Assembly: GCA_964036045.1 (NCBI GenBank) | Contig: OZ038378.1 | Span: 166,703,963 to 166,767,962, forward strand | DNA: 64,000 bases | Direction: 5' to 3' | From: Eutreptiella sp. 'Long Island Sound 2002' | Lineage: Eukaryota > Euglenozoa > Euglenophyceae > Eutreptiales > Eutreptiaceae | Part shown: positions 1 to 64,000 of the stretch, piece after piece | Position numbering within the stretch: position 1 is the first letter of the stretch | How the letters are laid out: every line of letters starts with the position of its first letter | Made by a program: the position numbers and the translations under genes | The notes under the pieces: model-generated | Databases searched by the model: none | What the model saw: only the letters and a program-made list of their open reading frames with translations | What the model was told of the DNA's origin: nothing

Positions 1-69
1 GGCCCCCCACCCCCTCCCCCCCCCCCCCCCCGCAGAGCACCACACGGCACTGCCCACGGCACGGCACTG

Positions 70-2153
70 ATGCACCAGGAGGTAGTGGGAAGGGCGCGCC
101 TGCCACCACGCATGCCTACCAGAGTAACAGTAATGGCAGACTCCGATGGGTCCCTCGGGCGGGACGACCGCCACCACCGCCGGTCCCGCTCCCGCTCCCC
201 CGTCTCCTCCCCAGAGTGGACGGGGGAGACCCTCGCGGAGCGCGAGGAGCGGAGGCTGGCGGAGGCGGCGGTGGTCAGACCGCCGCCGCCGGCCCGGGAA
301 CCTGGGCCAGCCGAGACGGCCGCCCCCGCCGCCCAAGCGGCCAGCCCCGCCGCCCCGCCCCGCCCTGACGCGCAGGAGGCGGAGACCGCGGCGAGCCACG
401 CCGCGGCCCCGGCCGCGGCCCCCGGCACGCAGCCGGCAAGGGGGGCAGCCCCGGCGCAGGAGCCCGACGCGTCGCCGAGGGCTGCCGCAGCCGCGCAGGA
501 GAGCAAGCAGGGCGCGAGAGGGGTTGCGACGGACCCCGCACGGGCCGTGGGCGCCTCGCAGGCGGCCGCCGTGGCAGCAGAGAAGACCGAGGAGGATGTG
601 CGAGAGTCTGCGACCGCGGCCACGGGCGCCTCGTCGGCGGCCGCCACGGCAGCGAAGGAGAGTGCGGAGGGCGCGAGAGGGGCTGCGGCCCCTGGCACGC
701 CGCGCAAGCGGGGGAAGAACCCCGCACGGGCCGCGGACGCCTCGCCGGCGGCCGCCGCAGCAGCAGCAGTGGGCAGGGAGAGCGCGAAGTACCGCGCCCA
801 CGCCAACCCCGCCCACACCCACACCAGCCCCCCCAAGCCGTACCCCCCCAAGCCCTTCCCCCCGGGGCGGGAGCGGCACGACCGCCCCCCGAAGCGCGAG
901 CGCTCACCGCCGGGCGTCACGCTGCCGCAACTGCAAAAGCAGCGGGACGCCCGGCGAGTGGTCCAGGAAGGGCGCAGCGGCGAGGGGGAGGGGAGCGGCG
1001 GACGGCGTGACAGGCAGGGGGCAGGGGAGGGGTCGGGGCACGGGAAGGGCGCGCGGGAGCGCGGGCAGGAGGCCCAGGTGCAGGGGACGGAGCGAGGGGT
1101 GGTGGGAGAGCGAGCGGGCCGGGGCGTGGTGGACGAGAGGCGGGACCCGCGACTCGGGCAGGGGGTCGGGGAGGGGCCAGGGCACGGGAAGGGTGGTCAG
1201 GGGCGCGGGAAGGGCACCCAGGCGCAGGGGGCTGGACAAGGGGGGATGGAAGAGCGAGCGGGCCGGGGTGTGGGGGACGAGAGGCGGGACCCGCGACACG
1301 GGCACGGGACCGGAAAGGGGCCCAGGGGCAAGGGCAAGGGCAAGGGCAAGGGCCCCAAGGGACAGGAGGGACGGGGCACAGGAGCCCAGGGGGGAGTGCG
1401 GGGCGAGGGGAGGGGGGCAGAGGGCGGAGCACCCCCGCAGCCGGAAGTGCAGCCGGTGAGGTGCATCCCCCCCGGCATCCAACAGATGCCGGCGCACCAC
1501 ACCTACCACCACCACCACCACCACCACCACCACCTCTACAACATCGACCCTGACGCCGGCGAGCTCATCCCCCCCCAACCCCCACGACACCAGCACCAGC
1601 AAGCCCCCCCCGCGCCGAGAGCGGAGCCGGCGCGGATGGCCTCGGCGGAGGGGGGACGGGGCGTGGCATCGGCGCCGCAGGTGCAGGAGCAGCGAGGGGG
1701 CCGGCACAGGGGGCGGAGGAGAGCCGGCCGTGGAACGTGGACTGGGGCGCAGTCCCGGACCCGCTGGGGGGGGAGACCCTCCCCCTGGTGGGGGAAGTGT
1801 ACGGGTGGTTGTGCTGGGCCAACCAGGGGACCTCCAGGAGGTCGGAGAACCGGCCCTTTGATGCCGTGCTCCTCCGGAGGGACGGAGGAAACCGAGAGGC
1901 ACCCCCGGGGGGGTGGGCGGCACCAGAGGACCACGAGAGGGTCCTCAGGTCAGTGATCCGGGCGGCGTGGCCCGACAGGGAGCCGACGTGGCCGGCCTTC
2001 CTGGAGGGGGGAGCGGTGCTCCGCATCACGGATGCGGACGCCAACAACTGGCTCCCCCGGGCTTTGCGTAGCGCCCTCGCCCACTGGCGCTACCGCCGGC
2101 ACAACCCGCCGCCGCCGCAGCCCCAGCCCCCACACAAGCGGCGGCGCAAGTGA
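70..2153 (+). CDS. Low-complexity basic ORF, frameshifted; possible retroelement ORF1
   Basis: An ATG at 70 (alternative ATG at 133) opens a 628-codon frame to 1956 rich in Ala, Pro, Arg, Gly and Ser. It has an early Arg/Ser-rich stretch, repeated Gly-Arg-Glu modules, a run of Gly-Lys pairs near 1325-1350, and a His tract near 1505-1535. The more protein-like C-terminal part is in another frame, about 1701-2153, reading ...EESRPWNVDWGAV... and ending in a basic HKRRRK tail. The frames overlap next to a G run near 1695, so a one-base homopolymer indel (real or sequencing) most simply links them. The composition suggests a nucleic-acid-binding, gag/ORF1-like protein. No reverse transcriptase, zinc knuckle or other domain is visible, so the family is not identified. 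Confidence 0.4.
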
Positions 2154-2214
2154 AGGCCCAGACGGCGGGCGCGGGAGGGGGGGATGGGCCCCCTGACCCA
2201 CGCCCCCCCCACGG

Positions 2215-4345
2215 TATGGCACGACGTGCGGGGACGCGCCGCCACCCACGGAAGGGAGTGCGGGGGTGCCAAGCGCGGGGAGGAACCGGCTGCCCCGCAA
2301 CCTGCTAACCACTGACCGCTAACCATCAACCACCCCCGGCCGGCCGGCGCCGCGCGGCAACGGCCGGGGAGGTGAGGGCCCCGGCGAGGGCCTGCGCGGG
2401 CATCCAGCTCTCGATAGGGGGGGCGGGAGACGGGCGCGACCCCCTGGCCGATGGTTGGCCCCCGGGACCAGGGCCGCCATGCCGCCCCCGCCCCCCCCCC
2501 CCCCCACAGCCGACGAGAGGCATCACCAGGGGGCCAAAGGGCCCCCCCCAACCCACCCCCCCCCCCCCCCCCGCACAGACCCGGGGGCGGGCGGGGGGCG
2601 GCCCCCCCATCCCCCCCCCCCCCCCCCCCGCACCCACCGCAGCAGGGGCGCCACAGGCGCGGCCCTCCGCCCCCCCAGGGCCGGGGGGGCGCCCCCCCCT
2701 CAGGGGGAACGGCGGCTGGGCCTGCTCCCGCGAACCCACGCCGGCGTGCCGGGGCAACGCGCACGACGGAGCAGGAAGGAGGCCGCACCCCACATGACCC
2801 TCCCGTAACCACCGCCCGCCCCGAGGTGACGGAGGGAGGGTGTCAAGTCAGATGGGGCCCCCAGGGGGGCGGTCCACGGGCGGCCCCTCACCCCCCCCAC
2901 CACGGGGCGGCACTTCAGCCCCGACCGCAAGCGCGCGCCGGAAGGGAGCGCACCGGCGACGCGGAGAGAGCCAGGAAGGAGTACCACAGGCCGCCGCCTG
3001 GAGCGAGAGCAGGGAGGCCGCGGCGCGACACCCCCCCCCCCCCCCCCCGCCCCCCCACCGGCCCGCCGGCCGCAGGGGCCCCGGCCCCCACCCCCCGAGG
3101 CTGAAGGGACGGACCCCCCCGCCCGGGAGGGGAGCCGGGGAGTGACCCGCCCCGACGCCCCAGCCGCCGGCTCCAATGGGGGCCGCGAAGAGCATGTGGG
3201 CCCACGCCTGCGCACCGGGACGCCGCGCAGATCATACCCAGAGAAGCCGGGTGGGCGCGAACCGGAATGGTATGGGTGGCCACGCCCCCCATGGACAGCA
3301 CGACGCCAAGGGACGCCCGCTTTGTTGCCTACCCGGGGAAAGCGGCCCCGCAACCCGCTAACCACTGACCGCTGACCCTCACGACCACCCCCGGCCGGCC
3401 AGCGCCGCGCGGCAACGGCCGGGAGGTGAGGGGCCCCAGGGAGGGACTGCGTGGGGATCCGGCACACGGTAGAGGGGGGCGGGGGAAGGGCGCGACCCCC
3501 CTGGCCGATGGCTGGCCCCCGGGGCCGGGACCGCCAAGCCGCCCTCCCCCCCCCCCTTTTCTGGCCGACAGGGGGCATCGCCAGGGAACCGAAGGACCCC
3601 CCCCACTCCCCCCCCCCCCCCCCCCTCCCACACAGGCCCGAGAGCGAGCGGGGTGGCGCCCCCCCCCCACCCCCCCCGCACCCACCCCAGCTGGGGAGCC
3701 ACAGGCGCGGCCCTCCGCCCCCCCAGGGCCGGGGGGGCGCCCCCACCCACAGGAGGAACGGCGACACGGTAAGGGCAGCGGCGGCTGGACCTACCCCCAC
3801 GAACCCACACCGGCGTGCCGGAGCAACGCGCACAACGGAACACGAAGGAGGCCGCGCCCCACATGACCCTCCCGTGACCACAGCCCACTCCGAGGGGACA
3901 GAGGGGGGGTTTGCAGGTCAGCCGGGGCCCCCAGGGGAGCGGTCCACGGGCCGCCCCTCACCCCCCCCCGCCCCGGGGCGGCACTTCAGCCCCGACCGCA
4001 CGCGCGCGCCGGAGGGGAGGGCCAGAAAGGGGTACCGCAGGCCGCCGCCCGGAACGAGAGCGGGGAGGCCGCAGCGCGACACCCCCCCCGAGGCAAGGGG
4101 ATTGGACCCCCCCCACCCGAGAGGGGCACCGGAGTGCGACCCGCCCCCCCGCCCCGGCCGACGGCCCACACGGGGGCCGCGAGGAACAAGCGGGCCCACG
4201 CCTGCGCACCGGGACGCCACACAGATCGTACCCGGAGAGGCTGGGTGAACACGAACCGGAGTGGTATGGGGGGCCACGCCCCCCATGGACAGCGCAACGC
4301 CAGTGACGCCCGCTTTGTTGCCTGCCCAGGGAAGGCAGAGGGACG
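2215..4345 (+). repeat. About 1-kb tandem repeats
   Basis: Recurrent blocks show tandem duplication. The segment CCCCGCAAC(C)TGCTAACCACTGACC at about 2293 recurs at about 3349 (offset about 1,056). GGTATGGGTGGCCACGCC at about 3268 recurs at about 4264 (offset about 996). Between them the same order of C-tracts and CCGGCCGGCC segments is repeated. There are two full units and a partial third, diverged by point changes and homopolymer length. They lie directly downstream of the basic ORF and could be the 3' untranslated part of a retroelement or a satellite. Confidence 0.65.
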
Positions 4346-4589
4346 GAAAGAGGCAGAGCGACCCCCCGCCCTACAGTCAGTCGGCGACCCGGTGGTGCTA
4401 CTGCCCGCCTCTTACCCCTGTGCACGTCAGTCGGCGATCCAACGCACCCCACCCAGCCCCCTCCCCTGTCCCGACCCCGTGCGCGTGGACTGAGGCCTCC
4501 CGGCACGCGCAACACGCTTCACGGCGCACAGCCCCACCCACAGGACAGGATTCGTAGCCGACGACACCCCTCAGTGGCGTAAGAGACTC

Positions 4590-4665
4590 CCGCGGCCCAG
4601 TAGTGAGAGCGTCGGTCTTCAATCGTCCAGTGCGGGGGTTCGATCCCGGGCGTTGGTGCTCCTGG
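4590..4665 (+). other. tRNA-like Pol III promoter remnant
   Basis: A box A-like segment (AGTAGTGAGAGCG) is followed about 35 bases later by a good box B (GGTTCGATCCC). The loop TCTTCAA between them would give a Glu (TTC) anticodon, but only four of five anticodon-stem pairs form and the acceptor and T stems do not close. This looks like a tRNA pseudogene or SINE head, not a functional tRNA. A second isolated box B-like motif (GGGGTTCGAACC) is at about 4912. Confidence 0.35.
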
Positions 4666-6190
4666 GATCCCTGCACGTAGAGCTCTCTAGTTGGCGACGT
4701 GGGAACCACCCCCCCCTCCAGCAACTCGCGCCACCACCGATACCGGTGGATCGGGTGGAGGTCTCGTTCGTTTTACCCCCCACCCAAGAAAAACAAAACA
4801 CATGGGAACCACCCACCCCTGCAGCAGTGCGCACCGTCACCTGTACTCAAACAGGTCGATGGGAGGCCTCGCCCGGTATTCGAAGGGATCGGTGGGAGAC
4901 CACCGATCCCGGGGTTCGAACCAGCTCCTTCACGGCGTGCGCCTGGTGCGCTACCTCCGGGGTGGCTGCCTTCTGAGATACACCGGCACCCGGGTCACAG
5001 AACAAACGCGCCCGCAACCCCCTCCCCCTGTACTAAGAGTAAGCCCGCGGTAGGGCTGCCCGGGACATTGGAGCACCACTCCAGCCACGGTCACCCCAAC
5101 CCCCCCACGCATCCCGCAGGGCGAAGCTCCGTGCGCATCAGGCACGACATGAGAATCCGGCGGGCCGGCGCCTGGACACCAAGACGACACCTCTCTTCCC
5201 CCCCGCGAGAACGGAGCGGGGCCCCCACAACCGCACGCCCGCAACGCAGACCCCGACAGCCCACCTAGTGGACGGGCAGAGGAGGGAAGAGGGACGCCCC
5301 ACGCCCCACGCAATGGACGAAGGCACCCCCCCGGGGACGCCCAGCCGCCGCCCCCGCAACCCCAAGCCAAGTAGGGGGGAACCGGGACCGGACCGCCCCC
5401 CCCCCAAGCACGCCAGACGGAGCACGGGACCGGGGCAGGACACGCGGAGGGGCACGGACCACATGGAACGGCCCTACCAGCGCCCAGTGCCGGGACCACG
5501 CGAGATGCGCGCGCCACACCACCCAGCGGGGAGCGGACACCGCGAGAGCGCGAGCGCACACACACGAAAAAGACACGCGGGGACCACCAGAAGGGCAACC
5601 GGACCGAGCGCGCGGAACGCACAGACCACATGGAATGGCGTACCAGCGAGCGAGGATAAGGGACACCCGGACGGGACGGCCCGCCACACGCAACGCGGGA
5701 TACGCGGGGCGGGAAGGGGGAAGAAGGGGACACACAACACCAGGTACCGGCCCGAACCCCCCCGAACCGGCCGCGAGCGCCGCGCACACACAGACGGGAC
5801 ACTGCACCCGCCAAGGCAGTAGTGGCGCACAGCGCCACGCCCCAACCCCTAGGCTAGGCAGCCACCGCGCCAGCCCAAGGGGGTCCCACTGGCGACAAGC
5901 CAGTAGCACGGGCCCGGCGGCGCCGGTGCCCCGGGCGACCACGCATTAGGGGGGCGACGCAGTGGGTAAGCGCCCGCGGCCACGGCTGCGAATTGATGCA
6001 CTGACCGGGGAGTGGCGAAACGGGGACGCCGGGGAAGGACGGGGCTCCGAGCTCTGTGAACCCGGGGGACTCCGCCACCAGGCAGGAGGTGCGTCTTGGA
6101 GGGCCCCCCACTAGGACCCGGTGGGGAGGATATCACCTGGCCCGACCAGGTGGCCCCCCGGGGCCGAAAGGCGTCTAGTACCCGCAAAAT

Positions 6191-6211
6191 CAAACCTCAA
6201 ACCTCAAACCT
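6191..6211 (+). repeat. (CAAACCT)3 at edge of GC-rich block
   Basis: Three tandem copies of CAAACCT lie exactly where the GC-rich block gives way to normal DNA. Short 3'-terminal tandem repeats are typical of some non-LTR retrotransposons, so this may mark an element end; that is inference. Confidence 0.6.
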
Positions 6212-7884
6212 CGTTGAGAACATTGAGGGGCAGCTACTAACCCGTGCTGACACTCTGTCCCAGCGTAAAAAGAAAAACTAATTTCCTTGTGTCAGTCTAC
6301 TGACTGTGTTCTAACCCTACAGGTGCAGTGAGCACTCTTGTGCAGATATGCCTGTGTATATGTGTAAGAGCAGTTGTCACAGTTGCCCCGCATTGCATCG
6401 CATGACAGGAACGTCAGCACCCCCGTGACAACCACTCCCTGGCCGAAGGCCATTGGTTTTTCACAAAACATTGTTTACGGAGCACTGCAGTGACCCTGTC
6501 TGTGCCCTGCAGTCCCATGCCTATGGTTTCCAGCGTGGACCAGGTGGCCGCTTATCAGGTTTGCAGCCACCCAGCGAGTGTATGCCTTGTTGACCATGTG
6601 TTGCATGGGGACTGCCCTGATGTAATGACCTACGGGAGCCAACGAAGAACGGTGGCTTACTACACCAGGGGGGAATGACAAGCAAGGTGTTATGAGGCAA
6701 GGTGTGTCTTCCCTCCTTGGGGACAAGCGAGCCCACAGTTAGGACCCCTAACTGGTCCAGACCCATGGGGTTCTACCCTTCCTTACAGGGGTTACCATAC
6801 CCCTAAGAGTGCTACGTATGTCTGTGTGTGTCTCACTTCTCTCCCCGGCGTGGCTCCCGGAGACCGGGCTTCGCTGACGTCGGACCGAAGGTCCTAATTA
6901 GGTACTATTACCACACCTATGTCGCCCAATTTCTGTGCTGGCGCCTATCCTTGGCGGACGTCGGCAAAAGCCCTACCTACTAGAGGGGAGGAGTGGCCAA
7001 GTGTGCTAAGGGCATACAAAACGCCCATTTTTGCTAAAGGCCAAAAGCTAACGCACTCCCCTGCCCACGTGGAAAAGCACGCGGGACAGGAGACACCACT
7101 ACACTACACACACTAACGCCAGCACCGGCCTTCGAAGGCAGGGTGAGCACTCATCACTTGCACTCAACTCCTGCCAGGCCTGCTCTCCCTAACTTCCACA
7201 CACGCTACTTGGAGTTGCTGTCAAAGATGTCACGGGTCCTACTGACCCTCCTGTGAGAAAGCAAGAGAGCACAACGCTACTAAGCAACTGTGGCCTAACA
7301 GGGACGCCACTACGCGTTTCGCTGTCAGGGCTTGGAGGGAAGGAGTGCTCATAATGCGTGCACAGCGTGTATGTCGATGAGGTCAGACTGCACTCGCCAC
7401 TCCTGGCTGAGTTGCAGTTATTTGTTTGTGTGATCTGCGCACCATATTTTAGCGCTGCTCAAAGAGACTGCACCAATCGCCCTTACCTTCCCAGCTGTAA
7501 AGCAATGGCAGATGGCCTGGGTTTGCGGCTGAGGAACCAAGACTACCTCCCCGTATTATACGCTTCTCAGGTAGCCCTATAATACACTGTCCTCAAACCC
7601 AAGTGCAAGCAAGCAAGCTTAAGGAGCTCCACCCGTTCTCTTATAGAACGTGGGGTGGAGCCCCTGGGTAGCCTAAACAAGAGTTTTACCGTGCGCAATA
7701 TGCGTGGCCTACCCTTTGATGCGCCATATGCATGCACAGGTATGCACAATTATTCCCGTTCCTTTTTCTGTTACCTAATCTTACCCAACTTAACCAATCA
7801 CAGCGTGACTTAACCAGGAGGTGAGCTCCTCCTGGGCTTACCTACCTTACTCACCACGCATCATGTGAATGCCGAGGAAGACAC

Positions 7885-8052
7885 GAGCGCAAAACAACCC
7901 TAAGCGCTTAAACAACCCTACGGCGAACTATAAACAACCCTAAGCGATTAATGCATTGTGTGTCATGCATGCTCTTTGGACTTTGTTTCTTGCAGAGAAA
8001 AGAGAGAGAGTGGCGCACTGCACAGCGCAAAACAAACCTAAGCGCTTTAAGT
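7885..8052 (+). repeat. Dispersed AAACAACCCTAAGCG repeat
   Basis: Copies of AAACAACCCTA(A/C)GCG occur at about 7892, 7910 and 7932, and a variant (AAACAAACCTAAGCGC) at about 8030. They are separated by unrelated bases and contain CCCTAA, but are not a telomeric array. Confidence 0.5.
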
Positions 8053-8802
8053 TACCCTATTTTAGCGCTACGGCAACACGAAACACGAGCAGGCACTTTC
8101 TTTTCTTACCTGTGAAGAGAGGATAAGGGTGGATTGGGACACAGGGAAAGCGACACAGCGTCCGAATGCCTAAATTAGGCACATGCACAGCGCATATTCT
8201 AACCCTATGTGCGCGCTGCGCGCTCCATTCGCTTCGCATACCTTTCATTTCTGTTTTGACCTGTGCAGAGCAAAGGAGAGGAGCGCCCGAACCCCCAACA
8301 AACACAGCGGTGACAACCCTAACGTTTTATCGAAGCAACCAACACGAACGCAATGCATGCGTGTGAAATGACACTGGCATACCTGAGAGGTGGGTTGTCC
8401 ACCTGCTCTGTGGTGTAGGTTCGTTTGCAATACTTTTCCCTAAAGTTTATAAAAATTTTGATGCAACTATGCAAAAATTTCTTTTAGAACTTTAAAAATC
8501 ATGCCTCATACCTTCTTTTTCTAGAGCCGTTTACGCTTGCGCAACCCTTTTTCTTGAGTCCGCTTCTGTTGCGCTTGACTGCGACTTTAGATTTTGTGTA
8601 AAAATGACAATTACTCGCGTTGTTTCGTCCATTTTTAGCGATTTGACTTCTTAAATTGCTACACCTTTCGCTAAACCACAGGATTCACTCCCTGTTGGTT
8701 CCATTTTCTATTTTTCTCAGCTCCTGGAGATTTGTGTCCTCCATTGGGAGTATTGCTCCGCCCTGGCCCTTGGTCAGGACGTTTACGGAATTGCTGTTTA
8801 TA

Positions 8803-8893
8803 CATCGATAGCCGTTCGCATTAGAGCGTTCGACTGTACCCTAGTCGGCAAGCATGTGTGCTCTAGGGAGGGAGTCCTGGGTTCAAACCCCAC
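8803..8893 (+). other. tRNA-like sequence (SINE-like)
   Basis: A segment with a box A-like GCATTAGAGCGTTCGACT and a clear box B (GGGTTCAAACCCC) sits in AT-rich DNA. The spacing would fit a tRNA with a long variable arm, but I cannot close an acceptor stem, so a SINE or tRNA pseudogene is more likely. Confidence 0.3.
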
Positions 8894-9546
8894 TACCCCC
8901 AAATTTTTGCCCAAAAGTTTTCGCCGCACGCTGGCGAGTTTTGAGGAATGCCCCATCTAAGGGACATCATTCACGGTACATTACACAGTTTTTCAAGGGT
9001 ACGTACATTGTGATAGGCTTCTATGAACTGATGGGAATGTTTTTGGTAGGTTTAATGCATTTTCTGAGGTAATTTTGGGGATATTTGAGCCTTTTTCCTT
9101 GGTCCTACTAGCTTGATCAACTAGTACTCCAAGGGGGATTAAGAAAAAGACACTGCCATGTCTTTCTTGGAGGGCTTGATCCAGGCCAAGCCCCCCTTAA
9201 AACCCTTTTGTTGATGCCAGGGCTTACTAAGTATTTTTATCACTCTTTGGAGGCTTAAAGTACACTTTTTCAAAGTAACTAGGGTTATAACCCTAGCCCC
9301 CCATGAAGTTCACCCCTACCACTCAACTGAGCGGAGGTATCTTCCTTCATGGAGGTTATACCAGAATAAAATAGGCACTTCATGCCTAAGGCCTTGGAGG
9401 TTAAGCCTAGTGGTCTCCCACCCCAAGACCCCTATACTCAATTGTTTCTACCACTTATTGTGGTTCTACTTTTTAACTGTTTCTGAATTCAGTTGCTTGG
9501 CCAAGTCATAATCTGTGTCTGGCCTAACTCCTTTGCCCCATATTCC

Positions 9547-10376
9547 TCACCAACTCCATTTCATCCAAAAGAATGCACATGAAGTGCTTGGGGCTAATTG
9601 GGAGGCCAAAGTCATGCCAGTTTGCATATAAAAATCATTTGTTTTATCCTTTTGTGATTGAATCTTTGTATTTATACCTGCTTTGTCTATCTGCAGCCCT
9701 TCTGTGTTACACTGGATTTCAAAACTATTCATTGATTCGATCCACATCCTGTTCTTGCTCTACTTGCTGCTTTGGTTTGGGTTTTCAACTTCAAAACCTG
9801 CATGATTTCATCAAAATATCTAGGGCACTAATCAAGGACATCTTTCTTTGAGTTTTGCAACACTGGTTGTGCAAATTGACCGTCCAGCGAAAAAAATGTG
9901 CAAAAGAACTTTCGTTTTCCATTTGCTTCGGTTGTAATGAACTTTTGCTTAGTCTAACAAACAATTTCATATTCGTTACTTGACAAGAATTTTGTGTATT
10001 CAAATGGGAAAAATCAAAGTAGCCAATTCACGCGCTAGCTTTCAAAGAACAAAAAAAAGTAACAAACAGAAGCTGTTGAACCCAATATCATCACAGGCAG
10101 ATTTCACGCAAAACACTGGCGAATTATAAGTGATCGGTTTAGATTACAGATGAGAACACGGGTGGTTAGCCTTCTCACTATTTCAAGTGTACCTATCCCT
10201 TCACCACATAAAGCTAAAGCAAGTGTTGCAAAATATTTCTCGATGAATTGGTGCATTTGTGGTGGCACCAATTGTTTGTAGAGCAAGCACGGTAGGAGAC
10301 CTAACAATATCTTCTTGTACAACCAAATGCTATACATCCATTTTTCATCTTCCAGAATAAACCTAGCGGCTTCCAA
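9547..10376 (-). pseudogene. Possible decayed coding region, AT-rich
   Basis: Three minus-strand open segments (about 10376-10104, 10003-9791 and 9747-9547) give protein-like translations, such as one beginning EAARFILEDEKWMYSIWLYK. They are interrupted by stops and frame changes in AT-rich DNA unlike the neighbouring genes. I see no recognisable domain. The pattern fits an eroded mobile-element or viral-type ORF, but ordinary AT-rich noise is not excluded. Confidence 0.2.
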
Positions 10377-12332
10377 AATTAGCCAAAATCACTGACTGAA
10401 TCCATTTCGATTACAAAAAGATGGTAACTGTGATTTTTCATGGTGTTGGGCCCCTTCCATTTAGGCTGCTTTTGGGGTCTTGGGGGGGGCAGGGACTCAT
10501 TGACCTACCTAGATTTTTGCCAACACAATTCGTCACAATTGGAAAACCAGAGGGATATCATGCTGTATTTGTTGGATTACGTCAATGTGGCACTTCAGAA
10601 AACCAGTATTTCAATTTGCCATGGCAATTTGCCCTGTGGTATGCGCCACCTAACACCTAAGATCTACAATCAAGAATGTGTATTTGGTGAAAATTGTGTG
10701 ACTGCAGAACTATGCCCAATGCGCAACCAAATATCTGCCTTGGGCATGATGTCTCACGTGGAAATGATACAGAATTGTGGGAAACCACACTTGCGACTAT
10801 GGACTGTTCTTTCGTCAGATCTCTTTGTGAAATGCTGTGCAGTCATGAGTCTTTAACCCCTGTGTCCCAGGTGGTGCATCAAGCATCTTCAGTTGACGAT
10901 CATTCATACCCCAAGCAAGGCTTTGGTGTGCTGCTCGGGTTTATCACACAACAGGATTTCGTGGTCTTGTGTGATGCCTTGCACTTCCCCCATTATGTCT
11001 GAGTGCAGATGGCAGCCGACATTGTTGGGCAACATGACTATCAAAGCCCGTCCCTGACCTGATCCTCAGCCAGCCTCAATTGAATGGGCACAGGCAAGAT
11101 GATTAAGACCGACATGGGTGGTTTTTTATCTGCACAGGGCAGGAGCACCGCTGCCACATCAAGTGTCTCTTATTGCACAACAGAAGAAAGGCTAGTAGCA
11201 GGGTCACGGTGACAAACTGCAACGTACGGTCCTGTACAAATCAACCAATGGCATCGCATCCAGATCGTGTGTCTCACAGGCAGCAAACCACAGAGGCACA
11301 CGATCACCCCAGAGTCTAAAGGGGTAAACCACAAAATCAAGAAACAAAACAAGTGGGGTGGGGCTTGGGTGCATGCACAGGGGAAATTTAATGGAACAGG
11401 ACCAAACATTCGGGGGTCTGCAAGCACTGGTCAAGCCCTATCATTCAAAACCAGGACACAGCACTAGTACCATCACATTTGATTCTGCCTGGTGAACTCC
11501 ACCACAGGACGTGAGGTGTGCACATCTTGCGGAGGATGCGTATGAACGGAAATGATGTGGGATGTGCATTGGGGAGTTGCAGCACAGTACCTGCACGGTG
11601 TGCAGGTTTTCACACAGTTGACGGAATTTCATGTGGTAGACCCCACAAAAATTGGGGCAAACTGCTCTGCATACAAAGTGTATGTAATGTGTGCGGTCTG
11701 TCAGCAACAGGCGTCTGGGTGCACAATGGCAGGCCAGCAGCACAGGCACCCTGCAGCCTGCTGAACAGGGGAGCAGGGCTTTCAACACACCCAGCAGCCC
11801 TGGTTGCCTGTGCAGTCAGCCAGGGACGGATGGAGGCCACAAAATACTGTTTTTGCACTACGCAGTGGCGTGCAGACATAAACGGGTCATCACGTCGCAG
11901 GACCCCATGCCAAACTTCAAGCCCGGACACAGCTGACATATCAAAGTCCGTGTGCGGCTCGCCGTTGCAGTATATACCAGTATTGAGTGTAGTAATGGTG
12001 CAGTCGAGTGATGGCAGGTTAGGAATGATACATGTGGTGAAGAGGTGTCGTAGTGCAGGGATAATGTATGGGAATAAAAAATGTCATGGTGGCCGCTTGA
12101 ATCACGCAGGGCAGATGCAAATGTTGTTTGTAGAATTGCAGGGCACATTGGGTGGGCCCACGATGTAGCATTACTTTTCAGGCTGGGATCAAAGTGCAGA
12201 GGCGGCGTTTGATCTCTCAGTCGGGAACACACAGCAGGGGCAAGCGTAGTACAAACCACAGGCCACCCTCTGTACTATTGGGAAAACACAAGCAGGCGTT
12301 GCAACGCACAGCGTACACTCGTATCTGCAATA

Positions 12333-14480
12333 TCATACATCCCCCACTCTCTTCCACGCTTCTTGGGCCCCCTCATCACCCAGCAACAACAAAGCAGCTG
12401 CCAAGATAGCGTGCACGTTGCTGGCGGCAAGGCGCTGTGTTGCGCTTTCGGAATCCAGAGCGGACTCCAAAACCTTCAGCAGGGCAGGGAGGTCTTTGAG
12501 TGAGAGAGCATTCAGGGCGGCACGAGGGTTGTGAGCGAGAAGATTGGACAGAGCCCAAAGTGCATCTGTGAGAGCCTCTCCAGCCGCACCATAAGTTGCA
12601 AACGCCATGAGCTGCCTGGCGGCACCCGCCTCAAGAAGCATCATCTTGCAATCACTGCGATTTCTGAGCAATTCCAAAATGGCAGATGTGGCCGCAGCCT
12701 TGTCGCAGCGGCTGCCAGACTCCAGCAATGCCACAAGGGCGTCCATGGCCCTGATGAGGGCCCCTGTGGCCTGTTGAAGATGCTCCGCCAGCCCTGCCAG
12801 GGCGGTCAACGCGAACTGCTTCTGCTCCGCATCTCCACTCTGTACCATCGCCGACAGCGCATCGACCGCACCCTCCGCCACAAGGACCGAGCAGTGGGGC
12901 TCCGAGGCGCAAAGCGCGCCCAAGAGGCGTGCGGCTTCCGCCCTTGTGCCCTCGGGACCGGATGTCGCGCGCGCAACCAGCCGCCGGACGGCACCCGCGG
13001 CCACTATCATTGTCCTGTAGCCCTCACTCTGTTGGGCAAACACGTGGAGTGCGGACATCACTTGCGGGTCCGAGTCCAGGGCGTCAACGAGAGACCCCAC
13101 GATTCCCACGAGGAGCCCAAAAAGCGGCGGCGCATCCCCAGCCTCACCCAGCACCGCCAGAGCCTTCGCGGCCGCCTCCCTATCCTCCTTCGACTGCCCG
13201 TCACGCAGCGCCGTGGCCAACGGAGACACGGCACCCAACGCCCCCGCCATCTCCGCTGCGCTCGCGTCTCCTTCCATCAGCCGTGCCAGGGCCGCGGCTG
13301 GAAGGGCTGCCCCCTTCGTGTCACAGTCGACAAGGGTGACGAGGGGAGGGATGGCCCCGGCTTCAACGATCTCCCGTTTGGTGGGCTCGTGCTCCGCCAG
13401 CCGCAGCAGCGCGTGCACCGCGGCCCTGTGCAGCAGCTTCGCGGGGCCGTCCGCGGCGCCGCACTCGAAACGCAGGGCCTCCACCAGCGCGTCCACGCCC
13501 CCCGCCGCCCCGATGGCCGGCTCGTACCCCCGCGCGAGGCACGCCAGAGCGTGGGCCGCGGCGGACCGGAGGAAGGTCGCGTCGTCCTGCGTCCCGTCGC
13601 GCAGGCACGCCACCAGCGGCGCCAGGGCGCCCGCTGCAACCACCGCCGCCCGGCACTGATTGGGGTTGTACTCGTTGGCGAGGGCGCCCAGCGCCCCCGC
13701 CGCCAGGGCCCGCTCGCGGTCCGCCCCGCACGACAGCAGCGCGACCAGGGGCCCCACGGCGCCCTCAAACTCCAGGTCGTACTCGTAGCAGAACCAGACC
13801 ATCTCGTGCACCGCTCGCGCGGCCTCCGCCGCGGCCTCCGCGATCCCCGACTCGAGGAGAGGGACCAGCGCCGCCATGTTCTCCGCCAGCGCGGCCCGGG
13901 CCCCCACCACGTCGGAGCTGAGGATCCGCAGCGTCCGCGCCGCCTCCGCCGCGGCCGCGCCGGGGCCGGAGTGCAGCGCGACGACGCACGCGCACACGGC
14001 CGTCGCGAGCGGCCGCCCGACGGCCGCGCTGCGGGTCAGGGCCCGCACGGCGGCGGCGGCCCGGTACCCGACGTAGTCGTCGTCCTCCGCGCAGCCGCGC
14101 ACGGCCCCGAGCAGCGCCTCCAGCGCCCCTTCCGTGACCAGCCTCTCCCTCGCGCTGTCGCTCTCGGCGAGGCCGGCCAGCGCCGAGGCCGCCTCCCCCT
14201 GCGCCAGCGCCGTCCCGGTGCGCACGAGGGCCACCAAAGGGCCCGCGGCCCCGGCGGCGACGACGGCGGTGGCGTTGCCGGGCTCGGCGGTGTACTCGTG
14301 CAGGGCCGCGGCGGCCGCCTCCTTCTGCTCGTCGGTGCCGTGCACGAGGTCCCTCACCAGCCCATCCAAGTCCCTTTGCCACGGGTCTGCGGGGCTCTCT
14401 GTGGAGGAGGGAGGGATGGGCGGTGTCGCTTCCTCATGCCACTGGGACCTGTGCCGGGCCCCTCCCCCTGACGACAGCAT
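12333..14480 (-). CDS. Armadillo-repeat protein, 715 aa, intronless
   Basis: From the ATG at 14480 a single open frame runs to a TGA at 12333. The frame is open upstream to about 14543, but only through a TTG, so the ATG is preferred. After a short N-terminus the protein is almost wholly tandem repeats of about 42 residues of armadillo type, with motifs such as GAAGPLVALVRTG and EGALEALLGAV. I count roughly 14-16. In the family these stack into a superhelix that binds partner proteins, as in importin-alpha, Vac8 and plant ARM proteins. No U-box, IBB or other extra domain is visible, so the specific partner and role are unknown. The first half of the gene is much richer in GC than the last third. 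A long plus-strand frame (12531-14471) is its antisense shadow. Confidence 0.85.
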   Translation of the reverse strand: MLSSGGGARHRSQWHEEATPPIPPSSTESPADPWQRDLDGLVRDLVHGTDEQKEAAAAALHEYTAEPGNATAVVAAGAAGPLVALVRTGTALAQGEAASALAGLAESDSARERLVTEGALEALLGAVRGCAEDDDYVGYRAAAAVRALTRSAAVGRPLATAVCACVVALHSGPGAAAAEAARTLRILSSDVVGARAALAENMAALVPLLESGIAEAAAEAARAVHEMVWFCYEYDLEFEGAVGPLVALLSCGADRERALAAGALGALANEYNPNQCRAAVVAAGALAPLVACLRDGTQDDATFLRSAAAHALACLARGYEPAIGAAGGVDALVEALRFECGAADGPAKLLHRAAVHALLRLAEHEPTKREIVEAGAIPPLVTLVDCDTKGAALPAAALARLMEGDASAAEMAGALGAVSPLATALRDGQSKEDREAAAKALAVLGEAGDAPPLFGLLVGIVGSLVDALDSDPQVMSALHVFAQQSEGYRTMIVAAGAVRRLVARATSGPEGTRAEAARLLGALCASEPHCSVLVAEGAVDALSAMVQSGDAEQKQFALTALAGLAEHLQQATGALIRAMDALVALLESGSRCDKAAATSAILELLRNRSDCKMMLLEAGAARQLMAFATYGAAGEALTDALWALSNLLAHNPRAALNALSLKDLPALLKVLESALDSESATQRLAASNVHAILAAALLLLGDEGAQEAWKRVGDV

Positions 14481-15169
14481 ACGCAATGCGCGGCGGTCCT
14501 TAATGCAACAAAACGATTCCCGGCCACTCCCGTCCACCGCCAACCGCCGTTAACGAAGCAACGACTGCTGCTCGTCAACTGTCCTCCGATCCATTCACTT
14601 GCTGCTGGAAACCGCTCGGGGCGATCGGTTGGACGTCAATCGCTGTCCGTTGGCCAGTGCCCTCACACTACACACAGAATAGTGGCGGACCTGCCGTACA
14701 GCACATCCTGTGGTGCGCTCATTATCTTGTGCCGTTATTCCGGCCCACAGCTCCCTAGCATTGTTCGTGTGTCTCACATCAACGGACGGCGGCTTTGAGA
14801 TGCGTATTTCTATGGACTTTTCATCCCCCGCCGCATATACACCAGTACCCCCTGATGCTTGCACAGTGCCCACAATGACTCAGATGCACCATCGGTAGTA
14901 ACCGACAGGGGGAGGTTGCAGGTGGGGATGTTGAATCGGCTACAAAACGGGGGGGAGGGGGGGCACAGTTCTCCATTCCAGACGATGGGGGAAATGTTGT
15001 AATGGGGTAATAGGCTGGAAGCTTTCATTGATAAGCAGCAACAGCAGAAACAAACCAGCAGCGCAAAGTACAGTCACAGGCATGGGCGATCTCCGAGTTC
15101 TCAGACCCAAAGTCCCGGTAAAATCATATCCACAGGTCTGTCACAAGGGTATTTCCAACCACCGTCATA

Positions 15170-15778
15170 TCAGCGTTGCTCCACCCATTCATATCTGCTA
15201 TTGCAAGTGCGATGCAGAGCACAGCTCATACCGCTCACTTCTCCAAGGGTCAACAGCATCGCAGCACTCGGGCGCTTGGCACCGACTCCTTTGCATCTGA
15301 GAGACCAAAGCACTACCAGCCCACACACTACCACTGCTGCTGCGAGGCTGTGAAGCCAACCACGACCTGCCCGCCGGCGGCTGTCTAGTGGCTGCCCGGA
15401 CACCCCAACAGCCGCTGTTGTTGAAGACGTAGCTGCACGGGTGTGGACGACAGGAATTGCGAAAGACGACGGAGATGCAATGCGGTCACGCACATGTCGC
15501 GAGTGGTCCATGTGCAGAGACGGTGGAGGTTCCGTTGGAGGCCTGCGGCTCACAACCTGCACTGCCCACAGGTGCTCAGCTGCGATTGCCCCGAACAATA
15601 TGGCCCCCACAGCAATCCCTAGGCCCACTGCAAGCCCCACCAGACAAACGGTCTGGTGTGAGTTGCAGTGACCAGGGTCACAGCAGCACCAGCACTGTAG
15701 ACTGGGAGGCCAGGGCGGCGGCCGGCGGGGCTTGGGATCTGGTGTGATGGCCGCTTCCCAGTGACTGTAGCTGTACAT
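15170..15778 (-). CDS. Hypothetical two-helix membrane protein, 202 aa
   Basis: An ATG-initiated frame (MYSYSHWEAAITPD...) runs to a stop at 15170. Two hydrophobic stretches fit transmembrane helices: TVCLVGLAVGLGIAVGAILF at about residues 43-62 and HSLAAAVVVCGLVVLWSL at about 142-159. A Cys cluster (CWCCCDPGHC) precedes the first, and a Ser/Thr/Pro-rich loop separates them. I do not recognise a family. It may be a complete small gene or one exon; no neighbour suggests a function. Confidence 0.4.
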   Translation of the reverse strand: MYSYSHWEAAITPDPKPRRPPPWPPSLQCWCCCDPGHCNSHQTVCLVGLAVGLGIAVGAILFGAIAAEHLWAVQVVSRRPPTEPPPSLHMDHSRHVRDRIASPSSFAIPVVHTRAATSSTTAAVGVSGQPLDSRRRAGRGWLHSLAAAVVVCGLVVLWSLRCKGVGAKRPSAAMLLTLGEVSGMSCALHRTCNSRYEWVEQR

Positions 15779-16429
15779 CTGAAAGCGACAGGGTCAATGA
15801 TCTGCTGACAAAAAGCGAAGGAAAGTTGGGCAAGGGATCTGGGAAACAGAAGCAGGGGGCGGGGGGCATGGAGGCTGCGGGCCACTTTGACCCACAACCA
15901 GTTGACTCAAGTGCACAACTATTGATATGGTGCAGTTTGTGAAATCGCGGAAGGTTCTAGTTTGGCTGAAAGGTGCTGTGCGGAACACATGCTACTGCGA
16001 CTTCCACAGAGGTCAACCATGAGAAAATTGAGGCAACAGGGAGCAATCGCCATTGACAGATTTGTGCTGTGAGATTTTTCGGCCTGAAGAGGGTTAGTTG
16101 ATCGATGGATTGATGAACGGGGGCAGACCAAATGCCAACAGGAGTGAATGGGTCAAACGTTTTTCTAGGGTGATGCATGACCAACATTGTGTGTGCAGCA
16201 GCACTACTGTTTCAGATGCTTAATGTTTCAGGCGTCATTATGCTTGGCAAGCTTACGGGGAATGTTTGCCCGGCACGCTACTTTTGTATTGACTATGCCT
16301 ACTTTAACACCTGTTTTACCCTCCCCTCAAGAAGGCCCCCAAAGCACAGCAGAATGACCTACAAAGCACATTGCATAGGAGAAACTGACCCAGTGGCTAC
16401 GTATCCCCTGCCATATCGGGGCTAGGTCA

Positions 16430-16770
16430 GGTGACCGGTGGCAATGCAACCCCTGCCATATGTGCGTCTCCAACATGGAGAGGTGTAACATGCCGGTTTC
16501 CTCAATTGCACAAGAAAGTTGAACGAACGAACGAACGGAGGAGGTATCATAGCGGCTACACAATGTGGGGAGGAAATTTGAAGCGGCTACATAACCCCTG
16601 CCTTCTGTGGCCCCCAAAGTGGCGAGGAAATCAGAAGTGGCCACATAACTCAAGGGGCCACTCCATTTGTGGATTGTCAGTCCATACCCCCTATTCACGG
16701 AGCCACTCAATTTGTGGATTGATCGCAAGACCATACCCCCAACTCAAAGGGCCACTAGCATTGTGGGGAT
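16430..16770 (+). repeat. Degenerate GGCTACA / GGGCCACT repeats
   Basis: Related phrases recur several times, such as CATAGCGGCTACACAATGTG, GAAGCGGCTACATAACCC, GGGGCCACTCCATTTGTGG and GAGCCACTCAATTTGTGG, with a short (GAAC)4-like tract near 16522. The stretch from 15.8 to 17.6 kb otherwise shows no supportable gene. Confidence 0.4.
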
Positions 16771-17639
16771 GAACATGTGGCTACACCGAGAAAAGTAAAA
16801 AATGGCTGGTCATGGGTGGGGGATTGGCCCAAAAGATGCCGGGCTCCTCCTCAGATTGGCGCCATCTTAGTGCAACCCCAACTCCTAGGGGAATGTGTAC
16901 CCAAAACACACATTCCGGGGTGAAATGTAGGAAACATCAGGCCTTGCTTTGGCTGCTGTACATGTTGATGGCCTTTTGATGTGGCCACGTACCAGGCCTA
17001 CCACTGTCCACTTCCCGACCCAGACCCCTGTCCCTACACAGGCTAGCACAAGTGTATTTTTTTGGGGGGGGGCTAACTCAAACTGTTCATGTGGGGTATG
17101 GCTGAATATGTATGAATATGTATGCCACATACACCTAAACACCAGTCGCTTATTACACCTAGGGCGCCGAGGCACCCAAAACTTTCACCACATGATACAC
17201 CCACCGCAGTGGTTGTCCGACTGGACTTCCCTGTCCCCCCCCCCCCCCCGCAATAGACAAACATGGCCTGGGCCATTAACATGGGGCCTCAATCGTCGGT
17301 ACTGATTGACTGCATGTCCCAACCATAGACACTTTCCACGGTTAGTCCATAAGGTTCTGTGCGTTCCAATGACACACGTTGCTTCAATGCGGCCTTGTAC
17401 AATTTTGGTCACGGGTGAGCTACACACGGTGCATTAAGCGATGCAAAATTGGTATTGGGCAAAGAGCAATGACCCCCAGCCAAAGACTTACTGCATTCTA
17501 CTACTTGCTCACCATCCATGGGCTGCAATGCATGGCACTCCTTCAACACAACCCCGGACAACGGCAAATTGGGTCTCAAAAAGAAGCAAAGAAAGAAATG
17601 AGCGGGGAGGCTATCATTTAGGGGGGTGGCTAGGCACAA

Positions 17640-17870
17640 CTACAGTTTGCGGTAGGCACAACTACAGTTTGTGGAAAAAGAATAGTCACTGCTCACGCTG
17701 GGACTGTACGAGCCAGAACTGCTCTGAGCATCAGTTTCACTGGCTCCCAAGTCCTGTGCATCTGATTGAGTGTCAGAAAGGATTGAAAGATTCAGTGTTG
17801 CAAGTGCTGCCCATGCTTCAGAGGAGTGTTGTGGCGGCGGCGGTTTGTCCAGGATTGCTAGGCGGTACCC
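17640..17870 (-). CDS. Possible Ser-rich exon
   Basis: The minus frame ending at 17640 is Ser/Asp-rich (SDTQSDAQDLGASETDAQSS) and looks like a disordered protein tail. No start or splice partner was established. It could belong to the same unidentified gene as the segments at 18477-19567 or be chance. Confidence 0.2.
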   Translation of the reverse strand, partial: GYRLAILDKPPPPQHSSEAWAALATLNLSILSDTQSDAQDLGASETDAQSSSGSYSPSVSSDYSFSTNCSCAYRKL

Positions 17871-18122
17871 CAGATGGCGCGGATGAATGGATGTCCGCCC
17901 TTCCAGACGATATGGGGCTTGCCCGTGTAGCATTACACCATGGAGGACAACATGCGATCTAACCGTCAGCAGCCATGTGAACGCATGAGGCATGGCCAGG
18001 CAACCAATGAGCAAACATAACCTAGGTCAGCCGTGGAGCCAAAGGCACTGTGCCATGCGACCCTCAGCGAAGCAATGGCGGGACTCAATGCCCTTAAGCC
18101 CAAGTCCAATGCTCCTGAATAT

Positions 18123-18163
18123 GCACACACACACACACACACACACACTCTCTCTCTCTCTCC
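18123..18163 (+). repeat. (CA)n(CT)n microsatellite
   Basis: About 13 CA dinucleotides are followed directly by about 7 CT dinucleotides. A run of ten C lies at about 18192. Confidence 0.9.
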
Positions 18164-18476
18164 GCTCCCTACCCGTTAAGGAAATGTGATCCCCCCCCCC
18201 CCATAGCCGGAATAGACAATCACACCCCTCCCTTCCCCTTAAAACAAGCTAAGTATGCGGCGCTTCATTCCCTCCCCTTGGAATACCCCCGTCCATAAGA
18301 GTTGGGCCTCATCCCCATCAGGGATGGGAGAGTTGGGGGCGGTGCGCCGCTGCGCAGCACATTTTCCAAGGGCACTATCAGTACTTCGTAGCTGTCGTCT
18401 CGGTTGGCAACATTGTGCTGATTCGCAGATCATTGGGTAGGGTAATTGTAACGGAGCTTGCGGTAATGGGAACTTC

Positions 18477-19567
18477 CTAGGACTCCTCATGTACAGAGGG
18501 CTGTCCCGACGGCGTGGCAAAGGGGTCCATTGCAGAGGCCAAGAGATCATCCAAACACATGGGCTGCAGATCATCATCTGTGGCATTCCCCGAGGTGGCC
18601 GCTGGCAACCACATGGGGTCCACTAGTGAGGGGGAGAGGTGACTGCGGGCGCCCAGCACGACATGTCAAACTCACCCTTGGGTGTCGCACGTGTTGGTTG
18701 CGTGTGCGGCTGACTAGGACCACTGAACACCACAGGTAGGGTGGCCAGCCGGCTCGCACCTAGCACCGCCTACAATAGGCGGGGGAGCGGCGGGAGTATT
18801 GGTGGTGATCGCATCCTAGGCAGGGAAACAACGCCCATCCTTGTACTCAGCAGCTCCACGGCCAAGACCCATCGCCGTGGCGCCTTGTGGTATCTGCCTC
18901 TATCTTATTAGCAGAGTGATTGCAGGGGGAACCGCGTTGTCGCCTGCGGGCCCTGGACGAAGCAGTTGCGCCTACGGCATAGCCACTCATACTGCATGTG
19001 TGTACACACGCGCTGCCATCTCAAGCGTCAAAAACCCCAGTCGCATAAGGTATTGTATGCCCCCTACCGTCATGGGTGCCCTAGGTGGCGTTTGTATTCG
19101 TGTGCTTGAGAGGACTTTGGATGCACCAGTGGTGCCATCCTCATCACCTGACGCATCACGAGAGCTTGAGGAACTCTCTGATGAACCTGTGTCAGGTTCA
19201 ACTTCAGACTGGTGAAAAATTCCATCCTGGAAATGATTCCAAGGGCCAAATGTGTTTTGGAGCGTGGTGCATGTCCCGTGTGTCTCCCTTTGGGTATACG
19301 TGGATTTCTTGACCCGTGTTCTGGTTTGGCGCGTCGCACCATTGGTCTTGGGGTGTGATGTCTCGCGGGAGTGGTGCGAGCGTGACGCGCGATTGGCGTT
19401 GGTGCCCATGAAGACTGCGAAGAGAAAGCTTCCAGCATTGAAATGACCACCTTAGGTGGAATCCGGCGTGGTGGCCGCGCTACCGTGACAGCAGTGGCAG
19501 AAGGGTGGGGAGGGGGGCATGCTTGTCTATTTTGGCTGGGGGCGCCATTCTGGCAGGCCATGAGCAA
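18477..19567 (-). CDS. Unidentified gene, tentative short-intron exons
   Basis: Several minus-strand segments look coding. The last, ending at the stop 18477, reads ...SLVDPMWLPAATSG...SVHEES and is rich in Asp, Ser and Pro. It follows an acceptor (GCGCCCGCAG) only 33 bases after a strong donor (AAGG|GTGAGT), and the phases agree. Farther upstream, about 19250-18987 has an acidic Ser-rich stretch (EVEPDTGSSESSSSSRD) followed by a more ordered segment. At about 19440 a 36-base intron-like gap (AAG|GTGGTC ... CTCTTCGCAG) follows a possible ATG at about 19561. The full exon chain is not resolved and no domain is recognised. Confidence 0.3.
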
Positions 19568-20038
19568 TGCATACTAAGCTTGCTTATACCCCCGTGACAC
19601 AGGCATATGGTCATAGCTACAACTCACATTCTGGCAGCACGGGGGGGGGGCATGGTTTAGCATGGTTTCACATTTTGAGCTGTTGGAGTTTTCTCGGGTC
19701 TAGATCCCCCACACAACTATCTGCCACCAGAGGCCCTGTGTGTGTGGTGGGCCATTTGTTGCATTGTGATGTCAAGCAAAGACTGAACGTGCGCCATATG
19801 TGCCCTAGACACGCATGTTAAAGGTGATATTGTTGTTATTCGGGAAAACTTTAACAACATCAACACACAGTTGACATTTTTATCGTGAGTTTTTGTAGCT
19901 TTTGTGGCCACCACGAGTTTTCATTATGCCCACGTTGGCAGGAGTTTGGCCCATGATAGCTCATTTTGCAAATTTGCCAGCCACGTTAAAAAGGCTAACC
20001 TTATAAAGTTTTAAAATGTAATTTTCAATTGATAGTAA

Positions 20039-20591
20039 GAGGGAGTACTCGCACCGTGTGCGCTCTGTGCGTGCACCTTGCCAAGTATTTGAACAATTTC
20101 CCCAGCAGATGGTCTACCGGGAGAGGGGTTGTAGATGGCACCTAGTAGGCTCTGAAGTGTTACCATATCCCCATGGTTGGCTCTCAATGGTTGCTGTTAT
20201 ATCCTGGTGGGCCTTGAATGGTCACTGTGATTTCCTGGCGTGCCCATGTGGACTCCAATTCGATGTGCTAGTGCCCGTGGGTGATGAACAATGCGCCCAT
20301 TGACTTCATACTTGATTGCCACGAACTGCCCGCATTCGGACGGTGCTTCAACAGTGGCTGCAACTGGGGTGCAAGTAGAACAGGTGTACGTGACAGCGAC
20401 ACCAGTGGGAAGCCATGAAAGAGACATTGCTGCGTGGGAAAACAAAATAAAGGATGTGGGCAGACAATTTGTGGCCCTTTGCCCTAACAACGGCATGCAT
20501 TACCCTCTAAATTAGAGGAACTGGTCCCGAGAACAACAAAAATACTCGCACCGTGCGTGCACTGTGCTCGCACCGTGCCCAGTACTCCCTC
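20039..20591. mobile_element. MITE-like element, 553 bp
   Basis: Perfect 11-bp inverted termini (GAGGGAGTACT ... AGTACTCCCTC) are each flanked by TAA, giving a 3-bp target duplication. CGCACCGTG motifs lie just inside both ends. No coding capacity is evident. A 3-bp TWA duplication is typical of PIF/Harbinger-type MITEs; the assignment is inference. A related end (GAGAGGGAGTACCCGCACC) occurs alone at about 60766. Confidence 0.45.
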
Positions 20592-20842
20592 TAATGCACT
20601 GTTAATAATAAGGCACCACCGTTATTGTTAATCCCGTCATCTGAGATGCAGACACCCAAATATTTCAGCTACCACTTTAAATGTTAACGCTCCCCAAAAT
20701 TCTCTCCCTTGCAGCCAAAACACACAAAAAACAGGGTGAAATCTTGTCTTTCCACTTCCAAACAGTTTGTGTTCAGTCCAAGTGACTCAAGGATGCCTTA
20801 CACCTCTTGAGACCCAGTGGTGGCGTCCCATAGGGTTGCAGT

Positions 20843-21132
20843 TTACTGGGTGGCTCCACCACCACCTAGAGCACCATCGTCAGGCATCGTTGGGGACACG
20901 TTTTCGTGCTCAGAGTCAGGTTTGGGGCCAGGCTTGGGTTTGGGTTTGCTGTTTTGGGGGCCGAGTGTGCTCAAACTGGCGCTGCGCCGCATCTTTCGTG
21001 GTGAAAAAGAGGGTGCAGTGGGCATCAAGTATTGTGTGGTGAAAAGAAGGTCAACAGACATGGTCAGCTCAAAATGAATCACCTGCCCCTGCACAACGAG
21101 TGACATCTGCTTATCCCAATAGTTGAACAACA
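20843..21132 (-). CDS. Putative terminal exon of unidentified gene
   Basis: After a possible acceptor (GAACTCTAG) at 21133, a frame reads LFNYWDKQMSLVVQGQVIHF and continues to a Lys-Pro-rich, then Gly-rich tail ending at the stop 20843. The first half looks like a folded beta-rich segment and the tail looks disordered. No upstream exon was securely joined, and I do not recognise the family. Confidence 0.35.
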
Positions 21133-21174
21133 CTAGAGTTCAAACCAGATTCAAAGCAAGAAACATTGCCTTTA

Positions 21175-22540
21175 CTACAGGGTTGCATATTTCCTTGATA
21201 GATAGCTATATCTGTACAGTTGAGGCATTTGTGCAGGAGAGCTTAAAAATATTTCGCTGAAGGTGTACAACACAGGGGATTTATTCACCCTCATACTCAA
21301 ACCCACACGTGGTTGGTCCTGTTGGGCACCACTCAGGTGACTATGCCAAGCACAATACCAGAGGGGAGGGGACCCAAATCGGCGTCCCAATTCTCCTCCA
21401 TCTGCACCAACCTGTTGTCCCCGAGTCAGAGTCACTGTCTCACTCAAGCTGGTGGGCTTGAAGGGCAGCCGGGGAGAGCGAGGGGCATACAGAGGGGCGG
21501 GAGCGGTGTTGATGGGCTCAGTTCAAGTAAGCCAGAGCACCATTGACAAACAAGGCCACAGCCGAATGGCCTGGCTGACCAGAGGAGGAGAACAACAGCA
21601 ACAGACAACGAGGTCGAGATTCTAGGCATGGAGAGCAAGATCTGTGTGCTTTGCTGTCCATTTGGGCTGTCTCAAGGGATGCTGTACGCTGCACCAATCC
21701 CCAAATGATCCATCTTAGGGTACCATCTCATGCAGGGCAAGAGGTGACTGCATGCTAAATGCCACTACCTGCAGTGTGAAATATCGCAGATTGTACCATT
21801 TGAGGCTGCTGATTCCGTGTGATATGACATTCAACAATGTTCTAATGTACAGTTGTGCATGGCTTGCTGCTTGGGCTGCACAAGAATTTTCGGATTTAAT
21901 TGTCCGTTGATGGTGTCAAGTGCCTTCCATGACAGTATGACAGTGGTGGCGCTGCGATGCTAGCCAGAAATCCCACAGTACTGTAATTAGATTGCAAACG
22001 CGTCCCTTTGACAAAGAACAGTTGCGTTTGGAAAACATTTGGTGTGCGCCCACTGGATGTGCACAGGTGGGTTTGTAGTTTCACTCATTGTTTACATGTT
22101 GCCTAACGGGACCTCTCACCCCATGCCCACCCAAGTGTCACAGGTGGGGCACGCGGCCGGACAAAAGAACGGGGGCATGGGACTGGCCACCACCCCCGTC
22201 GCTCTGGATTAAAGCAACGAATTATTCATTCATTAATTGCAGAGTATTCTTTGACCATTGCTTCGATACAAAGGGCTGCAATGCACAATATCCGAACTTG
22301 ACTTCAACAACAGAAATAGGGCCGACAGCCACAACACTGCTCGACTGAAAAGGTTGAACAATGATTGAAATGAAAAAGTCCAATACACAGAGGGATTCAG
22401 AACAGCAAAACTTTCGGATGAGCAATTTCTGTGCCTTTTGTTTTGCTGTTTGTTTATTTGTGGGCTGAAAGCAAACTCCTTGTTTCCCTCAAGTCTACAC
22501 CTGCTGGTGCCCTCAATGAACAAGTCCAAATGTTGCTGGC
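21175..22540. other. No supportable gene
   Basis: Only short overlapping frames are seen between the exon-like segment at 20.8-21.1 kb and the LRR gene. The sequence has no strong repeats. Confidence 0.4.
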
Positions 22541-24262
22541 TCATAGATTGAGAGTCAGAGTATGCAAGGCTGCATCTTTCAGCCCAGCAAGTGCGTGTGC
22601 ACCACTGTCGCCGACTTCGTTGAACTTCAGATCTATCAGCAGGTTGCACAGTGTGGTTGCATCCTTCAAGCCAGCAAGCGCTTGTGCACCACTGTTTCCA
22701 ATGTTGTTGCCATACAGATTCAGAGTCAGAGTGCGCAATTTACTATCCTTCATTCCTGCAAGGGCATGGGCACCACTATCACCAATCTTGTTGAATTGTA
22801 GGCTCAGATGAAGAGTATGCAGTGCGACTGCATTCTTGAACCCAGCGAGTGCTTGGGCACCACTGTCTCCCATGTTATTCCGGTACAATGTCAGAGTGAG
22901 TGTGTGCAGCGCAGCTGCATGCTTCAACTCCGCAAGTGCCTGAACACCCCTATGCCCTACTTCGATGTGCTGCAGGTCCAGAGTCAGAGTATGTAGTGCA
23001 GCTGCGTGTTTCAGCCCCGCGAGTGCTTCAGCACCACAGTCCCCCAGGTTGTTGCCGCACAGATTCAGAGTCAAACCCTGCAGTCCAGCGGCATCCTTCA
23101 GCCCAGCAAGCGCTTGGGCACCAATGGCTCCCACTTTGTTGTTGCACAGATTCAGAGTCAGATTACGCAGTGCAGCTGCATCCTTCAATGCAGCCAGCGC
23201 TTGCGCACCAGTATCTCCAATATTGTTGCCACACAGATTCACAGTCAGAGTGTGCAGCTTGGCTGCATCCTTCAACTCCGCAAGGGCCTGAGCCCCGCTG
23301 TCTCCAATGTTGTTAGATTTCAGGATCAGACTTAGAGTATGAAGTGCAGTTGCATTCTTGAACCCAGCAAGTGCCTGGGCGCCACTGTCCCCCACATTAT
23401 TCAGGTCTAGTATCAGAGTCAGACTGCGGAGCGCGGCGTCCTTCATTGCAGCCAGTGCTTTCGCACCACTGTCCCCTATTGCGTTGCACTGCACATCCAA
23501 AATGAGAGTGTGTAGTGCAGCTGCGTGCCTAAACATTGCAAGTGCTTTGGCACCCCTGTCCCCCACGTTGTTGCCACACAGATTCAACGTCAGAGTATGC
23601 AGTTTAGCTGCATCCTTCAACCCAGCAAGTGCATGGGCACCACTGGCGCCTATTTTGTTGCCACACAATATCAGAGTTAAAGTGTGCAGTGCAGCCGCAT
23701 TCTTCAATCCAGCAAGTGCCTGCGCACCAATGTCTCCCACATTGTTAGGGGCCGATGCATTGAAAGACAGAGTGTGTAGCGCAGCCGCGTTATTGAACGT
23801 GGACACATTCAAAGACAGGGTGTGCAATGCAGCTGCATCCTTCAACGCTGCAAGTGCCTGCACACCACTATCTCCCACGTTGTTGTTGGACAGATCCAGG
23901 GATAACGTGTGCAGTGCAGCGACATCTTTTAATCCAGCAAGCGCTTGGGCACCACAGTCTCCGATACCGTTACTGTGCAGATTCAGAGTCAAAGTGTGCA
24001 GCGCAGCTGCGTCCTTTAACCTGGCAAGCGCCTGGGCACCAGAGGCTCCCACTGTCATCAGTTTCAAAGACATGGTGTGCAATGCCTGCATGCACAAATT
24101 CCGCATCACTTTGAAGACATCGGGTCCCCTGACAACACCGTACCGTACATGTCGCTGCTGCAAGATATTCCACATCCGAAGACACACATGACTGCACACC
24201 GCGTTCTGTGCAAAGTCAGAGATACAAATCAAGACATCCTGAGGCAACTCAAATAGCTTCAT
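22541..24262 (-). CDS. F-box-like / leucine-rich repeat protein, 573 aa
   Basis: The first ATG in frame is at 24262; the frame extends upstream only through a TTG. Residues about 3-40 (LPQDVLICISDFAQ...CLRMWNIL) resemble an F-box, the module that binds Skp1 in SCF ubiquitin ligases. The rest is about 18 tandem leucine-rich repeats of about 29 residues, of ribonuclease-inhibitor type, consensus ALHTLTLNLxxNxxGDSGAQALAxLKDAA. The fourth unit is cut to about 16 residues, as if by unequal exchange, and the last is partial. In F-box/LRR proteins the LRR arc binds the substrate; here the substrate is unknown. The gene is intronless, and its repeats are similar enough at DNA level to mispair. Without the F-box it would be a generic RI-type LRR protein. 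Confidence 0.8.
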   Translation of the reverse strand: MKLFELPQDVLICISDFAQNAVCSHVCLRMWNILQQRHVRYGVVRGPDVFKVMRNLCMQALHTMSLKLMTVGASGAQALARLKDAAALHTLTLNLHSNGIGDCGAQALAGLKDVAALHTLSLDLSNNNVGDSGVQALAALKDAAALHTLSLNVSTFNNAAALHTLSFNASAPNNVGDIGAQALAGLKNAAALHTLTLILCGNKIGASGAHALAGLKDAAKLHTLTLNLCGNNVGDRGAKALAMFRHAAALHTLILDVQCNAIGDSGAKALAAMKDAALRSLTLILDLNNVGDSGAQALAGFKNATALHTLSLILKSNNIGDSGAQALAELKDAAKLHTLTVNLCGNNIGDTGAQALAALKDAAALRNLTLNLCNNKVGAIGAQALAGLKDAAGLQGLTLNLCGNNLGDCGAEALAGLKHAAALHTLTLDLQHIEVGHRGVQALAELKHAAALHTLTLTLYRNNMGDSGAQALAGFKNAVALHTLHLSLQFNKIGDSGAHALAGMKDSKLRTLTLNLYGNNIGNSGAQALAGLKDATTLCNLLIDLKFNEVGDSGAHALAGLKDAALHTLTLNL

Positions 24263-25330
24263 ATCTGCAGGAGCACAGGCAGTCTGTAGAGACAACGCCC
24301 AGGCAAACGATTGGCAAAGATGTGCTCATGTGGGCTGCCAAGTTGCACGGCACCCATACATCCTCCCTGAAAGCAGAATTGCATGGAGCAATGGAAATTC
24401 CGCGATGCAATTGCCCTCCCCTTGCCCCCCGGACATTCCTCATACCCTGCCCCCCCCCCCCCTTGCAATCCCCTCCTTTAGTGCGCGACGGTCTCCCGGC
24501 CGGGGGGGGGGGGCGGTCGCTAAGTGACTGTCTCCCCTGGGGGGGGGGGGATTGCAAGGGTATTCCAAGGCAAACTAAACAGCAAATGTTGGGCATCATT
24601 TTGCATGTGTCTGCTCTTGCTCATGTCCAACTCTGATGCTCGCGTGTTGCAACAATTTTGTGAGGTTTGACTGTTCAATGATACCATCCCTCCTCCACAA
24701 GTAGTACAAGAATAATGGTACAATAACCCTGCCGGGCAGTGGGTGGCCATGATATCAGCTTTTCAAATAACCCGCATGATCTCAACCGCAACCCCATGCC
24801 TCTCTTTTCGAGAGCCTGTTCAGTTTTCTTCTCAGCTGTCCTTTCACTTGGCCCTACACAATCCTGAAAGACCTTGTCCACGTCAAAATGCTTCCCCGCC
24901 GAAAAGCAGCACTTTGTGTAGTAGTCTAGGCCCTGGGGCTCCGTGTCCAGTTCCCCTGCTGGCATCCTTGTGCTGGCCTTCCCTGGACACTATGCACCAC
25001 GCAACCAAAGGCAATTCCACACACTCTGATTGTTCAGCCGCTGTAGCGCCTTCATCACATCTGCCGCTTCCTATGGGGTCCGAAACCGCTGAATTCGCAT
25101 TTCAAAGCGCATGATTTGCTTGACAGCCCCTCCATTGCATGGGACCTTTTGAGATGATACACCTGGTCCACCGTTGAACATGAATTCTGACAGATCAAAC
25201 CCAGGTTCATGAGCTCAGTCATGCAACTTCTTATCGGTCATGATGGCGGCGATCCTCAATCCCTGCCCTCCTCTTCTGCCCCCCGCCCACCCAATGCAGC
25301 GGTCCAACCGGTTGTCTGCCTCAACCTGCC
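24263..25330. other. No firm gene; possible minus-strand exons
   Basis: Minus-strand segments at about 25095-24970 (SAVSDPIGSGRCDEGATAAE...) and 24965-24675 (LDTEPQGLDYYTKCCFSAGK...) look protein-like. Neither has convincing splice partners or a known domain. Inverted C and G runs (24450-24465 and 24501-24550) could form a hairpin. Confidence 0.25.
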
Positions 25331-25500
25331 TCCCAACGCTTAAAGTGACGATGTAGAGGGACTGTATTACCAGTTCGAGGGACCGTGTCGACTGATCGTA
25401 TGGAGGGACCCCATTTTGAGGGACCGGATAGAGTGACAGTATGGAGTGACTGTCCTGAGTGACCGTTTTGAGGGACCATATAGAGGCACCTCATGGGGGA
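25330..25500 (+). repeat. Minisatellite block 1 (GGGACCGTATGGAGTGAC type)
   Basis: Degenerate tandem copies of units such as GAGGGACCG, ATAGAGTGAC and TATGGAGTGAC, of about 13-18 bases. Confidence 0.7.
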
Positions 25501-25861
25501 ATGTTTGCCCGGTGCGCGCCCGGCGCATGCCCGGCGCGCTACCTTTGTATCAAGTATCGTATCTCTAGCCCCAGGTTTATCCTCACCTTGGGAATTCCCC
25601 CAAGTAGACCGCACTAGACCGCAAACCTTCCCCGCAAGGCACCTTGTATAAGCCGAAATATGAGAATTCAACAACACAAAATGTCACACCAACCACTTCC
25701 AACCACCACCCTTGCAGTCGTCATAAACTGCAAAGGTGCAAAGGATGGGCCAAATTCTTAGACAAGGTGCTCCAAATTGTTTGGTGAGGGGGGGGGGCAA
25801 AAACAGGCACAGGTGGGGAATGGTCAAAAAAAGATGCCCGGCGGGCTAACGCTCCCCCCAT

Positions 25862-26232
25862 GACCGGCTGGAGGGACCGTTCAGACTGACCGTACTAAGG
25901 GACCGTATGGAGGGACCGTACAGAGGGACCACTCAGAGTGACCGTCTGGAGTGAACGTATGGAGTGACCGTATGACCGATAGAGTGACATATAGACGGAC
26001 CGTATGGAGGGACATAGAGTGGCTGTATGCAGTGAGTGTATGGAGTGAGTGTATGGAGTGACCGTATGTGGTGACCGTATGGGGTGACTGTATAGAGTGA
26101 CCTGATGAAGTGACCATATGACCGTATAGAGGGACCGTATGGAGTTACCGTCTCTGAGTGACAATTTTGAATAACCGTATAGAGTGACCATATGGAGTGA
26201 CTGCATAGAGTGACCGTATAGTATGGCATGAC
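25862..26232 (+). repeat. Minisatellite block 2 (GGGACCGTATGGAGTGAC type)
   Basis: The same degenerate unit as at 25330-25500, about 20-25 copies of roughly 14-18 bases (GGAGTGACCGTATG and variants). The intervening 360 bp lack it. It gives spurious His/Ser/Thr-rich translations on the minus strand. Confidence 0.8.
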
Positions 26233-26239
26233 CGTGTCA

Positions 26240-29200
26240 CCTTCGTGGCATCTGCTGAATAGTGTTGTCCCTGCTGTACCTCGGCCATGGGCATGATGAG
26301 GGTACAGTTAGAGATACAGGTTATGCTGAGGCACTAGCGACTCGTTATCAGTCCCTTCTGGGGCGCGGGGTTCGCCAAGGACAGCCCAACTCCTGGGACG
26401 GCATGGCTCCGCTTATGTCATGCGGGCAGTGTGTGCGGCCCTGTGCAGACTGCCTAGGCCCGGTGGTGCCTCCCTGCGGCCTTGTGCGTCTTGCAAAGGC
26501 CTCGTGCTGATTTGCCCAGGCCTTTTGCATCCTTAATATGCATTCCTTCCTTGTGCATCCTGCAAAGTTCTGGTGTTGACTGCCACAGATCCGTGCCCTT
26601 GTGCTCACTGCCTCAGAGTCAAGTGTCGCGCGCGGTCAGACTGCAATTGCTTCCTTAGCACTCATGCTGACACTCAAAAAAGTATATGCGAACAAAATAT
26701 AAAAGAGATGTACATGCTTTTTTGGTTTTGTTTCATTTTTTTTTTCAGCACCCGCGTGACACTTGCATGACACTGACCCCACTGCCTAACCCCATGTGCA
26801 CCCTCACCAGAATTGCATGTCTCATTGCACGTTTCCGGAGGTGGGGCTGCTTCAGGGGGCAGGGGTGAAGGTCTAAGAACCATTAGTCAGTAAAGTTGAG
26901 ATGGGGGATAGTAGGCATGGGGAAAGCCCTTTGTTGCACCCGATGTGCGTTTGCTCAAGATGCCCAGATTTATTATGGAGAAAAGCATGAAAGAAGCTTT
27001 TGAGCCCCCCCCCCAACCCCAATTCATCTGGTCCCTGAAGCATTACCCATCAGCCATTACCCCCCCCCCCCCTCCCCTGGGGGAGTGTTGGGGGGGACAG
27101 CTCCCCTTAGGTCCCCTGGGCCACACCCTTCACGCCCTGCCCAGGCCTCCCCCCTCCCCAAGCGAGCTTGTCAGGACAACGCAAAGCATTGTTTCTGCAA
27201 CTCTTCGAATCGTGGAATTGGGCAGTCCCGTTTTCTGGTGGTCCGTGAAGATCAAGTTTGTCCTGTGGTTCAGGGCCTGGGACGGTATTTCCGCTGGAGC
27301 CTTACAGACAGCAACACAACAGCAGTCCTTCAGCCCCACAAAGGCCCACTCTCTGCGCCGGATCGAACATGCCTCGTACTCGGCACAGGCCCCAGCCCAA
27401 GCTATGCAAGACAATGGTGATCAGGGTCCGAAGTTCGCATCCTCTGGACATACATCGGAGTGGCATACCAACTTGTTTCATTAGTGCATGTGATATATAG
27501 ATCATCGTCGACAGCTCCAGATGTGGGGTGCTTCACCGGGCAACCGCCACGCCAGAGGCATTACTGGAGGCTCTAAGGACTGTGCCTGTGGGCCTTCCAC
27601 AGGTGTAACTTGGCCGGCCGCAAAAAGAATATGTACCAAACGCAGACCTGCCTACGGCACAGTCTGCCCCGCCGCATCGGCCTGCCCCCCGTGCGCAGAC
27701 TTGTGGAGTGCACCTGCCCCCCTTCCTCCCCCCAACTCAAGATGCAGGTCCACACTTCATACGATGCAGCCGGACAGTATGAGAGGGTTCTACGGTGAAT
27801 GGGATGATCGCGAGAGCAGCCAGCATAAAGTGGTTCAGTCCAGGGTGAAACATTGCTGGCGTCTAGACCCCTTTGGCGTCCCTTGGCCTACGGAGCCTGA
27901 ACACAGCCCAGCATACGCCCAATGCCACGTCGCCCACACTCAAACTGAAAGGAGCAGGTGTCAGAGAGACAAGTGGCCTTCCATGTGGTCTTCCGTGCCA
28001 GAGATGACGTCGCTTGCATCCCCGTTGGCATTGCAGCCGGGGCGTGAACAACAATTTCGTGGCGAGGACCAGTTTCCGCCGCACTTCAACAGAAGAAATG
28101 CAACTTCACGCCGTCTCACTGACCGTCGTGGGGTGGTCACTAGCGGCAGGTGACATGTCAACCGCCAGCGATTCCAGGCCAACTGACGGCCAACCGATGG
28201 CGGTTGGCCACCCACAGTCGGCGGTTGGTGGCCTAATTGCAAGCGAAGCAGACATGGCTATCACACAAAATGGGTGATGTGTTACGCTGCATCATCTCTG
28301 GATGCCAGAGCACTGCCTGCGTACGTCATAAAGAGCGACAATTCACTCCCGTGCCACCCCCGCTCAAGCTGAGGTGGGAGGAAGGGTGCCACAAACACAG
28401 TACTTGATTCAGGAACCTCGAGTCAAAATCGCAGGAGAGGATGCGCAGAATTTGGAGAAACACGAAGGGCCCCATCCTTCCACAGTGCCCAGCCTCTGCA
28501 CTGCTTGCCAGACAACATCATGCTGATAATGGCAAGGGAGTCATGTACATGCTGCACGTGCCGCATTTCTTTTCAGAATGCGGGACGTGGCTGCCGGAGA
28601 GTTCAGCACACAACGCTGGACCTAGATACCTACCGAGGAATTGTGGCTGTTGGTGTCCGCAGCCTCTGCTAGGGGAGAGGCCGTGGAGAAAGATGGGAAG
28701 GGGATGGGAGGACAGAGCCTTCTGCTGCATGGCCATCATATCAAAGATGCGGGATGCGGGCAAGTACGGAAACTAAAGAGGTTGAAATTCTCGGGTTCCT
28801 CGGCAAACGATAACCAGGGATTGTCAACAACCTTGTGGCATTGGGAGGCAATTCTAACACAACAGCAAAAAATGGAGCCCTTTTTGCATATGTACATGAC
28901 ACACGACAGTGAGTCGTGGCCATTTATCCAAATAGCAGTAATAGGAGCAGCAGATACCCCATTGTGTGGCTCGCCGTGTTTAATTGTTTTTGAATTTTAC
29001 GACACGCAACTGCAACAAGACTAAACATCCAGTTCCCCAGCTGCAGTGCGTGGGCACAGGAGGGAGACGGCTCAGGGAGGGGGGGCGCGAAAGAAGAGGG
29101 GGCGGGGGATGCTATGAACAAATTTTCTGCAATACTTGAAAGAAGCAAAAGAGCCGTCAGAAGGCAACGCCAACCGCTAATCCTCGTATCTACCACATCC

Positions 29201-31570
29201 AATGCTACAACAGCATTTTTGGCAAACCTCTCACCCAGCGCACTTGGAGCCTGTGGGCTAGCACGCCGAAACTCAAGACGCCAAATCTTCCCCTGAAAAA
29301 CCATACTTGCAAATTTTGTTCACGCAAAAGAGATCATCACCCTTTGGTCTCTCCATTTCTCCCTGCACAGATAGGGGGGAGCCTTAGGTCGGGGAGAGGT
29401 GTCACAGACGAGGCACAAGCCCTACTTCTCCCACACCCTGCGGGGGTGTGGACAGCGCAAGGAGGACCTGGTCAACGGCACAGGATCACCCCCCCCCCCC
29501 CCGCGGCATGACAGTAGGGTACGGGGGCCAGACAGCCCCCCTGCTGGATTCCCCAGACCCCCTCCTCCCTCCCTTTCCCCGCCCAACAAACGCATGGACA
29601 TGTTGGGCTGCCTGCCTATCCTTAATCAGCGCAATTTTTCTCTCGTTTTTTGTTTTTTCCTCAGGACAGCCCTACAGTACAGCCGTCCAGGCCAGTGGTT
29701 AACCGCCAACGTCCAGCATTGAAGCGCCAAGCGCCGGGACTTAACTGCGGCTGGTGGTTAATGGCCAAAATTCGATTCATTGAGCACCAATTGTTCGTTT
29801 CATTTAGCACTTTCAATGACAACGGCAGCTTGTTTGCCTGGCGCACGCTCGCACGCGCAGGGTGCCTGTTTTGCCAACGACCCCCTGGTCTGACTGCCCA
29901 AAACGACCCCAGCGGGCAGGAAAATGGTGCTCCAGTGACCCAATTAGACCCGACAGTCAACAGCAAGTGGCATGCTGTGAATATGGGCTGCATACGCCGG
30001 AGCCCAAAGCTCTGCCATCCAAGCCCCCAACGCAGGCACGGGGAATGGAAGAGGCTGGGAAAAGCTGAGCAGTGCCATGCAACATTTCCAGGGGCTCAAA
30101 ACGCATGTTATTACTGTACCGGGACACAAATCATAGAGCCCAGGAGCGATGTATATGTATGTACCACGAGTAAAGCAAAGTCACAAAGCGGAGGGCAGGG
30201 GCGATTAAGGTCCAAATCTCCGTGTTCTCACAGCAAGAGGGAAACCCGCATGGGTCAAAAGTTGTGGATCTCCAGCGGTGAAACCTCTATGAGGCAAACC
30301 AGCTGGGCCAGAGAACAGCCCAGCCACCCACTTTGGTTAACCACCCCTCAGGTGTGACGGGTGTCACGGAGTGGGGCAAACCGCGATGGAACCGAAGCAT
30401 GAAGCATTTGATCCCACAACTTTGAGAGGGTTCTCCTGATTTAGATCTGCTGCACCTCATATCATATTATGGGGATCGCAGTAGAACAGCCTGAGGCTAC
30501 TGCAGTGTCTGAACAAATCTCCAAATAACAAGGGAAATGGGTGGCATTAGTTTGCGCTACATCAGTGCACATCTGTACGGTTGACGGAGGGTATTCCGTT
30601 CTTCCGCACACCATCCCACCCACAGGACGTCGCTGTGAACTCTTGGGTTAGAGTTGGGTTGCCAGTATACTGATCCACTCTAACGCTCATTTCAAACATC
30701 CCCCTTGTCTACCGAACACGTTGGATGCTGGTGCGGAGGTTGCATACTGGTGTCTCTCCGACAAAGGCGTGCCGTGCATCCGGCATTCCTGTGCACGCGC
30801 CGTGCATGCGCTGCTGCACTGTTCCACGTCCCGCCCCCATGAGAGGGGGCCCGCTGCAGGTGTGCATCTTGCAGGCCATCAGCCCCCCAGCCTGTCCGTC
30901 CGCCCTGCAGCGGGCCCAGGCCGGCGAGTGGAGCCCTGGGGCTTAGCAGACTCCCGGAGCGTCTGCCATAAGGGCTTGAGGTGGATCCGGGTGGCTGCCT
31001 GCGCCCTGGGGGTCGAGCACTGAGGCAAGGGGGCACCCCTGCCCCCACTGGTCCCCACAAAGATCATGCTCGGGTCCGGGCGGTCGCCATAGGTCAAGGC
31101 TCATGCGCCCCAGCACCGCTGGTGCGCGATATGCATGCCCACAGGGCTGAACGGTGTACAGAGTCGCCAGGGACGCCATTGAGCTTCCCCAACACGCCTG
31201 TAAGCCTCAATATTGGCCTCCAGATCGAAGTCCAAATCCAACCCCTTGCCCAGCCCCTACCCTGCCCACCCAGCCCCCTTGCCCTGCACCCCCCAATGCC
31301 AATGTGACAACATACGAAGGACAAACCCGAAACCATATGCACCAACACCATAACATGGCTTTGGATTCAAACCGCACCTTGCAATTACTGCTGGTAGTTC
31401 TCTCATTGCGTGCACAACTTGCAGCAGTCCCCTCTTAAGCCCTAATGGACCAGCAGAGACCCACGTCATGTCAACATGGTTGAACTTCAACTACTGACAG
31501 CACATCATCTCGAGATCAAGACCACCAAACCCTGGTATCAACAGTAACGGTGCTGTGGGGCCGGGAGCTG
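26240..31570. other. No supportable gene
   Basis: Many short overlapping frames on both strands, none with a recognisable domain or convincing splice chain. C-runs occur at about 27008, 27060 and 29490. Weakly protein-like frames near 27.1-27.5 kb exist on both strands and cannot be told apart by eye. Confidence 0.35.
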
Positions 31571-31574
31571 GCCG

Positions 31575-34500
31575 CTAATTCGCCATTGTGCTGGCAGGCT
31601 TGGCCCTCTTGCGGCCCATGATGCGGCAGCCGCGAAGGTTCTGAGGTTTGTCTTCAAATCCTTCGGACCACTGAACCGCCTGGCACACATTCGGGAACCT
31701 GAGGGGCACGTGAAGGTATGTATGCGCTGGTACATATGCCTCAAGAAAGCACTGACAGAAGTCAATATGTAGTACTTGAGGCCGCCCTGATCGCAGTGAA
31801 CATGGGCATTGCATGACGATTGGGGGTCCTCTTTGGGTATGGTCTTGTCTCAGGCTAGAGTCTTTTTGATACAGCAAATTCAGTCCGAGACTGTAAAAAT
31901 GATAAATGACTGAGATCTGCTTGCGGGTGGACCCAAAACCACTGAGCATCTCGCCCACCATTGGCCACTTGGCTTGAGTTGAGGCCTCACGCTGGTTCCT
32001 CAAGCGGGCACCCAATCCGAAAATGTGTACATCACGCTCCGGGCACCGCAAGGAAACAGCCTTTTCAGGACAACCATACAGAACCCCCGACAGAAACCCC
32101 AAGCAATACATCATATCTTCAAATGTTGTGCAATATTCCTCTCCTATTTCTTCCCAAATGAAACCTTCCACAAAAATCTGTTCAAACACAAAAGTGCTAT
32201 ACGTTCCCATTCACAAAATTCAGATTCATCAACCTCTCTTTTCCAAGAATTGATGAATCCTCGATTTCGAAACAGCAAACAAGCAAACTTCAATGGGGTT
32301 GATGGATGTAAGTAATCTTGGAAGTTCTCTCCAAAGGCTTTCTTTCCTTGGGCGGCTAAAGAAAAAATGCAGGTGGTGTTGCATTGTGCCCCCTCAGTCA
32401 ACCGCCGCAACCGTGGCTTAACCATACAGTAGTGTGTGATGTAAAGACCATGATGTGAAACCTTCTTGGGCATGCCACACGCAAAAACCTATGAACCTGC
32501 CATGTGTTGCAGTGTACCACAACAGTCACAACGACAGCCATACAACGCATGGGCATCACCTTTAGTCACTTGCATGACGTTGTTTTTATGAAGGAATGCA
32601 CCGCCGTTGAACCAGTTTCGCCCAGCTCGATGTGGCTCAATGGATGTGGGTGACGATGGTGTGCGCAAGAAGACCAAAAAGCAGAAAACAGTGGGGGGGG
32701 GGGGGAAGATGAGGAGAGCCCAAAAAGGATGGTGGCAAGGATCTAGCACTAGGTGAGAGCGTCCCGGACAAGGTGTCTGGCTCAACCAGTGTTGTGGGTG
32801 GGCTCAACCGGATCAACCGGGGCCTTCAACCCGGTTTCATTTCGGTTTCACAAATGGTGGGAACTGTTGTGTCCCCTTTTGTGTCCTGCAGGAGCAACTC
32901 TGACTTGCACGCTTGAAGGCGGAGGGGAAGCAGGAGGCTTCACGACACAAACACGGCCTCCCACCAAAGGTGGTCATTGGCTGGGTACTCACGGAAGAAG
33001 TAGGCACTACACGGGTGTACATGGGCACCATGGTGAAGCCAACAAAGACGGGACTAAAGCCAATGAGGAGTTGACCCACATCCCACCAGGTCAGGGTCCA
33101 GCAGGTAGTGACCCTGCATCTCAAGGGAAGAAGGTGGTGTGGCCAGTGATGGGGGTGCCAAAGAAGACAAGTTTCACACCCCAAGAGGATGCGGAAAGTG
33201 CCTTCCTTGCAGTACAATCAAAGGAGGCTATTATGGATGAGCCATTGGCATCAGTCAAGGATGGGAGCAACGTGGGTGAGAAGGACGTAGAGGCCATTGT
33301 TGAGGAGGCCGAAGTTGAGGAGTCCGTTGCACCAAAAGAGGAGAGGAATGACGTGGAACAGGAGGAGATGGAAAAGGATACCGTTGAGGAGGTGGTGGAA
33401 CAAAAATTTGAGGGCAACGAACCGCTGAAGGAATGTGCAGCGCTAGCGGTTGAGAAGCCCCTCATACCAAAGGAGGAGGAGAAATTAGTGGATGAGGCAA
33501 TGGTGGATGCTGATGTTGACAGGGATGCAGTGCGGGAAGAAGGTGCACCAAATGCCATTGTGGAGACACAAGCCACGCCAGCACTATGGGATTCCAAATG
33601 GCTCATACTGTGGAGCAAATTCAACAAGCATGAGCCAACTTTTCATACAGGGCAAGGTTACAATTTGAAATTCCAGATGGCTACTTTATACCTTAAATCT
33701 CAAATTGTAGCTGGTGATTCAAGTGCACCACAAGTGGGGCACCCACTAGCTCCTTCTCCTAGAGGGGGAGGGGCAACCAAAACGTAAATCAGACCACCAG
33801 AAAAATCCTATTGCGCTTCACGATGTACAGTGAACACACAAATGGGGAAAGCTGTAGTTGCCGATGGGAGAAGCGCTTGGAAAATTTGCAAGTAAAATAC
33901 GGCAGGATTCATTTCGTTAGCACTGTAGGGCATGTGTTAACGGGAGCTTTTCGCATTAACCTTGCCATCATTGATGCCATCCCATGTCGCGTCCACATTT
34001 TTCATTCTTTGCCGCCAGGAAACACACATAGTGAAAAAGGTAAATAAGGGTATGGCTTTCAAATTGAACATTCGTCGTTTTTTTTCCTGTACAGATTCAG
34101 TGTGGTTACAGGGCCAGGCAGGCAGCCTTTCACATTCAGGTTGTAACCAGCAGTGACATGTCACATCCACAGGCCATGGCACTTGACGCCATTTCCAGCC
34201 CCCGACGCTGGAAAGGGTGAAGTGGCCAGTGGCCTTTGTAGATGGTACGATGCAAAGGGGGATTTCGGAACCCCGAGCCCTGCCCAGGGCCGGCTATGGC
34301 CCAATTAAAAGCCCCTGGCTTTCTGTTTTGGGGCGTTTTTTGTGGTAGCATTGGTGTTGTCAGGGCTGTCCTTAACATACAAAAAAAAATAATCTTGTCC
34401 ATGTACGCTTGAATTAACAACTGCACACACCGCCATGGAGAAGGCAACCCTCAGTGAAATCAGTGGAATACCAACCATGTAGTGCAAACACCCGCCCAGG

Positions 34501-37500
34501 GCTGTCCTTTAACAACACATCGTTTTTGTTTTCACTAAGGAGCGCCTCTTATTAAGAACAGCTCTTTGGACCGGCGCATAACTGGGAATCGCTGGCGGTT
34601 CATGGCCAAATTATTCTTCAGTAAGCATCGACTGCAAGTGAAGCTTAATAGTGACACTCTTGAAACGGATGTATCACTGGATGATCTGAAATTTTGCAGT
34701 GTAGTGCCTGGTCGTCTTTGGCCTGTAGTGTGACAAACAGCGAATCCTAATTGCCGATAAAAATTAGTGAAAGGTGAAGCACCCTGCCCCCGCATGCCCC
34801 AGCCTTCTGTGGAATACGCCTGAAGGGATTGTGACGCGGAATGCACCGGATCCATGGAGCACTTGGCATACCTCTCATTGCGGTTACTGCACCGGACCTT
34901 GTGAAACAGATTGGCCACCGCCATATAGAAGTGCCCCAACTCCGTGACATAATCCAGCCCATGCTCAACCTCTAACTTCTGCCTGTTTGCCAAGAACGCC
35001 TCGCACCTGAAATACAGCGGAAATATGCAACTGTGGGTGTGTCAGGGGGTGCGTTGCAAGGGGCAACACAAATGGGTCACCGGACAGGAACTGGGCAGTT
35101 GGGAGGTCATTGTCTTGTGTTTGTTTTCTTTGAAGTTGTGACGGAAGCTGGGCACAAAATGGGGAAATTGCACAATTCGTGCACAACAAGTGTCACAACA
35201 AACTACAAGGTATCTGGGACACGTAACACGAAACGATGGCGCAGATGTTGAAGAAAGAAGTGTATGCAAGTCAGAAATATCAATATACAAACTCGGTTCA
35301 CGACGCAAGGACCGTGAGTCCCGGCGCTAGGCAGAGGAACGTGCTCTCTAAAAGGGTGTGCTCAAGTATGGACTCCCAGTGAGCAATGTACATGGGACGA
35401 CGTGCAGTACCCTGAGCGAACAGCACAACACGCTGCATTGTATCGTGCATCTGGATGCAGTCGAAGGCTGTATTCTTATGGGACATTTGAATGACGTACC
35501 TTTCCCATATGAACGTGCACCACCGGTCAGTCATGTCCACAAACTCCTCTACCACAAGACCATTGGCCTCCAGCAGCTCACGCAGCCTTGTCTCAGTGAT
35601 AGGGGCACCGTTCGGTACCGAGACATCGTCCTTCAGGCGCTGCTGGTCCTCCGGACACAGCTCCGTGTCGTCAGCCAAGAAGTAGTCTTCAATCATGAAA
35701 TAGCCATTGTCCGCTAGGCATTGCCCGCACCTGTGAAGGTCCAGAACAAATTGATAATCCAAGGGGGAGTATCTGCACCGCGTGCTCTACTTCTCACAAA
35801 ATGCCCCCCAAGGAGAGGGGGCGCTTGGGTACAAGACCTCTGTAAACCTCCCTCCATCTTGCCCAATCCAGCGCCTCCCAAGGTGAAAATACATAAGATG
35901 GCCCCTTGGGAGCAACCACCACTCTAGTTTGGGGTCTCCCTGCCGGATTGTCGGTTTTTCCTACCCCTGTCCTGATCCTGGAGAGAAATTGTTGCTCCTC
36001 CGGCCTGACCGCCGGTTGGTCTACAGCTGCTTGGTCGGGCCAGACGATGAGATCTCTGTGCAGGGTTTCCACTGATTCGGAATAAAAAAAATCTTTTTGA
36101 TTCGGAAATATTCGGAAATATTCGGAAATATTCGGAAATATTCGGAAATATTCGGAAATATTCAGATTGTTAAAAAACACACTGTTGCTCTTTGTAAATG
36201 CCCGTGGATGTCCTCTGGATGTTTGCTGTTCATACCACAAGTCCCATACTCCCAATTTCTGCACCCTGAATTTGCCACAGTTTGAATGAGCATGAAACGC
36301 GGGAATTAATCACAGAAACGTACAACAACCAGTGCCTGGTAATGTTTTACTTCTTCACAACCCTCTGCTTGTGTCATCTGGAAATTGAGCAGCCCATTTG
36401 GCTGCAGTCATATGTTTGCCACGCTTTCTTGCTTGCAATGGTTGTTTACCCGATGGTGCTAGTTGTTGCTTGCTCTGATGGAAATTCATCAGGTGTAGGC
36501 ACAGGCATGGATGTGTTGACAGAGCTGGAAAATCGGGGGGAAGGAGTGTGCACCATACCCAGAGTACATCCCCCACAACACAGGAGACCCTCCCCGTATC
36601 CCGCCAAAACCCGAATGCTCACCCTTCTCATATTCGGAAATATTCGGATATATTCGGAATATTCAGAATTAGCAGGTCCAGCTCTGTTTCGGAAATAGTC
36701 GGAAATATTCGGAAATATTCGTTTCTGAATGAGCGGGAAACCCTGCTCTGTGCCACGTGCCGCATCAGGTGCTCCCTGAAAGGTGCCGCTTGCGACAAAT
36801 GTCAAGGTAAGTTACTTTTCCATCAAAACCCCAATCTGCAACAACCACGCTATGTCTAAAAGGCCCGTACCTTGAAGGAGCAGCACGGGGTGGAACACAC
36901 TAACTGACCACTGGCATACCCCACGAACATGCTAACCATGCAATGTGGGGAGGAAGTGTTTAGGCAGACAGGTGGATTCGTGTTTTTTTCCAAAAAAAAT
37001 TTGCGGTCGTCCTCCAAAGCCCGGGGGTCAGTCTCGGTAGGATTTTGATGGTCCTGTCAATTGCCCTTTTTGGGGGGGAAGGTCCGGCTGGAGGGCTCTA
37101 TCGACCCCCCCCCCCCCGAAACGAAGTCCCGGCTGCCCCAGCAGTGGCCAACCACGTCCAATTTATGATTCAACAGGATCCAGCTGCACCACACGTGAGT
37201 ACTGGGGGTGAACCATCATTTGGTGACCAAGACCCAAAAATCAAGAAAAAAATAAAATGGGATTTTTGGAATCTGGCAGTGGCTCGTTGTCATCTTTCGT
37301 GAAGGAAGTCCTCGGCTTGGTGATACAGTGTGTGGGCTGCCCGCTTTGCAGGCATGTGACGGAGTCTGGGACCAGTGGCGTCAAGCAGGGACGCATTAGT
37401 AGGAGAGGACTGGGGGTGGGGGAAGATGGGATTCAAGGATTTGTGGACCAAAAAACGTCCAAAAAAGGTTGTCTTTTATAAAGTTTGATTTTTCCCTGAG

Positions 37501-40500
37501 GAACTTTTTGTAGGACCCAGGGGAGGGAGGTGCGGGGGGGGGGGGGGGCTCCTTTTCAAAAATTTTCCGTTCTAGTGTGTTCATGGTAAGGACGGAGTTT
37601 TGAGGGTGAGTGTGGAATGGCGGTGCTACAACTCGCATTTGTAGTGTTGTGCAGCGGGCGGGGGGGAGGGGGGGGAGAGCCTGCAGTGTCTTGCACAACC
37701 AGTTTTCCTAAACCCCCCCCCCACTTTTTGTTATGTTAACGAATGGTGGGGCAGTTGGTGGAGAGGTTGAACTGTTGACAAAAAGTGGGGGCGTTAACGA
37801 ATTTCATCGCACTGCAGAATTTGTCCCTTTGTCTTTGTCTTGATGTTGAGCAGAATGTACGTATGTATGTTGAGAAGCGTCACAAGGCTGAGGATGACCC
37901 TCAGCCTGACCCTATGGAGCCTTTGGTAAAGCAGCAACACACTTCCAAGCAACTTTCTTTGATGTCCTTTTTCAAACCAAACATCCCAAACTAATGTGGT
38001 CTTATGTGTTTCTCCAAAAATACTTGCCCATTTGTGTTGCTGCCATATTTGATGGAGGATTTAGTGAGTCAAAACTGTCACTGTTAACCAATTGTGGGGA
38101 ACATGGTCTGCAAAGTCAACTGTTAACAAATCCCCGGGCCGTTACCAAAATTGGGTGTTAACAAAAAGTGGGAGGAGGGGGGGTTAGAGGCTCTGGGCCT
38201 CCAGGTGCCTGTGTGGAGGGGATTGGAGAGTCGGTTTGCGAACCATGGCAACTGGTCACCGATGATGGCTCATGGTTTCTGACTTGGATTTCAGCAGCAG
38301 GCGCGAAGAACGCGGGGAGGGGGGCTGGCATGACGCCTGGTTGTGTTGCTGTCTGCAGCTGGCGGCGTCTAGTGGCCTCTCGCCACTTCCCCTTGCCCTT
38401 TCCTTGAACCATTTCCCTCCGGCGGCGGCGCCCATCAGCCTCTCCCGTCTTTGTGCACTCCCTCTCCCTGCCTGGCCTATACTTACACACCCTTCCTTCC
38501 CCTTGGGAGGTTGTGCCAATGGAGCTCCTGGACTGTCCCTGTTTCACTGCTCTGTGCCGGGTCCCCACGGAGGAGGGCAACTGCCCTCGCCATTGGCCAC
38601 GTGCGTCCAAGTGGACACCCCAAACCAGGGGGAGGGGGGGGTAGGTGTTGCCATATAGGCTGGGTAATTATGCCGGTTGGTACTTCCGGATGTGGACAAC
38701 GGTTCCACCTTTCGAGCGGAAGTTGTGTATGATGTCTGTCCTCAGACGGTGGGGAGACGGATTTCTGGCAGACGAGAGTGGGACTGGTTCCTTCTGCTCA
38801 CAGGTGCCGCTTCTGCCCCTGTGGCGTCCACCCCACCGCCGGCGCCGGGCAGCCTGCACGTTCAGTCATTCCTAACTGTAAAGATTTGTAGTGTGCTCTC
38901 CACCACTGAAAAGAGGGGGGGGGGGGGGGGCATCAAGGCCGAGTAAGTGCGCAGGTTGATACCTCTGGGTGTACGCACTGGTTTGGGTTTTCAGGCGGAA
39001 GCCGTCCACATCGCTTGCCCACAGGCGGTGGGGGAAAAATAGTTTCCGCAGGTCAAAATGCGACAGGGTGAGAGAGGGGGGGATGGGGGGGACCTTGTGG
39101 ATCGGCGACGGTGTGGGCATGGCGGCAGCGGCTCAGCCCGGCAGACACACAAAGTGGGCCGCGGTCCGGCCGGCCTTCAGACCGTGCTTCGGCAAGCCGA
39201 ATCGACCGGCGGATACCGCCGCCCCACCCCACCCCATGGCTAGCACCCATGGCCTTGTGTGACATTCACGTTGCTGGTTGTGGTGAGCACCTCCCAGCCT
39301 GGGGTCTTCCTGATGAGCGCATAAGGCCGTCAGGGGAGGACGCAATGGCAGAAATTGCATTCTGGATTCCCACCCAGGAAGGTGGATGCCCGGGGCAGTA
39401 CAGATGCCTGCTGGTCATAGCAGAAGGTTCAAAGGCGAGAGGCCAATAGGCGCCGCCACAGGCTAACAGAGCCAACCCCCAAGGCCTCGTGCCAACCCCC
39501 CCACCCCCATCCCCGCCCTCCCACCCCGTGTTTCCACCATGTCGGTACCCCCGCCATGGCGGTACCCCCGGCGCACGTGCCCGGGTGCAACCGCTTTGAG
39601 GGTGCCTTGGGGCTCCCCCGCATTACCTCTTCGCATCTGCACGGCAGAACCTCCGTGGGGCCGTTGATCGCTGTGTCTACAAGTACACGTCCCCAACACC
39701 GCTGCCATGCTGCACCACAATGAGAGCGGCAGGTGCACAGGTGGAAGGGGGCGGGTTGTCTGTCTGACGGTTCAACGGGCCGAATTGCTGGTCTCATTTC
39801 GGCCGAGCCGGACCCGAATACTACTGGACAGCTCGACCCGAATACACCACCGGACTGCTCTGTCCATCCGTGGGGGAGGGGGAATATCCAACACCGGCCA
39901 GAACAAGAACACCCAGTGTCAAACATCATGCTCTTAACCCAACCACATCCGACGGTGGGGGGGGGGGGGGGGCTTAAAGGGGGGGGGGGGGGGTACTGAG
40001 CCACACATCAGACCTCTGGCTCCCACGGCATTGATTGGCCCAGTACTGCTACCAAATCATATGTGGGTTGGATGCCCCGCACTTGCCCCGTGGGATGGAA
40101 CAAAATCGTTGGGAACATGTGGCCTCACACTTGGTAGGACGCAGGTGGACACTCGGAAAGAGGTAAGCGCACGCACACTGAGTCGGGTGCGGTACGATCT
40201 CAACTAAGATGCAGCCAGACCGTGATACCCATGATCAAGCGTGGACAGGCGGCCTTCTGAAGGGTTGTCCTGAAGGGGGCTATCCCACCGCCATCGTATA
40301 CCTTTGGAAGAGATCCTCCTTGTCTGCGATATGGAGGAGAGTGAGTTGGGCAGTCATGCAAGCGTGCCCCTGGATGCCCAAGTAGTCCAGATCCATGTGA
40401 GAGAAATCCCCTTCGACGACCTGAAAGCGGGTCTCCGGGATGCGCAGCAAATTGTTCATGATACGACAAATCTTCACCAACTCATGCAAGTACTCGATGC

Positions 40501-43500
40501 CTGTGACACGCACCCCATACTGCTCCTGTTGAAGCACAGAGCATTGGCTGTCGTTCGCTCCCCCCCCCCCTTTCCTTGCCAAGAGCCCCACAGGAAAACA
40601 TTCTGCACATGCCATTTCTTGATGGGGCTAGTCGTTTTGCAAAACAAAGAGCAATGGGAATCCCATCGCTATGTTGGGCCACAATTGGCCACACTGCCCA
40701 AGACCAAAGCATCCAAAAACAAATACAGAAGCGAAAACATGCTTTTAGCTCGGTGACTGACACAACCCCAAGCCCAAACCGGTAGTGCTGGGGCGGCGGG
40801 GGGGGGGGGGGGGGTGGCGCAAGTTGCTGGCAGCAGCACTTTGTGCAGGCAAACCTTTGTACAGGCAACTCCTTTTACAAACGAACCCCCTTCACAGGGA
40901 AGCAGCTCTGTGCCAAACCAGCCCCTGGTAGCTTACACAGAGGAACTCTTGGAGAAGGGGATGCTTCAAAAGAAGGTGCTTGTGGAGCTGTGTACAACGA
41001 AACCCTCGTACACACAACTCCACGTAGAGGCAACCGCCTGTGTGTAAAACCCCTTGTGTGCAACCCTATGTGCAACCAGTTGTCTCAATAATGGTGGTGG
41101 TCCTCATCAAGTGCTTTTAGTTTGTATCAAACATCTCCATCAAGAGACATGCATCAGGCTGCTTGGACCCCCTGTCCTGAATTGTTTGGGTCAGCACAGA
41201 GCTCCAGAAATAGAGCGATTGGTTGTACAGAGGGTTGCTGCAGTGCTGGTTCCAGTCAGTCAGTCACCAGTCACAATTTCGCCGACTCAGTAGCGCCATT
41301 CACCAGTCAATGTCCTCCGGTCAACTGAGTCACGTCGGATTGGTCGCCCGCCAAAGAGCACTGCTGGTCGGCGTACCACAGTTCGAATCCTGCTTCCTAC
41401 AGCACGATCACACGAACGATCATTCGTGCGATCACACGAAGGACTGCAGACTGCACGAGGCAGATAGATGAGCCTGCGGATTCCAAAGCGCGTTATGCAT
41501 GTTTTTCTAGCCCATCACTGGAACTTTGCGCTGACCCGGATGGTCCATCGGAGCCCTGCGCAAGCACTCTGCTGCTCAAGCTCTGCCCAGTCAACCAAAA
41601 TAGACCACCACTCTGCGCAAGCCCCAAGATTGAATGGTAAATGTGAGGGGGGACATTTAACGGAGGTTGAAGATTAACCCGATGTAAATATCATGTCGGG
41701 GGTGGGGCTGAAATCGTTGCTTGCACCTGAATGCAACGATGCTCTTCCATGTACCCGCTCCATGCAAAATCTCAGATTGGAGCTGTATTGGAGCAGATAT
41801 GAAAGCACGCCAGGATGGCCAGGCATCTCTGCCTGATATCCATTGTCAGTCGACTCGATGGAGTCAATGACACCTTTGTACATAGGGGCACCGTGCGCTA
41901 AACCCTCACCAAGGCTCTGCCCAAGGAACCATCCCATGTGAATCCTGGCATATCTTTTCGTTTCTTCGCCGACGAAGGCTCCTCAATGCAAACCGCACGC
42001 GAAGCTGCTTCTGCACCAACACCCCCTAAGCCAACAGCCACTCCAAGCACGATGCAGAGCAAAAGGGGTCAGATACCTGCATATACCGTCCTGGGCCGCC
42101 AACTCCAGTGCCTATGTCGATGGCCCGGGCGTGCTTGGGAAGCTTCGCTGCATAGCGGCCAAAGAAGTCATCCATGCACTCGTACCCCAAATAGTGGAGC
42201 TGCATGAGAGCGGGGCATGAACGCTGATGGGTGTGTGGCCCTTTGTTCCCCTTTGTTGAGGTCTCCTACGCTACTCTGTGTGTACTTCGCGGGGTCGGGG
42301 ACAAGATGTGGAACAAGGCAAAGGAAAAACGGGAGTGAGGGGAACCGACAGACGAATACACGACAAGTGTGCTACGCCGCAGAATGTGCTCGGGTGTGGA
42401 AGGGGCCATCACGAGCTTTGCCCACTCAGTGCTGCTCTGCCCGTCCAGATCCAGGCATAACCCGGGCAGAGCAAACGAAACAGACCGAGAAGAGCGAAAG
42501 AAAAGGAAAGGCCAGGGCTGGCGAGTGTGTGCATGGCACTGTTAAAAGTGTAACCGCAAAAGAGTAGCAAAAGAGTGTAATGCGAGGTATTGCTTTGTGA
42601 CCTGAGTACACCTTCTTCTTTGCTGTATCCCGAGTACCAAAGTAAGCGTAACCCGAATACTCTTTTGTGCCGCACCCACATACGCATGCACTTGGCGTAT
42701 TTGTGGATACCTCATTTCCACATTTTCTCTCTCATGGGCGCAGAATGAAAAATACCCGAGTTGCGTCAGACACACTAGCCCCCTCCCGGCAGCGCCAGAC
42801 CTCGATGGGTCCCCTGCTGAGGCCCTGGTGATGCACCCCCGCCCGCGCCGCCGCAGTTCGGTCGGGGTGCACCCGCCGCCCCTGGGGCCTTAGAGGCATC
42901 AGGGGACCATGAGGCATCCAGACACGCCACAGCCGGGCCAAGTGGTGCTACAGGCCACGTGGGGGTGCTGCTGGCTGCGAGCACCGAGGACCGACCGCTG
43001 CGCAGTGGAGTGGCGTGTCGTTTGGTGGTGGCGGTGGTGGTTTGGGGGGGGGGGGGGGGCTTGAAGGGGGTTGCAGGAGCGCTGAGGAGGGCTGCTTGGA
43101 GGAAAGGGGGGCGGGGGCGGTGGCAGGGCCAAAACGGGTGCTGGAACATTGGAAGCCTGGGCCCGTTTCCTCACCTCCTTGTGCGGCTTGGCATTGCAAT
43201 AAGTGGGGTGGCGGGTCGCAAAACACACGCGCTTTACGGTGTGTCGGTGAACTGGAATCGGAAGCTGCTGGTGTACGTCCCGGCCACGGCAGAAGGGGGG
43301 CATGTAAGCCAGTTTTATGCCACCCTCCGAAGTGGCGGTCGAGCTGCTCGCTGTGCGTGTGTTCAGGGCGCTGGTTGCTCTTGTGGCTTGTGAGCAGATC
43401 CTGTTGCGTTGCCACTGCCGCCGCGGGGCAGCTTCGGGCGGTGGCCATGAAAGTGGAGGAGGTTTGCGGGTTTAACGCAAGTGATTCTGCTTTGTGCAGG

Positions 43501-45197
43501 TGTGTCTGGGGGAGTGTGCATGTGTGTGTGGTGGGGGGGGGGGTGGGGGCTGCCCTACTGCTGTCGATTGCAGCTTTCTGCCCTCGTGGCGTCCACTCGC
43601 TGGTGCTGACAGTCTTCACATTCGGGGGAGGGGGGGGGTTGCCGGCGAGTAGCTCTCCCGATGGCAAAAGCAATGGGCTCATCCCTCAGACCACTGATAC
43701 CCCCATGCCCTTTGCCCTCGTCAAGGCCCTCCGAATCCAAATGGCTCTGAACGGGAGGTGGCAATGCGCCGTCCACCAGGAGCACGCCATTGCTTGAGGG
43801 CCCCTGGGGGCGGTGGGGGGGTGCATTTGGGGCCCTTGCTAACCCCAGACGACCGGCCGACAAACGCACATCCGTCAAGACTTCCCCGGGACAGAAATGA
43901 ATCCAATTAAAAGGGCCCGAAATTGGAGGCCGGATTTACGTACACTTGTTGTTGGCCCCTGACCCCCCCCCCCCCGGGGGCTGGGGGGGTTGTGCCACTA
44001 AGCAATGGCCTGACCGGGAGCCCTGCACCAGCGTGAAGGCAGGCGGTAAAGGCAGAAGGTGGGCAGGGCGCGGGGTGGGGGGGGGGGGGGCACGAGGCAG
44101 GTGGTGTGGGGAGGTATAAAGGCAGGGTGCCGGCGTAGGGGATGGGGTTTAGGCCAGAGAGGCAGGAGCTGGGCATGACGAGGGGGTTCAGGCTTTGCAC
44201 CAGGAGGCCCTGGGAGAAACAAGCGCACTGCGTGCACACCGCGTGCACCGTGTGCACCGCGTGCACACCGCATGCTAGTTCTTCATCCCTATTCTATGCA
44301 CTTTTGGCAGGTTACCAGGGGTCCAGGGTTGGCATACAACAATGGAGGCCTCCACTCCACCTCCTCACCAATGCCATGGTGGTTGTAGCCGCCCACACCC
44401 CCTGTCAGGGGGGATGGGGGGTTCAGCATAGAAAGACCTCTTCGGCACAGCCCGCACCGAAGAGGTTGCCCCATGGCGTGCCCAAGCCTGTGGAGCAGTC
44501 GTTTCGGCACGTTTCGCGGTTCGGACCTCACGGAGTGCTCATTCCCGTATGGTACCCAGGCCCATCAGGCAATCGTCTCGTGGATCAAGACATTCATGTC
44601 ACTCAGTTGGAGTCCTCCCCTCATTCTCTTCATCGTCCTCCTCATCAGAAGTCAGGGAAGTGCTGAGAATGACTCCGAGTCACAGGATTCTGATTCAGAG
44701 CCGAAGGAGGTGGGTGATCGCAAATTTTCGATACCGCTGCCCCCCCCCCCCCCCTTCCACAAGCTCTACTGATGCTTGTGGCAGAGCGGTGTTTACAGGT
44801 CGCAGTGCCTAAATGAAAAAGTAATGCATTCATAAGATAGCACTAGATACCGTGCACATTGCGTGCACCGCCTGCTCGTTTCTCTCCCTGCGGCAGGACT
44901 TGGCTGAAGCGATTGCCCTATGCCATGGTACGCCGGCTTCCAGCGGTTCGCCACCAACAGACGTATGCCGATCCCCAGCCGCCGCTGCCCACCGCCAGCC
45001 ACACGTCCTCCATCACAACGGATGTGCACGTGAACAGCACCTGATCTATGAACCCAAAGTCAGAGGCCTTAAGGGACGCGCCGCAGGTCCAGGCAATCTC
45101 CACCGCCTTGTGCAACGTGTAGCGCACGCGGGCGTCTGAGTACAGCTTCATCTTTCGCAGCCCATCGGTCGTCAGCGTGTGCACGTCCTCGTGCCCT
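31575..45197 (-). CDS. SAM-dependent methyltransferase, at least six exons
   Basis: Minus-strand exons: 45197-45041, 42199-42077, 40525-40302, 35730-35341, 35006-34898 and 31679-31575 (or from 31670). All joins keep the frame, giving about 370 aa to a TAG at 31575. The second exon carries SAM motif I (AIDIGTGVGGPGRYMQ), preceded across a junction by FGFIDQ/LHYLGYE. The third reads YGVRVTGIEYLHELVK, then FQVVEGDFSHMDL; the fourth CGQCLADNGYFMIEDYF and FVDMTDRWCTFIWERY; the last LRGCRIMGRKR. This order is that of class I small-molecule methyltransferases of the sterol/phosphobase/betaine type with a DQ-x-HY-x-G N-terminal motif. The substrate cannot be told. Donors after GT are very relaxed (GTGCTG, GTATCT, GTATAC, GTTCCT, GTCCGG). 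The GTTCCT donor and last acceptor are the least certain. Introns reach about 4.6 kb. Confidence 0.8.
33149..33787 (+). CDS. Acidic Glu/Val/Lys-rich ORF inside an intron, antisense
   Basis: The first ATG in frame (MGVPKKTSFTPQEDA...) opens about 212 codons to a stop at 33787; the frame is also open upstream to about 32753. The centre is strongly acidic and repetitive (VEEAEVEESVAPKEERNDVE) and predicted helical or disordered. The C-terminal 60 residues are more ordered (LWDSKWLILWSKFNKHEP). It lies in the last intron of the methyltransferase gene on the opposite strand. No domain is recognised. It could be an independent gene, an exon, or an old mobile-element ORF. Confidence 0.35.
   Translation: MGVPKKTSFTPQEDAESAFLAVQSKEAIMDEPLASVKDGSNVGEKDVEAIVEEAEVEESVAPKEERNDVEQEEMEKDTVEEVVEQKFEGNEPLKECAALAVEKPLIPKEEEKLVDEAMVDADVDRDAVREEGAPNAIVETQATPALWDSKWLILWSKFNKHEPTFHTGQGYNLKFQMATLYLKSQIVAGDSSAPQVGHPLAPSPRGGGATKT
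36101..36165 (+). repeat. TTCGGAAATA x6, 10-bp tandem repeat
   Basis: Six perfect head-to-tail copies of TTCGGAAATA, ending in a degenerate TTCAG. The 10-bp period is close to one helical turn, so any protein binding it would be phased on one face of DNA. Confidence 0.9.
36631..36722 (+). repeat. Second block of TTCGGAAATA-type repeats
   Basis: Variants of the same unit (TATTCGGAAA, TATTCGGATA, TATTCGGAAT, then further copies at 36687-36720), interrupted by about 25 unrelated bases. Lies about 470 bp from the perfect block. Confidence 0.8.
37712..38185. mobile_element. Transposon terminal fragment with GTTAAC subterminal repeats
   Basis: The motif GTTAACNAA (variants followed by AGTGGGG) occurs about seven times, at about 37733, 37774, 37793, 38074, 38109, 38128 and 38145. 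The edges are inverted relative to each other: CCCCCACTTTTTGTTA near 37717 against GTTAACAAAAAGTGGG near 38155. Clustered short subterminal motifs are typical of transposase-binding ends. A terminal exon with a PIP-box lies between them. I infer one end of an otherwise lost or distant DNA transposon. Confidence 0.45.
37851..37994 (+). CDS. Terminal exon with C-terminal PIP-box motif
   Basis: After a strong pyrimidine-rich acceptor (TTTGTCTTGATGTTGAG or GAGCAG), a frame reads QNVRMYVEKRHKAEDD and ends in KQLSLMSFFKPNIPN then a stop. QLSLMSFF fits the PCNA-interacting box Q-x-x-hydrophobic-x-x-F-F. Such C-terminal boxes occur in replication and repair proteins and in some transposases. Lying among subterminal repeats, a transposase tail is the likelier reading. 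Upstream exons were not identified. Confidence 0.4.
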   Translation, partial: QNVRMYVEKRHKAEDDPQPDPMEPLVKQQHTSKQLSLMSFFKPNIPN

Positions 45198-45999
45198 CTG
45201 CAGCGATGGGGGTTTGGACTGAGGGCCGGCAGGGCTGCAGGCCATGAGAGCAACGCAAAGCAGCTGCACACACACTTGGCACAAAGCAAATTTTTGTACG
45301 TACAGAAATTGCACACGACTGACCCCTGATTCATAACGCCGCGCACCAGTCGCTTGGACGCACATCAGTGGCTCAATTGCTTCTCTTGCCTTGTTTCCTT
45401 TGTTGTGTGGCAGAGGATCGGCAGAACTCGCACCCGCACTTGTATGGCTTGGAGCCTTCTTTCTCGGGGCCTACCACCCCTACGGCCCCACCAGCGTGTC
45501 AGGGAGGGCGGTGACTGGTCAACGATCGCTCCCTTGCCGCCAAGGCAGTACAGGGGCTACCGCTGGTCCCCGACAAACGGGATCCCCAGGCCCTGTTTCT
45601 CCGGCAGGGAGTGAAAATTTCCGGGCCCTATTAGCCCGGATTGAGGGAGAACCGCCACATGGCGCGATAAGCTGTTCCAAGTGGTTGGGGTGCACCTCAA
45701 GTCTGTGTCCAGGGGGGAGAGCCACCGCATGCCGAACTGAACAGCGACCACGGGTCGGGGTGCACCTCAACGATGTGTCTGGGAGGGCCCCCACGTGGAT
45801 AGTGCACATATTCTCGCGAGCAATCCCTTGTGTGTGTGTTTTTCGTTCAACTGTCAATAAGTGTGGGGCAAAGCAGTCAAGCAAAAGTGGGGGGGGGGGG
45901 GGGATGCACAGAATGTGCGACTAGATGGCATGGGGCTGCAGCATCATCACAGAAATGAAGCTGTCTCTGAAGAGATTGTGTCATACACCCAGTACTCAC

Positions 46000-46862
46000 T
46001 GCCTGCGAACCGCGGCTAGAGCACAGCCCAAAGAAGAGATCCGAAGCACAGTTTGGAGGGCATACTTGGAGCTCCAAATCATCATGCCGGTGCGGATATT
46101 GACCACTTTCGAGAAATATTTGACATCCAATGTACTGCTCTGGCAAATAATAGTGTCTGGCTTTGTGGGGTGTGAAGCAAACTTGATGTGGTCCTTCAAT
46201 GCCTGAACGCAAATCAACCGCATGGAATGGATCAGGGGCCACACAGGGAAACAATTGCTAACAGAAGGGAGTGGTCACTTGCTCCCATGTGTCTCATTCT
46301 TGGTACGCAGGTTGCCCAGTACAAATCCATCTTCATGCCAGGCTCTGAGTGCCGGTTGCTGGTCCTGCAACTTCTTGCCTCCGAATCCCCAACACACACA
46401 CCGGCTCCACTGCCACTCCCTTGGGGCTTGCGGCAGGTCCTTTTCCTGGATCTCCTCGTTGCAGCCCCAAAAAAGCAGTGTCTGCCCCGGCTGCTCACGA
46501 TTGCAGCTGACTGCTCTCGTGGCGCCCGCTCGCTGGCATGTTTAACCTTTGGGGGAAACACGCCTTGGACAGCTTCAACTTCATCTTGGGACCATCCCTT
46601 TCTGGTCTATTGTAGAGGGCGATGGGTCTCTGGGAGGCAGGGGGGGGGGGGCGGGGGCGAATGGATTGGGTCGACATGACATAGGACGGGTGGACGAAGA
46701 GAGCACCAAGGCAGCAAAATTTGCTTCTGACTGACGGGATGATCCGGTGCAACCCTGAACACTTCCTTCATGAGTTACTCTCGAGGCCATTCCATCCGAC
46801 GGAGGTGAGATGAGATCCCCGGCAGGTGACGCGGAAGGGGAATCCGCGCTGGTCCACCCCAT
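46000..46862 (-). CDS. Possible 5' exons of the methyltransferase gene
   Basis: Three minus-strand segments look coding. An ATG at 46862 opens MGWTSADSPSASPAGDLISP..., with a candidate donor TTG|GTGCTC. A segment at about 46457-46307 reads EIQEKDLPQAPREWQWSR...WHEDGFVLGNL. A segment from 46202, after a good acceptor (TTGCGTTCAG), runs to one of several donors near 46000-45980 (GTGAGT or GTGTAT). In two of its frames this last segment is open; the frame reading IEGPHQVCFTPHKARHYY fits the upstream segment, and the donor GTGTAT then fits the next exon. The chain is plausible but not proved, and these could form a separate gene. Confidence 0.35.
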
Positions 46863-46930
46863 TCGTCACGACTGACAGCTACCACCAGCAGCAATAGCAA
46901 TTTTTCTTTCGGGCAGCTACAAGGCTCTTG

Positions 46931-46964
46931 CTTAGGCGGCCAAAACAGGTACACTTTTGTACCG
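46931..46964 (+). repeat. Left terminal inverted repeat
   Basis: Begins CTTAGGCGGCCAAAACAGG and contains an internal hairpin, GGTAC-ACTTTT-GTACC. The first 11 bases are identical to the right end read inward. Confidence 0.85.
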
Positions 46965-47537
46965 CTGTTTTTTTAAAAAAATACCGAGAAATGATGTGGG
47001 TTATTTGAGTGATTTACCCTCTTTTTTTGGCCCTGATTTTTCATGAATGTTTTTTCAGTAAAAAAAGGTACTTTTTTCATGACGTTGCAACAATTTGGGC
47101 TCTGCTGTATTACTGCGTAGTAAGGTGTCTCCATAAAGAAGGATATTGCACTATACGTCCTGCTAAGTGTAGGTTAATACGCCTTTTTCTGCAACGCATT
47201 GCGAGGCCTCGCAATACCAGGATTTGATTTTCGGTGCTTCTGCTAAAATTGAACGCATGCAGAATTCGCATATTGGTAATTACGCCAAATAACATGGTCC
47301 GTCGAATGCGAGGCCTCGCATTCCGGTTCGAAATATTCAAAAAAGGGTCACTTGCGCAAATCGAAATGCGAGGCCTCGCAATAATGTAGCATGAAACAAT
47401 AAAATGGACAGATCCACCAACTACACAGCATGTACATTCCCTTTGATGCGGCGCTACTGTATGGCCGGCCATACAGGTCCCGCCGGCATCTCTAGTTTTC
47501 ATGCTGTGGTCACCGCTGACTTCACTGCCCAACAGCA

Positions 47538-49756
47538 ATGGTCGCGCGCCGCAACTGGGTACCGCAGTTAGGATTAACAAGAGAAATGTGGGACCAGTTG
47601 ACCGTTACAAGTAACCGAGAATGTGCACGCGCGACGCAGTTGCGCGGAAAGATCGATATGCGCGTGTCGCGTGTGCAGCGCTGTGCTGGCAAGAAATTTT
47701 ATTTACCTGTAGCATTATAAGTGCCTTTTTTCTTTAATTGTTCAATTCAAATACACTTTTTCAATTTTTGAGATGATTGTTCATGCCACGGAACATTGCG
47801 CATTGAGCGCAGAGGGAGTTGGAACGGACTGTCAGGCGATTGCGAGCTTTCTGTGCAACGGAACATGGATATACCACTCCTGAATCCCTATGGGCTGCTG
47901 TTGAAAACAACAAGAGCGGAGCTGTTTTCTTTTATGATTTTGCGTGCTTGTTGCGACTGAACCGGAAGACACGGCACTCACTTCGGAGACTGAAAGGCAG
48001 ACCAGAGAGTCGAGCGGCAAATCACTTCAAGGAGAAGTTCTTTAACCTATACAAAATCTTGCGCTTGCGGTGCACACCCCAACACCAGGACGAGGACGCC
48101 CCCGGTTTTGCCTCTATCGGGCGGCAGAACAGGCGCCGGCTGCGCAGGACAGGGCTGCTTCAGCTGCGAGAGGAAACTATGAAGCAACGGTCCGCGGGAA
48201 AGATGCTTGAAACATGGCGTTGGATGGAGAACCGGCAGGTTTGCGTCTGGATCGACAATTGCTACATTAAGCAGTATGGAACGCATCCAACGATCCAGGA
48301 TCAGTCGCAAAATTGCACAGCGCTTTGCGTCGTTGAGATTCCGTGCAGGTTGCCGTACTTCAGAGGACACCCAACCATAGATGTGCTCATCGGCAGCATC
48401 GGCAATGTGGCTGCAGCGCTGGTCAGAATGAAACGGAGCTTCCGTGGGATAGTAACAGATCTGGGCCTGCTTGCGGACAGACCAGCGCCAATACCGAGCA
48501 TCAGGGCGCCGCTTGACATCGTGCGATATCCAGTACCGAATCCTGGTTGGACACCGCTGTTGCTGACTACGCATCAGGTATCCTCGTACAAGGGCCTCGT
48601 TGAGGTGTTGGACTACATTGCATCCCTGTCGAACCACACGCACCCGATTGTGCCCATCCTCGTTGATGAGAACATACACAAAAGATGCCTCAAGTTATTG
48701 TACTGCGACAGAACGCAGCGCTGGAACTGGCACGAAAAACTCAAGAGAACTCCCATCTTGTACGGCTGTTGGCATCCCTATAAATACCTTGTGACAAACG
48801 TGTGGCGGCGCTTTCATTCTCTATTTGTGTACTTCCGCTTTGGCCGCTTAGGAGTGGGGAAAACAGTAGGGTCGTACCCGAAGATGAGAGTCATGGAGAG
48901 AACTATGGCTGGCATCCTGAAGTGTTCGCCGCATTTCTTGCGGCAGTTGCGGCGGAAGTCGAACAGGTTACAGGCTGTTGCCGATCACGGTGGGACGGCG
49001 ATGGATCGACTGAAGAGTGTGGTATGTAAAGCTATGGTGAACCTTCTGCAAAACTGGTGTCCGCTTGTCCTCTACTGTGGGTTTATCGTGAGGCAATGCA
49101 ATTGGTCCGGACAACACCCAGGATCCGCCATCGACGCCCATCATGTTCTCCGACTGGTGTTCGTGCTTTTGACAGAGCTTGGCAGGGCTACAGCTGACCC
49201 ACTTGTGTATGTGAGGACCATCGGTGTCGCCTTAATGCATTGGCAGGCGTTCAACAGCGCCCTGCCCGGATTGTGCTATGGTGAAGAGTTTGGCGAAGTT
49301 ATGCTCAGTCGACTGGGGTCCATGAAAGACGGACACACCTGGGTCGTCACACCGAGCGACGTAGAAGATTTGTTCGTCCAAATATGTCCTGCCAGAATTA
49401 ACAGACGCCTCCTGGTCAGCGGTTTGTCGTCCGACATTGAAACAGAGATCCGACAGCGCTTGCACTCGTATGTTACTGACGACCGCCTGAGAATTCGGTA
49501 CTATCCCTGGCAATCGGGTAGCTCGACTATGGAGAGGCACTGGGAGGCTGATCCGGATTTTCCGTCCGACCCTTACGGCGAGCCGGACGTGGACACATAC
49601 AGGACTTTGTTGACCGATGTTTTGCGTACATTTCTGCGGCAACCCCAAAACTTCTCACCTGCTGTGCTACGGTTGATGGACAACATGGTTCCTCTGCGGT
49701 CTGATGCGCAGAGAACGAACATTTTGGACACAATCTGGGCCTTTACCGATGCATAG
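47538..49756 (+). CDS. Transposase-like protein, 704 aa, two exons
   Basis: Exon 1 (47538-47708, ATG) encodes 57 residues (MVARRNWVPQLG...). A 104-base intron (CCT|GTAGCA ... GAGCGCAG) joins it in phase to exon 2 (47813-49756). Without the intron, exon 2 would open after a TGA at 47804 with no ATG nearby. Features resembling an RNase-H-fold DDE transposase are VCVWIDNCYIKQYG (Asp205), VPILVDENIHKRCLKLLY (Asp342) and YGCWHPYKYLVTNVWRRF (His379). The last two recall the D...H-x-x-K pattern of KDZ/Plavaka-like and DUF6589-type transposases. The third acidic residue is not obvious. The N-terminus is basic. Being the larger gene between intact TIRs, it is the best transposase candidate. The superfamily is uncertain. 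Confidence 0.6.
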
Positions 49757-50030
49757 AATCGGTTTTAGGTTGATTCCCAGCTGTGTTATGTTATTGCGCG
49801 CACAACGGTGCTTTTGCTTCCTGCTTCGTGACTAGAATGCGAGCCCTCGCAATCGCCTCCTGCAAAAGTACGTTTTTGAGTAGATGTTCTTGCCTGAATG
49901 CGAGGCCTCGCAATACAAAGTAGGTAATTATAAACAAATACCTGTGTTTTCGATTTCAAGCCCTCGCAATCAAACCATAAATACATGCCGAACGACACAG
50001 TTTTTTCCCTTTTTACAGGCCTATTTCATC

Positions 50031-52613
50031 ATGGCAGAGAGCGTGACGCCAACAAAAGCGGGCAGAGCATCACCAGACACCTTGCAAGTACCGTCCACGC
50101 AGGACACGGTGCCAGAGGAGTTCCTGAGGTTCTACAAGAAGCCTTTGCAGGTGGAGGTCGACGTCACTACCCTTGGGATCGACAAGCAGAAGAAGTACGG
50201 TCAGATCCGGAAGTATCGACAGAAGCAAGTGGACGAGGTTAAGAGAAGTCTCATGGCAAACCCTCCTGAGGAGCCCGTGACCGTGACTGCATGGCAATCA
50301 CCAGGTACGTAACCGGGCCGCAGCGGCGATGTTTCATGTGCATGCTCTCAAGACCCTCTTTCCGTCCTCGGTTGATGATTGGATCGTCATTGTAAAGCAG
50401 CACTGCGTCTGTGCGCTCAAAGAGCTCCGAAACGAACGTCTTGAGAAAGGCCTCGACCCACCGCAGTGGATGCAAATTGTTAAGGTCAACCTGCTGAAGA
50501 CGGAGACGAGTTGGGCTACTCGGGTAGCAATCGCAAGTCGCAAGCAGGCCATCGATCTCGACATCTCTGCCGTGCCACCGTCGGAAGCAGCTGACAACTT
50601 TCTTATGCATTTGCGGGATTCGCCGGCTGGGCCTGACGAGTCCGCCAGGGATCACATTCACCGAACCATTCCAAAGGCCGCGAGCGGAAGTGCATGGATC
50701 CCTCCACAGGTTTCGGATGATGAACTCCAAGTATGTTGCTGTTTGGAATGCGAGGCCTCGCAATCTGCAATCTAGCAACGTACCCTCCGCCTGTGCAGTC
50801 TTATGCCGTTAAGGCCTTTGGACCCTTCTTCACGTGGGTGTACCACGCGGAGGACGCAGCTGTGCAGTCCGTGATCAATTTCAAGAACATGGACACACCA
50901 CTGACAATGAACCAGTTGAAGTTTCTGCAGAGTTTGTACGAGCCAGCCCTCCTACAACAGGTCGCCGCCGATATGTGGAGACCAAAGGTGAACATCAAGG
51001 AAATCCAGGACCGGGCCTCTACTTACCAGAAGCAGCAGTGGATCAAGTGGCATTGGGGAGCCGCTCCGGACAGCGTCATCCATCCCTCTCGAAGTATGTT
51101 CCCCTGACAGGCAAGTAGGCAAACACGCAAACATGAAGCCAAATCAGTCAATTAAAACTTTCCACACCTGTGCAGAGGCCAGTCCGGCAGAGAGGGTACC
51201 GCTGCATGACTGGGATGTCAATTGGTTTCGGATCCCTTTGGGGGCCTGGCAGTGGAAATTTGAGGCTCCGTCGCCAAAATGGGAAACGCTGAGCAAGGAG
51301 CGGTTCTGGACGGCAATGGGACACACTTTTCCAAAGCGTGGGGCATCAATGGACCTTGGCCGCCCCCGACTGGCCACGCCCTTGACGGAGGTCAAGTCTA
51401 CGGAGTCTGGAAAAGTGGATGTGCTGAACATTGAGGCTAGTGGAAAGATGGTCAAAATGTTGTGCGCCCCCTACAAAGATCCACAAGATCCCCTTAAGTT
51501 TTTGGAGGCGCTGGAAACGGACATGATTCTTCTGAATGCGAATCTGGCGGATGGTGCTGATTCTGTGAGTCCGGTTGTGATGGCGAAGTTGATCGAAAAC
51601 CCCGAAACGGTGCTGGTCATCTACGGCGAGGTGTCGCCCGCGTTTGACGCCCTGCAAACAGTTCTGGAGTCACCTGGGATTGCGGAGAACGATTACTGGT
51701 ATGAGAAAGTGCAAGTGTGTCACTGGCTACCGGGTGCGGGCAAGACGGGAAAAGGCGGAATTCAAGTGAATGCACTGGTTCTGGTGGCCGGTGTAAAGAT
51801 CAAGAAAAAGGTATGTACAACGCTTTCGGATTGCGAGGCCTCGCATTCCCTTTAACATCTCGCTACTCCTCTCCGCAGATCCCACCATACATCGGCTTGG
51901 ATCGCCGCGAACGTGATGAACCAGGGTTCATGCCCCTTGTCCTCTATACGTGGCTGGCGACGCTGATGCGGAACAGAGACCGCTCGGACAACGTCATGAT
52001 CTTCGATCGCGATGTGCACATGGCAGCGAAAGTGGCAGCTTTGGATGATCTTCCACAAGTTTGTTCTCTGCAGTTGACGAAATCAAAGCGATCGGACTGG
52101 GCACGGAGCTACCATCACGAGGTGACGCAGCGTGTGCAGGCAGGAGTAGACCAGACGAGGTTGGCACAGTGCGAGCTCTGGATCCAGTTCGGCATGCCAA
52201 TGTGGGTCGAGGACGAGAACGTGGGGTATGCCCATCTGGAAGTGTCGACTGCAGAGGAAGCAAGTCAGAAGGCCCATGCAGAAGTCGGAGACGAGGACTT
52301 GGAGGATCCGGAGGACGACGACGATGACGCGGTGCTGCTGGAACATGATCGGCGATCTCCTCGGAAGTCAACGCAGGTTCGGGCGTTCCAGGCTGGCGAT
52401 GCACATGAAGATGAGCCGGAGGCGAGCCAACCGCCGAAGCCGAAAAAGCCGAAGACCAAGGCGGCAGCAGAGCCGAAGCACACGACCCTGACGCAGCCCC
52501 AAGGGGTGAAGAGGACGCTGAGCCTTCCGGATCCGGGAACAGCAGTGGGCTCCACGGCGAGGAGCAAGATGTTGGCAGCGGGATTGAAGAAGAAGAAGAA
52601 GCCCTCCACGTAA
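50031..52613 (+). CDS. Transposon accessory protein, 781 aa, five exons; ParB-like?
   Basis: Exons 50031-50304, 50324-50730, 50799-51093, 51176-51810 and 51879-52613 total 2,346 bases, exactly 782 codons, with every junction in phase. Introns are 19, 68, 82 and 68 bases; three start GTATGT and end in CAG, and two carry the element's palindrome. The start is an ATG after a pyrimidine tract. Residues about 55-126 (KKYGQIRKYRQKQVDEVKRS, MANPPEEPVTV, then DDWIVIVKQHCVCALKEL with Gln117-His118) recall the ParB/sulfiredoxin-like fold, where a G-x-H-R-x-x-A motif follows a helix and NPP segment. The match is weak and lacks the usual Gly and Arg. The middle is unassigned. The C-terminus has an acidic run (about EDLEDPEDDDDD) and Lys/Pro-rich tails fitting nuclear and DNA contact. 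Function inferred: DNA-binding helper of transposition. Confidence 0.7.
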
Positions 52614-53538
52614 AGGCGTTGGTAGCGCTGCAGCCCTGTTCTACGAGATATGTCGTCCCGCATTGCGAGGCCTCGCATTCCCAGATTAGGCAACTTGCCA
52701 TTTCTGCTCTTTTTTTTAGAAGCATCATCTGGAGATGATGATTATACTGACCCTAAGGCAGCAGTCAGTATTGCGAGGCCTCGCATTCTTAAAGCCTCAC
52801 GTGTCGACGCACACAATGTATTTATAGTTTGTATTCTCTTTTTGCTTGTTTCTGTGTGATCCAAAGCTGTGTGTAATTGCAAGGGATTACCTTGATTCAT
52901 GTCTCGTATTGCGAGGCCTCGCAATACGAATAGGAAAATAGTATATTTTTACATCATTTCGGCAACCTCGGGCGTAAAACTTGGCTTTTTTAAGGGTGCA
53001 AAAAAAAAGGAAGGAGAGGACAACACCAAAAAGCAAGGTTTTATAGTCGAAAAACCCCCAAAATATGGTGCATTTTACAGAAAAGTGGGTAAAATGGCAA
53101 AAATTGTGAGGCCCTCGGACCCCCCCCCCAACAGCCCCCCCCCAGAGTCTTTGACAGATAGCTGAGTGGTGGGTCGCAGCGGGACCGGGTCTAGCCGCCC
53201 TTCCGGTGTTGTACTACACGGCAAGCAACCAGCCTTTATGGACGCGCCCCCCTTTCTAGGCTAGGCCGATTGCTGTAGGGCTCCCAACTTTCACAGGAGC
53301 AATGCAAGTTCGAAGGCTGGAAGCCCCAAGTGTTGATGGAGAACCACAATTGCCCCATGCCCCGTGCTGATGTCCTCCAGACCGGCGACATAATCCCATA
53401 CTCCAAGAGCTGGGCTTTTTTGGAGGAAAATCATGCATTTTTGTGGGTAATTGGGCCAAAAAATTGAGTAGTCAAATTTTGTGGTTGAAAAAAGTAGGCA
53501 AATCGGGCAAATTACCTGTACCAAATTTGCAGACATCC

Positions 53539-53571
53539 CGGTACAAAGGGTACCTATTTCGGCCGCCTAAG
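53539..53571 (-). repeat. Right terminal inverted repeat
   Basis: Read inward from 53571 it begins CTTAGGCGGCCGAAATAGG. It keeps the internal GGTAC-CCTTT-GTACC hairpin, one base shorter in the loop than the left copy. Confidence 0.85.
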
Positions 53572-53721
53572 TCTTGAGTACGGGCACATCCTGACGAGCC
53601 AGCGGACCCCCAATGCCCTTGTTTCGCCCCTTTTCACATCCACCGCCATTCTTAATTCTGCACTGATTGGCTCTGTGCAATGCAGCTCTCGGGAGGGCAC
53701 CATGTTGCACTTGAACTCTAC

Positions 53722-54169
53722 TTGAGGGAGAGGGGAGCGGCATATGAGGGAAATCAGCCAATTTGGACACTCGTGTCTGATCTGCTACTTTCGGCATCCG
53801 TATCCAACCGGGAGCTTGCTTTTGGGAATCATCGAAAAAGATCGTCACCGCCTGGCATCGCGCATTCGGAGAGGGGGGGGGCGGGGGTGGCATTACGGGC
53901 GCTCTTCTGGGCTGGCCAAGACTCTGTGGACTAAGGCAGCCCGTCCAGCTGGGCCACCACTTGGGCAAACATGTGGACCATTGGCGGCGGACTTATACCT
54001 TTCGGAGGTCCACGTAAATTAGCAGGTCTGCAGCCACAACTCCAGCGATGCAGCCCTTCACTGATTTGTGGTCCGCCGCCACGAAACTGATGGCGGTGTC
54101 CGCTTTCAAGCCGTTGGAGCGTATGGACCCCCAGTGCTCAAATCGGGTGGCGTGGATGAGCTCCATCGT
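53722..54169 (-). CDS. Tpt1/KptA-like RNA 2'-phosphotransferase fragment, copy 2
   Basis: Exon 54169-53999 has a good acceptor (GGTGTCTGCAG) and donor (AAG|GTATAAGT) and encodes TMELIHATRFEHWGSIRSNG, then CIAGVVAADLLIYVDLRK. This matches the central part of the Tpt1/KptA family (HGT...W..I...GL...SG...VLIYIDLEKA), which removes the 2'-phosphate left by tRNA splicing using NAD+. A tentative next exon (53851-53722, AVTIFFDDSQKQAPGWIRMP) joins in phase. The family's R-x-H-I-H stretch is replaced by DTAISFV and its SG-x-R arginine is absent, so activity is doubtful. Upstream exons were not found. It could be a divergent paralogue or a decaying copy. Confidence 0.5.
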
Positions 54170-54199
54170 CTGCAGACACCAGGGCAGATGAGGGCCGTG

Positions 54200-57100
54200 T
54201 GCAGGCGGGCCCGCAGCATGAGACGATGTGGGGGGGGCGCGATGGGCCGGTGACAAAGACGGTGCAGAACAATGCGACACTCATTATTTGCGCATTGTCA
54301 CAGACTGCCTCCGTTTGCCTCTGCAGTTGTGCTGATATTTATGGCCCCAACAAAATTGCCACGCTTTCAGCTCCCACGTGCCCGTGTCCCCCTTGCGCCC
54401 ACTCCATGCTAAAAGCAGACCGACGGTGACATACGGAGAAAACAGGCCGCAGTGTGCGAAATGATGCAGAACGGGCAACCATTTCAATCCCCCCCAAGGG
54501 CGCCGTGGCAGACTTCCGTTTCAGGCTTTCGCTGGGGTGCCTTGCCAATGAACGAGCCCGATCAGACCAGCAGCAGTCCTAGACTATTAATGACATAGGA
54601 CTGCAACTCGGTTGTTGTGATTGCAGACCAGGGACCAGTTTGGTCAGTTTGCTGCTGTTTTCTTGGGGTTGTGCGTGGCCTGAGGGTTTTGAGGAAAATT
54701 CTGAACCAGTTACTGCAGAAAGTGATCAGAAAAGGTCACTGAAAACCCCCGCACAGGGCCTTACAACAGGTGTCAGATTAGATGCATGCAACTGGTAAAT
54801 GGTAAAAGGCAGAGCACAGCAAAGAGCAGAAGAAGAAGAAAATTCCCTTCAGAACATCTTTCGGCCCAAGGCAAGACCAACGATATGCCCAAATGGGGCC
54901 TGTTCTATGCTCTTCAATTATCCCTCTTCCACAGACAACATTCCAGCACACGGTTTAGAAGCCCTCTGGCAGCTCTGGCGATCACAACCAGAGGCAACAG
55001 CATTCGAAGCTCCCCCCATCCAAAAACACATCTTCCAGCACGATGGCAACCACGTGTACAAACATGCATACACGCATGCATGTATAAAGATATGTGAATC
55101 CACCAGATGCACCGTATGCATGGTGTAAATACAGCATATACGCGCATACATGTAGACACATACACACATTCACACATACACATACACACACACATAAACA
55201 CATTTTCACACGTAAAAACTTGTGTGCGTGTATACCACCAAATAAGCAGTGATGCACTACACATCACGGTTGCCGAATATTTTCTGTCACTCAACCTTAC
55301 CACTGCTTGGCTTGGTTTGAATGCTTGTTGAAACTTGGCCAGATTATTTGTCATGATTCGGGTTACTATGTGTGCAGCAACAAGCGCTCCACAGAGCTTT
55401 CTAAGCCCACCATCAAAGAAGAGATTTTAAATAATACATTGATGCTGAGTGAGACGGTTTGCAGAGTAATTGATGGTAGAGTCAGCAAATGACAATTGGA
55501 GGGACCATACTGCATGTGCGATTGAAGGGTTGGTCTGTGGGCTACAGGAATTCTCCCATGCCGAAGTGGACAAAACCTGGTTCCCCAAACAACCTGTTCA
55601 TAGCGCACACTAAGATCCAGAAGCAAACTCCAGAAGCACATCCCAAACGCATCTAACCGAGCGCGTCAGGAGGAGCCAGGGGGTTGCAATGCGGAAGGCT
55701 GGGTGGATTGTCAATTGTTGGAGGAGGGATCAACAGAGGATCCTCACCAGATGCCCGCACCCCCTTTTAGAAGAGGGCTCTGCTCGTGGAACTCACCGAA
55801 ATGACTTGGACATGATCTAAACCCCACAATTTAGAACAAGTGAAAATGGTAAACCCGACCAGAATGGCGCCCATGATGTTGCTAGAATGCCATTGGGTTT
55901 CCAACCTTGGGTTCTTCACTAGATGTGCTTTCAAGCGATGGTTCATGCAAAGGTGGCTCAAACAATGTTCCCGAAGGGACATCTCTTGGGTTGAGAGTAG
56001 CCATAACCAGTAAACACAATAGGATACATTTCTTGATGCCACCCAAATGGGACAACCTATGTTGTGCTTTATCTGCCATTAAAGCCTGATACACTGTCCA
56101 AGCACTTATGGGGCACAGAAAAATCCGAGAGCAATCCGAGACCCTGGGGGAGGGGGGGGGTTACAGAAATAGGATAAAATAAAAGACTTGGTATGGCAGG
56201 GAAAGCCATGTCCCTGACGAACAGCTGGAGCTTGTCTCTTTCTCTTTTCTTTCTCTTTGTCCTGAAACAACTTATCCTTGGCCCAGTTGTGTGACAGTGT
56301 ACTTACTTATTGCTAATAAAGGACCAGGCTATCAACATACTGTGCATGGTGTGTGTAGTATGTTAAGCAACATGTGGGCACTTTGTGTTACATTTCTTGC
56401 ACTACAGACCAGCAGACAGTGTGTCTTTGGACATGCCCAAGGGTTCTAGGCATTAGGCATCTCTATGCGCCGAGCACCAAGGCGGGGTATGCGGCTCAAA
56501 CTTTTGCAGCTGTGGAGCCTCAAACAGGGACCCCGTTTTCAAAGGGCATGGGTTGTTCAATAACCCTGCTAGGCAAATCTATACACGAGTGTGCTCACAA
56601 ATGCAGGTCCATTTAGAAGGTCCTCGGGAAGTCAGCTGTTGTTGACTGCTGTTTGGCTGAATCTGAGTGTACTGTGTACCGGAACCAGTTTGCGCGCTAT
56701 GCACAAAACACTGTCTTGTATCTTGGTGTGTACTCAATCTTCCCTTCAGCAATCGGGATTGTTCGTGCCATTTTGCTTACATGTTCCCCAGCAACAAGTC
56801 AAATATTGTTAAGGAATTAGTGAAATGGCCATGTGCCTGTGCTTTTGGGGATGATGAGGACGGAGTGCCGTTTGGTTCACTGATTTCTCCATTTTATACA
56901 CCATCTGTTTGCCCTTCTTTCAGAGGGTAAGGCAGGGGTGGGGGTGATGGGTATTGGTGTTTATAGCACAAATAGCGCAACCATGACATGTTTGCTGCCC
57001 TCCATCATGCCACAAGATTCTTGAACATTCGTTTTTTCCCACCGACGTGTTGGTGAAAAAAGACACCTGGGGCCGTTTGCGGCTCTTGATAAGCTTTTCT

Positions 57101-57650
57101 GTCCTCTTTTTCTGCCACTCGTGTTCACTGGCTTCTTAAGGCTACAAACCCCCAAATGACACACCCATGCGTCACCATATGGGGCCGGGGCCTGTTTTGC
57201 AGAGGCATGCGGATTGCCAATACATGCTTTGGTACCAGCCCCAGAAGGCCTCCCACGCAGCTGTTCCCATGGCACCACCAACGGTGTGGGCTGTGTTGGG
57301 CCAAGGGCGAAATAGACATGGCCATAGATCAGTCACGATGAAATCTGGTGCCAATTTTGTTGGGGAAGGGCCGTGAGCTTGCACTGAATGCGGGGCAACT
57401 GATGACTTTTCTGGAACCCCTTGTAACGCAACCACCCCCTCAATTCGGCGAAGAAATCCCAACAATTCGGCAGGACAATTCGGCGGGCCTATTTTTTGGC
57501 GAAATGCTTCCCAGTCACCAGGATTATGGCCCTGGCCCCCCAAACACACTGTCCCTTTGGTTGCTGTGTTGTCAGAGACATGTGGAAACCCTTGTAAGCT
57601 GAAAATTTTTTTGCATCGTGCTGCTTCTATAAGACGAAAAATGACATCTG
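54200..57650. other. No firm gene; weak exon-like segments
   Basis: Protein-like plus-strand segments occur at about 54825-55070 (EEEENSLQNIFRPKARPT...), 55360-55492 and 56760-56930. A short minus-strand ORF starts with ATG at about 56079 (MADKAQHRLSHLGGIKK..., 65 aa with a hydrophobic stretch). None has a domain or a consistent exon chain. Confidence 0.25.
55141..55202 (+). repeat. CACATA-type microsatellite
   Basis: Imperfect CACATA/CACACA repeats; they cause a spurious Cys/Val-rich minus-strand frame. Confidence 0.75.
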
Positions 57651-57662
57651 CAGAGCGAAAAT

Positions 57663-57735
57663 GAGTGGTTGACTGGTTACAGTGTTGGGCTATAAGATGC
57701 TGAAAATTCGGGTGCCTAGGTTCAAACCCTGTTGA
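57663..57735 (+). other. tRNA-like SINE head
   Basis: Box A-like GGTTGACTGGTTACAGTG and box B GGTTCAAACCC are spaced as in a tRNA, but the anticodon stem does not pair. It lies just upstream of a duplicated 118-bp segment, as in a SINE body. Confidence 0.35.
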
Positions 57736-57775
57736 GGGTAAATTTGTGACCTGGACCCAGAGTCAAAGACAGGTT

Positions 57776-58099
57776 TTTGGAAGTGTCCGGGGGGTAACTT
57801 GGGGTAACTTGGTCCCACCGTTTCAGTTTGTGGCGCTTTTTTTTCATGTGCACGGGAAGGCTGTGCACTTTCTGAATATCCAAAAGGCGCCGATTGCTTC
57901 AACGACATTTTGGAAAAACGGCACCGTTTTTGGGCGGGGTCACCCAGAAAAGTGGCAAAACTTGCCCACAGTCAAATAGGGGGTTTTGGAGGTGTCGGGG
58001 GGGGGGGGGAACTTGGTCCCACCGTTTCAGTTTGTGGTGCTTTTTTTTTCATGTGCACGGGAAGACTGTGCACTTTCTGAATATCCAAAAAGCGCCGAC
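57776..58099 (+). repeat. Direct duplication of about 118 bp
   Basis: Segments 57776-57893 and 57982-58099 are over 90% alike by eye, sharing GGTCCCACCGTTTCAGTTTG and CTGTGCACTTTCTGAATATC, with about 88 bp between. The second contains a longer G run. The 3' end of the zinc-finger frame on the minus strand runs into this repeat. Confidence 0.7.
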
Positions 58100-59096
58100 C
58101 ACCTACCGAGGTATATGTTCTGAAAATTGGACGAATGTCCTCCAGAATCGTTAGGGGGCGCCCACCTTCCATGAGACAATACACCAAATCCTCCGGGAGG
58201 TCCTGTGTATCGCGTGGATCCTTCACTTGCAGAATGGTTTGCCAAGATGGCTTTGATGCCAGCTCAGCAGGAAGAGAAACTGGCTCCTGTTCACGGAAAG
58301 CACGGCGCCTACCACGCTGCAGCTCTACCACCTCTGACCTATATTTCTTGTCTCTGCTTTGATCCCATTTCTGTGCCACATACTCATGCTTCCTCTTTTT
58401 GTCTGCCCGTTCCTTGTCCTCTTTCTCCTTCACCTTCCGTTTCTCTTCCCGTTCTACATATCCTGGGGCAAGCACCAACTTTGCGCCCGCACGAATGACC
58501 TTGGCACACGCGGCATCATGAATCCCTGAGATAACATGCCTTGTCAATGAGGCCTCCCGAGTCTCATCCATCTTCTTACCACATGGCTTACAGTATAGCT
58601 TGCCGTTGTTATCATACAAACCATACTTACCGTACTTTTCAACCCTCTGTGCAATTGTAACAGTTTTCAGCACACGGGGGTTTTTGGCCTTCTTTAAGGT
58701 GTCTGGACGCGAAGGCTTTGCAGGCTTCTTCTGGGCACCTGACTCCTTTGCAGAAGTGGAAGACTCGGCAACCTCGCATTCCCCAGGCTTTTTCTGGGCA
58801 CCTGACTCCTTTGCAGAAGTGGAAGACTCGGCAACCTCGCATTCCCCAGCCACAGCTACAGAATCCACTGCAGGCACCAGTAGCCCGGAATCCACTGATT
58901 GGGGGCCTGTTGATGAGCTGCCCGAAGAACGGCGGCTGAAGAACGCACTGGGCCGTGCAGAGCGAACACAAAATTCGCAAACTGCCCCCTCACCGGCATC
59001 AGGATACTTGTCCCGAAGCAAAGCTTGATCAGCGGAGGACAACGAATCCCAGGGGACCAAAGACACGTCCTTTTGTGGACAGTAAAAACACTGCAT
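57972..59096 (-). CDS. BED-like zinc-finger protein, partial or 374 aa
   Basis: The first ATG is at 59096 (MQCFYCPQKDVSL...). Residues 3-43 carry C-x2-C...C-x2-C (zinc-binding pattern). Residues 84-125 are two exact copies of a 21-residue unit starting GECEVAESSTSAKESGAQKK. Residues about 160-193 (LYCKPCGKKM...SLTRHVISGIH) fit a BED/C2H2-type finger, C169, C172, H187, H193. A Lys/Glu-rich coil follows, then LPEDLVYCLMEGGRPLTILE. BED fingers bind DNA and often head hAT-family transposases; no catalytic domain is seen here. The true exon may end at ACCTCG|GTAGGT (about 58108), because the rest of the frame translates a non-coding repeat. Confidence 0.55.
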   Translation of the reverse strand: MQCFYCPQKDVSLVPWDSLSSADQALLRDKYPDAGEGAVCEFCVRSARPSAFFSRRSSGSSSTGPQSVDSGLLVPAVDSVAVAGECEVAESSTSAKESGAQKKPGECEVAESSTSAKESGAQKKPAKPSRPDTLKKAKNPRVLKTVTIAQRVEKYGKYGLYDNNGKLYCKPCGKKMDETREASLTRHVISGIHDAACAKVIRAGAKLVLAPGYVEREEKRKVKEKEDKERADKKRKHEYVAQKWDQSRDKKYRSEVVELQRGRRRAFREQEPVSLPAELASKPSWQTILQVKDPRDTQDLPEDLVYCLMEGGRPLTILEDIRPIFRTYTSVGGRRFLDIQKVHSLPVHMKKKAPQTETVGPSSPPPPTPPKPPI

Positions 59097-59224
59097 GGTG
59101 CCAATCTGAACAACCAATGTACAAAGAAAAGGTATTATGCAGTAAGGGATGCCTCCAACTCAGGTGACCCAGAACCCATAAACCCCAACAGGTCGGCAAA
59201 ACGAGGCGGCAAAGTCCCAGAAAC

Positions 59225-59322
59225 CTAGTGATTCGGCAAAACAAATCGGCGAAATTCAGAAACCGAACAATTCGGCAGACCAATTCGGCAAATTCGGCCA
59301 AATTCGGCCACCGAATTGGGGG
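59225..59322 (+). repeat. ATTCGGC(AAA) short tandem repeats
   Basis: About seven spaced copies of (A)ATTCGGC followed by a G run. A few similar copies occur at 57440-57500. Confidence 0.6.
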
Positions 59323-59329
59323 GGGGGGG

Positions 59330-60420
59330 GTTACTAACGCTGACTCCAAACAAGAAGCAAGTAACCAGAAGCATCCAAGAAGCCTATGTACCGGTATCGT
59401 ATCTCCCACCTACCCATGGCCAACATACAAGGATGATTTGCAATGGCACTTACAACTCCTCGTGGTAGCAGAGGTAGGGCACAGTTGGACTACCTTGAGC
59501 CGATTACCTTGACAGTGTACGGACCTAGAAACTTTGCAAACAAAGGTGCGTGCATTGTTTAATGGACTAGACAAGAGGGAGTGAATAACTCTAATAGAGG
59601 TGCTCAAGGAGCAGCTGGACCCAGTGGCCACTCTCCTCACTAACAGACTCTCTAGGAGAACTTGTTCATGGCTTATCAACTCTAATGCTGCCCTTGGTGG
59701 GCTAAAGTACCTTAATAGAAAGGGGCACTCGCCTTCACTATTTGAGGTGATGCTTCGATATCATGACTCCTCCAACATTGTGGGGACACTCCAAGGGTAA
59801 ATTGAATGAATAGGGCTGGAGACTGTCATTGGTGGCTTGGCACTATCCACTGATTTTGATGCTGACCAAAATGTGGGTCATTCTAGAAGTGGGGTTGGAG
59901 ACTGGTGAGAGAAGAACTACCCCGAACTATCAAAAGGAGGACTAAGTATCACACCGGCTGTACCCAAAATGGATATGTGTTCCGGTTACACTGAAGGTGC
60001 AGATAGGTACTACACAAGCCGCTAGGGGCGGTGGGACGTCTATTTGGACCTCGGAACTGTCACCAGTGTATGCAGCGGGATGACTGCCACGTTCTTGCCT
60101 TGCGGACTTCCCTGAAATTGAGCTGACTGGAATGAAAACTGGAATGAAGGTGGTAGAAACAGGAACTGGCAGTGTGGTATTGATGTGAAGAAAAGTATAT
60201 CCTGACATGCGCAATGGAGTGGGGGGGGGGGGGGGAAGGGAAGGATGGGAAAGGCCCTGAACCTCATGCAGCACCACTGATCTGCAAGGGTGCATGTGTT
60301 TGGCCTGCTTGCAGGGTCGGCCTGGGACCACTTCAGAGGCCATGGCCCTCTTTGTTCCCTGCAGCAGGGTCACTTTAGTAGCAAAGAAAGAAAAGGTATC
60401 GCGATGGCGGCTCCAATGCA
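59330..60420. other. No firm gene
   Basis: A plus-strand frame at about 59590-59800 (VLKEQLDPVATLLTNRL...) looks protein-like but is short and isolated. The rest shows nothing supportable. Confidence 0.3.
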
Positions 60421-60426
60421 CCTACG

Positions 60427-63400
60427 TTACCTAACATTATACATACACTGCACTTCGCATACCCCGTTCTGCCAGGCACTGGTATCATCAGGTGCAGTCC
60501 AGATTGTGGCACCACTCGGGGTTGCCACCGCCTTGATAAAGCAGCTCGGGGGCACAATGCCACTCTCCTGCTTCCCGGAGGAAAGCACCTCGATCTGACC
60601 ATTGAGGGCAGTGCGCTCATCGAAAAGAACACCGTCCTCTTTTGCCTTTCGCATGTCCACGAAGATCAGCACCTCTGGACACTGCAAAAATATGAGGAGC
60701 GCCAGCTGATGGAGCCATAGTGGATTTATGCCACGGCCGGTAGAGCTTTGGCACATGCAATGTCAAGGAGAGGGAGTACCCGCACCAGACGCACACCGCG
60801 CAGGGTTTCGTACCAAAACTGGGCCCAATGGTCTCCCCCCGTAGGCCCTCAAAATGCTATTCCTTGCGCTGTGACTGTCCCAGAAAGACTGGCTGCGTCA
60901 GCTCTTGACACAGCCCCAATGTATGCACGGTGTGCACACTGTGCCAGCTACTCCACCAAAGCCTCGCACCATAGGAGGCTCTATATTGCTTTGGGATGCT
61001 TTGGAACAGGTCGCCGTTGCATCGGGGCTAGCTTCAACTTGATTGTGGCATGGGGTGTTTCCTACCCAGGAGAGGTAATGAGAGGCAGCAGTATAGACGG
61101 TGTCCCTCAGAGCGTTTTCCAGGAGTGACATATAACAACGCAATTATCAAGTTTAGATCTCCCAAAAAAGAGAGAAAGCAATGCGAACATAAGAGTAGGG
61201 CAGGCGTCATTTGTTGCCATTTCTCTCTGGGACACCGGATTTCATGCCAACACGGAGCGTTTTCAGGGGTTGGTGCCTTTCTTGCCTCATTTGTGCCCGC
61301 TGACTGTCCCAAAGGGGGGGGTATGTGGGGTATATTCGGAAAGCCCTTGAAAAGGCTGTTTGTTGATCATTATTACGGTCTCACTGACATGGCTGGCCTA
61401 ACAATCCAGCACGTTGTACGAAACAAACAGCGGTTTGTACGCAAGCTGCGCATTTTGAAGCGCAGCGATTTTTGGAATGTGTCCAGGTGGCTGGCCGGTG
61501 CATATAAGTCTTCAGGCAGCCACCTGGACCATCAGCAGAAGCCTGTTTTGATCAGAGATGAGAAAATAAAGTGGTTGGACTTTGGCAAGACACCTAACCC
61601 TGAAAACCTGGAGGCCAGGGTACAGTGAGGCCATTCCATGGCGCAAGGTCCAGCTCACCAAACAGCGAAATGTGGACCTCACAACTGACGGCCTGTGGGC
61701 CATGCCCCTGAACACAGGGTGGGTACCAGTGAAGCCACGCAGGCTGCAGGATTGGGAAAAACTGAAGAAATATGTTCCCAGTCACAAGCACGGGGATGTG
61801 TGCCCCAATGGAGTCCCGGCCCTTGCAGAAAGGGGCAACGATGACAACGAATCGGATTCGGAATAATGAGTGATCCCTGGACCATTGCCTGTGCCCTGTG
61901 TGTCCTCCCTTGTACAGCTCTGTGCGCAAAACTGTGACCACCTACCCCCCCCAACCCATACATTTCTGAAACGGCGTTTTCCCACAGATTTCGAAAAGCA
62001 TACACATACCCCCCCCAAGGTGACGACATTTTGGTGCATTACGCCAAAAGTTGAGAAAAGTCTGAAAAAATGTGAAAACGCTCCGTGTTGGCATAGAACG
62101 GATGTCCCAGAGAGATTTGTAAAGCCACTGTATCCCCCCCTCCAAAAGAAACAGGCGCTGTCCCGCCGGTTGTGGGGGCGCAAGGACAATGCAGAATATC
62201 GCAGAGTCTCACAAAAAAGGGGGTTACACAACTGGGTGCAATATGCACATTGGTTCACACACACACACACACACACACAGTCTGTGTGCAACCAGCACAC
62301 TCACACACCACACACAGTGCTGTATGATTGACGCCAAAGCGTTCGACTGTCTCTTGATGATGCTATCTGCAGCACAGGCCTGTGGGCAATGGCGGTTGTC
62401 TGGGACCAGGGAGCAAAGATTTGAACTGATGGGACAGGATGCTCTCCTGGTCATAAACATCGAGGAAATCAGTCAGAGTGCATGACTGGTCTGCAGTCAA
62501 GCAGGTGTCATGGGTCTAACATGCTGTCTATACTTTTTGTTTGAGGTATTGATATGTCCCGAGGGTGGAGGATAGGGTGTCCATGACTGCTTGTGTGGGG
62601 AGGGTGATTGTCTACCACCACTGTCGCGAGGGTGGAAGAAGGGTGTCCACGACCACTTGCATGAGGCTTGAGGATTGTAAATTTGGCGACACCACCACCA
62701 GCACCACCACCACCACCCCTTTCTTCAAGGTGGAAAGCGTCTATGCCTACACTTTTGTTTACCTTCTGGTTTCAGGTGGTGTGTGGGTTCTAGCAAAGAC
62801 ACAGCTGAGGGTGCTCCTGTGGCACTTCACATTGCACGGGAAGCCACGGGAAGGGGGTTGTCGATACCGAGGGGGGGGGGGGGTGGCACGAGGCCATGGT
62901 TTTTTGTTTTGTTTGCCTTTGGCGGCGCCTATTGGCCTCTCACCACTGCACATTCCGACCCTCTGTGGGTCCGAAGGTGTTTTGGTTGCATCAACAAGGG
63001 GAGGCAGGGGGCCGCAGGCAGGTCAAGAAGCGCTCTGCACATATACGTCCTGGCATGCATATGCAGCAATGTTCAGCAATTCAATGATCCAAAGTGTACT
63101 GCTCGCCGTATGTACAGTGTCAGACCGCTCAATCACTTGTGTTGCCGTGTTTTGTCGACCAAGACCACTGGTCTGCAATGCTACCACAGGGGAGGGCCAG
63201 TTACTGCCTACTATGACCTTGCTCAAAGGCTGGCACCCAATCGACCACAGGTCAGTCGGAGGTCCAACAAGGGGAGGCGGGGGGGGGGGGGGAGGCGATG
63301 GTGAGTACAAATTTTGGAATGGCAAAACTTGGTGCTGTGAAAATTTGGCATAGTTTGCTAAATACCATTCGAAGATTTGGTACAAACTTCCCAGACACAC

Positions 63401-64000
63401 AACAATGCAGGCACAATGGGTGTGTGCATGCAAAGAGCAAAAAAAACGACACATGAAAAAATGGCCACGGATCTTAGCACACCATCGCGTAATTTGGCAC
63501 AGTTTCATTGTGCCAAATTTTTCCTAAGGGTGGGGTTGTGGTGTCCATGATTGCTTACAGGGAGGGTGAATGTCTACCACCACTTTGTTGAGGGTGAAAA
63601 AAGGGTGTCCATAGCTCTGATATGCACTGCAACCAAAAAAGAAAACCGCCATTCCATGGCCCCACAACGATGCGAAACCGAATCCCCATGACATTTGGAC
63701 AAGCCGTTGTTTTACTTAAGGTGCAAGTGCAGCGAAGCGGAAACACACATGTTCAAGCATTGTGCAAACAGATCACGCGCCAGAGGCGCCCCCAACAATC
63801 ATGTCCATTACAGCAAAGCGCTGTTGTTTGGACAACGGGGAGGGGGGGGCAGCACAAAAGCGCACAGAAAGGGCCAAGGGGGAAAATGACCTTGGAAAGA
63901 CCAACAATGTCTCCTTTCTCCGCCTTTGCATCCTGCCGCACGAAGTACACATGTTCAGCCATCTTCTGCAACCCTGCCGATTGGATCTGGCACCAATTCT
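60427..64000 (-). CDS. Tpt1/KptA-like RNA 2'-phosphotransferase, copy 1, partial
   Basis: An exon entering from the right edge (64000-63891) reads NWCQIQSAGLQKMAEHVYFV and ends GLSK with the donor AAG|GTCATT. It joins in phase to an exon at 60681-60427 after a strong acceptor (CATATTTTTGCAG): CPEVLIFVDMRKAKEDGVLF, then ALNGQIEVLSSGKQESGIVP and GATIW, with a TAA at 60427. The order follows the second half of Tpt1/KptA (W..I...GL..M...H..FA, VLIYIDLEKA..DGI.F, NG.I...G...G.VP..F). The N-terminal half lies beyond the window. His in AEHVYF may correspond to the family's catalytic His, but the SG-x-R arginine is not seen. The intron is about 3.2 kb and spans the inverted-repeat element. Confidence 0.55.
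61219..62118. mobile_element. Inverted-repeat-bounded segment, about 900 bp
   Basis: Left arm 61219-61266 and right arm 62073-62118 are inverted copies of about 46 bp sharing TCTCTCTGGGACA and GCCAACACGGAGCGTTTTCA. A target duplication is not clear. A frameshifted plus-strand ORF lies inside. It may be a small transposon or an inverted duplication. Confidence 0.45.
61311..61866 (+). pseudogene. Frameshifted ORF inside inverted repeats
   Basis: Frame 1 (61311-61621) reads MWGIFGKPLKRLFVDHYYGL...WLDFGKTPNPENLE and another frame (about 61600-61866) continues YSEAIPWRKVQLTKQRNVDL...GNDDNESDSE then a stop. The overlap at about 61605 suggests a one-base indel in a single gene of about 185 codons or the end of a longer one. 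It is basic and aromatic with an acidic tail. The family is not recognised; its place between inverted repeats suggests a mobile-element protein. Confidence 0.35.
62256..62279 (+). repeat. (CA)12 microsatellite
   Basis: Perfect CA dinucleotide run, followed by further CACACA-rich sequence to about 62316. Confidence 0.9.
62559..63615 (+). repeat. Dispersed GAGGGTG...GGGTGTCCATGA repeats
   Basis: The segment at 62559-62665 (GGGTGTCCATGACTGCTTG, GGGAGGGTGATTGTCTACCA) recurs in diverged form at 63531-63615. The stretch between holds a GGTGG-rich region and frames I cannot support as genes. Confidence 0.5.

Follow-up and report, generated by a model that had tools for sequence, protein, structure and literature searches.

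Short palindromes that recur eleven times in the non-coding DNA of a euglenozoan transposon are probably recognition sites for a protein that the transposon itself encodes. The stretch of DNA analysed here (the window, 64 kb) contains nine exact copies of TGCGAGGCCTCGCA and two variants (at 49838, with one mismatch, and 49955, with three), all at the places given in a preliminary description. We favour, with moderate confidence, the explanation that they are cis-acting sites for a dimeric DNA-binding protein, most likely the product of gene 2, which would coat the element for anti-silencing and/or to mark it for the transposase. The earlier proposal that the sites are selected for binding by an element protein gains support from their conservation in diverged copies, their retention in gene-less derivatives and an altered motif in a sister element; the identity and purpose of the binder we infer from sequence.

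The transposon and its genes

The element (Table 1) has the inverted termini and fixed-length duplications of a DNA transposon, with TCTTG on either side in the window and mostly perfect 5-bp duplications in a gene-less family, and its terminal inverted repeat (TIR) is also present in relatives. The insertion in the right subterminal region has no counterpart among the relatives compared. The CpG observed/expected ratio, 0.92 in the element versus 0.65 in the remainder of the window, would suit an insertion that is young or protected. Short GCGTGCAC-type repeats lie to the left of the element (44231-44284 and 44851-44875), and the minus strand of the window carries genes of host type that encode armadillo and leucine-rich repeats (12336-14543 and 22544-24295). 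The paraflagellar-rod family PF05149, specific to Euglenozoa, has 39 matches in the host genome and none in 14 control genomes, which marks the host as a euglenozoan.

Table 1. Features of the transposon in the window (positions are those of the window).
Feature	Position	Strand	Basis or remark
Transposon, whole	46931-53571		TIR starting CTTAGGCGGCC, flanked by 5-bp duplication TCTTG
Target-site duplication, left copy TCTTG	46926-46930	.	read directly
Left TIR, CTTAGGCGGCC...	46931-46957	+	27 bp, 89% complementary to right end
Right TIR	53545-53571	-	complementary to left end
Target-site duplication, right copy TCTTG	53572-53576	.	read directly
302-bp insertion, right subterminal region	53111-53412	.	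element 6180-6484 skipped where relatives match; also by alignment
Gene 1, transposase-like	47783-49756	+	long open frame 47807-49756
Gene 2 exon 1, start of 781-aa model	50031-50304	+	gene model
Gene 2 exon 2, 5' boundary uncertain	50324-50730	+	gene model
Gene 2 intron 2, GT-AG	50731-50798	+	gene model and copy comparison
Gene 2 exon 3	50799-51093	+	gene model
Gene 2 exon 4	51176-51810	+	gene model
Gene 2 intron 4, GT-AG	51811-51878	+	gene model and copy comparison
Gene 2 exon 5	51879-52613	+	gene model; relative P0019
Palindrome 1, exact, upstream of gene 1	47200-47213	.	aligned in 5 copies
Palindrome 2, exact, upstream of gene 1	47307-47320	.	aligned in 5 copies
Palindrome 3, exact, upstream of gene 1	47367-47380	.	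aligned in 6 copies
Palindrome 4, family-wide variant TGCGAGCCCTCGCA, between genes 1 and 2	49838-49851	.	copy comparison
Palindrome 5, exact, between genes 1 and 2	49899-49912	.	copy comparison
Palindrome 6, GCCC variant with private changes, between genes 1 and 2	49955-49968	.	
Palindrome 7, exact, inside gene 2 intron 2	50749-50762	.	copy comparison
Palindrome 8, exact, inside gene 2 intron 4	51832-51845	.	copy comparison
Palindrome 9, exact, downstream of gene 2	52664-52677	.	
Palindrome 10, exact, downstream of gene 2	52772-52785	.	
Palindrome 11, 26-bp perfect palindrome, core 52910-52923	52904-52929	.	read directly

Gene 1, which is transposase-like, has 18 relatives in the databases, and its window copy contains an in-frame stop at codon 8; gene 2 has a relative, P0019, with 74% identity across 57% of its length. 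No Pfam or NCBIfam family was matched by either gene, and the AlphaFold2 model of gene 1 has a mean pLDDT of 45. Pfam, NCBIfam and PDB sequence searches with gene 2 returned no recognised DNA-binding domain, and its weak matches are to unrelated families, such as PF01670 (E 0.22) and PDB 2zk7 (E 0.033). Judged by dN/dS between the window copy and the copy L056 (0.13 for gene 1 and 0.20 for gene 2), both genes are under purifying selection relative to L056. The 19-nt first intron (50305-50323) behind the 781-aa model of gene 2 is doubtful because its putative acceptor AG reads AC in four of eight copies, and true splicing at this place may be non-canonical. Non-canonical splicing is known for Euglena.

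Among the database proteins, P0002 has a tandemly rearranged transposase frame and P0014 has the frame joined to a reverse transcriptase, arrangements that point to nested insertions. The transposase relative P0018, 27% identical, comes from a short contig of another source and may place the transposase lineage beyond the present host as well. No relative of gene 1 was confirmed in viral contigs; the 14-mer itself was found there in 31 stretches, with one site per stretch, so single copies do occur elsewhere.

Placement of the palindromes in the window and in the genome

The unit shared by the eleven sites is 18 bp long, AWTGCGAGGCCTCGCAWT, with the outer A present in all 22 half-sites; palindrome 11, earlier described as perfect over 24 bp, is in fact perfect over 26. 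At up to three mismatches the window contains 13 matches, compared with a mean of 3.57 in 100 shuffled sequences (sd 1.83, largest 9), and outside the element these are one site with two mismatches (4860) and one with three (10970). Exact copies are confined to the transposon, as had been reported, with none elsewhere in the window, and 0.0003 would be expected per window from a first-order Markov estimate. The description of the sites as lying between genes and in two introns, never in exons, also stands: under the gene model all eleven are outside predicted exons, two of them intronic. Non-coding DNA makes up 25% of the span, and random placement would put 11 of 11 sites there with P ~2e-7.

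A genome-wide count had been suggested as a check on the link to the element. In the 2.28-Gb genome (2205 contigs), exact TGCGAGGCCTCGCA sites number 1669, against two for a backwards-letter control and about ten estimated from a Markov model of the window composition. The motif is thus frequent, yet it is tied to the element in the sample: of 20 motif-chosen stretches, each 10 kb long and together taking in 44 of the 50 sites listed, all from the beginning of one contig, 19 carry sequence that matches the window transposon. The twentieth (L036) is an ambiguous case, with 1960 masked bases and a single match, of 84 bp at 71%, to the gene-less family. In seven of the 19 (L041, L042, L043, L045, L049, L050 and L055), a shorter element matches the window element at its ends and palindromes only.

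Gene-less and sister families

The gene-less family is 856 bp long with four palindrome sites, and no gene 1 or gene 2 sequence was found in the matches seen. Further copies were sought with a motif-free probe, the 126 bp between two palindromes, which gave 40 scored matches; ranks 3 to 22 were fetched, ranks 1 and 2 being L049 and L050. Within three mismatches, 16 of the 20 copies have four sites, three have three and one has two. Both ends are present in 17 copies, with a 5-bp duplication that is perfect in 13, matches at 4/5 positions in three and at 3/5 in one. Eighteen copies have a right end, and in 17 of them the last site starts at a distance of 356-360 bp from it; in L082 no such site was found. 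A comparison of 17 right ends, mostly from motif-chosen stretches and including L052 via a site with three mismatches, puts the start of the last site 357-362 bp from the end in 16. The window element has its last site 662 bp from the right end, 302 bp of which are the insertion.

The near-matches within the fetched stretches are other palindromes sharing the core GCGAGGCCTCGC. A second family has the TIR CTTAGGCGGCTCAAGTTGCATGG and the palindrome TTGCGCGAGGCCTCGCGCAA or near forms of it, and one of its elements (L043, 6663-8355) is flanked by the 5-bp duplication CCTTG. Copies of this family are found nested within family-A elements, close to element position 5800 (L040 4537-9474, L038 from 8668, L039 to 1114). 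The copy in L040 looks like a large inverted repeat, and L043 contains a 54-bp perfect palindrome (8113-8166) centred on the sister-family motif.

The third family is represented by the sole sister element read at length, assembled by joining L083 and L050; its own TIRs were not found within this joined stretch. The transposase is 34% identical to gene 1 of the window (P0001, 566 aligned), and the pieces of gene 2 show 24, 26 and 27% identity. The sister element carries TGCGCGAGGCCTCGCGCA at nine sites, six exact and three with one mismatch, with flanks that are mostly AG...CT. The layout resembles that of the window element: three sites precede the transposase, two separate it from gene 2, three are intronic and one is downstream, and a tenth, degenerate core is present at position 9325 of the joined stretch. 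Each of three predicted introns of the sister gene 2 (73, 71 and 97 nt) contains one site, and in a protein alignment the two introns that carry sites in the window element have introns 2 and 4 of the sister gene as their counterparts. In L052 and L059, parts of the third family with TGCGCGAGGCCTCGCGCA likewise adjoin gene 2 pieces of 26-27% identity. That the sites change together between families suggests one family-encoded binding protein, most likely the product of gene 2.

The same comparisons bear on an alternative in which the gene 1 transposase binds the sites when the cut-and-paste complex forms, much as transposases elsewhere use internal or subterminal sites, and chromatin plays no part. 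It would account for four sites being retained by gene-less copies and for the near-fixed distance of the last site from the right end in both groups, and gene 1 also diverges along with the motif. However, end synapsis needs neither mid-element nor intronic sites, and such sites are present here, in corresponding introns of two families; spacing at the left end also differs between the window element (first site at 270) and the gene-less family (mostly 194-197). We therefore regard a transposase-only role as unlikely, though worth serious consideration.

It is more improbable still that the palindromes are host transcription-factor or insulator sites acquired by the element for its expression. 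The three sites that precede gene 1 and the three that precede gene 2 would fit promoter use, but the sites are kept by a family that lacks the genes, the longer form at all nine sister sites is not simply explained by a shared host factor, and none of the 20 stretches is a clear host locus without element sequence, L036 being ambiguous.

Conservation between copies

A search of the genome with the transposase gave 71 matches, from which seven copies, top-ranked as well as low-identity, were hand-picked independently of the motif. The motifs are 98.5% identical between the window element and L056, against 81.9% for other non-coding DNA, and the corresponding values are 97.2 and 76.4% for L057 and 80.6 and 77.2% for L059. 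There is no difference for L058 (94.8 and 93.8%) or L060 (91.7 and 91.0%). L061 (68.2 and 59.5%) and L062 (64.9 and 54.2%) lack at least one end and were aligned only in part. Pooled over the seven copies, for the site-copy pairs retained by a flank filter (60 of 77), mismatches amount to 74/1071 in motifs and 753/4390 in flanks; the positions are not independent. In a test on 18-bp windows, P is 1.8e-5 for L056 and L057 together and 0.62 for L058 and L060. Site 51832 is absent from L057 and L060, where a larger deletion has removed it.

Selection is thus seen only against the more diverged copies, since the motifs of the closest ones, L058 and L060, decay like the rest; this contrast would be expected if lineages that were still moving needed the sites and stranded copies did not. 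The division of the copies into subfamilies is our reading of their identities. On these sequence comparisons, the palindromes look selected. The two variant sites had been called degenerate, and their mismatches are real, but simple decay does not describe them, because GCCC in place of GGCC recurs in other copies: in all seven at site 49838 and in six of seven at site 49955 (L058 with an adjoining deletion; L059 reads GCCT). The remaining changes at site 49955 are absent from all seven.

A profile of the gene 2 N-terminus collected 108 database proteins, of which 68 were anchored before intron 2 and 58, probably from the same species as the window, were left once 10 false anchors had been dropped. 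In 32 of the 58, which read through intron 2, CEAS stands in register at palindrome 7; this fits the palindrome without proving every base.

Within the gene-less family, motifs carry almost as many changes as the remaining sequence (0.052 versus 0.061). Transitions at CpG positions number 14/280 in motifs and 38/630 at other CpGs, and other C/G transitions 10/516 in motifs and 144/4928 outside. As transitions are commoner at CpG than at other C/G positions, in motifs and outside alike, it is plausible that the sites are methylated in stranded copies, and sensing of methylation by the palindromes is possible. Protection of motif CpGs from decay was considered and is not clear from these transition counts, nor from total divergence at CpG positions (0.089 in motifs and 0.124 outside).

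There is very little probability that the palindromes are neutral by-products, either of a tiny mobile palindrome or of an ancestral duplication inherited by all copies. Erosion of the sites at about the background rate, in the near-window copies as in the gene-less ones, would agree with neutrality, but sites mismatch 2.5 times less than flanks over the seven copies and about 12 times less against L056, the flanks of the window sites share little outside the 18 bp, and the nine sister sites are all in the altered form. Equally hard to credit is a transcript hairpin for processing or splicing, which the sites in introns and gene-adjoining stretches would suit, as changes often affect one arm only (for example ATTGGGAGGCCTCGCAAT, the first site of the gene-less family) and sites persist where gene 1 and gene 2 sequence is lacking.

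A proposed self-recognition system and its precedents

Recognition by a family-encoded protein is favoured because the altered sister motif, gene-less retention and conservation in diverged copies all point to it. The product of gene 2 would be the most likely protein to bind the palindromes sequence-specifically, as a dimer if their dyad symmetry is a guide. Once bound, it would coat the element from near its ends through the introns, keep the element and its site-retaining gene-less derivatives usable, and open them against host silencing and/or mark them for the transposase. Within this coating function, we place anti-silencing slightly above a direct role in transposition. Two considerations make gene 2 the preferred candidate binder: the element has a transposase-like gene besides it, and VANC and TnpA provide precedents. 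Gene 1, likewise diverged, could also be the binder.

In Arabidopsis, VANC21 motifs are enriched in the non-coding sequence of VANDAL21, both ahead of VANA21 and within introns, and VANC6 targets carry motifs other than those of VANC21 (PMC5735166, PMC10398659). The window element resembles VANDAL elements as these sources portray them: a short element-specific motif is dense in non-coding DNA, including introns and the regions upstream of genes, motifs vary among related families, and more than one gene is element-encoded. Unlike the VANC21 motif YAGTATTAY, which is non-palindromic and arranged in tandem repeats, the window motif is a perfect dyad and dispersed; moreover, genes 1 and 2 match no Pfam family and the host is a euglenozoan. 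Pfam and NCBIfam models revealed no MULE transposase or VANC homology in genes 1 and 2, and more distant homology is possible.

In En/Spm (CACTA) elements, the repeats recognised by TNPA are subterminal and act in cis to determine excision, and motifs and binding proteins diverge between subfamilies (PMC2613891). The window element similarly combines a transposase-like gene with a second gene, whose product is the putative binder, and repeated motifs. In contrast to TnpA motifs, which are subterminal in that account, the window sites are also mid-element and intronic, the TIR begins CTTAGGCGGCC and not CACTA, and the duplication is 5 bp and not 3. By analogy, the window element would work like VANC/VANDAL or TnpA/Spm, and it is a member of neither. 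The dispersal of sites into introns favours a VANC-like model and the right-end spacing together with the gene-less family a TnpA-like one; both may hold.

The preliminary description had also drawn an analogy to parS clusters or centromere-like iterons. ParB-parS systems comprise clusters of short perfect palindromes over several kb. The window element shares such clustering over several kb, but a transposon in a chromosome is not known to require partitioning. By eye, an N-terminal V...QH stretch of gene 2 (NGQHG in the sister element) recalls ParB/Srx-type domains; this suggestive likeness has no sequence or profile support from Pfam, NCBIfam or PDB, and family models and PDB profiles matched neither a ParB/Srx nor an HTH domain in gene 2. 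Without a sequence match between gene 2 and any ParB-type model, the parS analogy is unsupported.

In the open full-text literature, no paper with the full palindrome was found, which does not mean absence from print, and searches of the open literature for the palindrome, its core, the TIR start, Euglena genomes and DNA transposons returned no title on such an element. Tentatively, and at less than even confidence, we suggest that a euglenozoan transposon lineage has its own address system, in which each family's palindrome is set about ten times in non-coding DNA and rewritten together with gene 2. This would be an independent VANC-like invention outside plants, possibly with a ParB/Srx-like spreading protein. 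Transposons that recognise their own sequence specifically are best known from a few systems in plants. If the proposal is true, an example from Euglenozoa that combines a perfect palindrome, sites kept by a gene-less derivative and matched motif changes in sister families would show that address systems arise repeatedly, and two proteins and two DNA sites would suffice for a direct test of the coevolution of transposon protein and motif.
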